Positions 1 through 64,000 of a DNA stretch of 64,000 nt are shown one piece after another (position 1 is the stretch's first letter; every line of letters starts with the position of its first letter). A program made the position numbers and the translations under genes. Source of the DNA: Pseudomonadota bacterium (GTDB lineage Bacteria; Pseudomonadota; Gammaproteobacteria; Steroidobacterales; Steroidobacteraceae). A model generated the notes under the pieces. It had not been told where the DNA came from and searched no databases. It worked only from the letters and a program-made list of their open reading frames with translations. The stretch is taken from assembly GCA_021815925.1 (NCBI GenBank), contig JAKAZL010000006.1, forward strand, positions 1 to 64,000. Reading direction: 5' to 3'.

Positions 1-405
1 AACGGTCAACAGGATCCGCGCGGACCCTTGTTCGTGATGACCACCGCTGGCTTCAATCTCGGTCCGGATTTCAATATGCAGCGAGTGATCGACTTCAGGC
101 GGAATGTCGATCGCGTCCGAGAATGGATGCAGTCGGCGCCGGGCATGTTCGGAGCGCATTCGTTTGCGCCGCATACGCGCGGTGATGACGGCGTGACAAT
201 GTCGGTTTGGGCCGATGACGCTGCGATGACCTCGGTGATGTATAGGCCAGGCGTGCACCGCGTGCAGATCGACCGCTACAAAGCCGAACACACCGCGGAC
301 CGTACTTCGTTCACCCGATTTCGCGCGGTCGAGACATGCGGCACCTGGAATGGCACCGATCCGATCGAGGAGGCGCGAAAAGGCCACAAGGAGGTTTCCA
401 CTTGA
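1..405 (+). CDS. Conserved hypothetical protein, 3' part only
   Basis: The reading frame is open from the first base of the window, so the true start lies to the left and this is a C-terminal part of at least 134 residues. The visible part has no signal peptide or membrane segment. It contains stretches such as MTTAGFNLGPDFNM, then DDGVTMSVW and MYRPGVHRVQIDRYK, ending near TCGTWNGTDPI. This pattern of short strands and helices resembles small alpha/beta-barrel monooxygenase-like or spheroidene-monooxygenase-like proteins, but I do not recognise the family with certainty. Its stop overlaps the TTG start of the GFA-family gene downstream by three bases, so the two are probably co-transcribed and translationally coupled. 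Confidence 0.6.
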   Translation, partial: NGQQDPRGPLFVMTTAGFNLGPDFNMQRVIDFRRNVDRVREWMQSAPGMFGAHSFAPHTRGDDGVTMSVWADDAAMTSVMYRPGVHRVQIDRYKAEHTADRTSFTRFRAVETCGTWNGTDPIEEARKGHKEVST

Positions 406-809
406 GCGCTCGGGTGGCGCGCTGCGCATGTGGCGACCTGCAGGCGACGCTTGCGGGCGACCCCGAGTTTGTGGTCGCCTGCCATTGCTTGGAGTGCCAA
501 CGCCGTACGGGCTCGGTGTTTGGTGTGGGCGCCTATTATTCCCGGGAGCGCATGACTTCTGCTGGTACGTACCGGACTTACAGCCGCCCGGGCAGTACCG
601 GAAGCGCGTTGCATTTCCACTTCTGTGAACGATGCGGTAGCACGGTGTTCTGGGAATTGGAAGTCCGACCTCAGCACATCGGCGTTGCCGTCGGTGCTTT
701 CGGGGACCCTGCATTCAGCGCGCCCGTCCGTTCGGTCTGGGAGGAGACGCGGCATTCATGGGTCGAGTTCGGCTGTGAAATCGGCCGCTATCCGCGGCAA
801 GTCACGTAG
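402..809 (+). CDS. GFA-family (DUF636) zinc protein
   Basis: The product is about 135 aa, the usual size for the glutathione-dependent formaldehyde-activating enzyme (GFA/CENP-V) family. The zinc-binding cysteines are visible: C8-x-C10, then C27-H-C-x2-C32 in CHCLECQRRTGS, and C75-x2-C78 in FCERCGS. The start chosen is TTG at 402 because AAGGAGG lies 7 bases upstream and because the preceding gene ends here. The frame is open further upstream (from 336), but that would run deep into the previous gene. The family binds Zn; formaldehyde-glutathione chemistry has been proposed for some members, but the substrate here cannot be told from sequence. Confidence 0.85.
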   Translation: MSARVARCACGDLQATLAGDPEFVVACHCLECQRRTGSVFGVGAYYSRERMTSAGTYRTYSRPGSTGSALHFHFCERCGSTVFWELEVRPQHIGVAVGAFGDPAFSAPVRSVWEETRHSWVEFGCEIGRYPRQVT

Positions 810-1224
810 GCGGATGCACTCTGCCACGGATGGCATTCACTGAAGCTGAGCAACCGCGATCGCCCCATTGCGCGGGTAAACGCCGGAGTTCCGTGGAATT
901 TCCAGGCACCGGGCGTAATATCACCAGCAGTACCTCGCGAAGAACCCGGACGGATATTACGGGCGGGGCGGGTGCGGGGTCCCCTTTAAATTCGCGGAGT
1001 TACCGGCGGGGGAGCAGGCGTAGTCGCAGCTATAGCGAGGGTTCCGGCAGGAAGTCACGCGGTGAAAGGCGTTCCTGATCGAGACGCTGCGTGCCTCTGC
1101 GGGGAATACCGGCTGGTTTCGACGTTGGGGTTTACCGGAATTCTACCGTCGAGCACGGATCAGGATGCTCCGGGGCGAAGAATGGATAGCCGCTGCGCCC
1201 TTCAAGGGAGGGGAGGCGGGTTGG
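810..1224. other. Gene-free stretch with a decayed msrA-like fragment
   Basis: No intact gene is visible between the GFA-family gene and the acyl-CoA ligase. Most of the stretch (about 872-1175) is one copy of a diverged direct repeat whose second copy lies at 3038-3317, on the other side of the ligase gene. I see no promoter or terminator that I can support here. Confidence 0.7.
872..1175 (+). pseudogene. Remnant A of a peptide methionine sulfoxide reductase (MsrA)-like gene
   Basis: From 922 a short frame reads HQQYLAKNPDGY, then YGRGGCGVPF, and stops at TAG 1021. This matches the C-terminal signature of MsrA (HQQYL-KNP-GYCG-GG-GV). Directly upstream, where remnant B reads GCG TAC TAC CAC, this copy reads GCG TAA TAT CAC, giving a stop codon within the conserved block. 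The catalytic N-terminal GCFWG part is absent. The DNA similarity to 3038-3317 continues past the coding part, with colinear blocks such as GGAATTCTACCGTCGAGCACGG against GGAAGTCTGCCGTCGACCGCGG. It is a dead fragment and was probably duplicated together with flanking DNA. Confidence 0.6.
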
Positions 1225-2793
1225 TCAGGACACCTCGCGCCCCTGCCCCTGCCAATGCCGCTGGCGCAGCGTGCGCTTAAGTACCTTACCTGCGCCGGTC
1301 ATCGGCAGCTCAGTGACGAACTCAGCGCTCCTCGGGCACTTGTAGCCACCAATCAACGTCTTGCAGTGTTCGCGAATATCCTCGGCGGTGGCCTGCATAC
1401 CTGCTCTGAGCACCACCACCGCGTGAACCCGCTCGCCCCACTGTTGGTCGGGAACTCCGATCACGGCGCATGCAGCTACTGCCGGGTGCTTGGCAACGGC
1501 CTGCTCGACCTCGACGGAGTAGACGTTCTCGCCTCCTGAAATGATCATGTCCTTCACGCGGTCGACGACGTAGAGGAAGCCCGACTCGTCGATGCGCCCG
1601 CCGTCGCCGGTGTGCATCCAGCCCACGTTCGGCGCGCGCTCCAGTGCGCTGGCCGTCTCCGCGGGCTTGCCCCAGTAGCCGAGCATCACGCCGGGGCTGC
1701 GCACGATGATCTCCCCGATCTCGCCCCGCGGCACATCCTCGCCTTCGGGCGACACGATGCGGACGCTGATCCCGGTGCAGGGTATGCCCGCCGAGCGCAG
1801 CCGGCCGTTCCCGCGGCCCTCGGCCGAGTGCAGTTCAGGCGCCAGCACGGAGATCGTCGGGGCCAGCTCGGTCATGCCGTAGACCTGCAGGAACTGCGCC
1901 CCTGACAATAGCCGCTGCGCGCGGTCGAGCAGGGCTTCATTGATCGGCGACCCGCCATAGGCCAGCATGCGGAGCGAGGAGAGGTCGAAATTCGCGGCCT
2001 CGGGATGGTCCACCACCATCTGCACCATCGTCGGCACCAGAGTCACCACCGTGACGCGCTCGCGCTGCAGCGCCTGGAGCGCTGCCAGCGGTGTGAATCC
2101 CGGCAGCGCGACGTGCGTGCCGCCCAGGGCCCATTGCGCGTTCGACATGCAGCAATCTGCGATGTGGAACATCGGCGCCGCATGCAGAGCGATGTCGCCC
2201 GGCCGGGCCATGCCTTCGTTCGCCAGCACCATGCCGTTGAATACCAGGGCCTCGTGCGGGACCATCACGCCCTTCGGATGGCCGGTTGTGCCGCCGGTGT
2301 AGAACACGCCGGCCAGATCCTTCCCGTGACGGTTGGCGTCGGGCACCGGTTCTTGCGCCGCGATCAGCGCCTCGTAGGACAGCATGCCGTCGGGGGTGGG
2401 CTGGTCGCCGCCGTGGATGAGCGTGGCGAGGCTGCGGCTCTTTTGCTTCAGCTCGGCTGCCATCGGTACGAAGGCGTCGTCGACCAGCAGCACCCGGGTG
2501 TCACAGTCGTCCAGCGAGTAGGCGATCTCGGCGCTGCTCCATCGCGTGTTGATCGGATTGAACGCGGCGCCGGCCCAGGGAATGGCCATGTACGCTTCCA
2601 CATAGCGGTCGGAGTTCAGCGACAGGATGCCCACGCGGTCGCCGGCGCCCACGCCCAGCCGGCGCAGCGCGCCGGCCAGGCGCGCGACGCGGTTGCGGAA
2701 CTGGGCGAATGTCTGGCGGCGACTGCCGCAGATTGTGGCGATGCCGTTGGGACGGAGCGCGACGGCGCGGTGCAATGCCTGAGTGAGTTGCAT
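1225..2793 (-). CDS. Acyl-CoA synthetase (class I AMP-forming ligase)
   Basis: The 522-aa product is an adenylate-forming ligase that would activate a fatty or other carboxylic acid to its CoA thioester. The ATP P-loop motif reads YTGGTTGHPKGVM (about residues 162-174), followed by YGMTEL, the HTGDGGRIDESGFLYVVDR hinge region, GGENVYSVEVE, and the C-terminal catalytic lysine in MTGAGKVLKRTLR. No signal peptide is seen, so it should be cytoplasmic. I chose the ATG at 2793 because AAGGG lies 8 bases upstream. A longer in-frame extension to 2877 exists but has no conserved residues. The chain-length preference cannot be read from sequence. Oddly, the gene stands alone between two diverged copies of an msrA-like fragment. 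Confidence 0.9.
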   Translation of the reverse strand: MQLTQALHRAVALRPNGIATICGSRRQTFAQFRNRVARLAGALRRLGVGAGDRVGILSLNSDRYVEAYMAIPWAGAAFNPINTRWSSAEIAYSLDDCDTRVLLVDDAFVPMAAELKQKSRSLATLIHGGDQPTPDGMLSYEALIAAQEPVPDANRHGKDLAGVFYTGGTTGHPKGVMVPHEALVFNGMVLANEGMARPGDIALHAAPMFHIADCCMSNAQWALGGTHVALPGFTPLAALQALQRERVTVVTLVPTMVQMVVDHPEAANFDLSSLRMLAYGGSPINEALLDRAQRLLSGAQFLQVYGMTELAPTISVLAPELHSAEGRGNGRLRSAGIPCTGISVRIVSPEGEDVPRGEIGEIIVRSPGVMLGYWGKPAETASALERAPNVGWMHTGDGGRIDESGFLYVVDRVKDMIISGGENVYSVEVEQAVAKHPAVAACAVIGVPDQQWGERVHAVVVLRAGMQATAEDIREHCKTLIGGYKCPRSAEFVTELPMTGAGKVLKRTLRQRHWQGQGREVS

Positions 2794-3037
2794 GCATTTG
2801 CCCTTGGGGTCGCAGCATACTACGCCGTCCTTGAAGGGATCAGCTACTCCCCCCCTTTTCGATGCCGCCAGTCCCAACCGTTCCGATCATCTTCAATCAG
2901 GACGTGGTTCGGTACCTTTTTTAGACTCGCCGGGTAGACTCGTCATATGATGAGCACTGGAGCCGAGATTTCATTTTCTGTCTACCGAAAGAACGATGTT
3001 GATGTCGACCGAAAGTCGACCGGTAGAGACCTTCCGC

Positions 3038-3317
3038 GGCGGTAAACGCGGGGATCTTTTGGGATTTCCAGCTTCCGGGCGTACTACCACCAGCAGTATC
3101 TGGCCAAGAATCCGGACGGGTACTTCGGGCTCGGGGGCCGCGGGATCCCCTTCAAAATCGCGGAGCTATACGGTGGGGTTCAGAGGGAAACCCGCTGGTT
3201 AGCGTCGTTCTCGACGAGGACCCTGCGTGTGGCTCCGGGTAGATACAGGATGCCTGCGGCGCTGGAGTCAACTGGAAGTCTGCCGTCGACCGCGGTTCAG
3301 GATCGCCCGTGGAGAAG
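3038..3317 (+). pseudogene. Remnant B of an MsrA-like gene, diverged direct repeat of remnant A
   Basis: From 3079 the frame reads AYYHQQYLAKNPDGY, then FGLGGRGIPFKIAELY, again the C-terminal end of MsrA. The family's cysteine in GYCG is replaced here by Phe. The N-terminal catalytic region is missing and the frame runs on past the normal end of the family, so the fragment is not functional. It aligns base by base with 872-1175 with many substitutions and small indels, which indicates an old duplication rather than a recent one. Confidence 0.6.
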
Positions 3318-3335
3318 TTCATAAGCGGAAATTTC

Positions 3336-3359
3336 TGTAGATACACTTTGTAGCTACAA
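3336..3359. promoter_or_regulatory. Tandem TGTANNTACA palindromes, likely BrnA operator
   Basis: Two copies of TGTA-NN-TACA lie at 3336-3345 (TGTAGATACA) and 3349-3358 (TGTAGCTACA), 13 bases apart start to start. The second extends to the perfect 12-bp palindrome TTGTAGCTACAA. They end 6 bases before the brnT ATG. BrnA-type ribbon-helix-helix antitoxins are known to repress their own operon, so this is the natural operator candidate. That BrnA binds here is inference from position and symmetry. Confidence 0.6.
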
Positions 3360-3365
3360 TGTCCC

Positions 3366-3638
3366 ATGTACGCGTGGGATGAAGCGAAACGACTGGCGAA
3401 CCTGCGCAGGCAGGGTATCGATTTTCGCGACGCACCGAAGATCTTCCGCGGATTCACGCTCACGGCAGAAGATGATCGGGAATTCTACGGTGAGCGGCGC
3501 TTCCTCACGCTGGGGCTGCTCGAGGACCCGGTCGTCTCGGTAGCCCATACCGAGCGTGGGAAGGACATCCGGATCATTTCGATTCGCAAGGCTACGAAAC
3601 ATGAAGCGCGCTCCTACTTCTCGCAAATCGCAAACTGA
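3366..3638 (+). CDS. brnT: BrnT-type ribonuclease toxin
   Basis: The 90-aa product has the full BrnT pattern: YAWDEAKRLANLRRQGIDF at the N-terminus, RFLTLGLLEDPVVSVAHTERG in the middle, and IRIISIRKATKHEARSYF at the C-terminus. BrnT is a RelE-fold mRNA-cleaving toxin of type II toxin-antitoxin modules and is neutralised by BrnA. As in other brnTA operons the toxin gene comes first. The antitoxin start at 3601 lies inside the last 38 bases of brnT, so translation is coupled. Two tandem palindromes sit directly upstream. The surrounding region is poor in conserved genes and rich in debris, which fits a mobile or accessory module. Confidence 0.88.
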   Translation: MYAWDEAKRLANLRRQGIDFRDAPKIFRGFTLTAEDDREFYGERRFLTLGLLEDPVVSVAHTERGKDIRIISIRKATKHEARSYFSQIAN

Positions 3639-3879
3639 CCTGCGCCGCGTAAGGCGAACGACTGATGCGACCATGGTTCGAGACAGCGATGCACCGGAGT
3701 GGACTCCGGAGATGTTCGCTCGCGCTGTGGCCCGCAAGGGGTTGAAGCCCGTACCCAAGAAGGCATTGCTGTCGCTTCGCATCGATTCCGACGTCGTTGA
3801 GTGGTTCAAGTCGCAAGGTTCGGGCTATCAGTCGAGAATGAACGCTTTACTGCGGGCCTATATGGAAGCGCACCGGTGA
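3601..3879 (+). CDS. brnA: BrnA-type antitoxin (ribbon-helix-helix)
   Basis: The 92-aa product has the BrnA layout: a charged N-terminal part, the conserved TPEMFARAVARKGLKP segment, then the ribbon-helix-helix core LLSLRIDSDVVEWFKSQG followed by GYQSRMNALLRAYMEAH. It should bind and block BrnT and repress the shared promoter. The ATG at 3601 was chosen because it overlaps the brnT 3' end as usual for this module and keeps the family length; in-frame codons further upstream would lie inside brnT. A later ATG at 3673 is also possible but would remove a large part of the basic N-terminus. Confidence 0.85.
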   Translation: MKRAPTSRKSQTDLRRVRRTTDATMVRDSDAPEWTPEMFARAVARKGLKPVPKKALLSLRIDSDVVEWFKSQGSGYQSRMNALLRAYMEAHR

Positions 3880-4377
3880 GCTCATCGAGTAAATCATCTG
3901 CAGTTCGATGCTTATGTGAACGGCCGGGCGCTCGGTACTGATGGAGCCCGTGCGGCGGAGAACAGGACGATCGCTGGATCGGCGCAGGGGGCCGGTGTGT
4001 GCGCCGCTGGCGTGCCGAGACGGCGAGCAGCGTGCACCGCGGGCCGGCGGTAAGGGGGTCTGCGGACTACGGATGAGGCGAGGATGGCGCGAGCCGAGCA
4101 GGCCCTGGGGTAACGGCTATAAAGAAGCTCGGAAGGGGCGGACGATGCGCGCGGCACGGAGGCCCCTTTGGCGCGTCCTGTCAGCGCCAGGAGACCGCGG
4201 TAATATACTGAGCACAGGGCGTACCCACCTCGGCCGTACGTCGCGGAGCCTCCGGACGGTCAGTGCCGGCTCGGAGGATGCGTCAGTGCGCGGGGGAAAC
4301 CGGTCTGAAGCGCCTGCGCACCGTAGAGAACAACGCGCGGGCGTGCCCGCGCCGGAACAATCGGAAGGGGCGTAACG
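3880..4377. other. 498 bp without a recognisable gene
   Basis: No open frame here resembles a known protein. The segment is GC-rich like the rest of the window. Near its end lies a perfect inverted repeat, GCGCGGGC-GT-GCCCGCGC at 4335-4352, 25 bases before the next start codon, which could fold in the leader of that gene. CCTCCG and CGGAGG around 4249-4277 form a second possible stem. A TAATAT-like box lies near 4201. None of these is strong enough to call a specific element. Confidence 0.5.
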
Positions 4378-4731
4378 ATGCACATTCTCGTGATGATCCT
4401 GCTCTCGCTACATGCGCTCGCAGGCGTGTTCTGGGTAGGCTCGACTTTGGCCCTGAGCCACTCGTACTTCGAACTGACGCCCAAGCTGTTCCGCGCGCAG
4501 ATGAGCGCTGCGGCGCTGGCTTTCGTCGCGGGCCTCGCCCTGTGGGGCATCGTCATCCGCGGCGCACAGGATCCCATGGCGCACACGCTGGGTTTGGGGG
4601 CGCTGCTCGCGTTCATCGCCGCAGGAGTCCAGGGTGCGATGCGCCGCACGCCGGTCCGCGCGCAGCGCATCGCCGGGGTGCTGCTCAGCGGAACGGTCGT
4701 CTGCATGGTGATCGCCCCGTACGTGACCTGA
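4378..4731 (+). CDS. Small four-helix membrane protein, unknown function
   Basis: The 117-aa product is almost entirely hydrophobic, with four predicted membrane segments at about residues 3-25, 42-62, 68-85 and 96-115. The first starts HILVMILLSLHALAGVFWVG, a pattern (His and Trp-Val-Gly in helix 1) shared with CopD/HemJ-like four-helix membrane proteins, but no family-defining motif is complete. A GGAAGGGG ribosome binding site lies about 6 bases before the ATG. The gene is 67 bp upstream of a secreted protein on the same strand, so the two may form an operon. Confidence 0.65.
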   Translation: MHILVMILLSLHALAGVFWVGSTLALSHSYFELTPKLFRAQMSAAALAFVAGLALWGIVIRGAQDPMAHTLGLGALLAFIAAGVQGAMRRTPVRAQRIAGVLLSGTVVCMVIAPYVT

Positions 4732-4798
4732 GCGCCGGGCACCGGAACCCGGCCGCTCGTGTGCCGGTCCAACGTCTCGCATACAGGAGGAAGCTGCA

Positions 4799-5362
4799 AT
4801 GCGTGCCATCCGCTGGATTCGTTCTCTCACTGCGGTGCTTGCGTTCGGGCTGCTGGCGACGCCCGTCTGGGCCGCCTCGGCGCCGGCAACCGCACCCGTC
4901 CAAGGTGTCTGGGTCACCCGCCAGGTGCATTTCGTCTACCAGGGCTTCACGACGTACTTCTCCTGCGGCGGACTGCGCGATGAGATCGACCGTATGCTCA
5001 CCAAGCTCGGTGCGCGCGAGCTGAAGCTGCGCGAAGATCCGTGTGTGCGCCCCGGCTTTCCGGATCCCTTCCCCGGCGTGCATGTGAAGATGCAGGTACT
5101 GGTGCCGGCCGACACGCATGTTCCAGCCGCCTCGCGGGTCGCAGCGCACTGGCAGAAAGTGGTGCTGACGCGCAGCGGGGCCGACTTTAACCAGGGCGGC
5201 AAATGCGAGCTGGTCGGGCAGTTCCGGCGGGTGTTTCTGCCGTTGTTCGCGGCGCGGCATATCGTCATGCACAGCACCTGCGTGCCCCACCAGATCATGA
5301 TGGGCACGTACCTCAGCGCCGAGGTGCTGGTGCCGGATCGAGCCGCGCCCGCCCGGCACTGA
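4799..5362 (+). CDS. Secreted protein of unknown function
   Basis: The 187-aa product starts with a clear Sec signal peptide: basic start MRAIRWIR, a hydrophobic core, and a likely cut after TPVWA-A near residue 25. The mature part is about 160 residues and has four cysteines (in FSCGG, EDPCVRPG, GGKCELV and HSTCVPH), suggesting two disulfides in the periplasm. I do not recognise the family. AGGAGG lies 7 bases before the ATG. It follows the small membrane protein on the same strand and ends 7 bp before the convergent Fsr-type transporter gene. Confidence 0.7.
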   Translation: MRAIRWIRSLTAVLAFGLLATPVWAASAPATAPVQGVWVTRQVHFVYQGFTTYFSCGGLRDEIDRMLTKLGARELKLREDPCVRPGFPDPFPGVHVKMQVLVPADTHVPAASRVAAHWQKVVLTRSGADFNQGGKCELVGQFRRVFLPLFAARHIVMHSTCVPHQIMMGTYLSAEVLVPDRAAPARH

Positions 5363-5369
5363 GGGCGAG

Positions 5370-6593
5370 TCAGCTTGCCGCGGCGTGCCGCGGGCGGTCG
5401 ACGTTGGGCAGGAAGCCGGCGAGCAGGCCGATGATCGGCAGCCACGCACAGAGCTGGTAGACGAAGCCGATGCCGGAGGTGTCGGCAAGGCGCCCGAGCA
5501 CCGCCGCGCCGATGCCGCCCATGCCGAAGGCGAGGCCGAAGAACAGGCCGGCCACCGTGCCGGTGCGGCCCGGCAGCAGCTCCTGGGCATAGACCACGAT
5601 CGCCGGGAAGGCCGAGGCGAGGATCATCCCGATCGGCACCGTCAGCACGCCGGTCCAGAACAGGTTCGCATGCGGCAGCAGCAGCGTGAAGGGCAGCACG
5701 CCGACGATGGAGCCCCAGATCACGTACTTACGGCCGATCCGATCGCCGATCGGCCCGCCGATGAGCGTGCCGGCGGCCACCGCACCGAGGAACACGAACA
5801 GGTGCACCTGGGCGCTCTGGATCGACACGTGAAAGCGGCTGATCAGGTACAGGGTGTAGTAGCTAGTGAGGCTCGCGAGGTAGAAATACTTCGAGAAGAT
5901 GAGCGCCAGCAGCACGAGCATCGCCACGGTTACGTGTCGGCGAGTCGGCGCCTGCGCCGCCGCATCGCTGGCGCGCGGCTTCAGCCGCTCGAGCCCGTGC
6001 TGGCGGTACCAGTGTCCGACCTGCAGCAGAATGAACATTCCGGCGAGCGCGGCACAGGAGAACCACACCACGCTGGATTGGCCGTAGGGCAGGACGATGA
6101 ACGCCGCCAGCAGCGGTCCGATCGAGGAGCCGAGATTGCCGCCCACCTGGAAGACCGACTGCGCCAGGCCGTGACGTCCGCCCGAGGCCATGCGCGCCAC
6201 GCGGGAGGACTCGGGGTGAAACACCGAGGAGCCGCAGCCGATCAGTGCGGCGGCGGTGAGCAGCAGCGGGAAGGAATGGGCGTAGGCGAGCAGCGCGAGG
6301 CCGACCAGCGTGAAGCCCATTCCGGCGGACAGCGAGTACGGGCGCGGGCGCCGGTCCGTGTACCGTCCGATGACCGGTTGCAGGATCGAGGCGGTGATCT
6401 GGTAGGTGAACGTCAGGGCGCCGATCTGTCCGAAGGACAGATCGTAGTGCGCCTTGAGCATCGGATACAGCGCCGGCAGCAGCGACTGCATCATGTCGTT
6501 CAACAGATGGCTGACGCTGATCGCGAGCAGCACCGCGACGGCGGTCTGACTGGCGGCGCGCGCGGCGCCCGTGCTGGCGACGGTCTCGTTCAA
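5370..6593 (-). CDS. fsr: MFS efflux transporter, fosmidomycin-resistance (Fsr) family
   Basis: The 407-aa product has the twelve-helix major facilitator layout. The N-terminus SHLLNDMMQSLLPALYPMLK and the loop-2/3 motif GRYTDRRPRPYSL are characteristic of the Fsr branch. GSSVFHPESSRVARMASGGR and FQVGGNLGSSIGPLLAAF are also conserved there. E. coli Fsr exports fosmidomycin by proton antiport; the natural substrate of this one is unknown. The second half carries the repeated motif GPIGDRIGRKYVIWGS. It lies in the inner membrane and stands apart from its neighbours without obvious operon partners. Confidence 0.88.
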   Translation of the reverse strand: MNETVASTGAARAASQTAVAVLLAISVSHLLNDMMQSLLPALYPMLKAHYDLSFGQIGALTFTYQITASILQPVIGRYTDRRPRPYSLSAGMGFTLVGLALLAYAHSFPLLLTAAALIGCGSSVFHPESSRVARMASGGRHGLAQSVFQVGGNLGSSIGPLLAAFIVLPYGQSSVVWFSCAALAGMFILLQVGHWYRQHGLERLKPRASDAAAQAPTRRHVTVAMLVLLALIFSKYFYLASLTSYYTLYLISRFHVSIQSAQVHLFVFLGAVAAGTLIGGPIGDRIGRKYVIWGSIVGVLPFTLLLPHANLFWTGVLTVPIGMILASAFPAIVVYAQELLPGRTGTVAGLFFGLAFGMGGIGAAVLGRLADTSGIGFVYQLCAWLPIIGLLAGFLPNVDRPRHAAAS

Positions 6594-6731
6594 GTGGGGC
6601 TCCGGCTGAAGCGGCTACTGTGCCGCATTTGCGGCCGGGGCGCCTCTCCCCATGGAGCGAGAGGGCGGCCGGCCCCAGCGTCGCTGGGGGGCCGGCCGCG
6701 CGGGAGCGGGCCCGGGCGCCGCCGGCGCCTC

Positions 6732-7562
6732 TCAGTTCGGGGGATTGCTGCTCGGGGGCGTACTGCTGCTGCTCGGAGCCTGCTCCTGCAGAGGATAGGC
6801 CTGCGCCGCCGGGGCGGGGGCGCCCGCCGGGGCAGTGGCCGCAGGCGCGGCCGCAGCCGCCTCCTCCGCAGGCATCCCGGCGGCCGTATCGACCGCATCC
6901 AGAAAGCGGGTCGCGGCGCTGTTGCCGCTCGAAACTGCGCCCGCCATGATCTGCGAGGCCCGCACGTGCGGCTGACCGTAGAATGCCGCGTTCGCGCCGG
7001 TGTCAACGGTCATCTCCGAGCCGCTGACGGCGACGCCGGCGAACAGTCCCTTGTTGTGCGAGTAGGAATAGACGGCCGCATTGAAGGTCTGCACCGTGGC
7101 CGCGGAGGCCTGCCGGCCGACGGGACCTGCCGCCACCGAGGCGGAGGCGCCGAGGGTCACCTTGCCGCCGCTGAGTCCGGCCACGCCCTTGCGCGAGGTG
7201 AACACCAGCACCAGGTCGGTTTTCTGCACACCCCATTGGAAGCCGAAACTTCCCCCGGTGAGCGTGATGAATACGGGGCTCGAGAAGCGACCGTCGCTCT
7301 TGCGTACGACCAGCACGCCGTGGCCGCGGCGCGCGCCGAAGAAGAAGGCGACCTTGGTCAGATCCGGAATGACCGCGATGCCGTAGGCACGCTGCAGCAG
7401 CCACTGCGGGATGCCCTGGTCGCGGGTGCCTTTCAGATCGTTCAGAACCTGGGTGGCGAGCAGCAGTCGGCCTTCCTGCTGGGCCTGCGCGTGCGCAGCG
7501 ACTGTCGTCAGTGCGAACAGAACGCCAGCGAGCGCCGTGAGCAAGCGGGAACGAATGCGCAT
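6732..7562 (-). CDS. Exported SYLF-domain (Ysc84 lipid-binding) protein
   Basis: The 276-aa product has a signal peptide (cut likely after AAHAQA near residue 27). It is followed by a SYLF/DUF500 domain: the RAYGIAVIPDLTKVAFFFGARRGHGVLVVR segment begins near residue 63, then GGSFGFQWGVQKTDLVLVF and the final SGSEMTVDTGANAAFYG. SYLF domains bind phosphoinositides in eukaryotes; bacterial exported members have no settled function. The last 60 residues are a low-complexity Ala/Pro/Ser tail that could be a flexible linker or periplasmic tail. The gene stands alone; the 138 bp downstream hold nothing I can name. Confidence 0.85.
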   Translation of the reverse strand: MRIRSRLLTALAGVLFALTTVAAHAQAQQEGRLLLATQVLNDLKGTRDQGIPQWLLQRAYGIAVIPDLTKVAFFFGARRGHGVLVVRKSDGRFSSPVFITLTGGSFGFQWGVQKTDLVLVFTSRKGVAGLSGGKVTLGASASVAAGPVGRQASAATVQTFNAAVYSYSHNKGLFAGVAVSGSEMTVDTGANAAFYGQPHVRASQIMAGAVSSGNSAATRFLDAVDTAAGMPAEEAAAAAPAATAPAGAPAPAAQAYPLQEQAPSSSSTPPSSNPPN

Positions 7563-7709
7563 GTCGGGTTTACTCCAGTGCTGCGGGTTCGGGCGGATCG
7601 AGCAAGGATCGAACGGCTCGCCCCGACCCGACTCGATGGGTGAAGCTTACCGCAGAGCGTGTGGCGATGGGAGTTGGCTTTCGCGGCAACAGCCCCGTTC
7701 AGCCTCGGT

Positions 7710-8210
7710 TCAGCGGCTGCCCGGCGAAGCCGACAGTTGTTCGAGCGCAGTGCCGCTCAGACGGAACATGCGCCAGTCGGCCAGCGGCTCGGCGCCGAGC
7801 CCGCGGTAAAAGGCGATCGACGGCTCGTTCCACTCCAGTACCGCCCAGTCCAGGCGCGCGCAGCGCCGCTCGACGGCGAGGCGCGCCAGGTGGCGCAACA
7901 GCAACCGGCCGATGCCCCGGCCGCGCAGGTGCGGCCTGACGTACAAATCCTCCAGGTAGATGCCCGGCTGTCCCTTGAACGTCGAGAAATTGTGGAAGAA
8001 CAGCGCGAAGCCCACCGGTACTTCGGCCTCGCAGGCGAACACGACTTCCGCGAAACGCTGCGCCCCGAACAGCCGCTCGCGCAGATCCGCCGGAGTCGCG
8101 AGCACCTCGTGCTCGAGGCGCTCGTAGCGGGCAAGCTCGCGGATGAACTCGAGTATCTGGTCGACGTCGGCCTCGACGGCCGGGCGGAGCTCGATCGTGG
8201 CGGCGTTCAT
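7710..8210 (-). CDS. GNAT-family N-acetyltransferase, SAT-like
   Basis: The 166-aa product is a full-length GNAT enzyme that transfers an acetyl group from acetyl-CoA to an amine. The acetyl-CoA loop reads RPHLRGRGIGRLLLRHLA (about residues 92-109), preceded by the strand GIYLEDLYVR and followed by LDWAVLEWNEPSIAFYRGLGAE. The layout and the FKGQPGIYLEDLYVRP segment resemble diamine (spermidine/spermine) acetyltransferases, but the substrate is not proven. The start overlaps the stop of the PEP carboxylase gene by four bases (ATGA), so the two are co-transcribed; this link has no obvious metabolic reason. Confidence 0.85.
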   Translation of the reverse strand: MNAATIELRPAVEADVDQILEFIRELARYERLEHEVLATPADLRERLFGAQRFAEVVFACEAEVPVGFALFFHNFSTFKGQPGIYLEDLYVRPHLRGRGIGRLLLRHLARLAVERRCARLDWAVLEWNEPSIAFYRGLGAEPLADWRMFRLSGTALEQLSASPGSR

Positions 8211-10924
8211 CCGGTGCTTTGCAGTCCCTGGGCAATGCCGGTCGTGCTGACCAACAGTGCCTCGAACAGGTCGCGGTCGGTGCGCCCGCCCGCGCGCCAG
8301 CGCGCCAGCAGATCGACCTGCATGAGATTCATCGGATCGATGTAGGGGTTGCGCAGGCGGATCGCTCGCTGCAGCAGCGGCTCGCCGTCGAGCAGCTCGC
8401 CGACGCCCTTGATCCGCAGCACCTGTTCGCGCGTCAGTTCGTACTCCGCGCGGATCACCTCGGCGAAGCGACGCAGCGGCTCGGGCGCCAGCTCGTGGTA
8501 GGCCGAGGCGATATCCAGGTCCGCGCGTGCCAGCATCGACTCGACGTCGTCAATCAGATTGCTCAGGAACGCCCACTCGCCGTACACGGCCTGCAATGTG
8601 ACTGCGCCGTGGCGCTCGGCGGCGGCCCGCAGACCCGAGCCCGCCCCGAACCAGGCCGGCAGCATGTGCCGGGTCTGCGTCCAGGCAAACACCCACGGCA
8701 CCGGCAACAGTCCATCGGTGCCCGCACCGGCGGGGCGGTGCATCGAGCGGGAGCCGACCTGCATCCGCTCGATGACGTCGATGGGGGTCGCTGCGCGGAA
8801 GAACTCGTGAAATTCGGGCTGCTCATAGACCAGTGCGCGGTACGCATCGCGGCTCGCGGCTGCGAGCGTGGCGGCGACCTCGATGTGCGCCGGCGGCGTC
8901 GGACGCGGATTACGCTCGGCGCAGGCGAGGCTCAGGGCGTTGAACGCACGCTCGAGCGTGCGCATTGCGATCGGACGCAGGCCATAGCCCTGCTTGATGG
9001 TCTCGCCCTGCTCGCGCAGGCGCAGGATGCCGTTGAGCGAGCCCGGAGGCGCGGAACGCACCAGTCGATCGATGCGCCCGCCGCCGCGTGCGACGCTGGC
9101 ACCGCGCACGTGCATGATGGCCGGGCTCTGCCCGCCGGTGCCGATGGTTTCGGTCAGCGCGCGCTGAGCCTGGTGGATTGCGAAGCGCGAGGCACAGGGC
9201 CCCGCCTCCCGGTTGCTGTCCGAGTAGCCGAGCAGCACGTTCTGGCGCGCACCGCGGCCCTCGAGATGGCGCGCGTAGGCCGGTACGGACAGAAGCTCGC
9301 GCATGATCGAGCCGCTGCGCTCGAGCGCAGCGATCGACTCGAACTGCGGCGCGATGTCGAGCGTCACCTGGCCGGTGCTCTTGTCGAATACCGCCGCCCA
9401 GCGTGCCAGCAGCACCGCGGCCAGGACGTCATCGACGCCCTGCGTGCCACTGACGATGAAGCAGCCGATCGCCTGCGGTCCGTAGCGGTGGCGGATCTGC
9501 GGGAAGGTCTCGAATACGGCGAGGTTGCGCCGGGCGAGTGCATCGAGCTCGACGCGAGGACCGGTGTCCTTCTCGAGCGCCTCGGCCAGCAGTCGCGCAC
9601 GCTCCTCGCTCGAGCGGCCCGTCCACAGCGGATCATCGTTGCCCTGGGCGATGATCTGGTGCAGCACGCTCGCGTGCTGGCGCACATCGAGGCTCGCGAG
9701 GTGAAAGCCGAACGTGTCGATGCGCCTGAGCAGGCGGCGGATCTGGAACAGCCCGGCCGTCGCCCCCTTGTTGGCCTGCAGGCTCTCGGCGATCAGCTGA
9801 ACGTCGTCACGGAATTGACGGACGTTGTCGTAGCCGCTACCCCGACCGTCCTGCGTATCGCGCAGGCGCAGCGCGAGTTGCGTCAGGAACAGCCGGTACG
9901 GCATGCGGTCGCGCCGGCCGAGCATTGCCGGGCGCGCCCCCGGAGCGAGCCGGGTGTACTCCTCGCTGCGCTGGGTCAGCTTGGCCGAGACGCTGGTGCG
10001 CCGCTCGCCCTGCGAGAGCCGTTCGGCGAGCTTCTGACACTCGCCGATGTAGGCGCCGAGCAGGATGTGCTGGTGCCTGGCCAGCGTCTCGCGGATGGTG
10101 CGGGCATGCACATCGGGATGCCCGTCCATGTCACCGCCCACCCACGAGCCGAAGCGCAGGATGTCGGGCAGATCGATCGACTCCGACGGCACGCTGAATA
10201 CCTTACCGAGCGCCTGGGCGATCTCCTCATAGAAGGCCGGGACGGCCCGATAGAGGATTTCGACCAGGTAGAAGATCACCTGCTCGCGCTCATCGCCCAC
10301 GGTCAGCTGTTTGCGCGGCAGCTCCTCGGTCTGCCAGGAGGTGGTCAGCTCGAAGCGGATCCCGTTCCACAGTCCGCGCTGCTCGTTCGGGGTCAGCGTC
10401 GGATCGAGCCGGCCGAACATGCGTTGGGCGATACGCTGCTGCTTGCGCAGCAGCGTGCGGCGCGTCGCCTGCAGCGCATGCGCGGAGAAGACCGGCTCGA
10501 TGTGCAGCGATCCGATCAGATCGAGCACCTGCTTGAGGGTCATGCCGCGCCCGGCGAGCTCGGCGATCGCGCTCTCGACGCCGCCGGGCTGCGGGTGATC
10601 GGTGGTGCGGAAGTACTCGCGCCGCCGCCGGATCCGATGCACGTTCTCGGCCAGGTTCACGGTGCGGAACCACATCGAGAAGGCGCGCACCAGCTCGCGC
10701 GCAAGCGCCGGAGGGCGGTCGCGGACCGAGGCGAGCAGTTCGGCGGTCGCCGCCGCGCTGCCCTCGCGGCGCGCGATGGCCGCGCGGCGGTCGAGTTCGA
10801 CCAGCTCGAACAGCGGCTGCCCGCCCTGTTCGCGCAGGATTTGCCCGATCAGCTCCCCGAGCGCGTGCACGTCCTCGCGCAGCGCGGCGTGCTCGGGCGG
10901 AAATTGGATGTCGCTTCGGTTCAC
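8207..10924 (-). CDS. ppc: Phosphoenolpyruvate carboxylase, divergent form
   Basis: The 905-aa product aligns along the whole PEP carboxylase family, which adds bicarbonate to PEP to give oxaloacetate and refill the TCA cycle. Preserved catalytic residues (E. coli numbering from memory) are H138 (here H149), R396 in LDVRQ, E506 in PQFES, D543 in LGYSDS, H579/R581/R587 in MHVRGASVARGGG, and R713 in WTQTR. Several signature positions differ: TAHPTE is SAHALQ (147-152), GYSDS-KD-G is GYSDSNREAG (K546 to R572), R699 of RAIPW is Leu (L740), GGDRDG is GGDMDG, and the C-terminus is QSTG instead of RNTG. The reading frame is intact and GC-typical, so it is expressed rather than decayed. The start is a GTG without a strong ribosome binding site. 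It is 17 bp downstream of the antiporter gene and overlaps the GNAT gene. Confidence 0.85.
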   Translation of the reverse strand: MNRSDIQFPPEHAALREDVHALGELIGQILREQGGQPLFELVELDRRAAIARREGSAAATAELLASVRDRPPALARELVRAFSMWFRTVNLAENVHRIRRRREYFRTTDHPQPGGVESAIAELAGRGMTLKQVLDLIGSLHIEPVFSAHALQATRRTLLRKQQRIAQRMFGRLDPTLTPNEQRGLWNGIRFELTTSWQTEELPRKQLTVGDEREQVIFYLVEILYRAVPAFYEEIAQALGKVFSVPSESIDLPDILRFGSWVGGDMDGHPDVHARTIRETLARHQHILLGAYIGECQKLAERLSQGERRTSVSAKLTQRSEEYTRLAPGARPAMLGRRDRMPYRLFLTQLALRLRDTQDGRGSGYDNVRQFRDDVQLIAESLQANKGATAGLFQIRRLLRRIDTFGFHLASLDVRQHASVLHQIIAQGNDDPLWTGRSSEERARLLAEALEKDTGPRVELDALARRNLAVFETFPQIRHRYGPQAIGCFIVSGTQGVDDVLAAVLLARWAAVFDKSTGQVTLDIAPQFESIAALERSGSIMRELLSVPAYARHLEGRGARQNVLLGYSDSNREAGPCASRFAIHQAQRALTETIGTGGQSPAIMHVRGASVARGGGRIDRLVRSAPPGSLNGILRLREQGETIKQGYGLRPIAMRTLERAFNALSLACAERNPRPTPPAHIEVAATLAAASRDAYRALVYEQPEFHEFFRAATPIDVIERMQVGSRSMHRPAGAGTDGLLPVPWVFAWTQTRHMLPAWFGAGSGLRAAAERHGAVTLQAVYGEWAFLSNLIDDVESMLARADLDIASAYHELAPEPLRRFAEVIRAEYELTREQVLRIKGVGELLDGEPLLQRAIRLRNPYIDPMNLMQVDLLARWRAGGRTDRDLFEALLVSTTGIAQGLQSTG

Positions 10925-10941
10925 CGGCGCGCGATTGTATC

Positions 10942-12918
10942 CTAGCCGGCGAGCAGGACCGACTCGGCACGCTCCAGCTCCTCCGGCGTGCCGTAGAGCA
11001 CCACCACGTCCCCGTCGCGCAGGCGCGTGCTCGCGGCCGGCTCCCGGCCGAGGATGCCGTGCCGGCGAACGCCCTGGAAGGTGGCCTGCGCGCCGCGCGC
11101 GCGGGCCTCGGCGAGCGTGCGGCCCACCGCCCAGGCCCCTGGCGGGACGACTATCGCCCGGACCTCCTCACGGGACTCGCGCCCCTCGTCGAGCGCCGAG
11201 TCCCCGGCCTCGCGCACGATGCTGCGCAGCACGTTGTAGCGGTGATTGCGGATGTCCCCGATCAAGCGCACCACGCGTGAAACCGGCACCCGCAGCAGCA
11301 TCAGCACGTGCGAGACCAACATCAGGCTTGCCTCGAAGGTCTCCGGGACCACGGCGGTGGCGCCGGCGGCCTCGAGTTCCCGCAGGCGTGAGTCGTCCGG
11401 GGTACGCACCAGCACCGGCACGTCGGGGCGCTGGGCGCGCACGGTGCGCAGGATGGCGAGCGCGGTGGCCGGGTCGGAGAAGCTGATCACCAGCGCCGTG
11501 GCGGTGCCCAGTCCGGCGGTCGCGAGCATCTGCTCGTCGGCCGAATCGCCGTAGATCACCGGATCACCCGCCTGACGCGCCGCGGCGATGCGGGCCGGGT
11601 CGAGGTCGAGGGCGATGTACTCGAAGCCTTGTGCCTCCAGGACCCGCGCCACGCTCTGACCGACGCGGCCGAAGCCGCAGAGGATGACGTGCGCCCGTCC
11701 GCCGATCGCGGTGGTCGCCGCGCTTTCGCGCTCGAAGGCCGTACGCTGCGGGGGGCCGCGCTCGCGCAGCAGCAACCGGGCAATCCGCTTGTTGTGATTG
11801 AGCAGCAGCGGGCTGAGCACCATCGAGAGCACGAGCGCCAGCAGCAGGGGCTGGCCGAAGCGCTGCGGCAGCACGTGATCGGCGAGCGCGACGCTGCCGA
11901 GCGCAACCCCGAACTCCCCGCCGATCGCGATCACGATGGCGGTGCGCACCGCCTTGAACCGCGAGCCGGCGAACGGGCGGGTCACCAGCGCGGCGATCGC
12001 CGTCTTGAGCACCACGATGAGGGCCAGGAGGGCGAGCACACCGCCGGCCTCGCCGGTCAGCTGACGCACATCGAGCAGCATGCCCACCGAGACGAAGAAC
12101 ACGCCGAGGAGAATGTCGCGGAACGGCCGCAGCACCGACTCGAGCTGGTGGCGGTACTCCGTCTCGGCGAGCATCATTCCGGCGAGAAACGCGCCGAGCC
12201 CGGCCGAGAGGCCCGCCAGGCTCGATACCCAGGCTGCGCCGATGACCACCAGCAGCGCCGCCAGCGTGAACAACTCGCGCAGCCGGCTGTGGGCAATTTC
12301 GTGAAACAGCGGGCGCAGCAGCCAGCGGCCGGCGGCCAGCACGGCGGCGATCGCCAGCGCGCCGCCCGCAGCGGCGAGCAGCGCGGCGCGCAGGTCGAAG
12401 GCGTTCACGCCGCGACCCAGTGCCGAGGCGAGGGCCAGCAGCGGCACGAACGCCAGGTCCTGGAACAGCAGCATGCTGAAGGCGAGCCGGCCGTGCGTAC
12501 GATTGAGCTCCGCCCGCTCGGTCAGCTGGTGCAGCAGGATGGCCGTCGAGCTCATGGCGATGGCGCCGCCGGCGACCACGGCGGCCGGCCAGGCGATACC
12601 GGCCAGCCGTCCCAGCAGGGCGAAAACCGCGGTGGTTGCCCCGACCTGCGCCGCGCCGAGGCCGAAGACCTCGCGCCGCATCGCGATCATGCGCGGCAGT
12701 GAGACATCCAGCCCTAGCGTGAACAGCAGGAATGCCACGCCGAGCTCGGCCATCAGCGCGACCGTCGAGGAGCCGCTCACGACCCCCAGCGCGTGCGGTC
12801 CGCACGCCAGGCCCACGGCGAGGTACGGCACCGGCGTCGGCAGCCGCAGCCGACGAGCAATGGTCACCAGCAGAACCGCGGCGGCCAGCAGGACCAGCAT
12901 CTGGGTGAGCGGCTGCAT
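10942..12918 (-). CDS. CPA2-family cation:proton antiporter with RCK domains (KefB/YbaL-like)
   Basis: The 658-aa product has about twelve membrane helices of the Na+/H+ exchanger fold (residues 5-380), including LACGPHALG and the LLFTLGLDVS segment. A cytoplasmic RCK-N (TrkA-N) domain follows with the nucleotide motif ILCGFGRVGQ near residue 412, and an RCK-C domain forms the end (VVPPGAWAVGRTLAEARARG). It probably exports K+ or Na+ in exchange for protons, gated by a dinucleotide or other ligand. It heads the operon with ppc and the GNAT gene (17 bp gap), an uncommon pairing of ion homeostasis and anaplerosis. Which cation it moves cannot be told. Confidence 0.88.
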   Translation of the reverse strand: MQPLTQMLVLLAAAVLLVTIARRLRLPTPVPYLAVGLACGPHALGVVSGSSTVALMAELGVAFLLFTLGLDVSLPRMIAMRREVFGLGAAQVGATTAVFALLGRLAGIAWPAAVVAGGAIAMSSTAILLHQLTERAELNRTHGRLAFSMLLFQDLAFVPLLALASALGRGVNAFDLRAALLAAAGGALAIAAVLAAGRWLLRPLFHEIAHSRLRELFTLAALLVVIGAAWVSSLAGLSAGLGAFLAGMMLAETEYRHQLESVLRPFRDILLGVFFVSVGMLLDVRQLTGEAGGVLALLALIVVLKTAIAALVTRPFAGSRFKAVRTAIVIAIGGEFGVALGSVALADHVLPQRFGQPLLLALVLSMVLSPLLLNHNKRIARLLLRERGPPQRTAFERESAATTAIGGRAHVILCGFGRVGQSVARVLEAQGFEYIALDLDPARIAAARQAGDPVIYGDSADEQMLATAGLGTATALVISFSDPATALAILRTVRAQRPDVPVLVRTPDDSRLRELEAAGATAVVPETFEASLMLVSHVLMLLRVPVSRVVRLIGDIRNHRYNVLRSIVREAGDSALDEGRESREEVRAIVVPPGAWAVGRTLAEARARGAQATFQGVRRHGILGREPAASTRLRDGDVVVLYGTPEELERAESVLLAG

Positions 12919-12968
12919 GCGGCTATTGTAGGGGGGCGGCCGGCGGGACGCGCCGCGGGCCCAAAACG

Positions 12969-12997
12969 AAAGAGCCCCGCACGGGGCGGGGCTCTTT
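12969..12997 (-). terminator. Strong intrinsic terminator downstream of the Lys-rich protein gene
   Basis: A perfect 12-bp stem AAAGAGCCCCGC / GCGGGGCTCTTT is separated by a 5-base loop and ends in a T-run on both strands. It lies 16 bases after the stop of the Lys/His/Met-rich protein gene, which it should terminate. It also insulates the antiporter-ppc operon that begins at 12918 from read-through. Confidence 0.9.
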
Positions 12998-13013
12998 GGG
13001 CTTCAGCCTAGGC

Positions 13014-13268
13014 TTAGGCCTTCTTCTTGGCCATGTGCTTCATGGCCTTCTTCTTGGCCATGTGCTTCATCGCCTTCTTGTGAGCGGCCTTCTTGGTCCA
13101 CTTCTTGTGGGCAGCCTTCTTGGTCCACTTCTTGTGCATCATCTTCTTGTGCACGACGTGGTGCTTGGCGGCGGGCGCCTGGGGGGCCGCAACCGCGGCA
13201 ACAGGAGCGGCAGCCAGCGAGCCGGCGACCAGGAGCGCACCGAGTACAGGGACGAGCTTCTTGAACAT
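13014..13268 (-). CDS. Exported Lys/His/Met-rich repeat protein
   Basis: The 84-aa product begins MFKKLVPVLGALLVAGSLAA, a Sec-type signal peptide with a likely cut near AVA-APQA. The mature part is highly basic and repetitive: a 9-residue unit HKKWTKKAA occurs about twice and a unit KAMKHMAKK occurs twice, with no acidic residues. I chose the ATG at 13268 because GGAG sits 6 bases upstream; upstream in-frame starts at 13274, 13280 and 13283 lack a ribosome binding site. Similar small Lys/Ala/His-rich exported proteins are found in many proteobacteria without known function. His and Met could bind metal, or the charge could bind polyanions such as LPS, DNA or polyphosphate. A strong terminator follows. 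Confidence 0.75.
   Translation of the reverse strand: MFKKLVPVLGALLVAGSLAAAPVAAVAAPQAPAAKHHVVHKKMMHKKWTKKAAHKKWTKKAAHKKAMKHMAKKKAMKHMAKKKA
13018..13135 (-). repeat. 27-bp tandem repeats coding for 9-residue basic units
   Basis: Two adjacent repeat types with a 27-bp period lie inside the Lys/His/Met-rich gene: one coding for KAMKHMAKK (two copies) and one coding for HKKWTKKAA (two copies and a partial). The copies are nearly identical at the DNA level, so copy number could change by slippage. Confidence 0.8.
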
Positions 13269-13309
13269 CGACATCTCCATCAAGAGAGTTTGAGCGGTTT
13301 GAGAATTGC

Positions 13310-13323
13310 CCCGAGCGCTCGGG
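13310..13323. promoter_or_regulatory. 14-bp perfect palindrome between apt and the Lys-rich gene
   Basis: CCCGAGCGCTCGGG is a perfect 14-bp palindrome, 42 bp upstream of the Lys-rich gene start and 77 bp after the apt stop. It lacks a T-run on either side, so it is not a typical terminator. It may be an operator or a leader hairpin, but nothing links it to a regulator. Confidence 0.3.
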
Positions 13324-13400
13324 CGCCGGAACGGGGCGGATTATTGCAGGAAGAATCGCCCCGAAGCCCTGAATGACCCAAACGTAATCTTGCGGTGAGG

Positions 13401-13946
13401 CTAGTGTCCCTGAAAAGCGACAAGACTGCGGACCGGGACGCCGAGGGCCTCCAGGCGGCGCGCGCCACCGAGCTCCGGGAGGTCGACCACGAAGCAGGCC
13501 GCCTCGACGTGCGCGCCGAGGGAGCGCAGCAGCCGCACGGCCGCCTCCGCAGTCCCGCCGGTGGCGATCAGATCATCGATCAACAGCACCCGCTCGCCCG
13601 GCCGCACTGCGTCGCGGTGCATTTCCATCTCGTCGAGGCCGTACTCGAGCGAGTAGGCGACGCGCACCGTCTCGTGCGGCAGCTTGCCCTTCTTGCGGAT
13701 CGGAACGAACCCGGCGCCGAGGCGGTGCGCCACGGCGCCCCCGAGGATGAATCCCCGGGCCTCGATACCGGCGACGTGTCCGATGACCGTCTCGTCCCAG
13801 GGCCCCGCGAGTTCCGTCACGGCGAGCCGGAACATCGGCGCATCGCCGAGCAGCGTCGTGATGTCCCGGAACACGATGCCGGGCTTGGGGTAGTCGGGAA
13901 TGCAGCGAATGGCGTCTCTAAGCGCCTGCAGGTCACGGGCGTCCAT
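13401..13946 (-). CDS. apt: Adenine phosphoribosyltransferase
   Basis: The 181-aa product is a normal-length type I phosphoribosyltransferase that converts adenine and PRPP to AMP in purine salvage. The PRPP-binding motif reads [14 protein letters not shown] (about residues 119-132). The N-terminus [20 protein letters not shown] and the flexible-loop region [19 protein letters not shown] with YSLEYG are specific to Apt. It is cytoplasmic and monocistronic, divergent from a nitroreductase gene with only 49 bp between the two starts. Confidence 0.95.
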
Positions 13947-13995
13947 GGGCGCGGACTGTACACGGTTTAGGTCAAACTTGTGTCAAGATCGCCCG

Positions 13996-14559
13996 ATGCA
14001 AGCGATCGATCTGTTGCTGCGCCGGCGCTCGGCGCAGACGCTCACCGAGCCCGGTCCCGATGCAGCGGCACTGGAGTTGTTGCTCGCGAGCGCGGCACGG
14101 GCACCGGACCACGGACGGCTGCGTCCCTGGCGGTTCATCGTCATCCGCGGCGAGGCGCGTGCGCGCTTCGGCGAGCTGCTCGTGCAGCAGTTGCAGCGCG
14201 CGCGTCCAACGTCCAGTCCCGAAGCGATCGAGCGCGAGCGCCGCAAAGCGTATCGGGCGCCGCTGATCATCGCGGTCGCCGCCGTGAAGGACCCGCAGGC
14301 CAGCGTGCCGATGCTCGAGCAGATCCTCGCGGCGGGTGCGGCGGCGGGAAACATCCTGCTCGCCGCGCAGGCGCTCGGCTTCGGTGCCGTGTGGAAGACG
14401 GGGGGCGCGGCGTACGACGAGCAGGTCAAGCACGCCCTCGGGCTCGCTGCCGAGGATGCGTTGATTGCGTTCCTCTACGTCGGCTCCGAGCCGCCGGCCG
14501 GTAGCGAGCCGCCGGCTGGGCAAGGCTGGCGCGACCGGGTCACCTACTGGAACGAATGA
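13996..14559 (+). CDS. Nitroreductase-family FMN oxidoreductase (YdjA-like)
   Basis: The 187-aa product starts at the ATG giving MQAIDLLLRRRSAQTLTEPG, where the RRS-type segment binds the FMN phosphate. The APDHGRLRPWRFIVI motif, the LEQILAAGAAAGNILLAAQALGFGAVWKTG helix region and the end GWRDRVTYW match the short YdjA type of nitroreductase, which has a reduced active-site lid. It would use NAD(P)H to reduce nitro or quinone compounds; the natural substrate is unknown. The frame is open for about 96 bases upstream, but that would enter the apt gene on the other strand. Confidence 0.88.
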   Translation: MQAIDLLLRRRSAQTLTEPGPDAAALELLLASAARAPDHGRLRPWRFIVIRGEARARFGELLVQQLQRARPTSSPEAIERERRKAYRAPLIIAVAAVKDPQASVPMLEQILAAGAAAGNILLAAQALGFGAVWKTGGAAYDEQVKHALGLAAEDALIAFLYVGSEPPAGSEPPAGQGWRDRVTYWNE

Positions 14560-14608
14560 GCGCGTGGGCGGGCCGCAGTGCGGTCCACCCACCACGCAAT
14601 GCAGCGGC

Positions 14609-15232
14609 TCAGTGCCCGGCAGCCGGGACCGGGTAGTGCACGAAAATCTGGGTTACGGCTTCGTCGAGCGACTTGTCCGGGTGGTACAGGGTGTGCCGGG
14701 AGATGTCCGAGGAAGCCGTGCCGCTCCAGATCACCGAGCGGGTCTGGCGATTGATGACCGATACGGTCAGCGCCGCGGAGGTGACCGTGCGCACATCGCT
14801 GTAGTAACCGCCCCAGCCCCAGCCGAAAGGCGCACCCCAGCCGCCGCCCCAGCCGTACGGACCCCAGCCGCCCCAGTAGCTGCCCATGAACGCCGGTCCC
14901 ATGTCGCCCTCGACGCGGTCGCGGGTGTGCAGGCGGAAGTCCACGAGCAAGTCGGGCTCGGCATCCGCAGCGACCAGCGAGTAGCCGCGGGCCTGCATCT
15001 GCGCCGTGACGTCCTGCTCGAGGCGTTGGGTCGTCAGCGACTTGTACGGTCCATGGTCGGTTCCCGGATGGGGCGCGAACGCAAAGGTATGTGCGCCTGC
15101 GAGATTGGCGCCCACCGCCATGCGGGTGTGGATCACCGGTGCGGTCGCGCAGGCCGCCAGCATCAGCGTTGCGCCGAGCACCGCGAGGGCTCGGCCCGAT
15201 TTGATCATCCGACCGAACGACGTTGCGTCCAT
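14609..15232 (-). CDS. DUF4136 lipoprotein with Gly/Trp-rich loop
   Basis: The 207-aa product has a lipoprotein signal: hydrophobic core then LMLAAC with the lipidated Cys near residue 27. The rest is the DUF4136 domain, seen in HTFAFAPHPG, the PDLLVDFRLHTRD strand and SVINRQTRSVIWSGTASSDI. A compact insert of about 25 residues around position 118 is made almost only of Gly, Trp, Tyr and Pro (for example GGWGPYGWGGGWGAPFGWGW). I chose the ATG at 15232 because GGAGG lies about 8 bases upstream. The family is outer-membrane or periplasmic and has no known function. Confidence 0.85.
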   Translation of the reverse strand: MDATSFGRMIKSGRALAVLGATLMLAACATAPVIHTRMAVGANLAGAHTFAFAPHPGTDHGPYKSLTTQRLEQDVTAQMQARGYSLVAADAEPDLLVDFRLHTRDRVEGDMGPAFMGSYWGGWGPYGWGGGWGAPFGWGWGGYYSDVRTVTSAALTVSVINRQTRSVIWSGTASSDISRHTLYHPDKSLDEAVTQIFVHYPVPAAGH

Positions 15233-15349
15233 TGTCACCACCTCCACCGTCTATGGACCCGGGAAACGTCCGGAGGTTCCTCCGGTTGACTGCGATCGCC
15301 GACAGCACGTGCTGCCGGGGACTCGCTCACGCCCGGTTCCGGCGCGCCA

Positions 15350-17746
15350 CTATACGGCCCGGCTGCCGACTGGAACAGCCGCACGGACCGCAATGCGATA
15401 GTCCTGGCCGACCCACGCCCCATCGGACTGGCGACGGTAGGTCAGATCGATCGACTGTCCGGCCTTCAGGCCGCGAGTGTCGATCTCGACGAGGTGCAGC
15501 CCCAGAGGGTTCGCTTCGGTGCTGCGCTCCTCGATATCCCGCCAGCCGTCCAAGCCCCAGCGCAGCACGCCGGGCTCGGTCAGCGCCACGGTGAGCGCCG
15601 CGCCCACCGGCAGCTCGCCCGCGGGCGCGTGCGGGCACCAGATGACGCGCTTAAGCGCCGGGCGTCGCCCGCCGTAGCGCCGCCAGAGCGGCTCGGGTCG
15701 GTCCAGGGGCTGGCCGAGCGCGCGCGAGACGGCCAGCTTGATGAATTCCGCGTGCGCCCAGACCAGCGGCATGGCGCCGGCCGTCGGCCGGCCGGGCTCG
15801 AGGAAGCGCTCGGGGATCGGGGCGCTGTCCCAGACCTGCTCGGGCAGCATCCCGCCGGGGGAGGCCATGCGCGCCATGGTCTCGAGCAGCGGCAGCGGGT
15901 CGCGGCCGGCGGCGAGCTCGTAGTGACCGCGCTCGCCGGTGAGCAGCGGCCAGGCCCGGCCGCGGCCGGTGCCGTCGTAGGCCGAGCCGTCCTCGTGCTC
16001 GCCATAGCCGTCATCGTTGTAGCGGTGCCAGCTCGGTCCGTTCGGTGTGTCGACCTTCAGCAGTGCGTCGACCAGTTTGATCGTGCCGAGGATGAGCGGA
16101 TCGTCGGCGGCACGCAGCCCGAATCGCACCAGCTGCAGGAAGTCGACGCCCACCTGCGCCTCGGCCGGCAGGTCCGGGTCGATCGCCTGGTTGCGGATCG
16201 GCAGCGCGTTCTGCAGTGCGCCGCGGTCGTGCAGGGCGTCGGCCGGTGCCACGCGCACGTAATAGCCCGGTATCCCGTGCTCGCGGGCGAGCGGGGTGTC
16301 GAATACCGCCGTCCAGTCCTCCAGGCTCGCGTTCCAGTAATCGGCGATGGCGAGCGCCAGGTCGCGCGCGGCCGGGGGCAGCAGAGGCGCACCGCACACG
16401 AGCGCGGCGATGCACGCCGAGAGCGTGAAGGTGTTCAGGCCCGCGTCCTCCTCCCAGCGATCCTGGTCGGACGCCGGGCCGTTGCGCACGAGGAAGGAGA
16501 GCGCCCGCAGCACCATGTCTGCGACCTGGACTCCATCGAGCGCCTGGCGCTCGTGCAGCATGCAGGTGAGCAGCACCGGGAAGGCGGTCTCATCGAGCTG
16601 CACGGCGGTCCAGTACGGTGTTCCGCCGAGCCATTGGTTCTGGTTCCAGTGACCGTCGGCGAGCTGCGTGGCGCGCAGGTAGCGCACCGTGTCGAGCGCC
16701 TCGCGCGTGGCGCCGACGGCGAGCAGTGCGCCGGCGCACTCGCACAGATCGCGCGGCCAGACGAGGTGATAGCCGGCACGCTCGTCCTTGGTGTTGCCCC
16801 AGGGCACGCTCAGGCTCGCGACCATCGCGCCGGGGAATGTCTTGCACTGGTGCGAGCGCAGCACCATGGCTGAGGTGCTGAACTGCTCGCGGCACAGCGG
16901 CGGCAGCGAGCCGGTGATCGGCGCGCGCGCGGCGCACTCCTTCTGCCAGGCCGACCAATCATCGATCTGGCGCTGCCAGCTGGTCTCGAACGGCTCGAAC
17001 AGCGCCGAAAGTGCCAGCGTCGCGGCCGATTCGGTGCTGCTGCTGATGCCCAGTCCGAGGACCGCGCGGCGCGGCAGCTCGCCCATGAGCGCGACGTTGC
17101 CCGGACCGGCGCGGTCGAATGCCCAGCGCATCGCGCCGTTGCGCTCGAAGTCCTGCCAGCCGTCGCTCGTGCCGACATAACCACAGCTCGCGCGGCTCAC
17201 GGCGTCGCGCTGTGCGGCGTCGGCCTCGACCGCGCCGAGGGCGAGCGCGAAGGGTCCCTGCTCGGCGAGCAGCAGCCGATGGCCGCGGTGATCGGCGACG
17301 AGCGCGGTGTTGTCATGTCCGGTGCCGCCGAGGTGCGGGGCGAGCAGCGCGTACGGGCGCAGCGCCTCATCGCCCGTGAGCTCCACTTCGATCAGCAGCA
17401 CGTCGCGCTCGGCGGCCGGCGCGATGCGCAGGCGCAGCTCGAAGCGCTCGTGGCGGTGCACGATCTGCACCGCGGGGATCCCGGGGCCGGCCAGCGTGAC
17501 GGTCGGTCGGCCGAGGCGTTTGACCTCGACCCAGAAGCCCTGGCCGTCGGCCACGATGAAGCCCAGATCGCGGATCTGCGGGATGTCGACACGCGGATAG
17601 TAGACCTCGTTGACGATCCCGCCGCCGAGGGTGAACCACAGCCGCGGCCGGCCGAGCGAGCAGCCCACGACGTCTTTGGCGCTGCTGCACCAAGTGGGCG
17701 AAAGTCCCGGTGCGCCCGGTGCCTCTCCTGTGCCGATTTCGCTCAT
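15350..17746 (-). CDS. GH15 glucoamylase / glucodextranase-like enzyme
   Basis: The 798-aa product has an N-terminal glucodextranase-N-like beta-sandwich (about residues 1-260, with LWFTLGGGIVNEVYYPRVD) and then a GH15 (alpha/alpha)6 barrel. The barrel shows YHLVWPRDLCECAGALLAVG, the general acid region RWEEDAGLNTF, and GGMLPEQVWD with the likely general base. Members release glucose from the non-reducing ends of alpha-glucans. No signal peptide is seen at the chosen start, so it may act on intracellular glycogen or maltodextrin. The ATG at 17746 has AGGAGG 6 bases upstream; the frame is open to 18091 but that part runs antisense through hemJ. No glycogen genes are adjacent. Confidence 0.88.
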   Translation of the reverse strand: MSEIGTGEAPGAPGLSPTWCSSAKDVVGCSLGRPRLWFTLGGGIVNEVYYPRVDIPQIRDLGFIVADGQGFWVEVKRLGRPTVTLAGPGIPAVQIVHRHERFELRLRIAPAAERDVLLIEVELTGDEALRPYALLAPHLGGTGHDNTALVADHRGHRLLLAEQGPFALALGAVEADAAQRDAVSRASCGYVGTSDGWQDFERNGAMRWAFDRAGPGNVALMGELPRRAVLGLGISSSTESAATLALSALFEPFETSWQRQIDDWSAWQKECAARAPITGSLPPLCREQFSTSAMVLRSHQCKTFPGAMVASLSVPWGNTKDERAGYHLVWPRDLCECAGALLAVGATREALDTVRYLRATQLADGHWNQNQWLGGTPYWTAVQLDETAFPVLLTCMLHERQALDGVQVADMVLRALSFLVRNGPASDQDRWEEDAGLNTFTLSACIAALVCGAPLLPPAARDLALAIADYWNASLEDWTAVFDTPLAREHGIPGYYVRVAPADALHDRGALQNALPIRNQAIDPDLPAEAQVGVDFLQLVRFGLRAADDPLILGTIKLVDALLKVDTPNGPSWHRYNDDGYGEHEDGSAYDGTGRGRAWPLLTGERGHYELAAGRDPLPLLETMARMASPGGMLPEQVWDSAPIPERFLEPGRPTAGAMPLVWAHAEFIKLAVSRALGQPLDRPEPLWRRYGGRRPALKRVIWCPHAPAGELPVGAALTVALTEPGVLRWGLDGWRDIEERSTEANPLGLHLVEIDTRGLKAGQSIDLTYRRQSDGAWVGQDYRIAVRAAVPVGSRAV

Positions 17747-17812
17747 GACGATCCTCCTGAATCTGTCGCGCGCTCGCTTGGTCAAGCGTGCCGAAGCCGA
17801 GTACGATACTGC

Positions 17813-18226
17813 ATGCTCTGGCTCAAGGCATTCCATATCGTCTTTGTGGTGACGTGGTTCGCGGGTTTGTTCTATCTGCCGCGGCTGTTCGTCTACCACT
17901 GCGCCACCACGGACGGACCGGGGCTTGCGCGCTTCGCAGTCATGGAGCGGCGATTGTTCGCGCTGATGAGTCTCGGTGGGGCGTTGGCCATCGCGTTCGG
18001 ATTGTCGATGGTCATGCTCGCCCCGGGGTTGCTGCAATTCACCTGGCTGCGCGTGAAGCTCGTGCTGGTGGCGGCCCTCATCGGGTACCACCTGTGGTGT
18101 TATGTGTTGATGCGTCAGCTCATCGAGGGGCGCGCTCGCCGCTCGCAGCGCTGGTATCGGCTGTTCAACGAGGTGCCCGGAGCGCTGCTGATCGCGATCG
18201 TGCTGCTGGCGGTGCTGCGTCCCTAG
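17813..18226 (+). CDS. hemJ: Protoporphyrinogen oxidase HemJ (UPF0093 membrane protein)
   Basis: The 137-aa product is a four-helix inner membrane protein. The two residues invariant in HemJ are present: His8 in LKAFHIVFVVTWFAGLFYLPRL and Lys82 in LRVKLVLVA. HemJ oxidises protoporphyrinogen IX to protoporphyrin IX late in heme synthesis in bacteria that lack HemG or HemY. The ATG at 17813 lies directly before MLWLKAFH, the standard start of the family. The gene is divergent from the glucoamylase gene with 66 bp between starts. Its stop shares the bases CTAG with the stop of the convergent SUI1-family gene. Confidence 0.9.
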   Translation: MLWLKAFHIVFVVTWFAGLFYLPRLFVYHCATTDGPGLARFAVMERRLFALMSLGGALAIAFGLSMVMLAPGLLQFTWLRVKLVLVAALIGYHLWCYVLMRQLIEGRARRSQRWYRLFNEVPGALLIAIVLLAVLRP

Positions 18227-18555
18227 CCGCCGGCGCGTTTGGCCTCGTAGCCGCGCTCGCGCAGGGCCTCGACCAGCCGGTCACGGTGCTCGCCCTGGAT
18301 CTCGATGCGCCCCTCGCGCACGGCGCCGCCGGCGCCGCAGAGTTTCTTCAGCTCGCGGGCGAGCGCCTCGAGTTCCGCCGCCGCGAGCGGCAGGCCGAGT
18401 ACGACCGAGACGGCCTTGCCGCCGCGCCCGGCGACTTCGCGGGCCACGCGCACGCGCGCCGGGCCGTCGGGGCGGGCGGGACCGGGGGAGGCGCGCTCGG
18501 GCGCGCCGGCGGGCTTGCGCAGTACGACGCCGCGGGCGGTGGGGTAGGATTTCAC
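18223..18555 (-). CDS. yciH: SUI1/YciH-family translation factor
   Basis: The product of about 110 aa ends with the SUI1 fold: GKAVSVVLGLPLAAAELEALARELKKLCGAGGAVREGRIEIQG, where KKLCGAGGAV is the family signature. YciH and archaeal/eukaryotic IF1-like SUI1 proteins act in start-codon selection or stress translation; the bacterial role is not settled. I chose GTG at 18555, giving VKSYPTARGVVLRK, because the ATG-like codons upstream are out of frame; the longer frame to 18690 has no conserved sequence. The gene ends convergently with hemJ, the two stops overlapping in the palindrome CTAG. Confidence 0.8.
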   Translation of the reverse strand: MKSYPTARGVVLRKPAGAPERASPGPARPDGPARVRVAREVAGRGGKAVSVVLGLPLAAAELEALARELKKLCGAGGAVREGRIEIQGEHRDRLVEALRERGYEAKRAGG

Positions 18556-18726
18556 CGCGCCATTATGGCCGTGCGGTGGCAGGGTCGCCAAGGCGCGGCG
18601 CAGATCGGATGCGATGTACGTTGCGCCATTTGCGTGATTTGCGAACGGATTGGAACGTGCATTGCACTTTCGGGGCGGTAAGATTTGCATCCTGCCGGAA
18701 ACCGGCGGTGACGAGGCTCAGTATCC

Positions 18727-19998
18727 ATGACGCAGTCGCGCCTGCACGTTCCGCATCCTCCGGCCCGCCCGGGGGAGAAGCCGGACTTCAGCTACCTGGA
18801 CATCCCGCCGGCCGGACGCGAGGCGCGCCCGGATACCCTGGCGGCGGCGCTCGAGATCGAGCGGCTCGGGACCGGCATGGTGCGCGTGCTCGATGAGCAC
18901 GGTCATGCGGTCGGTCCCTGGAACCCGCATCTGGAGCCGGAGGAGCTGCAGGTGGCCCTGCGCCACATGCTGCTCACCCGCCATTTCGATGATCGCATGC
19001 AGCGCATGCAGCGCCAGGGGCGCATCTCGTTTTACATGAAATCGACCGGCGAGGAGGCCGTGGCGGTGGCCCCCGGCATGGCGCTGCAGCCCGGCGACAT
19101 GCTCTTTCCCTCCTACCGCACCCAGGGACTGTTCATCGTGCGCGGCAAGAGCCTGGTCGACCTGATGTGCCAGTGTCTCTCGAACACGCGCGACATGTGC
19201 CGCGGCCGACAGATGCCGATCATGTACCACTGGGCGGAAGGCAACGTCTTCTCGATCTCGGGCAACCTCGCGACGCAGTTTCCGCAGGCGGTCGGCTGGG
19301 CGATGGCCGCGGCCATCAAGGGCGAGGACCGTATCGCGGCGAGCTGGATCGGCGAGGGCGCAAGCGCCGAGGCCGATTTCCACCACGCCCTGACGTTCGC
19401 GGCGGTGTACCGGGCCCCGGTGATCCTCAACGTGGTCAACAACCAGTGGGCGATCTCGAGCTTCCAGGGGTTCGCCGGCGGCGAGCGGCGCACGTTCGCC
19501 CAGCGCGGCCCCGGCTACGGCATTCCCGGCGTGCGCGTGGATGGCAATGACTTCCTCGCCGTCTATGCGGTGACCCGCTGGGCCGCCGAGCGCGCACGGG
19601 CGAGCGGCGGCCCGACGCTGATCGAGCACGTCACCTACCGGGCCGCGGCGCATTCGACCAGCGACGATCCGGCCCGCTACCGGCCGAAGGAGGAGTGGCA
19701 GGCCTGGCCGCTCGGGGACCCCGTCACGCGTCTGAAGGAGCATCTGATCGGCCTCGGGGAGTGGTCCGAGGAGCGCCATGCGGCGCTCGAGAAGGAGCTC
19801 GAGGCGCACGTGACGGCCTGCTGGAAGGAGGCGGTCAGCTACGGGGCCCTCACCGAGGGACCGGCGCTCGACCCGGTCAGCATGTTCGAGGACGTGTTCC
19901 ACGAGATGCCCCCGCATCTGCAGCGTCAGCGTGAAGAGCTGCGCCAGCTGCTGGCCGCCCGGCAGGCGGCTGCCGATGGTACGGGCGGGGAGGGCTGA
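18727..19998 (+). CDS. bkdA1: Branched-chain 2-oxoacid dehydrogenase E1 alpha subunit
   Basis: The 423-aa product is the thiamine-diphosphate-binding alpha subunit that decarboxylates the 2-oxo acids of Val, Leu and Ile. The ThDP/Mg motif runs from GEGASAEADFHHALTFAA at about residue 209 to VVNNQ at 240. GRQMPIMY, SISGNLATQFPQAVGWAMA and the phospho-loop AAHSTSDDPARYRP (which includes the conserved His-Ser-x-Ser-Asp-Asp) fit BkdA1 better than pyruvate dehydrogenase. It starts an operon with E1beta (3-bp gap) and E2 (4-bp overlap). A hairpin GCCGG-AAA-CCGGC at 18694-18706 lies in the leader. No E3 gene is present here, so lipoamide dehydrogenase must come from elsewhere in the genome. Confidence 0.93.
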   Translation: MTQSRLHVPHPPARPGEKPDFSYLDIPPAGREARPDTLAAALEIERLGTGMVRVLDEHGHAVGPWNPHLEPEELQVALRHMLLTRHFDDRMQRMQRQGRISFYMKSTGEEAVAVAPGMALQPGDMLFPSYRTQGLFIVRGKSLVDLMCQCLSNTRDMCRGRQMPIMYHWAEGNVFSISGNLATQFPQAVGWAMAAAIKGEDRIAASWIGEGASAEADFHHALTFAAVYRAPVILNVVNNQWAISSFQGFAGGERRTFAQRGPGYGIPGVRVDGNDFLAVYAVTRWAAERARASGGPTLIEHVTYRAAAHSTSDDPARYRPKEEWQAWPLGDPVTRLKEHLIGLGEWSEERHAALEKELEAHVTACWKEAVSYGALTEGPALDPVSMFEDVFHEMPPHLQRQREELRQLLAARQAAADGTGGEG

Positions 19999-20001
19999 GC
20001 C

Positions 20002-21018
20002 GTGGCGCAAATGAACATGGTGCAGGCGATCAACTCGGCGCTCGACGTCATGCTGGGGCGCGATCAGCGCGTGGTGGTGTTCGGCGAGGACGTCGGTTAC
20101 TTCGGCGGCGTCTTCCGCTGCACGGACGGTCTGCAGCGCAAGCACGGCGAGCATCGCGTGCTCGACACGCCGATTGCCGAGGGCGGCATCGTCGCCGCGG
20201 CGATCGGCATGGGCGTCAACGGGCTGCGCCCCGTGGCCGAGATCCAGTTCGCCGACTACATCTATCCGGCATTCGATCAGATCGTGAGCGAGCTGGCCCG
20301 GCTGCGCTACCGCACCGCCGGGGATTTCAGTGCGCCGGTGACCATCCGCACGCCGTGCGGGGGCGGCATCCGTGGCGGCCAGACGCACTCGCAGAGCCCC
20401 GAGGGGGTGTTCACCCACGTCTGCGGCATCAAGGTCGTGATGCCCTCCAATCCATACGATGCCAAGGGATTGCTGATCCGCTCGATCGAGGATGACGATC
20501 CGGTCGTGTTCTTCGAGCCGAAGCGCATCTACAACGGGCCGTTCGACGGCGATCCGCACAAGCCGGCAGTACCGTGGAGCACGCACCCGAAGGGGGAGGT
20601 CCCCGAGGGCCACTACGCCGTCCCGATCGGCAAGGCCGAGATCGTGCGACCCGGCAGCGAGGTCACGGTCCTCACCTACGGCACGATGGTGCACGTCGCC
20701 GAGGCGGCCGTACGGCTCGCCGGGGTGGATGCCGAGATCATCGACGTGCGCACCATGGTGCCGCTCGATGTCGACACGCTGTGCACGTCCGTGTGCAAGA
20801 CCGGCCGGTGCGTCATCGTGCACGAGGCGACACGCTTCAGCGGCTTCGGCGCGGAGCTCTCGGCCACCGTGCAGGAGGAGTGTTTCTGGCACCTCGAGGC
20901 GCCCATCGCCCGGGTGACCGGCTGGGATACGCCCTACCCGCATGCGTTCGAATGGGATTACTTTCCCGGGCCGGCGCGCATCATCGCCGCGCTGCGCAGC
21001 GTGATGGAGGCCCGATGA
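20002..21018 (+). CDS. bkdA2: Branched-chain 2-oxoacid dehydrogenase E1 beta subunit
   Basis: The 338-aa product has the transketolase-like beta layout: FGEDVGYFGGVFRCTDGL near the N-terminus with the ThDP-facing Glu, then DTPIAEGGIVAAAIGMGVNG and EIQFADYIYPAFDQI, and a C-terminal domain with VIDVRTMVPLD-like sequence. It pairs with the alpha subunit upstream to form the E1 heterotetramer. The start is a GTG with GGGGAGGG upstream, only 3 bp after the alpha stop. The stop overlaps the E2 start as ATGA, so all three are translationally coupled. Confidence 0.93.
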   Translation: MAQMNMVQAINSALDVMLGRDQRVVVFGEDVGYFGGVFRCTDGLQRKHGEHRVLDTPIAEGGIVAAAIGMGVNGLRPVAEIQFADYIYPAFDQIVSELARLRYRTAGDFSAPVTIRTPCGGGIRGGQTHSQSPEGVFTHVCGIKVVMPSNPYDAKGLLIRSIEDDDPVVFFEPKRIYNGPFDGDPHKPAVPWSTHPKGEVPEGHYAVPIGKAEIVRPGSEVTVLTYGTMVHVAEAAVRLAGVDAEIIDVRTMVPLDVDTLCTSVCKTGRCVIVHEATRFSGFGAELSATVQEECFWHLEAPIARVTGWDTPYPHAFEWDYFPGPARIIAALRSVMEAR

Positions 21019-22253
21019 GCCGTTACGTGTTCAAGCTGCCGGACCTCGGTGAGGGAACGGTGTCGGCTGAAATCGTCGCCTGGCATGTCAAGCCCGGCGA
21101 TACGGTCGAGGAGGAGCAGGTGCTGGCCGAGGTCATGACCGAGAAGGCGGCCGTCGAGGTGCCCTCGCCGGTGAGCGGCCGGGTGCTGTCCACCACCGGG
21201 GCGCCGGGGGAGATGGTTGCCGTCGGGGCAGAACTGATCGTGTTCGAGACCGATGCCGGTGCCCCCGCTGCGCCGCAGCCCGCCGCGCCGGCATTGGCAC
21301 GGGCGACCCCGGCGCCCGCGCCCGAGGTCCCGGCGCCGCCACCGGCTGCGGCCGCCGCAGCGCGCGGTCGGGTGATGACCTCGCCGGCCAACCGACGGCG
21401 TGCCCACGAGGCCGGGGTCGACCTGGCCCGCGTGCCGGGCAGCGGCCCGCAGGGCCGCATCCTGCGCGAGGACCTGGAGGCCTATGTGCGTGGGGGGACG
21501 CAGTCGAGCCCGGCGGCGCGCGTGGCGGCCGCCGTGCCGGAGGCGCCGGCGCGCGAGGAGATCAAGGTCATCGGCGTGCGCCGGCTGATCGCTCAGCGCA
21601 TGAGCGAGAGCAAGCGCAACATTCCGCATTTCGCCTACGTCGAGGAAGTCGATGTCAGCGAGCTCGAGGCGTTGCGCCGGCATCTGAACGGCCGGCTGGC
21701 CTCCGGCGAGGCAGCCCTGAGCTACCTGCCGTTCCTCGTGCTCGCGCTCGTGCAGGTGCTGCGCGACTTCCCGCAGTGCAACGCCCACTATGACGCCGAG
21801 CGCAACGTCATCATCCGCCACCGCGCCGTGCACGTGGGCGTGGCGACTCAGACGCCCGACGGCCTGAAGGTGCCGGTCGTGCGCAGCGCCGAGCGGCTCT
21901 CGCTGTGGGAGCTCGCGGCCGAGATGCGCCGGGTCACCGAGGCGGCGCGCCAGAACAAGGCGAGCCGCGATGAGCTCACCGGCTCGACCATCACATTGAC
22001 CAGTCTGGGCAAGCTCGGTGGCATCGTCAGCACGCCGATCATCAATTCGCCCGAGGTGGCCATCGTCGGCGTGAATCGCGCGCTCGAGCGCCCGGTCGTG
22101 GTGGACGGGGCGGTCACGGTGCGGCGCATGATGAACCTGTCCTCGTCCTTCGATCACCGCTTCGTGGACGGCTACGACGCCGCGGCGATGATCCAGGCCC
22201 TGAAGGAGTGCCTCGAGCATCCGGCCATGATCTTCATGCACGAGAAGCGCTGA
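21015..22253 (+). CDS. bkdB: Branched-chain 2-oxoacid dehydrogenase E2 (dihydrolipoyl acyltransferase)
   Basis: The 412-aa product has one lipoyl domain (residues 1-80) with the lipoyl lysine in VMTEKAAVEVP, an Ala/Pro linker, a peripheral subunit-binding domain (NRRRAHEAGVDLARVPGSGPQGRI) and a C-terminal acyltransferase domain. The catalytic motif SFDHRFVDGYDAA holds the His and Asp-Gly of the family (HxxxDG). It accepts the acyl group from E1 onto lipoamide and passes it to CoA. It ends one base before the stop of the convergent regulator gene, leaving no room for a terminator between them. Confidence 0.93.
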   Translation: MSRYVFKLPDLGEGTVSAEIVAWHVKPGDTVEEEQVLAEVMTEKAAVEVPSPVSGRVLSTTGAPGEMVAVGAELIVFETDAGAPAAPQPAAPALARATPAPAPEVPAPPPAAAAAARGRVMTSPANRRRAHEAGVDLARVPGSGPQGRILREDLEAYVRGGTQSSPAARVAAAVPEAPAREEIKVIGVRRLIAQRMSESKRNIPHFAYVEEVDVSELEALRRHLNGRLASGEAALSYLPFLVLALVQVLRDFPQCNAHYDAERNVIIRHRAVHVGVATQTPDGLKVPVVRSAERLSLWELAAEMRRVTEAARQNKASRDELTGSTITLTSLGKLGGIVSTPIINSPEVAIVGVNRALERPVVVDGAVTVRRMMNLSSSFDHRFVDGYDAAAMIQALKECLEHPAMIFMHEKR

Positions 22254-23810
22254 TCAGCGCGGTGCGCCGAGGATCTCGGCGCGCACCTCGTCGATCTCCC
22301 GCGCCCGCGACGGCCGGGCCCGCGCCTCGGCGCACCGATCGGGCCGTGGGCACCGCGAGCTGCGGGGGCAGATGATGCGTGCGGGCCGCTCGAGCGCCGC
22401 GTCGATCCAGGCGATGTTCAGCACGTTGGCGACCGCCTGCAGGGCGGCTTTCGCCGCCTTCGGGGGACGCCCCTCGCCGCCGCCGCGTACCGACTCCGCG
22501 AGGATCGCGGCGGTGAGCGCCTCGCTCGAGGCGCCGTTGGCATCGAGCGCGGGAGCCAGGTCGACCCCCACGGACAGCACGTGCGGGTTGCCCGCCATGT
22601 CGCGCACCCGGCGCGAGTGGCAGCAGTAAAGCAGCGAGCGCTCGCCGTCGCGCAGCACCGAGATCTGCGAGCCCACGTCGCGGTCGCTGCCGAGCATGTG
22701 AAACACGGCCCAGTTGGGGCACGGGTCGCTCACCTGGGCGAGGTTGCCCCAGGGCAGCGGAATCCCGTTGCCCCGGTAGACCGCGCGCAGATAGCCCGGC
22801 GGGTAGGCATCGAAGAAATGCCAGTACGGATATGGGGACACCTTGGTCATGCGGCGCATGACCACGGCCGGAGTGAGCTCGAGGGCGGCGCCGGCTTCCA
22901 CGCGGTAGCGCTCGCGGGTCAGGAAGCGGCGGAACGGCCCGCGCGGCGCGAGCAGCGCGCCGGCAAAGAAACTGCACTCGAAATCGCGCCACGCGTGCAA
23001 CACGTCCTCGGCGTCCATGCCGGCCGTCGAGGCGCCCTCGGGGCTGCCGCCCATCTCCCCGCCCGTGGCATGCGCGGATTTCAGCCCATCCCCGCCGTGC
23101 AGCACCTTGTGCGCGATGTGCGCAGCGAGATCGAACTTCAGGCGCGCCGGATCGGATTGCAGCGCGCGGTTGGCGTATATGAAGCGCGGCGGCTCGAAGA
23201 ACGAGCGCACCATGCTGCGCACCTCGCGGTCCTTGTCGCGCGCCAGGAGCGGCTTGCGTTCGAACCAGCGGATCTCAAGGCCGTGCCGGCGCGTCAGGCG
23301 CAGCAGATCCTCCACGTCGAGCGGAAACTTCCGCTCGCCGACTTCCTCCGCGGCGCGCTCCAGGTCCGGGAAGTCGTTGCGGGAGAACTCCTGGTGCGTG
23401 CGGATCAGCAGGTGCGCGAACTGCCGTCCGCTGGTGCCGGTCTGCTGCAGCAGCTCGGGAATCGCCGCCTGCAGCACCTCCTTGGAGAACAGGAACGCGG
23501 GCTCCAGCGGAACCTTCGCCGCCCCGCCGGCGGGCGCCGAGACCGCGCCGAGCTCGCTGCCGCCGCTGCCGCTTTCATCGAGGAACCAGCCCGGATCACG
23601 CTGGAAGACCTGAGCGAGCAGCTCGAGCAGCTCGCTGGAGGGAACACGCTTGCCGCTCTCGATCATGCTCAGATAGGACACCGAGGGCGCGCGCGCAGCG
23701 TCGCGCTGGATGCAGCGCGAGGAGAGCTCCTCGAGCGTCAGGCCGTTGCGCTTGCGCAGCTCGCGCAGCTTCGCTCCGAGAAAATGACCTTTGCGCAGCA
23801 ATGGCGACAT
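22254..23810 (-). CDS. XRE-family regulator of short-chain acyl metabolism (ScfR/RamB/PrpR type)
   Basis: The 518-aa product has an N-terminal helix-turn-helix (residues 10-70: LGAKLRELRKRNGLTLEELS, then SYLSMIESGKRVPSSELLELLAQVF). A middle ImmA/IrrE-like segment follows (FDLAAHIAHKVLH) whose metal-protease HExxH is not kept, and then the long C-terminal domain of the short-chain acyl regulator family (YPYWHFFDAYPPGYLRAVYRGNGIPLPWGNLAQVSDPCPNWAVFH). The tail is rich in Cys (YCC and ICPRSSRCPRPDRC), similar to the Fe-S-binding region described for mycobacterial PrpR. Relatives control the glyoxylate and methylcitrate genes. It is divergent from aceB, so glyoxylate-shunt control is the most likely job. 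Confidence 0.85.
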   Translation of the reverse strand: MSPLLRKGHFLGAKLRELRKRNGLTLEELSSRCIQRDAARAPSVSYLSMIESGKRVPSSELLELLAQVFQRDPGWFLDESGSGGSELGAVSAPAGGAAKVPLEPAFLFSKEVLQAAIPELLQQTGTSGRQFAHLLIRTHQEFSRNDFPDLERAAEEVGERKFPLDVEDLLRLTRRHGLEIRWFERKPLLARDKDREVRSMVRSFFEPPRFIYANRALQSDPARLKFDLAAHIAHKVLHGGDGLKSAHATGGEMGGSPEGASTAGMDAEDVLHAWRDFECSFFAGALLAPRGPFRRFLTRERYRVEAGAALELTPAVVMRRMTKVSPYPYWHFFDAYPPGYLRAVYRGNGIPLPWGNLAQVSDPCPNWAVFHMLGSDRDVGSQISVLRDGERSLLYCCHSRRVRDMAGNPHVLSVGVDLAPALDANGASSEALTAAILAESVRGGGEGRPPKAAKAALQAVANVLNIAWIDAALERPARIICPRSSRCPRPDRCAEARARPSRAREIDEVRAEILGAPR

Positions 23811-23847
23811 GAGCTCACCTGAGGGGTGGCGGGCGGAGGGTCCGCGG

Positions 23848-23892
23848 AATGTGAAATTAACAATGTGAAGTTTCCATAGTCAAATTATTCAC
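23848..23892. promoter_or_regulatory. AT-rich control region with AATGTGAA direct repeats before aceB
   Basis: The 94-bp gap between the regulator and aceB is far richer in A and T than its surroundings. It has two direct repeats AATGTGAA at 23848-23855 and 23862-23869 (14-bp period) and the inverse TTCAC at 23888-23892. The position between a regulator and its likely target makes these the best candidates for the binding site of the XRE regulator. No -35/-10 pair stands out clearly. Confidence 0.5.
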
Positions 23893-23904
23893 TCGGACGG
23901 GTCT

Positions 23905-25554
23905 ATGCTCGGACCCATGAACCCGAGCACCACCTCCCTCGCCTACAGCGCCGCGCGAGCCGTCCCGCCCACGGTCATGCCCACGGTCCTCGTCACCCCG
24001 CCCGCCGTCGAGCGCGCCTCCGAGGTGCTCACCCAGCGGGCGCTCGAGCTGCTGGCGCGGCTGCACCGGCAGTTCAATCCCCGGCGCCTGGAGCTGCTCG
24101 CCGCGCGCGCGCGGCGGCAGCGCGATTTCGACTCCGGCGTGCTGCCGGATTTCCTGGCGCACACCGCAGAGGTCCGGCGCGGCAGCTGGCGCATCGCGCC
24201 GGTGCCCTCCGACCTCGTCGACCGGCGAGTCGAGATCACCGGGCCGGTCGACCGCAAGATGATCATCAATGCGCTGAATGCGCCGGTCTGCGCGTTCATG
24301 GCGGACTTCGAGGATTCCTGCAGTCCGACCTGGCAGAACATGGTGCAGGGCCAGATCAACCTCGCTGATGCCGTCGATGGCACGATCAGCCACTGCGATG
24401 CGGTCAGCGGCAAGGTTTACCGCCTGGGAGCGCGGCGTGCGACCCTGATCGTTCGGCCGCGCGGCTGGCATCTGCCGGAAAAACACGTGCGCATCGACGG
24501 CGAGCCGGTCGCCGGCGCGCTGTTCGACGTCGCGCTATACCTGGCGCGCAATCACGACGGGCTGGCGCGCGCCGGCACCGGACCGTATTTCTACCTGCCG
24601 AAGCTCGAGAGTCACCTCGAGGCGCGGCTGTGGAGCGAGGTGTTCGCCGCGGCCGAGGATGCGCTCGGGCTGCAGCGCGGCACCATTCGCGTGACGGTGC
24701 TGATCGAGACGCTGCCGGCGGCGTTCGAGATGGACGAGATTCTCTTCGAACTGCGCCCCTACATCGCGGGCCTGAATTGCGGCCGGTGGGATTACATCTT
24801 CAGTTTCATCAAGAAGCTGCGCAACCGCAGCGAGTTCGTCCTGCCGGACCGCTCGCAGGTGACCATGGAGCGGCACTTCCTGAAGTCGTACGTGGACCTG
24901 CTCATCCAGACCTGTCACCGCCGCGGCGCTCATGCGATGGGCGGTATGGCCGCGCAGATCCCGGTGCGCGACAGCCAGGCCAACGCGGTGGCGATGGAAC
25001 GGGTGCGCGCGGACAAGCTGCGCGAGGCGCATGCCGGCCACGACGGCACCTGGATTGCGCATCCGGGTCTGGCCCCCGTGGCGCGCGCGGCATTCGATGC
25101 GGTGATGAGCGGCCCGAACCAGCTGCACGTGCAGCGCGCCGAGATCGCCGTGCGCCGCGAGGATCTGCTGCGCGTGCCGGGTGGCACCATCACCGAGGAG
25201 GGGATCCGCAGCAACATCCGCGTGGGCGTGCAGTACCTGGAGGCGTGGCTGCGCGGCAGCGGCTGCGTGCCGCTGTACAACCTCATGGAGGATGCCGCCA
25301 CCGCCGAGATCTGTCGCGCGCAACTGTGGCAGTGGCTGCACCACGGCGCGCACACCAGCGACGGGGCTCAGGTGACCCCCGAGCGCATCGACCGCCTGTT
25401 CGCCGAGGAGCTCGACCGGATCCACGCAGAGGTCGGCGCCGCGCGGCTGCTCGGCGGGGTATTCCCCACTGCCGCGCGACTGATGGAAAGGATGATCAAG
25501 CAGGAGGCCTTCGACGAATTCCTGACATTACCCGCGTACGAACTCATCGACTGA
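23905..25554 (+). CDS. aceB: Malate synthase A
   Basis: The 549-aa product has the usual length of malate synthase A, which joins glyoxylate and acetyl-CoA to malate. The signature [20 protein letters not shown] (from about residue 131) carries the active-site acidic residues. [36 protein letters not shown] and [14 protein letters not shown] follow in family order, with the C-terminal catalytic Asp region in [14 protein letters not shown]. An alternative ATG at 23917 ([10 protein letters not shown]) is equally plausible as start, since neither has a strong ribosome binding site. aceA follows 17 bp downstream, so the two form an operon. Confidence 0.95.
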
Positions 25555-25571
25555 CGGCCGGAGAACCTCGC

Positions 25572-26870
<1,299 letters not shown>

Positions 26871-26894
26871 GTGCCGCGCCGATATACTGGCGGC

Positions 26895-27503
26895 ATGAGC
26901 ATCGAGCGGCTGTTTCCGACGCAGATCTACACCTGCCGGCCGGCAGCCGCGGCCCGACTCGGGCCGCGGCTGCTGCGTGAGTCCCGCCAGCTGCGTCTCG
27001 ACGATGCGTCCGGCCGGCGCTGGTCGGCGCGCAACTACCCCGGCGGCTACACGTCCTACGGATCGGCGTGCCGCATGCACCAGCTGTCGCCGACCTTTGC
27101 GGCGCTCGAGCGCGCCATCGATCCGCACGTGCGGGCATTCGCCCGCGCGCTCGAGCTCGACCTGACCGGTCGCCCGCTTGCCATGACCGACTGCTGGGTC
27201 AACATCATGCCGCGCGGCACGGCCCACGGCTTGCACCTGCATCCGCTGGCCACCATCAGCGGCACCTTCTATCTGAAGACACCCCGCGGCTGCGCGGCGC
27301 TGAAGATCGAGGACCCGCGGCTCGATCGGATGATGGCCGCGCCGCCGCGTCGGCGTGCGGCGAGCCGCGCCAACCGGCCGTGGGTGCAGATTGCGGCGCA
27401 GGCCGGCGCGCTGGTGCTGTTCGAGAGCTGGCTGCGCCACGAGGTGCCCGCCAATCCAGCGGGCGAGCGCGTCAGCATCAGCTTCAATTACGGCTGGTTC
27501 TGA
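26895..27503 (+). CDS. Putative 2OG-Fe(II) oxygenase
   Basis: The 202-aa product matches the layout of a family of putative 2-oxoglutarate/Fe(II) oxygenases with a jelly-roll core. The first metal ligands lie in HGLHLHPLATISGTFYLK (about residue 116), the distal His in SWLRHEVPAN, and the 2-oxoglutarate-binding Arg in ERVSISFNYGWF at the C-terminus. The N-terminus MSIERLFPTQIYTCRP is typical. It would hydroxylate an unknown substrate and release succinate. It follows aceA by 24 bp, so it may be read with the glyoxylate genes, but whether the link is functional is open. The gap to the convergent slyD is 66 bp. Confidence 0.8.
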   Translation: MSIERLFPTQIYTCRPAAAARLGPRLLRESRQLRLDDASGRRWSARNYPGGYTSYGSACRMHQLSPTFAALERAIDPHVRAFARALELDLTGRPLAMTDCWVNIMPRGTAHGLHLHPLATISGTFYLKTPRGCAALKIEDPRLDRMMAAPPRRRAASRANRPWVQIAAQAGALVLFESWLRHEVPANPAGERVSISFNYGWF

Positions 27504-27569
27504 CCGCGGCGAGGCGCGGGTTGGTGAGGGTCGCGGCGCCGCACACGGCGGTGGCCGCCGCCGGTGGGA

Positions 27570-28055
27570 TCAATGGTGGTCGTGGCCGTGCGGACCGTGT
27601 ACGTGACCGTGCGCCAGCTCTTCTTCCGTGGCCGCACGCACGCCCTCGATGCGCACCTCGAAGTGCAGGCTCTGGCCGGCGAGCGGGTGGTTGCCGTCGA
27701 GCGTCACCATGTCGCCGATCATCTTGGTCACCGTCACCGTGCGGGTGCCTTCGGCGGTCTGCGCATGCAGGCGCATGCCCGTCGTCACATCCTTGATGCC
27801 GCGCAGCGCTCGGCGCGGCACGTCCTGCACCAGCTCCTTGCTGTACTCGCCGTAGCCCTCGGCGGGCGGCACCGTGACGGTGAGCTCATCGCCGGGATTC
27901 TTGCCGGTCAGCTGCTTCTCCAGCCCCGGGATGATGTTGCCGTGGCCGTGCAGATAGGCCAGTGGCTCGCCCGGCCCGGACTGATCCAGGACCGCCCCGG
28001 CATCGTCCTTGAGCGTGTAGTGGATGGTGACGACGGAATCGGTGCCAATGGCCAT
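27570..28055 (-). CDS. slyD: FKBP-type peptidyl-prolyl isomerase SlyD
   Basis: The 161-aa product has the SlyD layout: an FKBP half (DSVVTIHYTLKDDAGAVLDQS), the inserted chaperone flap (about residues 70-125), FKBP return (GNHPLAGQSLHFEVRIEGVR) and a short His-rich tail (HGHVHGPHGHDHH). It acts as a cytoplasmic prolyl isomerase and chaperone, and the His tail can bind Ni or other metals, as known from E. coli SlyD. The start at 28055 gives MAIGTDSVV, the family start; the longer open frame to 28265 has no conserved sequence. Confidence 0.93.
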   Translation of the reverse strand: MAIGTDSVVTIHYTLKDDAGAVLDQSGPGEPLAYLHGHGNIIPGLEKQLTGKNPGDELTVTVPPAEGYGEYSKELVQDVPRRALRGIKDVTTGMRLHAQTAEGTRTVTVTKMIGDMVTLDGNHPLAGQSLHFEVRIEGVRAATEEELAHGHVHGPHGHDHH

Positions 28056-28408
28056 CAGAGTGGGCTCCAGAGAATGCGTAGGGAGACTGGCGCGAGCGGT
28101 TGCAGCGCGGATTTGCCGACATTGTACCGTGACAGTGTGATGCCCGTCACGCCGGCCCGGGCGAGCTCTCCCGAAAGGAGTATCGCCACCGCCCCCGCGC
28201 TGGTCACGCCTTTCACCCTCGCGATGGACATGTCCGGCGTCGCGCCGCTCCCTACACTTGCGCACCTAAACTTTAGTGAAGGAACAACCCCATGCTCATC
28301 GCCGTTTCTCAGCTCATTCTCACCGTCGTGGTGCTGATCGCCTCTTCGGTGGAGTTCATCGCCTCCCGCCGGGGCTGATTCGCCGCCCCTCGCACGCCCG
28401 GCAGCCGC
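28056..28408. other. 353-bp gap between slyD and prpB
   Basis: The stretch holds only a possible 28-codon membrane ORF (28292-28378) and the slyD leader. A GTGAAGGAA ribosome-binding-site-like sequence precedes the small ORF, and TACACTT-like boxes lie near 28252. No other element is clear. Confidence 0.5.
28292..28378 (+). CDS. Possible 28-aa single-helix membrane protein
   Basis: A short frame starts at ATG 28292, with AAGGAA about 7 bases upstream, and ends at TGA 28378. The peptide is one hydrophobic helix, MLIAVSQLILTVVVLIASS followed by VEFIASRRG, with a basic end that would sit in the cytoplasm by the positive-inside rule. It resembles other very small bacterial membrane proteins in composition only. 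Nothing but composition and the ribosome-binding site supports it. Confidence 0.35.
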   Translation: MLIAVSQLILTVVVLIASSVEFIASRRG

Positions 28409-29314
28409 TCAGCGCGGCACGACACTCCTGACGATCGAGGCATCGAGCGCCTCATAGTCGGCATAGGCGATCGTCGTGTAGAGCTCCTGCCGGGTCTGCA
28501 TCTCCCCGATCAGACTCTTCGGTCCGCCCTCGCGAGCGATTGCCGCATACAGCCGCTCGTGCGCCTTGGCCGCGATGCGCAGCGCACTGACCGGCCAGAT
28601 CACCATCCGATACCCCATGGCCTGGAACTCCTCGGCCGTGAAATAAGGGGTGCGGCCGAATTCGGTCATGTTGGCCAGGAGCGGCGCCTCGACCCGGCGC
28701 GCAAATTCACGGAACATCTCCGCGCTGGTCAGCGCCTCCGGAAAGATCGCATCGGCCCCCGCTTCGAGGTACCGGCGGGCGCGCGCGACGGCGCCGTCGA
28801 GCCCCTCGCTCGCGGCCGCATCGGTGCGCGCGATGATGTACAGGTGCCGGCGGGCGCGTGCGGCGGCGGCGACCTTGGCCGCCATCTCCTCGACCGGCAG
28901 CAGCTTCTTGTCGTTCAGATGGCCGCACTTCTTCGGCAGCACCTGATCCTCGATGTGCACGGCGGCGGCGCCCGCCTCCTCGAATGCACGCACCATGTGC
29001 ATCACGTTGAGCGCCTCGCCGTACCCGGTATCCCCGTCGACCAGCACCGGCAGCTGCGCCGCGCGGCTCACCTGCCGGATGAACACGCAGACGTCGTCCA
29101 CGGTGAGGATGCCGAGGTCCGGCAGTCCCATCGAGGCGCTCATGGCCGCCCCGGACAGGTACAAAGCCTCGAACCCGGCGGCCTTCGCCTGCAGCGCGGC
29201 CAGGCCGTTGTACGCGCCGGGCATGCGCAGGATCGGCCCGCGCCGCACGAGCGCGCCGAAGCGTTCGCCAGCGGGCGTGGCCGGCAGATCGGCCCCAACG
29301 AGGTAAGTGCTCAA
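28409..29314 (-). CDS. prpB: 2-methylisocitrate lyase
   Basis: The 301-aa product splits 2-methylisocitrate to pyruvate and succinate, the last step of the methylcitrate cycle. The catalytic loop KKCGHLNDKKLLP (residues 128-140) and the metal-binding DGDTGYGEALNVMHMVRAFE are intact. Neighbours prpD (13 bp) and prpC are on the same strand, so this is the third gene of the operon prpC-prpD-prpB. It shares the isocitrate-lyase superfamily with aceA, but its short length and the prp context fix the assignment. Confidence 0.95.
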   Translation of the reverse strand: MSTYLVGADLPATPAGERFGALVRRGPILRMPGAYNGLAALQAKAAGFEALYLSGAAMSASMGLPDLGILTVDDVCVFIRQVSRAAQLPVLVDGDTGYGEALNVMHMVRAFEEAGAAAVHIEDQVLPKKCGHLNDKKLLPVEEMAAKVAAAARARRHLYIIARTDAAASEGLDGAVARARRYLEAGADAIFPEALTSAEMFREFARRVEAPLLANMTEFGRTPYFTAEEFQAMGYRMVIWPVSALRIAAKAHERLYAAIAREGGPKSLIGEMQTRQELYTTIAYADYEALDASIVRSVVPR

Positions 29315-29327
29315 CGGCGCATCTCCC

Positions 29328-30779
29328 TCAGATCACGTACAGGTCGAGGTATTCGTTGACCGGCGTGCGCTCGAGGCGAGCCTGATCGAGCGACAGTGCC
29401 GCGATCGCGTGCTGCTGCTTTTCCGGAAAGCGCCGCGCCAGGTTGCGCCGGAACTTCTCGATCAGCAGCGGGATGCCTTCGGCGCGCCGCCGCTTGTGGC
29501 CGATCGGATACTCGACCACGACCTCCGGCAGCTCGCGACCGTCCTTCAGCCGTACCGTCACCGCGTTGGCGATGGAGCGCTTGTGCGGATCGAGATAGTC
29601 GCGTGTGAACTGCGGATCCTCCACGCAGCTGATCTTGGCACGCAGCGCATCGATGCGCGGATCGGCCGCCACCCCGTCCTCGTAGTCGGCGGCGGTCAGC
29701 CGGCCGAACAGCAGCGGCACGGCCATCATGTACTGGATGCAGTGATCGCGGTCGGCAGGGTTGGCGAGCGGGCCGCGCTTGTCGATGATGCGCACGCAGG
29801 CCTCGTGCGTGCGCACGGTGATTCGCTCGATCTGCTCGGCACTCGCGCCGAGTTCGCTGAGCTGCCGGTGCAGCTGCATGGCCGCCTCGACCGCTGTCTG
29901 CGCGTGAAACTCCGCGGGGTAGGAGATCTTGAACAGCACATTCTCCATCACGTACGAACCGTAGTCGCGCTGGAACTTCAGCGGCTGTCCCTTGAACAGC
30001 ACGTCGTAGAACCCCCAGGTCTTGGCGGTGAGCGCTGTCGGGTAGCCCATCTCCCCGGTGCGGGCCATCAGGGCCAGGCGCACGGCCCGGCTGGTGGCAT
30101 CGCCGGCGGCCCAGCTCTTGCGTGAGCCGGCGTTCGGCGCGTGACGATAGGTGCGCAGGCTCTGCCCGTCGATCCAGGCCAGCGAGACGGCGTTGATGAT
30201 CTCCTCGCGGCTGAGGCCGAGCAGCCGTCCGACCACGGCGGTCGAGGCCACCTTCACCAGCACCACGTGATCGAGCCCGACCCGGTTGAAGCTGTTCTCG
30301 AGCGCGATCACGCCCTGGATCTCGTGGGCGCGGATCATGGCCGTGAGCACCTCGCGCATCGTCAACGGCGCGCGTCCCTGCGCAACGGCCTGACGGGACA
30401 GCCAGTCGGCTGTGGCGAGGATGCCGCCGAGATTGTCGGAGGGGTGTCCCCACTCGGCGGCGAGCCAGGTGTCGTTGAAGTCGAGCCAGCGGATCATCGC
30501 GCCGATATTGAATGCCGCCTGCACCGGATCGAGCTGAAACTGGGTGCCCGGAACTCGTGCGCCGTGCGGCACGTAGGTGCCCGGCACGATCGGGCCGAGC
30601 AGCTTCGCGCAGGCCGGGTATTCGAGCGCCTCGAGGCCGCAGCCGAGCGTGTCGAGCAGGCAATGGTGTGCGGTCTGATAGGCCAGCTCCCCGCCCGGGT
30701 CGGCGCCGAGCACGTAGTCGGCGATAGCGGTGAGGACCTGGTCGGGAGCGGGTCGCGCGGAATCGGTGTGGCTGGACAT
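29328..30779 (-). CDS. prpD: 2-methylcitrate dehydratase
   Basis: The 483-aa product is a full-length PrpD of the MmgE/PrpD family, which dehydrates 2-methylcitrate to 2-methylaconitate. Conserved stretches include [49 protein letters not shown], and [24 protein letters not shown]-like sequence near residue 215. It is co-directional with prpC (21-bp gap) and prpB (13-bp gap). The Fe-S-independent PrpD is used here; no AcnD/PrpF pair is present in the window. Confidence 0.95.
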
Positions 30780-30800
30780 GATGCGGCTCGGGTCTGGGTG

Positions 30801-31961
30801 TCAGGAACGCTGATCGAGGGGTACGAAGCGGCGCGGCTCGGGGCCGACGTACTGGGCGGCCGGGCGGATGATCTTCCCATCGGCGCGCTGCTCGAGCACG
30901 TGCGCAGCCCAGCCGGCGGTGCGCGCGATGACGAACAACGGCGTGAACATCGCGGTCGGCACTCCCATCAGGTGATAGGAGACCGCCGAGAACCAGTCGA
31001 GGTTGGGGAACATGCGCTTCTCGCGCATCATCACCGTCTCGATCCGATCGGCTACCGCGTACATCTTCTGGTCCCCGGCCTGCTCGGCGAGCTCGCGCGC
31101 GAGCGCCTTGACCACCTGATGGCGCGGATCGGCCACGGTGTACACCGGGTGTCCGAACCCGATGATCACCTCCTTGTTGGCGAGGCGCGCGCGGATGTCC
31201 GCCTCGGCGCCGTCGGCGTCCGCGTAGCGCTGCTGGATCTCGCAGGCCACCTCGTTCGCGCCGCCGTGCTTCGGCCCGCGCAGCGCGCCGATGGCCCCGG
31301 CGATGCACGAGTACAGGTCCGAGCCGGTGCCGGCGATCACCCGCGCGGTGAAGGTCGAGGCGTTGAATTCGTGCTCGGCATAAAGGATGAGCGAGGTGTG
31401 CATCGCCCGCACCCAGGCGGCCGGCGGCGGACGGCGGTGCAGCAGGTGCAGGAACTGTCCGCCGATCGATTCGTCGTCCGTCTCGACGTTCAGCCGGTGC
31501 CCGCCGTGGCTGGCGTGGTACCAGTACGTGAGCATCGAGCCGAGCGAGGCGATCAGCCGGTCGGCGATTTCGCGCGCGCCGGCGGCGCCGTGATCGTCCT
31601 TCTCCGGCAGAGCGCACCCGAGCGTCGATACGCCGGTGCGCAGCACGTCCATGGGATGGGCGGCGGCCGGGAGCGTCTCGAGCACCGTGCGTACCGCCGC
31701 GGGCAGGCTGCGCAGCGCGCGCAGCTTGGCCTTGTAGGCGCTGAGCTCGGCGCGGGTCGGCAGGGTGCCGTGGATCAGCAGATGGGCGATCTCCTCGTAC
31801 TCGCACGCCGTGGCGATCTCGAGGATGTCGTAGCCGCGGTAGTGCAGGTCGTTCCCGGTGCGCCCCACAGTGCACAGCGCAGTGTTTCCCGCCGGCACGC
31901 CCGAGAGCGCGACGGATTTCTTTGGCTTCGGCCCCGGGGCCGGCTGTTCATTGGCGTTCAT
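30801..31961 (-). CDS. prpC: 2-methylcitrate synthase
   Basis: The 386-aa product is a short, bacterial type I citrate-synthase-fold enzyme, which joins propionyl-CoA and oxaloacetate. The N-terminus [33 protein letters not shown] is typical of PrpC. Catalytic His residues lie in [15 protein letters not shown]-like (about 185) and [10 protein letters not shown] (about 233), and the Asp region in [14 protein letters not shown]. It is the first gene of the operon prpC-prpD-prpB and is divergent from a LysR gene with a 77-bp AT-rich gap. Confidence 0.94.
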
Positions 31962-32016
31962 GGCTCCACTGTAGTCGCCTCGGAAACGAGACGAAAATAT
32001 ATTGAAAATGCCGAGT

Positions 32017-32035
32017 CGATATGTAAAAAGTATCG
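32017..32035. promoter_or_regulatory. AT-rich divergent prp/LysR promoter with CGATA-N9-TATCG repeat
   Basis: The 77-bp gap between prpC and the LysR gene is AT-rich in otherwise GC-rich DNA and contains the inverted repeat CGATA-N9-TATCG. It lies a few bases before the LysR start and 56 bases before prpC. The symmetry and spacing fit a LysR-type site that controls both directions, but no classical T-N11-A match is obvious beyond this. Confidence 0.5.
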
Positions 32036-32038
32036 TCT

Positions 32039-32947
32039 ATGGAGCTTCGTCATCTGCGCTACTTCCTGGCGGTCGCCGAGGAGCTCAACGTGACCCGAGC
32101 GGCGCGCCGCCTGAACATCTCGCAGCCGCCGCTCACGCAGCAGCTCCGGGCGCTCGAGGCCGAACTCGGCGTGGCGCTGCTCGATCGCTCCGGCTATCGC
32201 ATCCGCCTGACCGACGCGGGACGGCTGTTCGCGCTCGAAGCGGGCCGCATCCTCGAGGAGGTGCGCCGCGCCCAGCAGATGGCGCGGGCCGCCGCGAGCG
32301 GCACCTCCGGGCGCGTGCGCGTGGGATTCACCGAGTCGGCCTCGTTCAATCCCCGGGTCACTGCGGCGCTGCGCGCCTTCCGTCTCGCTTATCCGGGCGT
32401 CGAGGTCTCGCTCGAGGAGCATCCCTCGACCGAGCTCGCCGCCGCGCTGCGCGAGGGGCGGATCGACGTGGGGTTCGTGCGCCCGCCGCTGCGCGAGGGG
32501 CGTGGCCTGGTCTTCGAGCTGCTCGAGCGCGAGCCGCTGGTGGTGGCCGTGCCGCGCGGTCATCGCCTGGCGCGGCGCAAGAGAATCGCGCTCGGCGAGC
32601 TCGCGAGCGAGACCTTCATCCTCTATCCGCGCGCGGTGCGCCCCGGACTCGCCGACGAGGTGGTGAGCGGCTGCGAGGCGGCCGGATTCACCCCGCGTGT
32701 CGGCCAGTACGCCCCGCAGCTGTCCTCGACCATCAACCTGGTGGCCGCCTCGATCGGGATCTCGATCGTGCCGGCGAGCATGTGCGCGCTGCAGCCGCGC
32801 CTGGTGGTCTACCTGGCGCTCGAGGGCGAGCCGCTGCAGGCGCTGCTCGGCATCGCCCACCGCGACGAGGAGCGCTCGAGCGCCGTGCGCAACTTCGCCG
32901 CCACCGCCCGTGAGCTCGCCGTGCCGCCGCTACGACGGTCCCGCTAG
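32039..32947 (+). CDS. LysR-family transcriptional regulator, likely of prp operon
   Basis: The 302-aa product begins with the LysR helix-turn-helix (MELRHLRYFLAVAEELNVTRAARRLNISQPPLTQQLRALE) and continues as an effector-binding domain from about residue 90 (GRVRVGFTESASFNPRVTAALRAF). The divergent position next to prpC and the shared AT-rich promoter make it the likely activator or repressor of the methylcitrate genes. This replaces the sigma54-dependent PrpR used in enterics. The effector is unknown; 2-methylcitrate or propionyl-CoA-derived acids are plausible but unproven. Confidence 0.85.
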   Translation: MELRHLRYFLAVAEELNVTRAARRLNISQPPLTQQLRALEAELGVALLDRSGYRIRLTDAGRLFALEAGRILEEVRRAQQMARAAASGTSGRVRVGFTESASFNPRVTAALRAFRLAYPGVEVSLEEHPSTELAAALREGRIDVGFVRPPLREGRGLVFELLEREPLVVAVPRGHRLARRKRIALGELASETFILYPRAVRPGLADEVVSGCEAAGFTPRVGQYAPQLSSTINLVAASIGISIVPASMCALQPRLVVYLALEGEPLQALLGIAHRDEERSSAVRNFAATARELAVPPLRRSR

Positions 32948-33004
32948 CCGGGGGCAGGCTGGATTATGATCGGCGCATCCGTACCGCGCCCATCGGGGAG
33001 ACCC

Positions 33005-34450
33005 ATGCCGCCGACCGCCATGCCCGCCGCGACCGGGACGCTCGATGCCGAGCTCGCCGGGCGCATCCGTCGGCTGTTCGATGCGCAGCGGCCGGTCGCG
33101 TTGCGGTGGCGTGAGTCCACGGTGCGCGAGCGGCTCGAGCGGCTCGAGCGGCTGCGTGCGGCGATCCTCGGGCAGCGCGCGGCCATCGTCGAGGCGCTGG
33201 CCGCGGACCTGCGCCGTCCGGCGGTCGAAACCGAGCTCGCCGAGCTGCTGCCGCTGCTGTCGGATCTGGCGGATCATCGCCGCCACCTGGCGCGCTGGCT
33301 GCGACCGAAGCGGGTGCGCCCGACCGTGCCGACGCTCGGCACGCGTGCCTGGGTGCAGCGCGAGCCACGCGGCCGGACCCTGATCCAGGCGCCCTGGAAC
33401 TATCCCGTGGCGCTCACCCTCGGGCCGCTCATTCCGGCCATCGCCTGCGGCAATACCGCCATCCTCAAGACCTCGGAGTTCGCGCCGCACAGCTCGCGGG
33501 TCATGGCGAGCATCGTGCGGGCCTCGTTCGAGGAGAACGAGGTCGCGTTGCTGGAGGGCGATGCGTCGGTGGGCCACGCGCTGCTCGAGCTGCCGTTTGA
33601 TCACATTTTCTTCACCGGCTCCCCGGCCGTCGGCGAGATCGTGATGAGCGCCGCGGCGCGCCACCTGGCCAGCGTCACGCTCGAGCTCGGCGGCAAGTCC
33701 CCGGTGATCATCGATGCCAGTGCCGACATCGACCGTGCCGTGGACGCCATTGCCTGGGCCAAGTGCCTCAATGCCGGGCAGACCTGCATCGCGCCGGACC
33801 ACGTGTATGTACACGCAGAGGTCTACGATGAGGTGCTCGCGCGCTTCAAGCGGCGCCTGGCGAGCTGGTATGGAGCGGATGTCGCCGCGGCGCCGGATTT
33901 CGCCCGCATCGTCAATGAGCGTCATGCGCGCCGGTTGGCGGCGCTGCTGGAGGATGCCCGTGCCAGCGGCGCGGCCGTGCTGCACGGCGGTGAAACCGAC
34001 CCCGAGCGGCGATTCGTCGCACCGACGATCCTCGGCGACGTTCCGCAGGACGCACGGATCATGCGCGAGGAGATTTTCGGGCCCGTGCTGCCGCTGATCG
34101 TCTATCGCAGCGAGGACGAGGTGCTCGAGCGCATCAATGCCGCGCCGAAACCGCTTGCGCTGTACATCTGGACCCGCCGGCGGGAACTCGCCCGGCGCCT
34201 GATCCGCCGCACCAGCGCGGGCGGCACCTGCATCAACCAGGTTGCGCTGCAGTTTCTGCATCACAACCTGCCGTTCGGCGGCGTCAATCACTCCGGCATC
34301 GGCAGCTATCACGGCGAATGGGGCATCCGCGCGTTTTCCCACGAGCGGGCGGTCCTCGATGCCAAGCTGCAGCTCTCGCGCGCATTCTTTCCGCCGTACG
34401 GAGCCCGGGTCCGACGGATGCTCGCGCTGTTGACGAAATGGTCGACCTAG
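33005..34450 (+). CDS. Aldehyde dehydrogenase (coniferyl/fatty aldehyde type)
   Basis: The 481-aa product belongs to the class-3-like ALDH branch that includes coniferyl and fatty aldehyde dehydrogenases. The catalytic Cys lies in LNAGQTCIAPDHVYV (about residue 259) and the general base Glu in VTLELGGKSPV (about 227). FTGSPAVGEIVM is the NAD-binding turn and EEIFGPVLPLIVY is conserved. I chose ATG 33005, with GGGGAG upstream, over the in-frame ATG at 32966, which lacks a ribosome binding site. The branch oxidises aldehydes to acids with NAD(P); the substrate is not defined here. The C-terminus with its YGARVRRML end resembles membrane-associated forms. Confidence 0.88.
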   Translation: MPPTAMPAATGTLDAELAGRIRRLFDAQRPVALRWRESTVRERLERLERLRAAILGQRAAIVEALAADLRRPAVETELAELLPLLSDLADHRRHLARWLRPKRVRPTVPTLGTRAWVQREPRGRTLIQAPWNYPVALTLGPLIPAIACGNTAILKTSEFAPHSSRVMASIVRASFEENEVALLEGDASVGHALLELPFDHIFFTGSPAVGEIVMSAAARHLASVTLELGGKSPVIIDASADIDRAVDAIAWAKCLNAGQTCIAPDHVYVHAEVYDEVLARFKRRLASWYGADVAAAPDFARIVNERHARRLAALLEDARASGAAVLHGGETDPERRFVAPTILGDVPQDARIMREEIFGPVLPLIVYRSEDEVLERINAAPKPLALYIWTRRRELARRLIRRTSAGGTCINQVALQFLHHNLPFGGVNHSGIGSYHGEWGIRAFSHERAVLDAKLQLSRAFFPPYGARVRRMLALLTKWST

Positions 34451-34562
34451 CCCGCTCCGGGCGCATGCGCTGCGCCGCCGGCGGATTGTGCAGCGCCTCG
34501 GCGGTGCGCTCGTCCTGCGTGCGATTGCATCGGTTCATGCCGGACCGCAAGGAGCCAACTTC

Positions 34563-35159
34563 ATGAGCAGCGAGCTGCCCGTCATCTGTCTCGTGCGCCA
34601 CGGCGAGACCGCCTGGAGCCTCACCGGACAGCACACGGGTCTTAGCGATCTACCGCTGACCGAGCGCGGCGAGCGGGCGGCTCGAGCCTTGGTGCCGCGC
34701 CTGCGTGCGCCGCGCTTCGCACTGGTCCTGACCAGTCCGCTACAGCGGGCCGTGCGCACCTGCGAACTCGCCGGCTTCAGCGCAGTGGCACAAGTCGATG
34801 CCGATCTGTGCGAGTGGAACTATGGCGCCTACGAGGGGCGGCGCACGGCGGAGATTCGCGCCGAGCGGCCGGACTGGGATCTGTTCCGCGACGGCTGTCC
34901 GGGCGGAGAGTCAGTGCACGATGTCAGTCGGCGCGCCGACCGGATCGTGGCCCGGGCGCGCGCCGCCGGTGGCAACGTGCTGCTGTTCTCGAGCGGACAT
35001 TTTCTACGCGTGTTGAGCGCGCGCTGGTTGGGGCTCGCACCGGACGGCGGCCGCCTGTTGGTGCTCGGCACCGCCAGCGTGAGCGCGCTCGGCTACGAGC
35101 ACGACGTGGCTGAGCCGGTCGTGCGGCTCTGGAACGACACGCGTCATCTGAGCGAATGA
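34563..35159 (+). CDS. Histidine phosphatase (phosphoglycerate mutase-like) family protein
   Basis: The 198-aa product has the phospho-histidine motif CLVRHGETAWS (about residues 9-19) and the second signature LTSPLQRAVRTCELAGF with the conserved Arg. A later conserved His lies in LLFSSGHFLRVL. Such enzymes dephosphorylate small sugar phosphates or nucleotides. The ATG at 34563 has AAGGAG 8 bases upstream. It lies 112 bp after the aldehyde dehydrogenase and before the sugar-metabolism cluster, so a sugar-phosphate role is plausible but not shown. Confidence 0.88.
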   Translation: MSSELPVICLVRHGETAWSLTGQHTGLSDLPLTERGERAARALVPRLRAPRFALVLTSPLQRAVRTCELAGFSAVAQVDADLCEWNYGAYEGRRTAEIRAERPDWDLFRDGCPGGESVHDVSRRADRIVARARAAGGNVLLFSSGHFLRVLSARWLGLAPDGGRLLVLGTASVSALGYEHDVAEPVVRLWNDTRHLSE

Positions 35160-35376
35160 GCGCGCCGCGGCGGCTGACGCGCGCTGCTGCGATGTGCTAC
35201 CCTCAGCGGTCTACGGAGTAGCGCCGGATGACGCTCGCTCACTGCTGCCGCGACCGCCGGGTCATGCCCGAGCCGATCTTCGCGGCGATCGTCCCGGTCG
35301 AACGAATCGATTCCCGCGCGGACGTGCCTCGTCCGTTGCCGCGGCGCTCGGTCCGGTTTGCGATGGAGGTTGGATC

Positions 35377-36462
35377 ATGAAGGCGACTCAGCTCCTGCAT
35401 CAGTTCGGTCAGAGCATCTGGCTCGACAACATCACCCGCGACCTGCTCGACAGCGGAACGCTGCGACAGTACATCACCGGGCTGTCGGTGACCGGGCTGA
35501 CCTCGAACCCGACCATCTTCGATCATGCCTTGAAGAACAGCGCTGCCTATGATCCGGCGATCCGCGCCGGACTGAAGCAGGGCCGTGCCGGCGAGGCGCT
35601 GTTTTTCGATCTGGCGCTCGCCGACATTACGCGGGCCGCGGACGAGTTCCACGCCACGTTCGAGCGCACCGACGGCGTCGACGGCTGGGTGTCGCTCGAA
35701 GTCTCGCCGCAGCTCGCGTATGACGCCGCGAGCACGATTGCCGCGGCGAAGGAGCTGCATGCCCGGGCGCGACGGGAGAACCTGTTCATCAAGATTCCCG
35801 GCACCCCGGCGGGACTGCCGGCCATCGAGGAGGCGATCTTCGCGGGTATTCCGGTCAACGTGACGCTGCTGTTCTCGCGTGAGCAGTACCTGGCTGCCGC
35901 CGAGGCGTATCTGCGCGGCATCGAGCGGCGCATCGCCGCGGGGCTCAACCCCGCGGTGGGCTCGGTGGCTTCGGTTTTCATCAGCCGCTGGGATGTCGCG
36001 ATCGCCGGCAAGGTGCCCGCCGAGCTCGTCAATCGCCTCGGCATCGCGATCGCCGGGCGCACCTACCGCGCCGCGCAGCAGCTGTCCGTCTCACCACGCT
36101 GGCAGCGCGCCTACAACTGCGGTGCGCGGCCGCAGCGGCTGTTGTGGGCCAGCACCGGCACGAAGGACCCGAACGCCGACGCGCTGCTGTACGTGAAGGC
36201 GCTTGCCGCGCCGTTCACCGTCAATACCATGCCCGAGGCGACGCTGCAGGCTCTCGCCCAGCAGCAGGAGCTCGGCGCCGGAATGCTGCCCGACGGTGGG
36301 GATTGCGAGACGCTGCTCGCGCGCTTCGCCGCGGCGGGTATCGACGTCGAGGCGCTCGCGGCCCGGCTGCAGGACGAGGGCGCCAAGGCGTTCGTGAAGT
36401 CCTGGCAGGAGTTGCTGGGTGTGATCGGCGCGAAGAGTGCGGCGCTCGGTGCGGCGGCCTGA
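35377..36462 (+). CDS. tal: Transaldolase
   Basis: The 361-aa product is the longer bacterial transaldolase, which exchanges dihydroxyacetone units in the non-oxidative pentose phosphate pathway. SIWLDNITRDLL and VTGLTSNPTIFDHAL open the protein. The Schiff-base lysine lies in NLFIKIPGTPAGLPAIEEA near residue 136, and LLWASTGTKDP follows. The ATG at 35377 has GGAGG 9 bases upstream. It begins a run of sugar genes: ppgK (3-bp gap), pgi, gnd, zwf. The 217 bp before it hold no gene I can name. Confidence 0.94.
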   Translation: MKATQLLHQFGQSIWLDNITRDLLDSGTLRQYITGLSVTGLTSNPTIFDHALKNSAAYDPAIRAGLKQGRAGEALFFDLALADITRAADEFHATFERTDGVDGWVSLEVSPQLAYDAASTIAAAKELHARARRENLFIKIPGTPAGLPAIEEAIFAGIPVNVTLLFSREQYLAAAEAYLRGIERRIAAGLNPAVGSVASVFISRWDVAIAGKVPAELVNRLGIAIAGRTYRAAQQLSVSPRWQRAYNCGARPQRLLWASTGTKDPNADALLYVKALAAPFTVNTMPEATLQALAQQQELGAGMLPDGGDCETLLARFAAAGIDVEALAARLQDEGAKAFVKSWQELLGVIGAKSAALGAAA

Positions 36463-36465
36463 GCC

Positions 36466-37169
36466 ATGAACGTACTGGTGATCGATGTCGGCGGGACGCA
36501 CGTGAAGATCCTCGCCACGGGGCAGACCGAAAAGCGCGAGTTCGCATCGGGACCGAAGCTCACGCCGCGCCAGATGGTCGCGAAGATCAAGCGGCTGGCG
36601 CATGACTGGCGCTACGAGGTCGTCGCGATCGGCTATCCGGGGCCGGTGATGCACGATCGGGTGATCGCCGAGCCGCACAATCTCGGCTCCGGCTGGGTCG
36701 GGTTCGACTTCAAGCGTGCCTTCGGCCGGCCGGTGCGCATCGTCAACGATGCGGCCATGCAGGCCCTCGGCAGCTATCAGGGCGGCAAGATGCTCTTTCT
36801 CGGGCTCGGTACCGGGCTGGGTACGGCGCTCATCGTCGATGGCATCGTCGAGCCGATGGAGATCGGGCACCTGCCGTACCTGAAGCGCACGTACGAGGAC
36901 TACGTCAGCGACCGGGCGCTCGAGCGCATGGGCAAAAAGAAATGGCGCAAGCACGTGGCGGACGTCATCGAGCGGCTGACCCACGCGCTCGAGCCGGACG
37001 AGGTCGTGATCGGTGGCGGTAACGTCAGGCACCTGAAGGAGCTGCCGCCGCGCTGCCGTGCCGGGGACAACGCCAACGCGTTCATCGGCGGTTTCAGGCT
37101 GTGGGACAAGGCGGGTTCGGCGCCGGTCCGGCGGGCGCCGCGCGCGCGCGGTTCGAAGGGCGGGCGCGC

Positions 37170-37173
<4 letters not shown>
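36466..37173 (+). CDS. ppgK: Polyphosphate glucokinase (ROK family)
   Basis: The 235-aa product has the ROK-type phosphate-binding start [19 protein letters not shown] and a second loop in [18 protein letters not shown]. The set of [19 protein letters not shown] with the catalytic Asp and [21 protein letters not shown] fits polyphosphate glucokinase better than ATP-only glucokinases. It would phosphorylate glucose using polyphosphate (or ATP) as donor and feeds the next gene, pgi. The last part is a basic Arg/Ala tail. Its stop overlaps the pgi start by 4 bases (ATGA). Confidence 0.85.
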
Positions 37174-38813
<1,640 letters not shown>

Positions 38814-38888
38814 CCACCCGGGTGCGGTGGTGCGCGACCGCGGCCTCATGGCGTCGCACGACCGCCATAGTCAGAAAAGGAGCGATGC

Positions 38889-39905
38889 ATGCAACTCGGA
38901 ATGATCGGACTCGGGCGCATGGGGGCGAACATGGTGCGGCGCCTGCTGCGGGGGGGGCACGAGTGCGTGGTGTACGACCGATCGGCTGCCGCGGTCGGCG
39001 AACTCGCCAAGGAGAAGGCCGTCGGAGCCGCGACGCTCGCGGAGTTTGTGCAGAAGCTCGCCGGGCCGCGGGCCATCTGGCTGATGGTTCCGGCGGCCGC
39101 CGTCGACGATACGCTCGCGGACCTCGTGCCGCTGCTCGCCAAGGGCGACATCGTGATCGATGGCGGCAACTCGTACTACGTCGATGACATTCGTCGCGCG
39201 CAGACGCTCTGCGCCCAGGGCATCCACTATGTGGATGTCGGCACGAGCGGTGGCGTGTGGGGCCTCGAGCGCGGCTACTGCATGATGATCGGTGGTGAGC
39301 AGGCGGCGGTGAAGCGGCTCGATCCGTTGTTTGCGACCCTCGCTCCCGGCATCGGGGCCATTGCGCGCACGCCCGGCCGCCAAGGGGCGCCGGGCAGCGC
39401 CGAGCAGGGCTATCTGCACTGCGGTCCGAATGGCGCCGGCCACTTCGTCAAGATGATCCACAACGGCATCGAGTACGGCATCATGGCCGCGTATGCCGAG
39501 GGGCTCGGCATCCTGCGGGCGGCCAACGTCGGCAAGCGCGCGACGCAGGTCGATGCGGAGACGACGCCGTTGCGCGATCCGCAGCACTACCAGTACGACC
39601 TGAACCTGCCGGACATCGCCGAGGTCTGGCGGCGCGGCAGCGTGATCGCCTCGTGGCTACTCGACCTGACGGCAGGCGCGCTGTGCAGCGACCCGCAGCT
39701 TGCCCGCTTCGCCGGTCACGTGTCCGACTCCGGCGAGGGCCGCTGGACCATCAAGGCCGCGATCGACGAGGGCCAGCCGGCACCGGTGCTGACGACCGCG
39801 CTCTATGAGCGCTTCAGCTCGCGCGGCGAGGCGGATTTCCAGGCGAAGATCCTCTCGGCGATGCGTTACGGCTTCGGCGGACATCTGGAGAAGCCCGAAA
39901 AATGA
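38889..39905 (+). CDS. gnd: 6-phosphogluconate dehydrogenase (decarboxylating), short YqeC type
   Basis: The 338-aa product is the short form of 6-phosphogluconate dehydrogenase (about 300-340 aa, against about 470 in E. coli). The dinucleotide fold starts [20 protein letters not shown]. Substrate motifs are [35 protein letters not shown] and the signature [20 protein letters not shown] with the catalytic Lys. It oxidises 6-phosphogluconate to ribulose-5-phosphate and CO2. Short enzymes are often NAD-dependent, which would alter the NADPH yield of the pathway; this cannot be decided from sequence alone. zwf follows 22 bp downstream. Confidence 0.92.
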
Positions 39906-39927
39906 GTCACGGCCACAGGAGTTTCCC

Positions 39928-41307
39928 GTGAACGATACGCATAGCGACGCACTGGTGTTCTTCGGGGCCACCGGCGACCTGGCGCACAAGAAGATCTTCC
40001 CGGCGCTGCAGGCGATGATCAAGCGCGGCACGCTCGAGGTGCCGGTGATCGGGGTGGCCAAGGCCGGGTGGGGGATCGAGCAGCTCCGCGAGCGCGCGAA
40101 GGACAGCCTGGAGAAGCATGGCGGCGGCGTCGACCCGGAAGCGTTTGCCAAGCTGACCTCGCTCCTGTCGTACGTGGATGGCGACTATGCCGACCCCGCG
40201 ACGTTCCAGGCGCTGCGCAAACTGCTCGGTACCGCGCGCCGGCCGGCGCACTACCTCGCCATCCCGCCGTCGCTGTTCGGCAAGGTGGTCGAGCAGCTCG
40301 CGCAGGCCGGATGTACGCAGGATGGCACCCGGGTGGTGGTGGAGAAGCCCTTCGGCCGGGATCTGCAGTCGGCGCGTGCGCTCAACCAGATCCTGCTCGG
40401 CTCGTTCGACGAGGAGCACATCTTTCGCATCGACCACTACCTCGGCAAGCGGCCGGTGCACAACATGGTCTTCTTTCGTTTCACCAACGCACTGCTCGAG
40501 GCGTTCTGGAACCGCGATTACATCAAGAGCGTGCAGATCACGATGGCCGAGAGCTTCGGCATCCAGGGACGCGGGGCGTTCTACGATCCGATCGGCACGG
40601 TGCGCGATGTCGTGCAGAACCACCTGTTCCAGGTGCTGGCCAATCTCGCCATGGAGCCTCCGGCGCGCACCGACAGCGAGTCGATCCGCGACGAGAAGGT
40701 GAAGGTGCTCAAGGCGATCCCGGCGGTGACGCCCGCCGACCTGGTGCGTGGCCAGTTCCACGGCTATCTCGATGAGCCGGGCGTCGCGGCGGGATCGCGG
40801 ACCGAGACCTTCGCCGCGCTGCGCCTGTCGCTCGACAATTGGCGCTGGCAGGGCGTGCCGTTCTACATCCGCGCCGGCAAATCGCTGCCCGTGACCTGCA
40901 CCGAGGTGGTGGCGCATCTGCGCCGGCCGCCGGCGGTGTATCCGGGCTGCACGCCGCAGCACGATTACTTCCGCTTTCGGATCAGTCCGCAGAACGAGAT
41001 GGCCATCGGCCTGAACGTCATGGACGATGCCGAGCTCGGCATCGGCCAGACGAACGAATTGCTGGCGAGCCGGCACGAGGGCGGCAACGAGAAGGACGCC
41101 TACGAGCGGGTGCTCACCGATGCCATGGCGGGCGACCGCACGCTGTTCGCGCGTGAGGACTACGTGGAGGAGGCCTGGCGCATCGTCGATCCGGTGCTCA
41201 AGGCCGACACGCCGGTGCATCCCTACGAGCCCGGAACCTGGGGGCCGCCGCAGGCGTCCCAGGTGGCCCCGCCGGAGGGCTGGTACGACCCCGATGTATC
41301 GGTTTAA
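39928..41307 (+). CDS. zwf: Glucose-6-phosphate dehydrogenase
   Basis: The 459-aa product oxidises glucose-6-phosphate to 6-phosphogluconolactone. The nucleotide motif [17 protein letters not shown] begins at residue 11, the active-site RIDHYLGK motif with catalytic His lies at about residues 167-174, and VVEKPFGRD is conserved before it. The start is GTG at 39928 with CAGGAG 7 bases upstream. The lactonase gene (pgl) that normally completes the pathway is not in this cluster. A hairpin GCGCGCTG-CA-CAGCGCGC (41327-41344) follows the stop but has no T-run. Confidence 0.95.
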
Positions 41308-41363
41308 CGGCACCTACGGTCGTTGAGCGCGCTGCACAGCGCGCGACGGGACGTCCGCCGGGG

Positions 41364-42470
41364 CTAGTTCGTCTCGAACAGTCCGCGCAGGCGCGCCGGC
41401 TCGCAGCGCAGATACTGATTCGGCGCGTGCACGTGCGCGCCGAGGTGCGCCGCGGCGTGCCACGGCCAGCGCGGGTCGTAGAGAATCGTGCGCGCCAGAG
41501 CGACCAGGTCTGCATCGCCCGTGGCGACGATCGTCTCGGCCTGCTCGTAACCGGTGATCAGGCCGACGGCGACCACCGGCATGCGCACGGCGGCTTTGAC
41601 GGCGCGCGCGAGCGGCACCTGGTAGCCGGGCCCGACGGGGATCCGCTGAGCCGGGTGCAGCCCGCCGCTCGAGACGTGGATCGCATCGCAGCCGAGTTCC
41701 TGCAATCGACCGGCGAGCGCGATGGTCTGCTCGAGATCCCAGCCGCCCTCCACCCAGTCGCTTGCCGAGACGCGCACCGAAACCGGCCGGTCGTCGGGAA
41801 ACGCTTCGCGAACGGCCGCGAAGACTTCCAGCGGAAAGCGCAGCCGATTTTCCAGCGACCCGCCGTATTCGTCGGTCCGCTGGTTGGCCAGAGGGGAGAG
41901 GAACTGGTGCAGCAGGTAACCGTGCGCCGCATGGATCTGCACCGCATCGAGGCCGATGCGCCCGGCCCGGCGCGCGGCGGCCGCAAACGCATCGCGCACC
42001 GTGCGTAAACCGTCGCCATCGAGTGCGGCCGGGGGCGTCTGTCCCGCGGCGAACGGCAGCGCCGAGGGGGCAACGGTCTGCCAACCATTCGGATCCGTCG
42101 GTGCGAGTTGATGTCCGCCCTTCCAAGGCGCTTCGGTCGAGGCCTTGCGGCCGGCATGCGCGAGTTGCACCGCGATGGGCATCGTGGACCAGCGGCGGAT
42201 CCGTTCCACGGTGCGGCCCATCGCGGACTCGGTTTCCTCGTCCCACAGACCCACATCGCCGTAGGTGATGCGGCCTTCGGGCCGCACGGCGGTAGCCTCG
42301 ATCGTGAGCAGCGCGGCCCCGCAGAGTGCGAGCTGGCCGAGGTGGATCAGATGCCAGTCGCTCATGCAGCCGCGCTCGGCGGAGTACTGGCACATGGGTG
42401 CGATCACGACCCGGTTGACGAGTTCGAGATTGCGAACGCGCAGCGGTGTGAACAGAACGGGTGTATGCAT
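41364..42470 (-). CDS. Old yellow enzyme-family NADH:flavin oxidoreductase (YqjM-like)
   Basis: The 368-aa product is a TIM-barrel FMN enzyme of the OYE family. It starts MHTPVLFTPLRVRNLELVNRVV, with the YqjM-branch motif APMCQYSAERGCMSDWH (the Cys modulates the FMN). The substrate-binding pair reads QLAHAGRKAS, followed by DAVQIHAAHGYLLHQFLSPLANQRTDEYGGSLENRLRFPLEV. Members reduce activated C=C bonds using NAD(P)H. The start is the ATG at 42470; the longer frame to 42527 has no conserved sequence. It lies 106 bp from the CBS-domain gene on the same strand. Confidence 0.9.
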   Translation of the reverse strand: MHTPVLFTPLRVRNLELVNRVVIAPMCQYSAERGCMSDWHLIHLGQLALCGAALLTIEATAVRPEGRITYGDVGLWDEETESAMGRTVERIRRWSTMPIAVQLAHAGRKASTEAPWKGGHQLAPTDPNGWQTVAPSALPFAAGQTPPAALDGDGLRTVRDAFAAAARRAGRIGLDAVQIHAAHGYLLHQFLSPLANQRTDEYGGSLENRLRFPLEVFAAVREAFPDDRPVSVRVSASDWVEGGWDLEQTIALAGRLQELGCDAIHVSSGGLHPAQRIPVGPGYQVPLARAVKAAVRMPVVAVGLITGYEQAETIVATGDADLVALARTILYDPRWPWHAAAHLGAHVHAPNQYLRCEPARLRGLFETN

Positions 42471-42576
42471 CGGGGAACGACCTGTTCGCGGGTGCCCTTG
42501 ATCGGCTCCGCGGTCGGGGCAAATCATAGCAGCGCGCGCTGCGCCGCTCGAGTCGGCGCGGGCGTGGAGACGCAGA

Positions 42577-43026
42577 TCAGCGCCGCGCGCGGTGCTCGCG
42601 GTCTTGTTCGCGCGCGATGACCTCGGTCAGGGCCGCCGCGTCGGCCGCCAGCCGCCGCAGCAGGTCGTCCAGAGAAACGATGCCGGCGAGCTTGCCGTCG
42701 TCGTCGAGCATCGGAACGCGCCGCACACCATGCGCGCGCATCCGCTCCAGGGCCTGCTCGACTTCCTCGGAGGCGCGCGCGATGACCAGCGGTACACGCA
42801 TGATCTCGCGCAGGGTCACCTTGGCCGGATCGCGATCCCTGGCGAGCACCTCGACGACGATGTCCCGGTCGGTGACGATGCCGATGGGGGTGCCGTCCTC
42901 GCCGTTCTCATCGAGGATGACCAGATCGCCCACATGGTGATCGCGCATCAGTCGTGCCGCGTGCAGCGCACTGATCTCCGCGGTACAGGAAGCCACATCC
43001 GGTGTGCAGAGCTCTTTCAGTTTCAT
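42577..43026 (-). CDS. Twin-CBS-domain protein 1
   Basis: The 149-aa product consists of two CBS domains (about residues 7-65 and 75-130) in tandem, with the repeated pattern IVTDRDIVVEVLARDRDP and GVRRVPMLDDDGKLAGIVSLDDLLRRL. Such Bateman pairs bind AMP, ATP or other adenosine ligands. It lies just downstream of pfkA and is a paralogue of the CBS protein on the other side of pfkA. The context suggests energy sensing for the glycolytic switch, which is inference. The ATG at 43026 has AGGAAACGG-type sequence upstream. Confidence 0.88.
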   Translation of the reverse strand: MKLKELCTPDVASCTAEISALHAARLMRDHHVGDLVILDENGEDGTPIGIVTDRDIVVEVLARDRDPAKVTLREIMRVPLVIARASEEVEQALERMRAHGVRRVPMLDDDGKLAGIVSLDDLLRRLAADAAALTEVIAREQDREHRARR

Positions 43027-43090
43027 GGTTCCGTTTCCTCGGTATCGATACAACCGGTTCCGCCGGGGTCGTCCGGTCCTCGCCCGGGTC

Positions 43091-44065
43091 TCAGCGCGAG
43101 AGCACGTGCGCCAGGTGCAGCCACTGCGGCTCGAGCGGCTTGCTCACTCCAACCGCCTCGCGCAGCGTGGTCGCGGTCACCCGGCCGCCGGCCAGTCCCA
43201 GCAGAATGCCATGCTCTCCTGCGCACAGGCGCTCGACCGCGGTCGCACCGAGCAGCGTCGCGCTCAGCCGGTCGAAGGCGCAGGGGCTGCCGCCGCGCTG
43301 CACGTGGCCGAGCTTGGTGACCCTGAGCTCGAAGTTCAGCCGTTCGGCATGCTCGGTGAAGTGGCGGGCGAGTGCATCGGCGTTGTGCCGGGCGCCTTCG
43401 GCAACGATCACGATGGCGTGACTCTTGCCGCGCCGATAGGCGTCCTGGATCGCCACGGCGATCTCCTCGGGTGATTGCTCCGCCTCGGGTATGACGATGG
43501 CCTCGGCACCGCCGGCGATGCCGGCCATGAGCGCCAGATACCCGCAGGCGCGTCCCATGACCTCCACCAGAAAGACACGGCCATGCGCCGAGGCGGTCAC
43601 GCGCAGGCGGCCGATCGACTCCAACGCGACGTCGATCGCCGTGGTCGCCCCCAGCGTGACGTCGGACCCGACGAGGTCGTTGTCGATGGTCGAGGCGACG
43701 CCGACCACGGCGACACCGCGCGCGGACAGTGCAAGCGATCCGTGCTGCGAGCCGTTGCCGCCGATCACGACCAATCCGGAAATTTCCTGCTCGGCCAGCT
43801 GTCGCACGGCCGTCTGCTGACCCGCCGCGTCGAGAAATGCAGGACAGCGGCTGGTCCCGAGCATGGTGCCGCCCCGATCGATGATGCCGCCGACTTCACG
43901 CGCGCCAAGTCGGACGAAGTCCCCTGCGATCAACCCGCTGTAGCCGTGGCGTACACCGAACATCTCCAGCTCGCGCGCGATGCCGGTTCGCACGGCCGCG
44001 CGGATTGCGGCGTTCATGCCGGGCGCATCGCCCCCGCTGGTCAGTAGGGCAACCCGGCGCATCAT
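43091..44065 (-). CDS. pfkA: 6-phosphofructokinase
   Basis: The 324-aa product is a short PfkA that phosphorylates fructose-6-phosphate. The N-terminal ATP region LLTSGGDAPGMNAAIRA and the catalytic STIDNDLVGSD (D128, D130) are intact, and VEVMGRACGYLALMAGIAGGAE, GHVQRGGSPCAFDR and the sugar-binding Arg follow. The motif that reads GGDGS in E. coli-type enzymes reads GGNGS here (N104 for D103, a residue that helps bind Mg-nucleotide in E. coli PfkA). GGDGS is the ATP type and GGDDT the pyrophosphate type; this one fits neither exactly. It sits between two CBS-protein genes, followed upstream by ppsA. Confidence 0.9.
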   Translation of the reverse strand: MMRRVALLTSGGDAPGMNAAIRAAVRTGIARELEMFGVRHGYSGLIAGDFVRLGAREVGGIIDRGGTMLGTSRCPAFLDAAGQQTAVRQLAEQEISGLVVIGGNGSQHGSLALSARGVAVVGVASTIDNDLVGSDVTLGATTAIDVALESIGRLRVTASAHGRVFLVEVMGRACGYLALMAGIAGGAEAIVIPEAEQSPEEIAVAIQDAYRRGKSHAIVIVAEGARHNADALARHFTEHAERLNFELRVTKLGHVQRGGSPCAFDRLSATLLGATAVERLCAGEHGILLGLAGGRVTATTLREAVGVSKPLEPQWLHLAHVLSR

Positions 44066-44211
44066 GGCTCACCTGCGTGGCTCGCGCGGACCGCGTCCCG
44101 CAGATGCCGGCCGCTTGTCTCGCTGGAGTCCGGGCCCGGTGGGTCCGGCCGGCACACCTGGAACGTAGGGTCTGGTGGATGCATGTCAGTCCAGAAGCTC
44201 CGGTGGTCTGC

Positions 44212-44664
44212 TCAACGCAGCCGTGCCTCGTTGCTCTGCTCGTTGCGCACGGTGCTCACGACGTCGCTGCCCTCGCCACACAACACCGCCAGCATATCAT
44301 CCAGCGCGATGACGCCGGACAGCATGCCCGCGGCGCCCACGACCGGCAGGCGGCGGACCCCCATGCGGCGCATGGTATGCAGCGCCTGCTCGAGCGGGTC
44401 GGCCTCATCGACCATTGCCGGGTAGCGTTTCATCAGATCCGCGACCGTGAGTATCTTCGCATCCGCGCCACGCGCCACCACCGAAACGACGATGTCGCGA
44501 TCGGTCAGGACACCGACCGGGCGGCCATAGGTCGTGTCCGGCTCCGGCTCGACAACGACCAGAAGCCCGACGTGCTTCTCGCGCATCACCTGAGCCGCCG
44601 CAACCAGATCGATGTGCGGGGCAACCGTGACCACCTCGCGCCTGCAAATGCTACCGACTTTCAT
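44212..44664 (-). CDS. Twin-CBS-domain protein 2
   Basis: The 150-aa product has two CBS domains (about residues 7-65 and 80-135), with MKVGSICRREVVTVAPHIDLV at the start and LTDRDIVVSVVARGADAKILT in the first domain's end. It is clearly homologous to the CBS protein at 42577-43026, with the same length and arrangement, suggesting local duplication. It is 45 bp downstream of ppsA and 146 bp upstream of pfkA. It likely binds an adenine nucleotide; the partner protein is not known. Confidence 0.88.
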   Translation of the reverse strand: MKVGSICRREVVTVAPHIDLVAAAQVMREKHVGLLVVVEPEPDTTYGRPVGVLTDRDIVVSVVARGADAKILTVADLMKRYPAMVDEADPLEQALHTMRRMGVRRLPVVGAAGMLSGVIALDDMLAVLCGEGSDVVSTVRNEQSNEARLR

Positions 44665-44709
44665 AGAGGAATCCTCCCGGGGGTGCGTTCGATAGCGCGC
44701 CGAGCACGC

Positions 44710-47148
44710 TCATGCCGCCGACTGCCGGGCTTCGGCTGTGGACTGCCGTTCGAGCTCGAGCACGCGCAGTGTCGTTGGGATGAGCGCATCGGGGCTAAGT
44801 CCGATCGAATCGATGCCGAGATGCACCAGCTCGGCGGCAATCTCGGGGTAGTCCGACGGCGCCTGACCACAGATCCCGGAGTGCCGTCCGTTGCGCCGGC
44901 ACCCCTCGACCGCGAGCTTCAGCAGCTTGCGTACGCCAGGATCGCGCTCGTCGAAGTCGAAAGCGACGGTCGCAGAGTCGCGATCGACGCCGAGCGTCAG
45001 CTGCGTCAGGTCGTTCGAGCCGATCGAAAAGCCGTCGAATATCTTGCTGAACTCGTCGATCAGCAGGACGTTGTTCGGGACCTCGCACATCATGTAGATC
45101 TCGAGCCCGTCCTTCCCCCGCTCCAGACCGAGCTCGCGCATCCGAGCGACCACCGCGACGCCCTCCTCGAGGCGCCGGCAGAAGGGAATCATCGCCTTGA
45201 GGTTGGTGAGCCCCATGACCTCGCGCGCGTGCTTCAGCGCGGCGCATTCGAGGGCGAATCCGTCCGCATACGCCGGGTGCGTGTAGCGTGCCGCGCCCCG
45301 GAACCCGAGCATCGGGTTCTCCTCCTTCGGCTCGAACCAGCGGCCGCCGAGCAGACCCGCGTACTCGTTGGTCTTGAAGTCGGACATCCGCACGATGACC
45401 GGCTTGGGATGGAACGCCGCGCCGATGGTGCCGAGACCTTCGGCCAGGCGCTGCACGAAGAAGTCGCGTGGGTGTGCATAGCCGCGGGTCAACTGCTCGA
45501 GCGCGCGACGCTCCTCGGCCGACTCCACGCGCTCGGGGTGCAGCAGCGCCATCGGGTGCGCCTTGATGTGCTCGGTGATGATGAACTCCATGCGGGCCAG
45601 CGCGACGCCGTCGTTCGGCAGAAAGCTCATCTGGAAAGCGACGTCGGGGTTGGCCAGAATCAGCATCATCTTGGTGCGCGGTCGCGGCAGCGTCGTCAGG
45701 TCCGTGCGGCGCACCTCGAATGGAATCTTGCCGGCATACACCCGGCCGGTTTCCCCCTCGGCGCAGGAGACCGTGACTGGCTGGCCGTCCGTGAGCTTCT
45801 CGGTCGCATTCCCCGTGCCGACGACCGCCGGGATGCCGAATTCGCGCGCAACAATCGCCGCGTGACACGTTCTGCCGCCGCGGTTCGTCACAATGGCCGC
45901 AGCGCGGTGCATGATCGGCTCCCAATCCGGCGTGGTGCTGTCGGTGACCAGTACCTCCCCGGTGCGGAACGAGCCGATTTCCGCGGCGCTGCGGATCAGC
46001 CGCACCGGACCCTGTGCGATCCGCGAGCCGACTGCCCGCCCGGTCACCGCCGGCTGCGGAGTTGGCCCGAGTCGATACTCCTCGAGCAGCGCCTCGGGTC
46101 GGCGCGAAGCGCTGGTCTCGGGGCGGGCCTGCACGACGTACAGGCGCCCGTCGAGACCGTCCTTGGCCCACTCGATGTCCATGGGCATCGCCCGGCCCGC
46201 GCGGGCACTGTAGTGACCCTCGATCTTGATCGCGTATTTGGCGAGCACCAGCACTTCCTCGTCACTCAGGCAGTAGCGCTCGCGCTCCTCGGCGGAGGTG
46301 GTCACGTTGCGGGTCGGCTCGGGCGAGTTGGGTCCGGCGTAGACCATCTTGATCTGCTTGCTGCCGAGCGAGCGCCGCAGAACGGCCCGCCGTCCGCTGA
46401 GAAAGGTTGGCTTGAAGACCACGAATTCATCCGGCTCGAGCGCACCCTGGACGATATTCTCGCCGAGACCGTAACTGGCGCTGATCAGGACGACGTCGCG
46501 AAAACCGCTCTCGGTGTCGAGGGTGAACATGACGCCGCTCGCGCCTTCGTCGGCGCGCACCATCTTCTGCACGGCGATCGACAGGGCGACTTTGAAGTGG
46601 TCGAAGCCGTTGTCGCTGCGATAGTGGATCGCCCGATCGGTGAACAGGCTCGCGAAGCAGCGTCGACAGGCTTCCAGCAGGGCGGACTCCCCGGCGATGT
46701 TGAGGAACGAGTCCTGCTGCCCGGCAAAGCTCATCGTGGGCAGGTCCTCGGCGGTGGCTGAGCTGCGCACGGCAACGCTGATCGGCGTGTCGGAATTCGA
46801 GCTCAGGCGCTGAAAGGCGGCGAGGATCTCGGCCTGTAAGTCGGCAGGCAGTCCGGCGCCGTAGACGAGGTCTCGAGCCTGCCGTGCGCGGCGGGCAAGA
46901 TCCTCGGCGTCATCGGCGCGCAGCTCGGCGAGCAGACTGCGCAGCGGCTGCCAGGCGTTGGCCTGCTCGAGGACGTAGCGGTAGGCGTCCGTAGTGATTG
47001 CGAAGCCGTCGGGAATCGCCACGCCCTGTGGCCGCAGCGCCTGGTACATCTCCCCGAGCGAGGCGGTCTTCCCGCCCACCAGTCGCAGGTCGGCGGCGGA
47101 GATCTCGGCAAAGAACCGGATGAAACGTGGTGCCGGAGACATCATCAA
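44710..47148 (-). CDS. ppsA: Phosphoenolpyruvate synthase
   Basis: The 812-aa product converts pyruvate and ATP to PEP, AMP and phosphate. The ATP-grasp domain opens with VGGKTASLGEMYQAL and includes VAVRSSATAEDLPTMSFAGQQ. The phosphohistidine domain has TNRGGRTCHAAIVAREFGIPAVVG (catalytic His about residue 425). The PEP domain holds GFSIGSNDLTQLTLGVDRDS and the catalytic Cys in HSGICGQAPSDYPE. It heads a four-gene run with CBS2, pfkA and CBS1, placing the forward and reverse glycolytic controls next to each other. Length and domain order are normal. Confidence 0.95.
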   Translation of the reverse strand: MMMSPAPRFIRFFAEISAADLRLVGGKTASLGEMYQALRPQGVAIPDGFAITTDAYRYVLEQANAWQPLRSLLAELRADDAEDLARRARQARDLVYGAGLPADLQAEILAAFQRLSSNSDTPISVAVRSSATAEDLPTMSFAGQQDSFLNIAGESALLEACRRCFASLFTDRAIHYRSDNGFDHFKVALSIAVQKMVRADEGASGVMFTLDTESGFRDVVLISASYGLGENIVQGALEPDEFVVFKPTFLSGRRAVLRRSLGSKQIKMVYAGPNSPEPTRNVTTSAEERERYCLSDEEVLVLAKYAIKIEGHYSARAGRAMPMDIEWAKDGLDGRLYVVQARPETSASRRPEALLEEYRLGPTPQPAVTGRAVGSRIAQGPVRLIRSAAEIGSFRTGEVLVTDSTTPDWEPIMHRAAAIVTNRGGRTCHAAIVAREFGIPAVVGTGNATEKLTDGQPVTVSCAEGETGRVYAGKIPFEVRRTDLTTLPRPRTKMMLILANPDVAFQMSFLPNDGVALARMEFIITEHIKAHPMALLHPERVESAEERRALEQLTRGYAHPRDFFVQRLAEGLGTIGAAFHPKPVIVRMSDFKTNEYAGLLGGRWFEPKEENPMLGFRGAARYTHPAYADGFALECAALKHAREVMGLTNLKAMIPFCRRLEEGVAVVARMRELGLERGKDGLEIYMMCEVPNNVLLIDEFSKIFDGFSIGSNDLTQLTLGVDRDSATVAFDFDERDPGVRKLLKLAVEGCRRNGRHSGICGQAPSDYPEIAAELVHLGIDSIGLSPDALIPTTLRVLELERQSTAEARQSAA

Positions 47149-47418
47149 CCCTCTACCGTCGAGCCGTGTCGGGCACGCGCCGACACCCGCCGCGGGACCG
47201 TCGTCCCTGCAGCGCGATTAACCGTACACGCGCCGCAGCGGAGCGCGAATCCGCAGTTGTGCCTATCGGCGATCGGATTGCCCCGGGCGCCTCGCGACGC
47301 TCGCCGGACGCTGCGGAAAATGCGGATCGCGCGCGTGGCCGGCGTGGCAGCAGCATCAGGCACCGGTGTGGGCCGGCCGGGGCTCGGCAGACCGAGTCGC
47401 CCTCCGGAGAGCGCGCGA

Positions 47419-48594
47419 ATGAGATCGAAGGTGTTGCGGACCGGCGCCGCGCGGTGGAACCGGCCGGAGGTCGTCCGGTTCCTGGCCGACCCGCGGCATT
47501 ATCCGCACCACCCGCGCAGCGTTGAGATCATCGAGACGCACTTCGCGTGGATCTTTCTCGCCGGCGAACGTGCGTACAAGCTCAAGAAGCCGCTGCATCA
47601 GACCTCGATGGATTACCGGACGCTGGCGCTGCGCCACCGTGCCTGCCGGGCGGAACTTGCGCTGAATACGCGTCTTGCGCCGTCCGTCTATCGCCGGATC
47701 GTCGCGCTGCGTCGCACGCGCGGCGGCGCGCTGACGCTGCGCGCCGCCGCCGCCGGGCCCATTGTGGAGTGGCTGGTGCAGATGCGGCGTTTGCCGGCCG
47801 CGCGCCTGATGGATCAGGCGATCGGCGCGCAGCGGGTCTCGGCTCGGGACCTCGATCAGGTGATGACCCGTCTCGGCCGTTTCTTTCGCCGGGCCCGGCG
47901 TGCGCCGATGAGCGATCGGGCGTATCGGCGGCAGCTCGGCGGGGAGATCCGCACCTGCGCACGCGAACTGCGGGCCGCAGACCTCGCGTTGGATCGCGCA
48001 CGGGTGAAAGAGGTGACCGACCTGCAACTTAAGTGGCTCGCGCGACACGGCCGGGCACTGAGCGGCCGGGGGCGGGCGCTGCGCGATGGACACGGCGATC
48101 TTCGCCCGGAGCACGTGTTTCTCGGTGCGGCCGGCTACCCGGCGTGCGTGATCGACTGCCTGGAGTTCGATCCGCAGCTGCGCCGTCTCGATCCGGCGGA
48201 GGAGATGGCGTTCCTCGCGCTGGAATGCGCGCGGCTCGGCGCCGCACGACTCGGACGAGGGCTGCTCGAGCGCTACGTCGAGGGGCTTCAGGACCCCATT
48301 CCGCCGGCCCTGTGGGCGTTCTACATGAGCCGTCGCGCGCTCGTGCGAGCCCAGATCGCCGCCTGGCATCTGCGCGATCCGGAGTTCTCCGGCCAGTCGC
48401 GTCGCTGGAGGATGCGGGCGCAATCGTATCTTGACGATGCTCTGCGGCTCATCCGGCGTGCCAACGGACTCACGTCATCTGTCGACGGTGAATGCGCCAG
48501 GGCGCCAGCGCGGCGCCACGCTGCGACTCAGACCGGCCAGCGCTCGAGCAGAGGGGAGACCGGCTCCGCGGCGAGCATGCGGCGCAGCGTCTGA
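47419..48594 (+). CDS. APH-like kinase domain protein (COG2187 type)
   Basis: The 391-aa product contains a phosphotransferase-like kinase core: ETHFAWIFLAGERAYKLKKPL near the start, and the catalytic loop RDGHGDLRPEHVFLGAAGYPACVIDCLEFDPQLR with the Brenner-type His-Gly-Asp and metal-binding Asp, about residues 223-255. The COG2187 family often carries an additional P-loop kinase domain, which is absent here. I chose ATG 47419, with GGAG upstream; the frame is open further back but without conserved sequence. The last 22 codons run antisense to the 3' end of the convergent PRPP synthetase gene. Its phosphate acceptor is unknown. Confidence 0.75.
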   Translation: MRSKVLRTGAARWNRPEVVRFLADPRHYPHHPRSVEIIETHFAWIFLAGERAYKLKKPLHQTSMDYRTLALRHRACRAELALNTRLAPSVYRRIVALRRTRGGALTLRAAAAGPIVEWLVQMRRLPAARLMDQAIGAQRVSARDLDQVMTRLGRFFRRARRAPMSDRAYRRQLGGEIRTCARELRAADLALDRARVKEVTDLQLKWLARHGRALSGRGRALRDGHGDLRPEHVFLGAAGYPACVIDCLEFDPQLRRLDPAEEMAFLALECARLGAARLGRGLLERYVEGLQDPIPPALWAFYMSRRALVRAQIAAWHLRDPEFSGQSRRWRMRAQSYLDDALRLIRRANGLTSSVDGECARAPARRHAATQTGQRSSRGETGSAASMRRSV

Positions 48595-49538
48595 CCGAAC
48601 AGCGGCGCGACGGGCAGCAGGGACAGCCGATGGCCCGCTGCCTGTATCAGTGCGCTCGGCAGCATCGTTCCGACGCTGTCGGTGACCGTAATGTGCGAGA
48701 TGGACTCGGCGGCGATGAGCGCCGAAACGCCCGCGACGAGCGGAGTGTGAGTCACGGCGACCTGTACATCCGTGGCGCCCCCCTCGCGGCACGCCGCGGC
48801 GGCGCGGATCAGCGTGCCGCCGGTGGCGCAGAGGTCATCGAGCACGATCGCCGTCCGGCCGGTGATCTCGCCGGCGAGTGTGCCGCCGGAGACGACGCCC
48901 TTGGCGCGACGCTTCTCGACGAATGCCAGGCCGACCTCACGACCCGACTGCGCCGTGAGCTGCTCGCGAAAGATCTGTGCGCGCTTGATGCCGCCTACGT
49001 CCGGCGAGACGACCGTGAGCGCGGGGCCCGGGGATGCGTGACGCAAATAGTGGTCCACCAGCATCGGCAGCGCGCTCAGATGGATGGTGGGGATGCGGAA
49101 CGCATTGTCGAAGGCCGCCGGGTTGTGTACGTCGAGGCCGATGAGGCTGCTCGCACCGGCGGCCTCGAGCAGCTCGGCGACATAGCGCGAGGTGACCGGA
49201 TCGCGCAGCTGAGTGCGCCGGTCCTTGCGGGCGAAGGCGAAGTACGGCAGGAGCACCGTTCGGGCGTCGGCACCGGCATCGCGCACGGACTGCAGCAGAA
49301 ACAGCAGCCGCAGCAGCCGGGTGGAGGCCGGCGCCTCGTCGGTGCCGGCGAGCGATTGCACCACGAACAGCGAGCGGCCGCGCGCGGACTCGAGCGGCCG
49401 CAGCTTGAACTCCCCGCCGTCGAACGGGCGCTCCTCGATCGGCAGCACGCCGATGCCCGCCGCGCGCGCGATCGCATCGGCCAGCGGCTGGCTCTCGCTG
49501 AGTCCGACGACGGCAGGGGGCGGGTGGTTCGGTTGCAT
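48528..49538 (-). CDS. prs: Ribose-phosphate pyrophosphokinase, divergent paralogue
   Basis: The 336-aa product makes PRPP from ribose-5-phosphate and ATP. The flexible-loop motif LPYFAFARKDRRTQLRDPV is equivalent to YxYxRQDRR of standard Prs. SLIGLDVHNPAAFDNAF carries the catalytic His, SPDVGGIKRAQ follows, and the PRPP site reads IVLDDLCATGGTLIRAA. Divergence from standard PRPP synthetase at several positions suggests a specialised second copy rather than the housekeeping enzyme. The ATG at 49538 was chosen; the frame continues upstream through polX in antisense. The 3' end overlaps that of the APH-like kinase gene by 67 bp. Confidence 0.88.
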   Translation of the reverse strand: MQPNHPPPAVVGLSESQPLADAIARAAGIGVLPIEERPFDGGEFKLRPLESARGRSLFVVQSLAGTDEAPASTRLLRLLFLLQSVRDAGADARTVLLPYFAFARKDRRTQLRDPVTSRYVAELLEAAGASSLIGLDVHNPAAFDNAFRIPTIHLSALPMLVDHYLRHASPGPALTVVSPDVGGIKRAQIFREQLTAQSGREVGLAFVEKRRAKGVVSGGTLAGEITGRTAIVLDDLCATGGTLIRAAAACREGGATDVQVAVTHTPLVAGVSALIAAESISHITVTDSVGTMLPSALIQAAGHRLSLLPVAPLFGQTLRRMLAAEPVSPLLERWPV

Positions 49539-49736
49539 CGGCCTGGACGGGCGGTTCGTAGCGGGCGGTGAGGTCCGGCCCGACGGCCAGTCGGACCGTA
49601 CCGGTTGCAGCACAGCATCGCGCGTCGGGCTGGTCCGGGGCATCCGCAGCAGTGCGTATGCGATCGGTATACCCACGGATGGGCACCGGGTCCGGCGGTC
49701 GTATCCTCGGGGGCGGCACTCGCGAGAGGGCGGGGC

Positions 49737-51464
49737 ATGAGCATTCACAATGCCGACATCGCGGCGGCGTTCGAGGAGATCGCGGACCTGCTGTCGATCC
49801 AGGGCGCCAATGCGTTCCGGATCCGCGCCTATCGTCGGGCGGCCCAGATGCTGCGCAGCCTGCCCCATGAGATCGCGGCAGGCACCGATCCGGCGGTATA
49901 TGCGTCGCTTCCCGGGATCGGCGCCGATCTGGCGAGCAAGATTGCCGAACTGGTGCGCACCGGCGAACTCGACTCCCTGAACCGGTTGCGTCGTGAAGTT
50001 CCGGCCGGGGCACGGGACCTGCTGTCGCTGCCCGGCCTGGGTCCCGTACACGTACGGACCCTGGTGAGCGGGCTGCGGATTGGCGATCGGGCGGCTCTGC
50101 GCCAGGCTCTCGCGGCTGGCCGACTGGCCGGCGTGCGGGGTTTCGGGCCGGCCCTGCGGGGTCGACTCGAGGCGGCGCTCGCGCGTCCCGCGAGCGAGGC
50201 GGCCCGGCGGCTGCCGCTGTCGCAGGCTGCGCAATATGCCGAGCCCCTGAGAGATTTTCTCGCCGCCGTGCCGGGCGTGGAGCGCGCCGAGATCGTCGGG
50301 AGCTACCGGCGCGGGCGCGATACGGTGGGCGATCTCGATGTGCTGCTGTGCGCCGGTGACGCGGCCGACCCGATTGCGGCGCTGCGCGGTTACGCCGACC
50401 TGGGTGCGCTGAACGCATCGGGCCGGACCAAGGCCGCAGGCGTGCTGCGTAACGGGTTGGCGTTCGATCTGCGCGTCGTTGCGGCGGAGAGCTTCGGCGC
50501 CGCACTGCAGTACTTCACCGGCAGCAAGGAGCACGGCATCCGGCTTCGCCAGATCGCCCACGCGCGCGGGTTGAAACTGAGTGAGTATGGGCTGTTCCGC
50601 GGCAAGCAGCGGCTCGCCGGCCGGCGCGAGGAGGACGTCTACGCCGCGTTGGGACTCGCCTGGGTACCCCCGGAACTGCGCGAGGATCGCGGTGAAGTGG
50701 CGGCGGCCGAGCGCAACGCGCTGCCGCAACTGCTGCTGCGCTCCGAGCTCAGGGGGGATCTGCATGTCCACACGCGCGCCACGGACGGCAACGATTCGCT
50801 CGCGGACATGGTGAGCGCGGCCCGCGCCGCCGGTCTCTCCTATGTCGCGATCACCGATCACAGCAAGCATCTCGGCATCGTTCATGGCCTGGATGCCGGA
50901 CGGCTGGCGCGGCAATGCGACGCAATCGACGCGCTCAACGCCCGGATGCGCGGCTTCACCGTGCTCAAGGGCGCCGAGGTCGATATTCTGGCGGACGGGA
51001 GTCTTGCACTGCCCGATTCGGTGTTGGCGCAACTCGATCTGGTCATCGTCGCGGTGCACAGCCACTTCGATCTGTCGGAGGCGAAACAGACGGCGCGCGT
51101 GCTGCGCGCTCTGGAGCATCCGTGCGTGACGATCCTCGCTCATCCGAGCGGCCGATTGCTCGGCGAGCGTGAGCCCTACACGCTCGACTTCGAGCGGCTG
51201 TTCGCCGCGGCCCGCTCACGACCGTGCTATCTGGAGGTGAACGGGCAGCCGCAGCGGCTCGATCTCGATGACGTACGGGTGAAGGCGGCGATCGAGCATG
51301 GCGTATTGCTGTCGCTCGCCAGCGATGCACATTCGGTCGAGCAGTTTGCCAACCTCGACGGCGCGGTACGTCAGGCGCGGCGCGGCTGGGCACGGCGCAC
51401 CGATGTGCTCAACGCGCGGCCGCTCGCGGAGCTGCGCAGGCTGCTGCGCGCGACCCGAGGCTGA
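49737..51464 (+). CDS. polX: Bacterial DNA polymerase X with PHP domain
   Basis: The 575-aa product is a standard bacterial PolX. An N-terminal 8-kDa-like domain with helix-hairpin-helix [15 protein letters not shown] lies at about residues 58-72 and a second HhH at [12 protein letters not shown]. The polymerase palm has [17 protein letters not shown] (Asp199, Asp201) and a third Asp in LAFDLRVV. The C-terminal PHP domain begins with [13 protein letters not shown] near residue 341 and ends in SDAHSVEQ, with the expected His and Asp metal ligands. It fills short gaps in base-excision repair and has 3'-5' exonuclease activity in the PHP domain. It is divergent from prs by 198 bp. Confidence 0.94.
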
Positions 51465-51483
51465 GTCCTTGGCCCGCGGTGGC

Positions 51484-53739
51484 TCAGGCGCCCGCGCGGC
51501 GCAGCGCCCGCGGATCGATCGGTAGTGCGCGGATGCGTCGGCCGGTGGCGGCGAACAGCGCATTGCACAGCGCCGGCAGCACCGGTGGCAGGGCCGGCTC
51601 GCCGAGTCCGGTCGGATCGTTGTCGCTGCGCAGAAAATGCACCTCGACCGCAGGGGCCTCGTGCATGCGCAGCAGCGCGTACGTGTCGAAGTTGCTCTGC
51701 ACGACCTGGCCGTCCTGCAGCGTGATGGCCGGGTGCAGTGCCTGCCCCAGCCCGTCAAGAATCGCGCCCTGCGCCTGGTTGTATGCGCCGGCGGGGTTGA
51801 TGATCTGCCGGCCGATGTCGATCGCCGCCCAGATCTTGTGGACCTGTGGCACGCCCTCGCGGTCGACGCTCGCCTTGACCACCTCGGCGACGTAGCCGAA
51901 GTGACTGTAGTAAAAGGCGAGCCCCAGTCCCGTGCCGGCCGGCAGCTGCTGCCGCTGTGCCCAGCCGGACCGATCGGCAACGAGCTGCAGCACCCCTCTC
52001 GCCCGGCCGGTATCGAACGGCGGGATCTTCATGCCGAAGCGCGTCGCGGCCGAGGACAGCACGCGTGGCGGTCCGTACAGCGCGAGGCGCAGCTTAAGTG
52101 GATCGAGCCCGCCGGCGTGCGCCAGCTCGTCGAGAAACGACTCGAACGCAAATGCCAGCGCATTGCCGCCGGGGTTGCGCATCGGGCCGGTGGGCGCATC
52201 GAGCTGGATCAGCGAGCGGCCGTACTCGAGGTTCGCAACGTAGCCCGCGGGAAAGTGCTCGCTCGGCAGATCGGCGGAGTCGGCGACCTGACCGTTCTGG
52301 CCGAACGTGACGAAATGATCGCGGAAGGCCATCGGCTTGCCGGCCGCGTCCAGTCCCGCCTTGAAGTAGTGAAAGCCACCCGGTCGGTACGCGTCATGCT
52401 GCATGTCCTGCGGCCGCGTCCACAGGAGCTTCACCGGCCGGCCCGCACGTTGGGCGATCGCGGCGGCCTCGACCATGTAGTCATTGCTCAGTCGTCGGCC
52501 GAAGCCACCGCCGACCCGGGTCATGTGCACGCTGATGCGCGCAGCATCGATCCCGAGCGTGCGCGCCACCAGCTTCGCGCCCGGACCGGGATTCTGGGTC
52601 GGTGCCCAGATCTCCAGGCCGCCGTCGGGCTTAACCCGGGCGGTGCAGTTCTGCGGCTCGAGCGTCGCGTGAGCAAGGAAGGGATAGGCATAGGAGGCCT
52701 GCACGACCTTCGCTGCCCGCGCCAGCGCGGCCTCGACGTTCCCGTCGCGACGGATGACGGCCTGTGGCGCGGAACCGGCCAGACGGGCGGCCTCCCGCTC
52801 GAATGCCTGCGTGTTCTGGTCGGGCGCGGAGGCCGGCGACCACTCGGCGCGCAGCATCTTCAGCGCCTTCTGCGCATCCCACCACTTGTCGGCGAGGATG
52901 GCGACGCCGTCGACCAGGCCCATCTTCACCGCGGCATCGGGCTCCCTGGCGCGCAGGATGAACGCATCGCGCACGCCCGGCAGAGCCTTGATCTGCTCGA
53001 TGTTGGCGCGCACCAGTCGGGCACCGAATACCGGGGACTTCGCATACAGCGCGTAACTCAGCTGCGGCAGGGTCACGTCGATGCCGAACAACGGATCGCC
53101 GTCGAGCACGCGCGCGCTGTCGACGCCGCCGGTGAATTTCCCGATGATGGTGTATTCATCCGGTGTCTTGAGCGTGACCGAGTCGAGATCCGGCGCCGGC
53201 AGCGCTGCCGCCGCGCTCGCCAGCTCGCCGTAGGTGAGCGTCCGTCCGCTGGATGCGTGGCGCACCACGCCCGCCTTGGCCGTGCACTCGGCGCGGGGGA
53301 CGCGCCAGCGGCGCGCCGCAGCGCCGATCAGCATCTGCCGCGCGGCTGCCCCGACGCGCTGCATCGGGATCCAGTTGAGCGGTGTACCGAGGCTGCCGCC
53401 GGCGAACTGCGCGCCGTAGACCGGATCGAGCATGGCTTGCTCGACGCGCACGTTGCGCCACTCGACGTCGAGCTCATCGGCGATCAACATCGGCAGGGTG
53501 GTCTTCATGCCCTGGCCGATCTCGGGGTTCTTGGCCGTGATCGTGACGATCCCGTCCGGAGCGATCTTGATATAGGCGGCGATCGTCGCCTCATCGGCCG
53601 CGGCCCGCTCGACGAACCGCAGCGTCAGCAGCAGACCGCCACCGGCCGCCAAGCCGGTGGCGAGGAACGCTCGGCGTGTTAGGCGCGGTCCTCTCGAGGC
53701 CGTGGGATCCGACTCGGGCGCGGTAGGCTCGGCGTTCAT
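51484..53739 (-). CDS. iorB: Molybdopterin-binding aldehyde/isoquinoline oxidoreductase large subunit
   Basis: The 751-aa product is the molybdenum cofactor subunit of a two-component hydroxylase of the isoquinoline 1-oxidoreductase (IorB) kind. The start carries a twin-arginine signal, [19 protein letters not shown], so the enzyme is exported folded. Motifs [35 protein letters not shown] and [14 protein letters not shown] with the catalytic Glu are conserved. The ATG at 53739 has GGAGG upstream and overlaps the iorA stop by 4 bases. The pair would oxidise N-heterocycles or aldehydes and pass electrons to a periplasmic acceptor; the substrate is unknown. Confidence 0.88.
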
Positions 53740-54221
53740 GAGCGTTCCTCCCGGGTGTCGACGGTCGGCAGGCCGGCGGCCTGTTTGATGGCTGCGCGGA
53801 TCCGCGTGTAGGTGCAGCAGCGGCAGATGTTGCCCTGCATCGCCTGGTCGATGTCCTGGTCGGTCGGATGGGGATGGCTCGCGAGCAGCGCCGTCGCCGT
53901 CATGACCTGGCCGGCCTGGCAGTAGCCGCACTGCATGACATCGAGGTCGAGCCAGGCTTGCTTGACCTTGCGGCCCCACTCGCTCTCGCCGATCCCCTCG
54001 ATGGTCACGACGGGTGCCGCGCCGACCGCCGAGACGGGAATGACGCAGGAGCGAACCGGCACGCCCCCGAGATGCACGGTACAGGCGCCGCACACGCCAA
54101 TGCCGCAGCCGTACTTGGTGCCCACCAGGCGCAGATCGTCGCGCAGCACCCACAGCAGCGGCGTGTCCGCATCCTCGTCCACCGTGCGTCGCGTGCCGTT
54201 GACCAGGATGGAAAATCTCAT
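53736..54221 (-). CDS. iorA: [2Fe-2S] small subunit of molybdenum hydroxylase
   Basis: The 161-aa product has the two [2Fe-2S] domains of the family: a plant-ferredoxin-like cluster C39-x4-C44-x2-C47-x11-C59 in YGCGIGVCGACTVH, and the all-helical cluster CGYCQAGQ (98-101) with GNICRCCTYTRI (133-135). It carries electrons from the molybdenum centre in IorB. It has no signal of its own and probably travels with IorB through the Tat system. It overlaps iorB by 4 bases and is 184 bp downstream of mocA. Confidence 0.92.
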   Translation of the reverse strand: MRFSILVNGTRRTVDEDADTPLLWVLRDDLRLVGTKYGCGIGVCGACTVHLGGVPVRSCVIPVSAVGAAPVVTIEGIGESEWGRKVKQAWLDLDVMQCGYCQAGQVMTATALLASHPHPTDQDIDQAMQGNICRCCTYTRIRAAIKQAAGLPTVDTREERS

Positions 54222-54405
54222 GAGCGCCTCCGCTCGCGTGGCGCCGTCGAGCGACGGCTGGGCGTTCGCGAGCCTCAAAGTATAGGAGATCCACCCCGGC
54301 CGGTCAGCTCCGCGGTGCGGCGCACGTCTGGCCGATCGTGGGCGTGCGACCGCGCAGGCACCGTTGTCTTGGCCGATGCGTTGCGAGCGCCGCACCCAGC
54401 GAACT

Positions 54406-55005
54406 TCATCGCGTGGTGGATTGACCGAGGGCGAGGAGATCCGCCGGCGTATCGATGTCGACACCGGCGTTCGGCATCGGCACCTCGAGCACTTCGTCGG
54501 CGTGCTCGCGCAGCAGCGCCCGAGCTCCCGCATCGCCGGCAAGACGCCGCAGTTCGCCGAACAGTCGCCGCGGAAAGATCGCCGGTGCGCCGGGGCTCGC
54601 GCCGTAGCGGGCCGCCACGATCGACTGCGGCGCGCCGCGCCAGATATGGGCGAGCCGCGCGTAGTCTTCAGCCGTGACGAGCGCCTGGTCGCCGAGAGCC
54701 AACAGCGCGCCGCCGCAGCAGTCCGGCAGACGCTCAATGCCGGCCCGGATCGAGCTCGCAAGTCCCTCCGGCCAGTTTGCGTTGACGCAAACCGTCACGG
54801 GCGCACGCTCCAACAGTGTGGCGAGCTCTTCCGCGTGGGCGCCGAGAATCACCCAGGTGCGATCGGCGGCGGCTGACGCTGAGCGCATCGCGTGCAGCAG
54901 CATCGGCTCCTCACCGATGCGGGCGAGCTGCTTGATCGCGCCGAAACGGCGCGAGGCGCCGGCCGCGAGGACCAGTGCGTGCAGTTCGGTGCCGGGTGTG
55001 CTCAT
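54406..55005 (-). CDS. mocA: Molybdenum cofactor cytidylyltransferase (MocA/MobA-like)
   Basis: The 199-aa product is a nucleotidyltransferase with the motif LVLAAGASRRFGAIKQL (about residues 10-26) and the metal-binding LLALGDQALVTAEDYARL. MocA attaches CMP to molybdopterin for xanthine-dehydrogenase-type enzymes, which matches the linked iorAB. ATG 55005 gives MSTPGTELHALVLAAGAS; the open frame to 55266 overlaps the xdhC gene and has no conserved sequence. xdhC ends 16 bp upstream on the same strand. Confidence 0.88.
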   Translation of the reverse strand: MSTPGTELHALVLAAGASRRFGAIKQLARIGEEPMLLHAMRSASAAADRTWVILGAHAEELATLLERAPVTVCVNANWPEGLASSIRAGIERLPDCCGGALLALGDQALVTAEDYARLAHIWRGAPQSIVAARYGASPGAPAIFPRRLFGELRRLAGDAGARALLREHADEVLEVPMPNAGVDIDTPADLLALGQSTTR

Positions 55006-55021
55006 GTGGCGGGGGCGCGGG

Positions 55022-56083
55022 TCAGCGAGGCGGCAGGGGGCGGGCAATCCGTGCGTTGCGCAGGGCGAGGATCTCGGCGACGATCGACACCGCGATGGCC
55101 TGCGGGGAGCGCCCGCCGAGGTCCAGCCCCACCGGTGCATGCAGCCGATCGCGCAGCCGGTCGGCGGCGGGACCGATCTCACCGAGCAGCCGTGCCGCAC
55201 GCGCCGGCGGCCCGAGTAAGCCGACGTAGGGCAGCGACGATCCGGCCAGCACACGCAGGTACTCACGGTCTGCTTCCAGCTGATGCGTCATGATGACGGC
55301 GGCATCGAAGGGCTGTTCGTCCAGCACCGATTGAATGCGCTCGGGGCGGGCCTCGATCAGCCGCTCGGCCGCCGGGAACCGCTCCGCGAGGAGCAGGGCC
55401 GGGCGATGATCGACCACCGTCACCTTCCAGCCGAGCTCCGCGGCGATGCGCACCACCGGCAGAGCATCGGGACCGGCGCCGAATATCACGATCCGCGGCG
55501 GCAGCGCGAGTGGCAGCAGGAACAGCCGGCAGCGCCCGGCAAGTTCGAGCCAGCGCGGCTCGGTCGAGCGGCTCGTCGCCTCGAGTGCCTCGTGCTCGGC
55601 GGCCGTGAGCCGATTTCGCGCGCCCGGCCCTGGGAGCACTACGGCCCCGAGCGCGATGTCCGGGGTCTGGCAATCCGCGACGAGACCGACGGCCGTCGGT
55701 TCGTGCGCCGCGAAGGCGTGGGCAAGGTGGGCGAGCGGCTGCCAATCCTCCGCAGGACCGACGCGTAGCATCAGCACGTGCATCGCGCCTTCGCAGCCGG
55801 CGCCAAGACCCCAGATCAGATCGTTCGGATTGCGCAGGTCGTACGTGATGCGCTGCGCCTGACCGGTGTCGATCACCGCGCGGGCATGGGCGGCGAGGTC
55901 GCCTTCGAGGCAGCCGCCGGAAATCAGCCCGGCGTACGCTCCACTTGCGCTGATCAGCAGCAATGCGCCGGGGCGCTGGTACGTCGAACCCGCCGTGCTC
56001 ACGAGGACGGCGAGCGCGGTTGCGCGGCCGGCGGCGCGCTCGCGCTCGAACAGGGGCAGCAGGGCACCGAGACACGATTCCAT
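55022..56083 (-). CDS. xdhC: XdhC/CoxI-family molybdoenzyme maturation protein
   Basis: The 353-aa product has the XdhC layout: an N-terminal domain with TALAVLVSTAGSTYQRPGALLLI and SGGCLEGDL (Cys conserved), and a Rossmann C-terminal domain with PRIVIFGAGPDALPVVRIAAELGW. XdhC binds the molybdenum cofactor, helps its sulfuration and inserts it into the apo-enzyme. With mocA and iorAB it forms a one-direction gene group: xdhC, mocA, iorA, iorB. This is the standard set needed for one hydroxylase. Confidence 0.9.
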   Translation of the reverse strand: MESCLGALLPLFERERAAGRATALAVLVSTAGSTYQRPGALLLISASGAYAGLISGGCLEGDLAAHARAVIDTGQAQRITYDLRNPNDLIWGLGAGCEGAMHVLMLRVGPAEDWQPLAHLAHAFAAHEPTAVGLVADCQTPDIALGAVVLPGPGARNRLTAAEHEALEATSRSTEPRWLELAGRCRLFLLPLALPPRIVIFGAGPDALPVVRIAAELGWKVTVVDHRPALLLAERFPAAERLIEARPERIQSVLDEQPFDAAVIMTHQLEADREYLRVLAGSSLPYVGLLGPPARAARLLGEIGPAADRLRDRLHAPVGLDLGGRSPQAIAVSIVAEILALRNARIARPLPPR

Positions 56084-56490
56084 GCCTCGATGCTATGCGG
56101 TGAGGGCATCAGCGGGCAATGCGCAGGGCAGCCGCCCATAGCCGCATCGGAGTGCGCAGCGATGCGGGTGTTTCAGCCGGTCGCGCGATGCGCGAGCGTG
56201 GCAAGTGCCTGCGGCACAGTCTTTTGAGGGGTGGATCCGGGCCCTGCCCGGGGCGGGCCGACTCTCCCCGCTGGGGAGCGCAACCGGTGTCCGATTGGGC
56301 GCACGCAGCTGAGGCACTTCGGCCGAGCGCTGCCGAGTACCCCAAAATTCCCCCGCGCCGGGCAGGGGTCAGGAGAGCTAACATGGGTCAGTTCGGCAGG
56401 GGGAGCGCCGTGACCGCCGCGCGCGCCGGTGCGCCCGTGCGACGGGGCGCCGTTGCCGGACAGATTGAGATGGGATCCGAGGAGGACGTC
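56084..56490. other. 407-bp gap upstream of the DUF3471 protein gene
   Basis: No gene is recognised. A small hairpin CTCCCC-GCT-GGGGAG lies at 56264-56278 and the stretch is very GC-rich around 56241-56260. It includes the promoter region of the divergent xdhC operon and of the exported protein gene at 56491, but no clear -10/-35 boxes could be fixed. Confidence 0.45.
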
Positions 56491-57315
56491 ATGCGCCGGA
56501 GCATTGCCAGGCTTGAGGGTCTTATGCTGAATGTACGGATTTCCGCCGCGCTGATCGGCGCACTGTGCGCCTCGGCAGCACTCGCAGCCTCAGTCATGCC
56601 AACGGCCCGGGCACAAGCGCCAGCTGCTTCGCCGGCGATGGCCGCGCAGCGCGCACGATTGCTGGCCGAACAGACGCGTCCGCAGCGGGAAGTGCCCTTC
56701 AATCCCGCCGACTTCGACCGCTACGTGGGCTTTTACGAACTGTCCCCCACGGCCTTCTTTCACGTCTTCCGCCGCGATGATCACTATTTCGCGCAGCTGA
56801 CGGGCCAGCCGGCGGTCGAGTGGTATCCGCAGAGCCGCACTGAATTCTTCGCCACCGTGGTGGCGGCGCAGATCAGCTTCCTCCTCGGTCCGCACGGTGC
56901 GGTCACGGCGCTGGTGCTGCACCAGAATGGTTTCCAGCAGACGGCGAGGCGTGTGTCGCCCCAGGCGGCTGCTCGCGCCGCGGCCACATTGCGGGAGCGC
57001 ATCCGCCAGCAGCGTCCGAGTCCCGGCACCGCGGCGGCCGTCCGCGCTCAGGTCGATTCCTTCGAGCGGACCGGCCGGGCGCAGTATGCGCAGATGCGCT
57101 CCCAGCTCGCGACCGCGGCCCGGGAGCAGGCGGCGAACTCCGCCGCACTGTTCAAGGCGATGGGCCCCTTGCGGTCGCTACGCTTCTACAAAGTCCTACC
57201 GTCCGGAGTCGATGACTACCTGGCGACCTTCGCGCACGGGAAGCTCGAGATCCTCATCGCGCCCCTGGGGCCGGATGGAAAGATATCGACGCTGTTCCTT
57301 CATCCGGTGCCTTGA
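56491..57315 (+). CDS. Exported protein with DUF3471-like domain
   Basis: The 274-aa product has a signal peptide (residues 1-43, ending near ARAQA) and then a DUF3471-like beta-domain: FNPADFDRYVGFYELSPTAF, HYFAQLTGQPAVEWYPQSRTEFF, and TALVLHQNGFQQTARRV. This domain is usually the C-terminal module of serine beta-lactamase-like hydrolases. Here it stands without a hydrolase domain, followed by a helical region with many Arg and Ala. I chose ATG 56491 because GAGGAGG lies 6 bases upstream; more upstream in-frame starts exist. Its 3' end overlaps that of the convergent MarR gene by 16 bases. Confidence 0.72.
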   Translation: MRRSIARLEGLMLNVRISAALIGALCASAALAASVMPTARAQAPAASPAMAAQRARLLAEQTRPQREVPFNPADFDRYVGFYELSPTAFFHVFRRDDHYFAQLTGQPAVEWYPQSRTEFFATVVAAQISFLLGPHGAVTALVLHQNGFQQTARRVSPQAAARAAATLRERIRQQRPSPGTAAAVRAQVDSFERTGRAQYAQMRSQLATAAREQAANSAALFKAMGPLRSLRFYKVLPSGVDDYLATFAHGKLEILIAPLGPDGKISTLFLHPVP

Positions 57316-57926
57316 GGGCTTGACCGGGGTCTGCGCCCGGCTGCGCTCGAGCCGCCTCGCCGCCGCACGGCTGGGCGCGGAACGGCCGGCGATCGGGCTG
57401 CGGGGCTCGAGCGGGGTGAACCGGGTGCCTCGAGCGGTGCGTCACGGGCAACCGTGACCAGCCAGCGGCGGACCACGCGAGCCTCCCGGGCGCTCAGCGT
57501 CCCCTGCAGAACGGATTCCAACGTCAATGCTCGCGAGCGCCCCGCTTCGAGCAGCGCCACCCCGGCATCCGTCAGCGCAATGTTCAGGATCCGGCCGTGC
57601 GCGACATCCGGCCGGCGTGCCGCGAGACCCTTCAGAGACAGCGTCGAGATGATGGCGTGCACGGTCTGGGGCGTCAGCATCGCAAGACGGGCGATGTCGG
57701 CATTGGAGCATCCCGGGTAGGCGCGGATCATGGTCATGACCAGGAACTGAGGATGCGTCAGGCCCACGGCGGCAAGTATCCGGTCCATCCGGCGCCGCTG
57801 GGCGTTCGCCGCCTGACGCAGCAGGTAGCCGAAATATCCGGCTTCGCCGCGCTTGCCTTCGCCCACTTCCGGGATCCTGGCCGCCGCGGCGGACTCAGCA
57901 TCCATGGCTCTGTTGCGCTTGCGCAT
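57300..57926 (-). CDS. MarR-family transcriptional regulator
   Basis: The 208-aa product has a MarR winged helix: YFGYLLRQAANAQRRRMDRIL (dimer helix), TPQTVHAIISTLSLKGLAARR (recognition helix) and the wing GRILNIALTDAG. The last 45 residues are Pro, Arg and Ser rich and unlike other MarR proteins, ending inside the convergent DUF3471 gene; this tail may be a frame read-through or an accidental extension. ATG 57926 has no ribosome binding site and lies only about 10 bases after the expected transcription start, so the mRNA may be nearly leaderless. A 29-bp palindrome overlaps its promoter. It probably controls itself and the divergent AhpD-like gene pair. Confidence 0.85.
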   Translation of the reverse strand: MRKRNRAMDAESAAAARIPEVGEGKRGEAGYFGYLLRQAANAQRRRMDRILAAVGLTHPQFLVMTMIRAYPGCSNADIARLAMLTPQTVHAIISTLSLKGLAARRPDVAHGRILNIALTDAGVALLEAGRSRALTLESVLQGTLSAREARVVRRWLVTVARDAPLEAPGSPRSSPAARSPAVPRPAVRRRGGSSAAGRRPRSSPQGTG

Positions 57927-57931
57927 AGTAT

Positions 57932-57960
57932 CAGGGCACGAATATTATATTCGGGCCCTG
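57932..57960. promoter_or_regulatory. 29-bp MarR operator palindrome overlapping both divergent promoters
   Basis: The outer arms CAGGGC / GCCCTG and inner arms CGAATAT / ATATTCG are perfectly complementary around a central base at 57946; only the pair at 57938/57954 does not match. On the minus strand the centre contains TATAAT (57949-57944), a consensus -10 box 18 bases from the MarR ATG. On the plus strand TATATT lies at the same centre, towards the AhpD-like gene. The layout is typical for a MarR operator that blocks both promoters. Confidence 0.85.
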
Positions 57961-58005
57961 AGAAACTCAATCGCAGGACATCCGCGCATCGCCGAGGAGC
58001 GAGTC

Positions 58006-58464
58006 ATGAGTGGGTCGGCGTCGGTCGAGTTTGAGCAGTTCGCGCAGCACTTCCCGGAGGCGATCGCGGCGCTGCGTGCGCTCGGCCAAAGTGCCGCCCG
58101 GGATATGGACAAGGGGCTCTTGGAGCTGGTTAAGGTGCGTGCCTCGCAGCTCAACGGCTGTGCATACTGCCTGCAGCTGCATATGAACTGGGCCCGCCAG
58201 GCGGGCGTTGTGCAAGGGCGGCTCGATCAGCTGGCGGTGTGGCGCGAGGCCCCGGGCTTCACCGCGCAGGAGCGCGCCGCGCTGGCCTGGGCCGAGGCAC
58301 TGACCGATCTGACCCGCCGCGGTGAACTCGATGCCGTGCGCGAGGCGGCGCGGTCCGCGCTCGGCGAGCAACGCCTCTGGCGCCTGACGCTCGCGGTCGC
58401 CGCGGTCAACGCCTGGAACCGGATTGCCGGACCGCTGGGTTTCACCCCGCCGCCGGCGCAATAG
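58006..58464 (+). CDS. AhpD-like / carboxymuconolactone decarboxylase-family protein
   Basis: The 152-aa product carries the AhpD active-site motif: Glu40, then C52-A-Y-C55 and His59 in NGCAYCLQLHMNWARQ. This redox pair is typical of alkylhydroperoxidase-like members rather than of the true decarboxylase. Such proteins often defend against peroxides or organic electrophiles. It is divergent from MarR with the operator in between, suggesting induction by an oxidant or aromatic compound. A PEP-mutase-family gene begins 10 bp after the stop. Confidence 0.88.
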   Translation: MSGSASVEFEQFAQHFPEAIAALRALGQSAARDMDKGLLELVKVRASQLNGCAYCLQLHMNWARQAGVVQGRLDQLAVWREAPGFTAQERAALAWAEALTDLTRRGELDAVREAARSALGEQRLWRLTLAVAAVNAWNRIAGPLGFTPPPAQ

Positions 58465-58474
58465 GAGAGCGGGT

Positions 58475-59230
58475 ATGAGCAGCCTTGTCGATCGTCGAGC
58501 CGCGTTCCGCGCGCTTCATCAGTCCGGATGCTTCGTATTGCCGAATCCCTGGGACGGCGGCAGCGCCATCCGGCTGGCGAAGCTCGGCTTCAAGGCACTC
58601 GCCTCAACGAGCGCCGGGGCGGCCTGGGCGCTCGGCCGCGCCGACGGGGAGATGAGCGTAGACGAGGTGCTCGCGCACCTGCGCTTTCTCGTTGGCGTGA
58701 CGGATCTGCCGGTCAACGCGGATTTCGAGTCGGGCTTCGCCGATTCGCCCGAGGGCGTCGCGCACAACGTTGCGCGTTGCATCGACACCGGGGTCGCAGG
58801 ACTGTCGATCGAGGATCGCCTCGGTGCCGGCCTCTACCCGCTCGAGGAGGCGGCCCGCCGGGTACGCGCCGCGCGCGCGGCGATCGATCGAAGCAGACAG
58901 GACGTGATCCTCGTCGCGCGCTGCGAGGCATTCTGGCTGGGACAACCCGACCTCGATATGACGATCGCGCGGCTCCTCGCCTACAGCAGCGCGGGAGCGG
59001 ACTGCCTGTATGCGCCGGGGATCAAGGAGCTCAGCGTGATCGAGCGCCTGGTCAAATCACTCGACAAGCCGGTGAACGCGAATCTGTCCGGCACGGGGGT
59101 TGCGGTGGCGGACCTGGCTGCCATAGGCGTGCGTCGGGTCAGCGTCGGCGGGGCGCTGGCGCGTGCGACCTGGACCGCATTCGACGGCATTGCGGCAAAG
59201 CTGGCCTCCGAGGGACGACTGCCCGGGTAA
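58475..59230 (+). CDS. Isocitrate lyase/PEP mutase-family protein
   Basis: The 251-aa product is the short form of the PEP mutase/isocitrate lyase superfamily. It has FVLPNPWDGGSAIRLAKLGFKALASTSAG at the N-terminus, the Mg-binding DFESGFAD and the SIEDRLGAGLYPLEEAARRV strand. The KKCGH loop of true isocitrate and methylisocitrate lyases is missing, so neither activity is expected; oxaloacetase- or phosphonopyruvate-type C-C or C-P chemistry is possible. It follows the AhpD-like gene by 10 bp with AGGAG before the start, so both are under the MarR operator. Confidence 0.85.
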   Translation: MSSLVDRRAAFRALHQSGCFVLPNPWDGGSAIRLAKLGFKALASTSAGAAWALGRADGEMSVDEVLAHLRFLVGVTDLPVNADFESGFADSPEGVAHNVARCIDTGVAGLSIEDRLGAGLYPLEEAARRVRAARAAIDRSRQDVILVARCEAFWLGQPDLDMTIARLLAYSSAGADCLYAPGIKELSVIERLVKSLDKPVNANLSGTGVAVADLAAIGVRRVSVGGALARATWTAFDGIAAKLASEGRLPG

Positions 59231-59234
59231 GGGC

Positions 59235-59702
59235 TCAGCGGGCGCATTCGGTCCGATAGGCATCCTTCAGCGCAACCTCGCCGGTCTCCAGCAGAGACTT
59301 GAGATTCGAAAGAATCTTCGGCCACCCGCCGGACACCGCGGTGATCAACTGCGAGGGCTCGCGCTCGATGCTGTGGGTGATGGTGAGCTTCACCGCCGCG
59401 CCGTTCGGCTCGAGCTCGATGACACAGAGCGATTCGCCCTCGGCTTTGATCTCAGGCTGGTTCTGGTGCCGCCAGCGGATCACCAGCCGTCGCGGCGGGT
59501 CGGACTCAAGGATCTCGCCGGCGTCGGTGACGATGCCATCGGGGCGAACCATCCTCCACGGAGACCCGGCGGTCCAGTCGCTCTCGCAGTGCGTGCCGAA
59601 CCAGTAGCGCTTCATGAACTCCGCGTCATGGGTCAGAGCCGACCAGAGTCGCTCGGGCGTGGTGCGGATATAGGTCACGTAGAGGAACGTCGATCTAGTC
59701 AT
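59235..59702 (-). CDS. SRPBCC/AHSA1-like domain protein
   Basis: The 155-aa product is one SRPBCC (START-like) domain: FLYVTYIRTTPERLWSALTHDAEFMKRYWFG at the start, then WTAGSPWRMVRPDGIVTDAGEIL and the C-terminal helix ITAVSGGWPKILSNLKSLLETG. These proteins bind hydrophobic ligands in a deep pocket. It overlaps the ArsR gene by 8 bases; ArsR plus AHSA1-like pairs are very common and are thought to be regulator and ligand-binding partner. Function beyond this is unknown. Confidence 0.88.
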   Translation of the reverse strand: MTRSTFLYVTYIRTTPERLWSALTHDAEFMKRYWFGTHCESDWTAGSPWRMVRPDGIVTDAGEILESDPPRRLVIRWRHQNQPEIKAEGESLCVIELEPNGAAVKLTITHSIEREPSQLITAVSGGWPKILSNLKSLLETGEVALKDAYRTECAR

Positions 59703-60027
59703 GGGCCTTCTCCAGTCGTCTCTTCAGATCGGCAAGCGCCTTCAAGCGTGGCTTCTCGAACTTGGCGATCCATCGCTCGTAGATTTCCTGCAGCGGCACC
59801 GGGTTGAGGAAGTGCAGCTTCCTGCGGCCGCGACGGACTGTCGCGAGGAGATTCGCAGCCTCCAGGACATCCAGGTGCTGCGTCACGCCCTGTCGGGTCA
59901 TGTCCAGGTGCGCGCACAGCTCAGTCAGCGTACGGCCGTCGTGGGCATGCAGCAGGTCGAGGAGCCTGCGCCGGCTGGGGTCGGCGAGCGCCTTGAACAG
60001 TGCGTCAGTATCGTCCTGTCCGGGCAT
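59695..60027 (-). CDS. ArsR-family winged-helix regulator
   Basis: The 110-aa product has the ArsR fold: DALFKALADPSRRRLLDLLHAHDGRTLTELCAHL, the recognition helix TRQGVTQHLDVLEAANLL and the wing RRGRRKLHFLNP. Its metal-binding cysteines of arsenic or cadmium sensors are lacking, so it is probably a non-metal member. I chose the ATG at 60027 giving MPGQDDTDALF; the frame opens from 60066, but that start would lie inside the inverted repeat. It heads an operon with the SRPBCC gene. A 23-bp inverted repeat lies 19 bases before the start. Confidence 0.88.
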   Translation of the reverse strand: MPGQDDTDALFKALADPSRRRLLDLLHAHDGRTLTELCAHLDMTRQGVTQHLDVLEAANLLATVRRGRRKLHFLNPVPLQEIYERWIAKFEKPRLKALADLKRRLEKAHD

Positions 60028-60045
60028 TGCTATATGCAACAAAAT

Positions 60046-60068
60046 ACTTGCCAAAATAATAGGCAAGT
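60046..60068. promoter_or_regulatory. ArsR operator: ACTTGCC-N9-GGCAAGT
   Basis: Perfect 7-bp arms ACTTGCC and GGCAAGT flank a 9-base AT spacer. The centre has TATTAT on the minus strand, which may be the -10 box of the ArsR gene starting at 60027. The size and place fit self-repression by the ArsR protein. Confidence 0.75.
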
Positions 60069-60300
60069 GACGGCTTGCATGTCAAGCGCCCTGCGTGGCA
60101 GGCGTCGTCCATGCGCGGATCAGGCGCTTTGGATCGGCGAGGCTGCCTGTGTTCCGGCCTGCGATCGAGCCGTGGGCGCACCACCCGCGCGAACGCGATC
60201 TGCGCGGTGGCGATGCACAGATATCGTGGAACGATAAACGGGTGCGGCAGAGGTCTGGTCGGCGAATCGGGAGTTCCTGAAGTTTTCTCAAGATTGAGAT

Positions 60301-60336
60301 TGTCTGTCGGACACTCGTCCAATGTCCGATCGGACA
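60301..60336. promoter_or_regulatory. TGTCCGATCGGACA palindrome with adjacent half-site
   Basis: TGTCCGATCGGACA at 60323-60336 is a perfect 14-bp palindrome. Ten bases before it lies TGTCTGTCGGACA (60301-60313), which shares CGGACA. The two lie about 320 bp before the sensor gene, with TTGAGA-like and AAAATG-like sequence around them. The binding protein is unknown. Confidence 0.55.
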
Positions 60337-60657
60337 GGCACGGAAAATGCACTGTATCAGGCTGTCGGAGCGGAGAGCACGCAGTGATCCGCGGGCGCTT
60401 CAGGTCGCACGTCGGTGCGTTGAGACAACTTCGAACAAACGCAACGAACTCAGACAGACAGAGACCACGGGCGCAATTTCGGGTGTAGACTGACACCGAG
60501 CAGTCAACAACGATCGGCGCCGGCACGGGCCCGCACCGGGATCGTCAGAACGCCGGGAAGGTGTCGTTACCCGGCCGCGGCCCCGACCGGTCCGCGACAG
60601 GGGCGGCTGGTACAGACTGGGCGAGCACGAGGAATTACGAGGAGCAGGTAATCCGCC

Positions 60658-63600
60658 GTGACAGACTGGACGAAAGGGCCGCCGAGCCGCGTCCAAGCGT
60701 TGCTCGATTCCATGCCGGAGGCGGGCCTGGCCGTTGACGCCACCGGGACCGTACTGCTCGTCAATGCAGCTGCCGCCGCCATGCTGGGGTACGAGCCGCA
60801 GGAGCTCGCGGGTGCACCGCTCGAGGTGCTAGTCCCGGCGGGCCTGCGACGCAGCCACGCCGCGCAGCGCTCACAGTACTTCACTCAGCCCCGTGCGCGC
60901 CCCATGGGGGTCGGCATCAACCTCAGCGCCGTGCGCAAGGACGGCGTCGAGCTCCCGGTCGAGATCAGTCTGCAACCCATCACCGATCCTGCGGGAACCC
61001 TCGTGGTGGCGACGCTGCGCACCCTCGGGCCACGCGAGGAGTGGTATCGCTCGATGTTCGAGCGCCTGGCGGTCGGGGTGGTGCATAGTGATGCGGCGGG
61101 ACGATTCCTCAGCGTCAACGACCGGTTCTGCAAACTCCTCGGCTACACCCACCAGGAGGTGCTGGCGCTCGACATCCGGGCCCTAACGCACCCCAGTGAC
61201 ATCGCGAACACCGTCGCGGCCCGAGCGCGGGCGATCGAGGGAAAACTTGCTGAATACCAGCTGGATGTCCGTTTGATCTCCAGCGGCGGGGAGCCCGTCT
61301 GGGCCCACGTCATCACCTCGATCGTGCGGCGCGATGACGGCGAGGCCGTTCATTTCATCTCGCTCATCCAGGATATCTCCGAGCGCAAGCGCTCGGAAGA
61401 TCAGCTGCGCGAGTCCGACCGTCGGTTCCGCGAGGTGACGGAGTCGATTCGCGAGGTCTTCTGGCTCACCGATCGGCTGAAGCGCGAGATGCTTTACGTG
61501 AGTCCGGGCTTCCGCGAAATCTGGGGGCGTGACCCGAGCGAGCTCTATGCCGCCCCGCACATCTGGATCGAGGCGGTGCACCCGGCGGATCGCCAACGGG
61601 TCGAGGAGGCCGTACGTAGCAAGCAAACCGTGGGAGCCTTCGATGAGGAATATCGGATCGTGCGTCCGGACGGCGCGGTGCGCTGGATACGCGATCGCGC
61701 CTATCCGGTGCTTGGCGATGACCGTGAGATTATCCGTATCGCCGGTGTTGCCGAAGACATCACCGAGAGCAAGCGCGCCATCGACGAGCTGCGCGAAAGT
61801 GAGCGACGCTTCGCCGACATCCTCGGCAACGTGCGTCTCGCATCGGTAATTCTCGACCGCGACGCAAAGGTAAGCTACTGCAACGACTTTCTCCTGCAGC
61901 TGAGCGGCTACCGGCGCGAAGAGGTGCTCGGTCGAAACTGGTTCGACCTGTTCGTACCGCGCGACCAGGCGCCCGAGATCGCCCAGGTGTTTGCGGCGGT
62001 GCTCGCGGATTCGCCGAGCGCCTGGCATCACGACAACGAGATCCTGACCCGCAGCGGCGAACGGCGGCTCGTTCGCTGGACAAACATCGTGCTGCGATCT
62101 GCCGACGGGCACGTGAACGGGATGGCCGGGATCGGAGAGGACGTGACCGAGCGAGCGCGCGCCGATGAGACCCACGCCCGAATGGCCGCCATCGTCGAGT
62201 CTAGCGACGATGCCATCATCGGCAAGACGCTGAACGGCGTGATCACCAGCTGGAATGGTGGCGCGCAACGACTGTTCGGCTTCGAGGATGAGGAGGCCCT
62301 CGGTCAGTCCATCCGGCTTCTCATTCCGCCCGATCGCCAGCACGAGGAGGACGCGATCCTCGAGCGGTTGCGGCGTGGGGAACGTGTCAATCACTTCGAG
62401 ACTGTGCGTCGCCGCAAGGATGGCACGCTGGTGGACGTGTCCCTCAGCGTCTCGCCGATCCTGGATGCGCACGGGCGGATCGTCGGGGCGTCGAAAATTG
62501 CCCGCGACATCACCGAGCGCAAGCGCTCGGAGCGGCGGATCAGGCATCTGAATCGCGTCTATGCCGTCCTCAGTGGCATCAATTCGCTGATCGTCCGCGT
62601 GCGTGACCGCAATGAACTGTTCCGTGAGGCGTGCCGCATCGCGGTCGAGGCTGGCAACTTCACGGTGGCATGGATCGGGATGGTCGATCCGACCGCAACG
62701 CGAATTGAAATCGTGGCGCATCATGGAGGCGACACGGAATACATGGGTCGAGTGCCGCTCGAGCTGGGCAATCCAGGGGCTGCGGGCGGGGGTCTGGCTG
62801 GCATCGCATTTACCGGTGGCAGGCCCGTCATCAGCAACGACGTGTCACAGGATGCGCGGTTTCGACTGCAGAACGAATCGGCACAGCGGGGTATTCGGTC
62901 CACGGTTCACATTCCGCTCAGCATCGGCAGCACCGTCGTGGGTGTGCTGGCGCTGTACTCCGGCGAGCTCGGCTTCTTCGACGAGGCGGAGATGCGCCTG
63001 CTCGAGGAACTCGCCGGTGATATTGCCTTCGCGCTCGATCACATTGATAAGGCGAACCGGGCCGACTACCTGGCTTACTACGATCCGCTGACTGGGCTTG
63101 CCAACCGGTCATTGTTCATCGAGAGCCTGAACCAGCGTCTGGTGGAGGCTGGGAGTGCGGGGGAGGAGATCGTTGTGGTGCTCGCGGACCTGGAGCGATT
63201 GCGGACGGTAAACGAATCGCTGGGCCGGCAGGCCGGTGATACGCTGTTGAAGCGGGTGGCCGACCGTCTTTCGGGCGCGGCGAGCAGCGGCCTCAGTGCG
63301 CGGATCGCCGGCGACGTCTTTGCGTTTCTGCTGCCGGCGTCCCGGGACCGGCAGGGTTCGGAGTCGCTCCTCTCAACGCTGTGGCGCCAACTTTTCGGTG
63401 AGGCCATTGAGGTCGGGGGAGCTCCGATGAGCGTATCGGCCAAGGCTGGCATTGCGGTCTTTCCGACGGACGGCGCGGACGCGGAGACGCTGCTCGCCTG
63501 CGCCGAGATCGCGTTGCGCAGAGCCAAGCAGACCGGCGAGACGCGGGTCTTCCATGCTCCGGAGATGGCAGCGCGCAGCGCCGAGAGACACGCACTGGAG

Positions 63601-64000
63601 AGCCGGCTGCGGCAGGCGATCGAGCGGGAAGAGTTCGTGTTGCACTATCAGCCGAAGCTGGAGCTGCAGTCACGGCGCATCGTCGGCGCCGAGGCACTGC
63701 TTCGCTGGCAGAGCCCGAATCTCGGCCTGGTTGCTCCGATGAAGTTCATTCCGCTGCTGGAGGAGACGGGCTTGATTCTCGAGGTGGGCGCCTGGGCGCT
63801 CTCACGGGCGGTGATGGACCATCACCGCTGGATCCAGCGCGGCATCGCGCCGCCGCGCATCGCCGTCAACGTCTCTCCCGTTCAGCTGCGCAAGACGGAT
63901 TTCGTCCAGACCGTGACCGCCGCTCTGGCCGCAGGCGCCGTTCCACCCGGCATCGATCTGGAGATCACGGAGAGTCTCTTGATGGAGGACATCGGAACGA
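60658..64000 (+). CDS. Multi-PAS/GAF sensor with degenerate GGDEF and EAL domains, 3' cut by window
   Basis: The frame runs from GTG 60658 to the window end, at least 1114 residues. It has five PAS domains starting near residues 12, 124, 251, 380 and 503, with PAC tails such as DISERKRSE and DITERKRSE. A GAF domain follows (about 654-794), then a GGDEF domain from about 806 (YYDPLTGLANRSLF) and an EAL domain from about 978 (LHYQPKLELQ, GAEALLRW, NVSPVQL, EITESLL). The GGDEF active site reads AGDVF (884-888), so cyclase activity is unlikely. The EAL Glu, Asn and second Glu are present as far as seen, so it is probably a c-di-GMP phosphodiesterase. No membrane segment is seen; it should be cytoplasmic. 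An in-frame stop (TAA 60649) precedes the start. Confidence 0.9.
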   Translation, partial: MTDWTKGPPSRVQALLDSMPEAGLAVDATGTVLLVNAAAAAMLGYEPQELAGAPLEVLVPAGLRRSHAAQRSQYFTQPRARPMGVGINLSAVRKDGVELPVEISLQPITDPAGTLVVATLRTLGPREEWYRSMFERLAVGVVHSDAAGRFLSVNDRFCKLLGYTHQEVLALDIRALTHPSDIANTVAARARAIEGKLAEYQLDVRLISSGGEPVWAHVITSIVRRDDGEAVHFISLIQDISERKRSEDQLRESDRRFREVTESIREVFWLTDRLKREMLYVSPGFREIWGRDPSELYAAPHIWIEAVHPADRQRVEEAVRSKQTVGAFDEEYRIVRPDGAVRWIRDRAYPVLGDDREIIRIAGVAEDITESKRAIDELRESERRFADILGNVRLASVILDRDAKVSYCNDFLLQLSGYRREEVLGRNWFDLFVPRDQAPEIAQVFAAVLADSPSAWHHDNEILTRSGERRLVRWTNIVLRSADGHVNGMAGIGEDVTERARADETHARMAAIVESSDDAIIGKTLNGVITSWNGGAQRLFGFEDEEALGQSIRLLIPPDRQHEEDAILERLRRGERVNHFETVRRRKDGTLVDVSLSVSPILDAHGRIVGASKIARDITERKRSERRIRHLNRVYAVLSGINSLIVRVRDRNELFREACRIAVEAGNFTVAWIGMVDPTATRIEIVAHHGGDTEYMGRVPLELGNPGAAGGGLAGIAFTGGRPVISNDVSQDARFRLQNESAQRGIRSTVHIPLSIGSTVVGVLALYSGELGFFDEAEMRLLEELAGDIAFALDHIDKANRADYLAYYDPLTGLANRSLFIESLNQRLVEAGSAGEEIVVVLADLERLRTVNESLGRQAGDTLLKRVADRLSGAASSGLSARIAGDVFAFLLPASRDRQGSESLLSTLWRQLFGEAIEVGGAPMSVSAKAGIAVFPTDGADAETLLACAEIALRRAKQTGETRVFHAPEMAARSAERHALESRLRQAIEREEFVLHYQPKLELQSRRIVGAEALLRWQSPNLGLVAPMKFIPLLEETGLILEVGAWALSRAVMDHHRWIQRGIAPPRIAVNVSPVQLRKTDFVQTVTAALAAGAVPPGIDLEITESLLMEDIGT

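What the first reader, a model, noticed from the sequence alone, without database searches (positions are those of the whole stretch)
8207..10924. PEP carboxylase with altered catalytic signatures
The frame is intact, yet the first family signature (TAHPTE/Q) reads SAHALQ at residues 147-152, the second (GYSDS-KD-G) reads GYSDSNREAG so the conserved Lys becomes Arg, the RAIPW arginine becomes Leu (L740), FHGRGG becomes MHVRGA, and the C-terminus ends QSTG instead of RNTG. The catalytic His, the acidic metal ligands and three conserved Arg remain. The lost Asn at the C-terminus and a Lys-to-Arg change in MLARAD touch the aspartate inhibition site. This may be a PEPC insensitive to aspartate, or one with changed chemistry. 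Codons at the HAL and LPVPW sites were checked in the DNA. Some of these differences could be shared by a whole divergent clade.
Basis: partly seen in the sequence, partly recalled or inferred. Interest (0 to 1): 0.6.

Follow-up and report, generated by a model that had tools for sequence, protein, structure and literature searches.

The report
PEP carboxylase with a moved arginine
A common metabolic enzyme, PEP carboxylase, has in one bacterial genus lost an arginine reported as essential for its activity, and nearly all members have gained a new arginine elsewhere, apparently in the active site, so this is either an enzyme rebuilt by evolution or one that has left its old job.

Summary
The 905-aa protein is the only PEPC match in this incomplete genome (family Steroidobacteraceae, inferred). 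By the tree it is the vertically inherited ppc, and recurrence rules out an error. The changes mark a clade. In the window's genus, 54 of 58 genomes carry this gene; Arg713 (E. coli numbering; window Leu740) is absent in 53 of 53 readable copies. Its Flaveria equivalent, Arg767, is reported essential for catalysis. The two without it form the deepest branch, so Arg713 was lost first. Metal ligands, His138, Arg396, Arg581, Arg587 and Arg699 stay fixed, under purifying selection. Elsewhere in the family clade, 43 of 60 homologues change one or more of ten catalytic residues, against 0 of 46 complete class controls (two very divergent ones set aside). Five genus genomes keep the altered copy beside an intact second PEPC. 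Best reading: an active-site-remodelled PEPC, probably still metal- and PEP-binding, with relocated phosphate-binding charge and weaker bicarbonate binding. A changed or non-catalytic role is nearly as likely. Aspartate insensitivity is weakly supported. Activity is untested.

The parts
8207..10924 (-). ppc homologue, 905 aa, GTG start
   Evidence: PF00311 723 bits; NCBIfam PRK00009 715.6 bits, below its 815 cut-off
10469..10486 (-). SAHALQ, in place of TAHPTE; catalytic His149 (E. coli H138) kept
9680..9682 (-). Arg415 (E. coli R396), kept
9344..9346 (-). Gln527 (E. coli L504), genus-diagnostic change near metal ligand E506
9338..9340 (-). Glu529 (E. coli E506), metal ligand, kept
9218..9220 (-). 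Asp569 (E. coli D543), metal ligand, kept
9209..9211 (-). Arg572 (E. coli K546), bicarbonate-site Lys to Arg; nearest relatives other than G013 have Met
9104..9106 (-). Arg607 (E. coli R581), kept
9086..9088 (-). Arg613 (E. coli R587), kept
9014..9016 (-). Arg637 (E. coli T611), gained arginine at the end of predicted barrel strand 633-638
8747..8749 (-). Arg726 (E. coli R699), kept
8705..8707 (-). Leu740 (E. coli R713; Flaveria Arg767), lost arginine
8525..8527 (-). Arg800 (E. coli K773, aspartate site)
8216..8218 (-). Ser903 (E. coli N881, aspartate site)
7710..8210 (-). GNAT-family acetyltransferase; start codon overlaps the ppc stop codon (ATGA)
   Evidence: PF00583 70.8 bits; overlap; a homologue lies near ppc in 24 of 81 loci, directly downstream on the same strand in 21 by my distance rule
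23905..25554 (+). malate synthase A (metabolic context)
   Evidence: TIGR01344 788.7 bits over cut-off 594.5
25605..26858 (+). isocitrate lyase, matched range (metabolic context)
   Evidence: PF00463, two stretches

Best explanation
This is the native ppc of a Steroidobacteraceae bacterium, with a rebuilt active site. In an ancestor of its genus the arginine of the RAIPW loop (Arg713, a PEP phosphate contact, role recalled) was lost. Later, in nearly all members, an arginine was gained at position 611, at the mouth of the barrel (Arg637 here). I think the enzyme still binds Mg2+ and PEP and runs PEPC-type chemistry: metal ligands Glu529 and Asp569 and catalytic His149 remain, and Arg637 stands in for the lost arginine. 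Arg572 in place of Lys probably weakens bicarbonate binding. Shown: sequence, clade, order of events on the tree, purifying selection, fold by prediction. Inferred: the replacement role of Arg637, and activity.
For: Eight other catalytic positions barely vary in the genus: 52 of 52 readable for H138; 53 of 53 for R396, E506, D543, R581, R587, R699; 51 of 53 for H579. In a 38-sequence genus set, R713L and T611R are two of only six diagnostic residues; T611 is Thr in 47 of 47 class controls. The deepest genus pair, G005 and G010, has lost R713 without R611, and both hold an intact second PEPC. dN/dS for ten genus pairs is 0.03-0.09 by YN00 and 0.05-0.21 by NG86. In four two-copy genomes the altered copy has lower dN than the canonical copy in 6 of 6 pairs (pairs not independent). 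Model pLDDT 89.8; position 637 lies in strand 633-638, next to its end; E. coli PEPC 1jqn matches at TM 0.86/0.89. Replacing the K546 equivalent by Arg or Thr raised Km for HCO3- up to 9-fold with minimal effect on Vmax (PMC4085955 passage).
Against: Arg767 of Flaveria, the R713 equivalent, is called essential in a paper title (Gao and Woo 1996, seen only in a reference list; numbering checked). G005 and G010 keep the altered gene with an arginine at neither position. Five genomes keep it beside an intact PEPC, so its task may not be standard PEPC. The gain of R611 maps to one branch, so coupling to R713 is not statistically shown, and the distance between 611 and 713 was not measured. 43 of 60 other members of the family clade change catalytic residues, so the family tolerates loss of normal catalysis.
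Confidence: 0.48

Rival explanations
1. The family's ppc has left PEPC catalysis. The protein is kept for a non-catalytic or regulatory role (a pseudoenzyme), while pyruvate carboxylase, GTP-PEPCK and the glyoxylate shunt supply oxaloacetate.
For: In the family clade outside the genus, 15 of 60 lack an acidic residue at a metal-ligand position and 43 of 60 change one or more of ten positions, for example D543A with R581Q in Povalibacter and Peristeroidobacter. Of 24 f1 genomes in the order sample, 24 have GTP-PEPCK, 21 have a PF00463 isocitrate lyase match, one of them weak, and 17 have full-length pyruvate carboxylase. In the genus, 49 of 58 have pyruvate carboxylase over cut-off. The window's genome lacks the single-chain form but has a biotin carboxylase beside a frame resembling pyruvate carboxylase subunit B, below cut-off. 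Altered copies persist beside intact PEPC in five genus genomes.
Against: In the window's genus the metal ligands, His138, R396, R581, R587 and R699 are fixed in all readable copies, which a non-catalytic protein would not need.
Confidence: 0.27
2. The active site works on a different substrate or stops at a partial reaction, such as bicarbonate-dependent PEP hydrolysis or oxaloacetate decarboxylation.
For: Changes cluster in sequence around the catalytic residues: 10 of 25 near positions changed against 2 of 24 far ones among canonical-invariant columns (Fisher p 0.018; T611R counts as far). The altered copy persists, slowly evolving, beside an intact PEPC.
Against: No candidate substrate, no partner gene conserved across the loci examined, and the other first-shell residues are kept, apart from K546.
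Confidence: 0.18
3. An ordinary PEPC that has merely lost aspartate inhibition.
For: K773R and N881S at the aspartate site.
Against: R587 and R832 are kept. The same two positions vary in class controls with intact catalytic residues. It does not explain R713L, T611R or L504Q.
Confidence: 0.07

Closest known systems
Bacterial phosphoenolpyruvate carboxylase (Ppc, EC 4.1.1.31; E. coli 1FIY/1JQN)
   Same: Full-length PF00311 match, predicted fold, metal ligands, catalytic His, R396, R581, R587, R699, R832
   Different: R713L, T611R, K546R, both family signatures broken, below the NCBIfam equivalog cut-off; about 29% identity
Other Steroidobacteraceae Ppc (Povalibacter, Peristeroidobacter and MAGs)
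   Same: One clade on the tree, about 48-65% identity, canonical catalytic positions often changed
   Different: They change other positions (D543A, R581Q, E506D with D543E, R396T/L/M) and almost all keep R713 (59 of 60)
Woeseiaceae-type Ppc (family f7 and named Woeseiaceae records)
   Same: Relatives with intact catalytic residues, about 46% identity
   Different: All ten catalytic residues intact in those sampled; the one scored (L132) passes the NCBIfam cut-off
Plant PEPC mutants at Arg767 and Lys600 (Flaveria)
   Same: Equivalent positions R713 and K546
   Different: Laboratory mutants: Arg767 called essential, Lys600 mutants with raised Km (paper title and second-hand passages). Here the changes are natural, with a further arginine gained at 611

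Membership tests
Phosphoenolpyruvate carboxylase (PEPC) | Full-length PF00311 homology | tested here: met
   723.3 bits, profile 1-919
Phosphoenolpyruvate carboxylase (PEPC) | NCBIfam equivalog cut-off (PRK00009, 815 bits) | tested here: not met
   715.6 bits; of five other homologues scored, also missed by L045 at 724.7, L077 at 760.3, Peristeroidobacter at 781.4 and Povalibacter at 813.9, met by L132 at 893.5
Phosphoenolpyruvate carboxylase (PEPC) | PEPC fold | tested here: met
   AF2 pLDDT 89.8; the 50 PDB matches listed are PEPC chains
Phosphoenolpyruvate carboxylase (PEPC) | Metal ligands Glu and Asp, and catalytic His | tested here: met
   E529, D569, H149; fixed in readable genus copies
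Phosphoenolpyruvate carboxylase (PEPC) | RAIPW arginine (R713) | tested here: not met
   Leu740; 0 of 53 readable genus copies have Arg
Phosphoenolpyruvate carboxylase (PEPC) | Family signature patterns TAHPT[EQ] and GYSDSxKD-G (patterns recalled) | tested here: not met
   SAHALQ and GYSDSNREAG
Phosphoenolpyruvate carboxylase (PEPC) | Oxaloacetate from PEP and bicarbonate | not testable with these tools
   needs an assay
Pseudoenzyme derived from PEPC | Loss of residues required for catalysis | tested here: inconclusive
   R713 lost and K546 changed, but eight other positions kept in the window; metal-ligand losses occur in relatives outside the genus
Pseudoenzyme derived from PEPC | Retained under purifying selection | tested here: met
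   dN/dS 0.03-0.09 (YN00) or 0.05-0.21 (NG86) for ten genus pairs

The most novel reading that the evidence does not exclude
Across Steroidobacteraceae the housekeeping ppc gene has ceased to be a normal PEPC. Lineage after lineage has rewritten its catalytic residues, including metal ligands, while strong purifying selection keeps the scaffold, so a second function of PEPC, so far unknown, is what selection preserves. In the window's genus this took the form of a relocated active-site arginine and a new activity.
Probability: 0.33. Interest if true: 0.72.

Novelty: new variant of a known kind. Interest (0 to 1): 0.52.

Why it matters
PEPC is a textbook enzyme with near-invariant catalytic residues. 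A genus-wide natural loss of an arginine reported as essential, with a second-site arginine gained later, offers a ready experiment in active-site rewiring. The family also warns that a ppc annotation in Steroidobacteraceae does not establish PEPC activity, which affects metabolic models of these environmental bacteria.

Tried and rejected
Sequencing or assembly error: rejected, the changes recur in many genomes. Horizontal gain of an odd PEPC: not supported for this copy, which nests within the family clade; the intact second copies group away from it.

A conserved operon partner: none found across the loci examined (the clusters are noisy in this high-GC DNA, and one cluster that I first took for the GNAT gene was an overlapping false frame). 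Searched with the real protein, a GNAT homologue lies near ppc in 24 of 81 loci, 21 by my rule for direct downstream neighbours. Strict R713-T611 coupling: first seemed perfect in 38 of 38, then broken by G005 and G010, so I withdrew 'simultaneous exchange' in favour of loss first and gain later.

Link between missing pyruvate carboxylase and residue 546: no pattern (G000 has Arg, G295 Met, G300 Lys). Simple relaxed decay: over the 92 sequences of the family clade, catalytic and other canonical-invariant columns are kept about equally (0.866 against 0.840); positions near the catalytic residues are less kept than far ones ('near' means within 7 residues in sequence, not in space; genus p 0.035, rest of family p 3.3e-5).

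Literature: no paper for PEPC with Arg713 or with 'pseudoenzyme'; one paper holds Steroidobacteraceae and PEPC together (listing only); the Steroidobacter cummioxidans genome paper has no occurrence of 'carboxylase' in its main text (passages). Searches gave only what is cited. Passages of PMC5259782 and PMC7046716 added nothing on R713. Most subscription papers are not held, so absence there proves little.

Limits: the canonical set of 84 or 86 includes 38 or 40 sequences that I picked as intact, so invariance of the ten positions in those is by choice; 16 rows from other families of the order were left out of it, 15 of them altered at two or more positions or at K546, and one with R581Q (L056). 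The unpicked control is the class set: 47 of 49 class loci fetched (30 of them the best-scoring; 72 matches were listed); L203 and L204 failed a length filter and on separate alignment, with L211 of the order, read Asp at 579; L176 is cut short by a stop. Membership of unnamed MAG records in the family rests on the tree. Trees are quick builds with SH-aLRT support only; the genus tree used a single-matrix model. The AF2 alignment used the window and 53 of 80 loci.
Full report
WHAT WAS CHECKED. The frame at 8207-10924 (-) is open and codes 905 aa. It matches PF00311 over the whole profile at 723 bits but scores 715.6 bits against the NCBIfam equivalog, under its 815 cut-off. It is the only PEPC match in its genome, a 2.73 Mb assembly in 143 contigs, 93.8% complete.

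THE CLADE. In 126 sequences and a tree of 140 the protein falls in one clade with the other Ppc of family f1. Several other families of the order, such as f7 (which groups with Woeseiaceae records), have intact motifs in the sequences sampled.

TEN CATALYTIC POSITIONS. I followed H138, R396, E506, D543, K546, H579, R581, R587, R699 and R713. That Mg2+ is held by a Glu and an Asp, and that a conserved His acts on a loop, was read in PMC10176493 (passages); the role of K546 was read in PMC4085955 and PMC6363079 (passages); numbering and the roles of the other arginines and H579 are recalled. In the class control 46 of 47 sequences keep all ten, and the 47th is truncated rather than substituted; two further divergent class homologues have Asp at 579. 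In the f1 clade outside the window's genus, 43 of 60 change at least one and 27 change two or more; 15 lack an acidic residue at a metal-ligand position; six show E506D together with D543E. Similar losses occur in other branches of the order (H138P in f6 genus g18, D543R in f12, R587A and R713G in f15 genus g31).

THE WINDOW'S GENUS. All 58 genus genomes were considered: 54 carry this ppc and four gave no PEPC match (G003, 98% complete; G008, G022, G031, 62-72% complete). R713 is Leu in 52, Met in 1, unreadable in 1. Position 611 is Arg in 52 and Thr in 2. K546 is Lys 35, Met 16, Arg 2 (window and G013), unreadable 1. H138 is kept in 52 of 52 readable; R396, E506, D543, R581, R587 and R699 in 53 of 53; H579 in 51 of 53 (one Asp, one Tyr). 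The two Thr611 copies, G005 and G010, are the deepest branch (support 99-100), so R713 went first and R611 came later. Only six residues of the protein were genus-diagnostic in a 38-sequence set that lacked that pair: 204, 402, 504, 611, 616, 713 in E. coli numbering.

WHAT THE ARGININES MEAN. Flaveria Arg767 is the R713 equivalent: in the 3zgb chain the RAIPW arginine is 773 and the GYSDSGK lysine 606 (from the alignment), and 606 corresponds to Flaveria 600 (PMC4085955). The title of Gao and Woo 1996 calls Arg450 and Arg767 essential for catalytic activity (seen in the reference list of PMC6363079; the paper itself was not read). For the K546 equivalent, replacement by Arg or Thr raised Km for bicarbonate up to 9-fold with minimal effect on Vmax (PMC4085955); PMC6363079 says both Km values rose. 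The 50 structural matches listed are PEPCs, E. coli 1jqn among them.

SELECTION. For ten genus pairs dN/dS is 0.03-0.09 by YN00 and 0.05-0.21 by NG86. For canonical pairs it is 0.04-0.12 by YN00 (two of five computed) and 0.06-0.13 by NG86 (four of five computed). So the altered gene is clearly constrained, though not shown to be more so than canonical ppc by that measure. In the four genomes G005, G010, G303 and G304 that hold both copies, dN of the altered copy is below that of the intact copy in 6 of 6 pairs, with dS above 1 in five of the six. The altered gene is therefore not a relic.

METABOLIC SETTING. In 147 genomes of the order, 24 of them f1: GTP-PEPCK in 24 of 24 f1, ATP-PEPCK in 0 of 24, a PF00463 isocitrate lyase match in 21 of 24, one of them (G061) weak, full-length pyruvate carboxylase in 17 of 24, counting only frames over 1100 aa. 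In the genus, pyruvate carboxylase passes its cut-off in 49 of 58; five more show partial or split genes; for G000, G015, G295 and G300 the listing shows only biotin-carboxylase-like matches. The window's genome does have, on contig C90, a biotin carboxylase followed by a frame whose best match is pyruvate carboxylase subunit B (285 bits, cut-off 402), so a divergent two-subunit carboxylase is possible. The window itself carries malate synthase A and isocitrate lyase. So loss of PEPC flux could be borne.

JUDGEMENT. Fixed metal ligands, His and four first-shell arginines in the genus argue for retained catalysis. Retention beside an intact PEPC, the missing essential arginine and the family-wide rewriting argue against ordinary PEPC. 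I place a remodelled, still PEPC-like enzyme first at 0.48, with a non-catalytic role (0.27) and changed chemistry (0.18) behind. Aspartate insensitivity alone explains little (0.07).

Noticed in passing
L022, L144, L145 (order family f6, genus g18): Full-length PEPC homologues with SAPRTQ or TAPRTQ in place of TAHPTE, so the catalytic His is lost, with K546D and R713D: likely inactive as PEPC.
   Followed up: partly
L149, L150 (order family f12): PEPC homologues with GYSDSxKDAG replaced by DHARSRLVFD (metal ligand D543R); L150's genome G062 also holds an intact E. coli-like PEPC (L161), and L149's genome G096 has a second, unexamined PEPC match.
   Followed up: partly
L154, L157, L158 (order family f15, genus g31): PEPC homologues with K546V and R713G, R587 changed to Ala or Leu; G134 has an intact second PEPC (L160).
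   Followed up: partly
L042, L045, L083, L085, L101, L128: Metal ligands changed together, E506D with D543E, a length swap between the two acidic residues.
   Followed up: partly
L203, L204, L211: A very divergent PEPC type, about 20-23% identical to the window protein, with GFSDGTKDGG and FDGRGG (Asp at 579).
   Followed up: no
window 7710-8210 (-): GNAT acetyltransferase whose ATG overlaps the ppc stop; homologue near ppc in 24 of 81 loci examined.
   Followed up: partly
G000 contig C90:161500-165065 (L254): Biotin carboxylase followed by a frame resembling pyruvate carboxylase subunit B, below cut-off: perhaps a divergent two-subunit carboxylase.
   Followed up: partly
window 23905-30779: Glyoxylate-shunt genes (malate synthase, isocitrate lyase), then open frames that read like prpB (28409-29314) and prpD (29328-30779); the prp names are recalled, not searched.
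   Followed up: no
L090: A MAG labelled Janthinobacterium lividum carries a Steroidobacteraceae-type ppc; the record is probably mislabelled or mixed.
   Followed up: no
L176 (G276) and G273:C276: PEPC genes with an in-frame stop (TAA and TAG) in class-level genomes.
   Followed up: no
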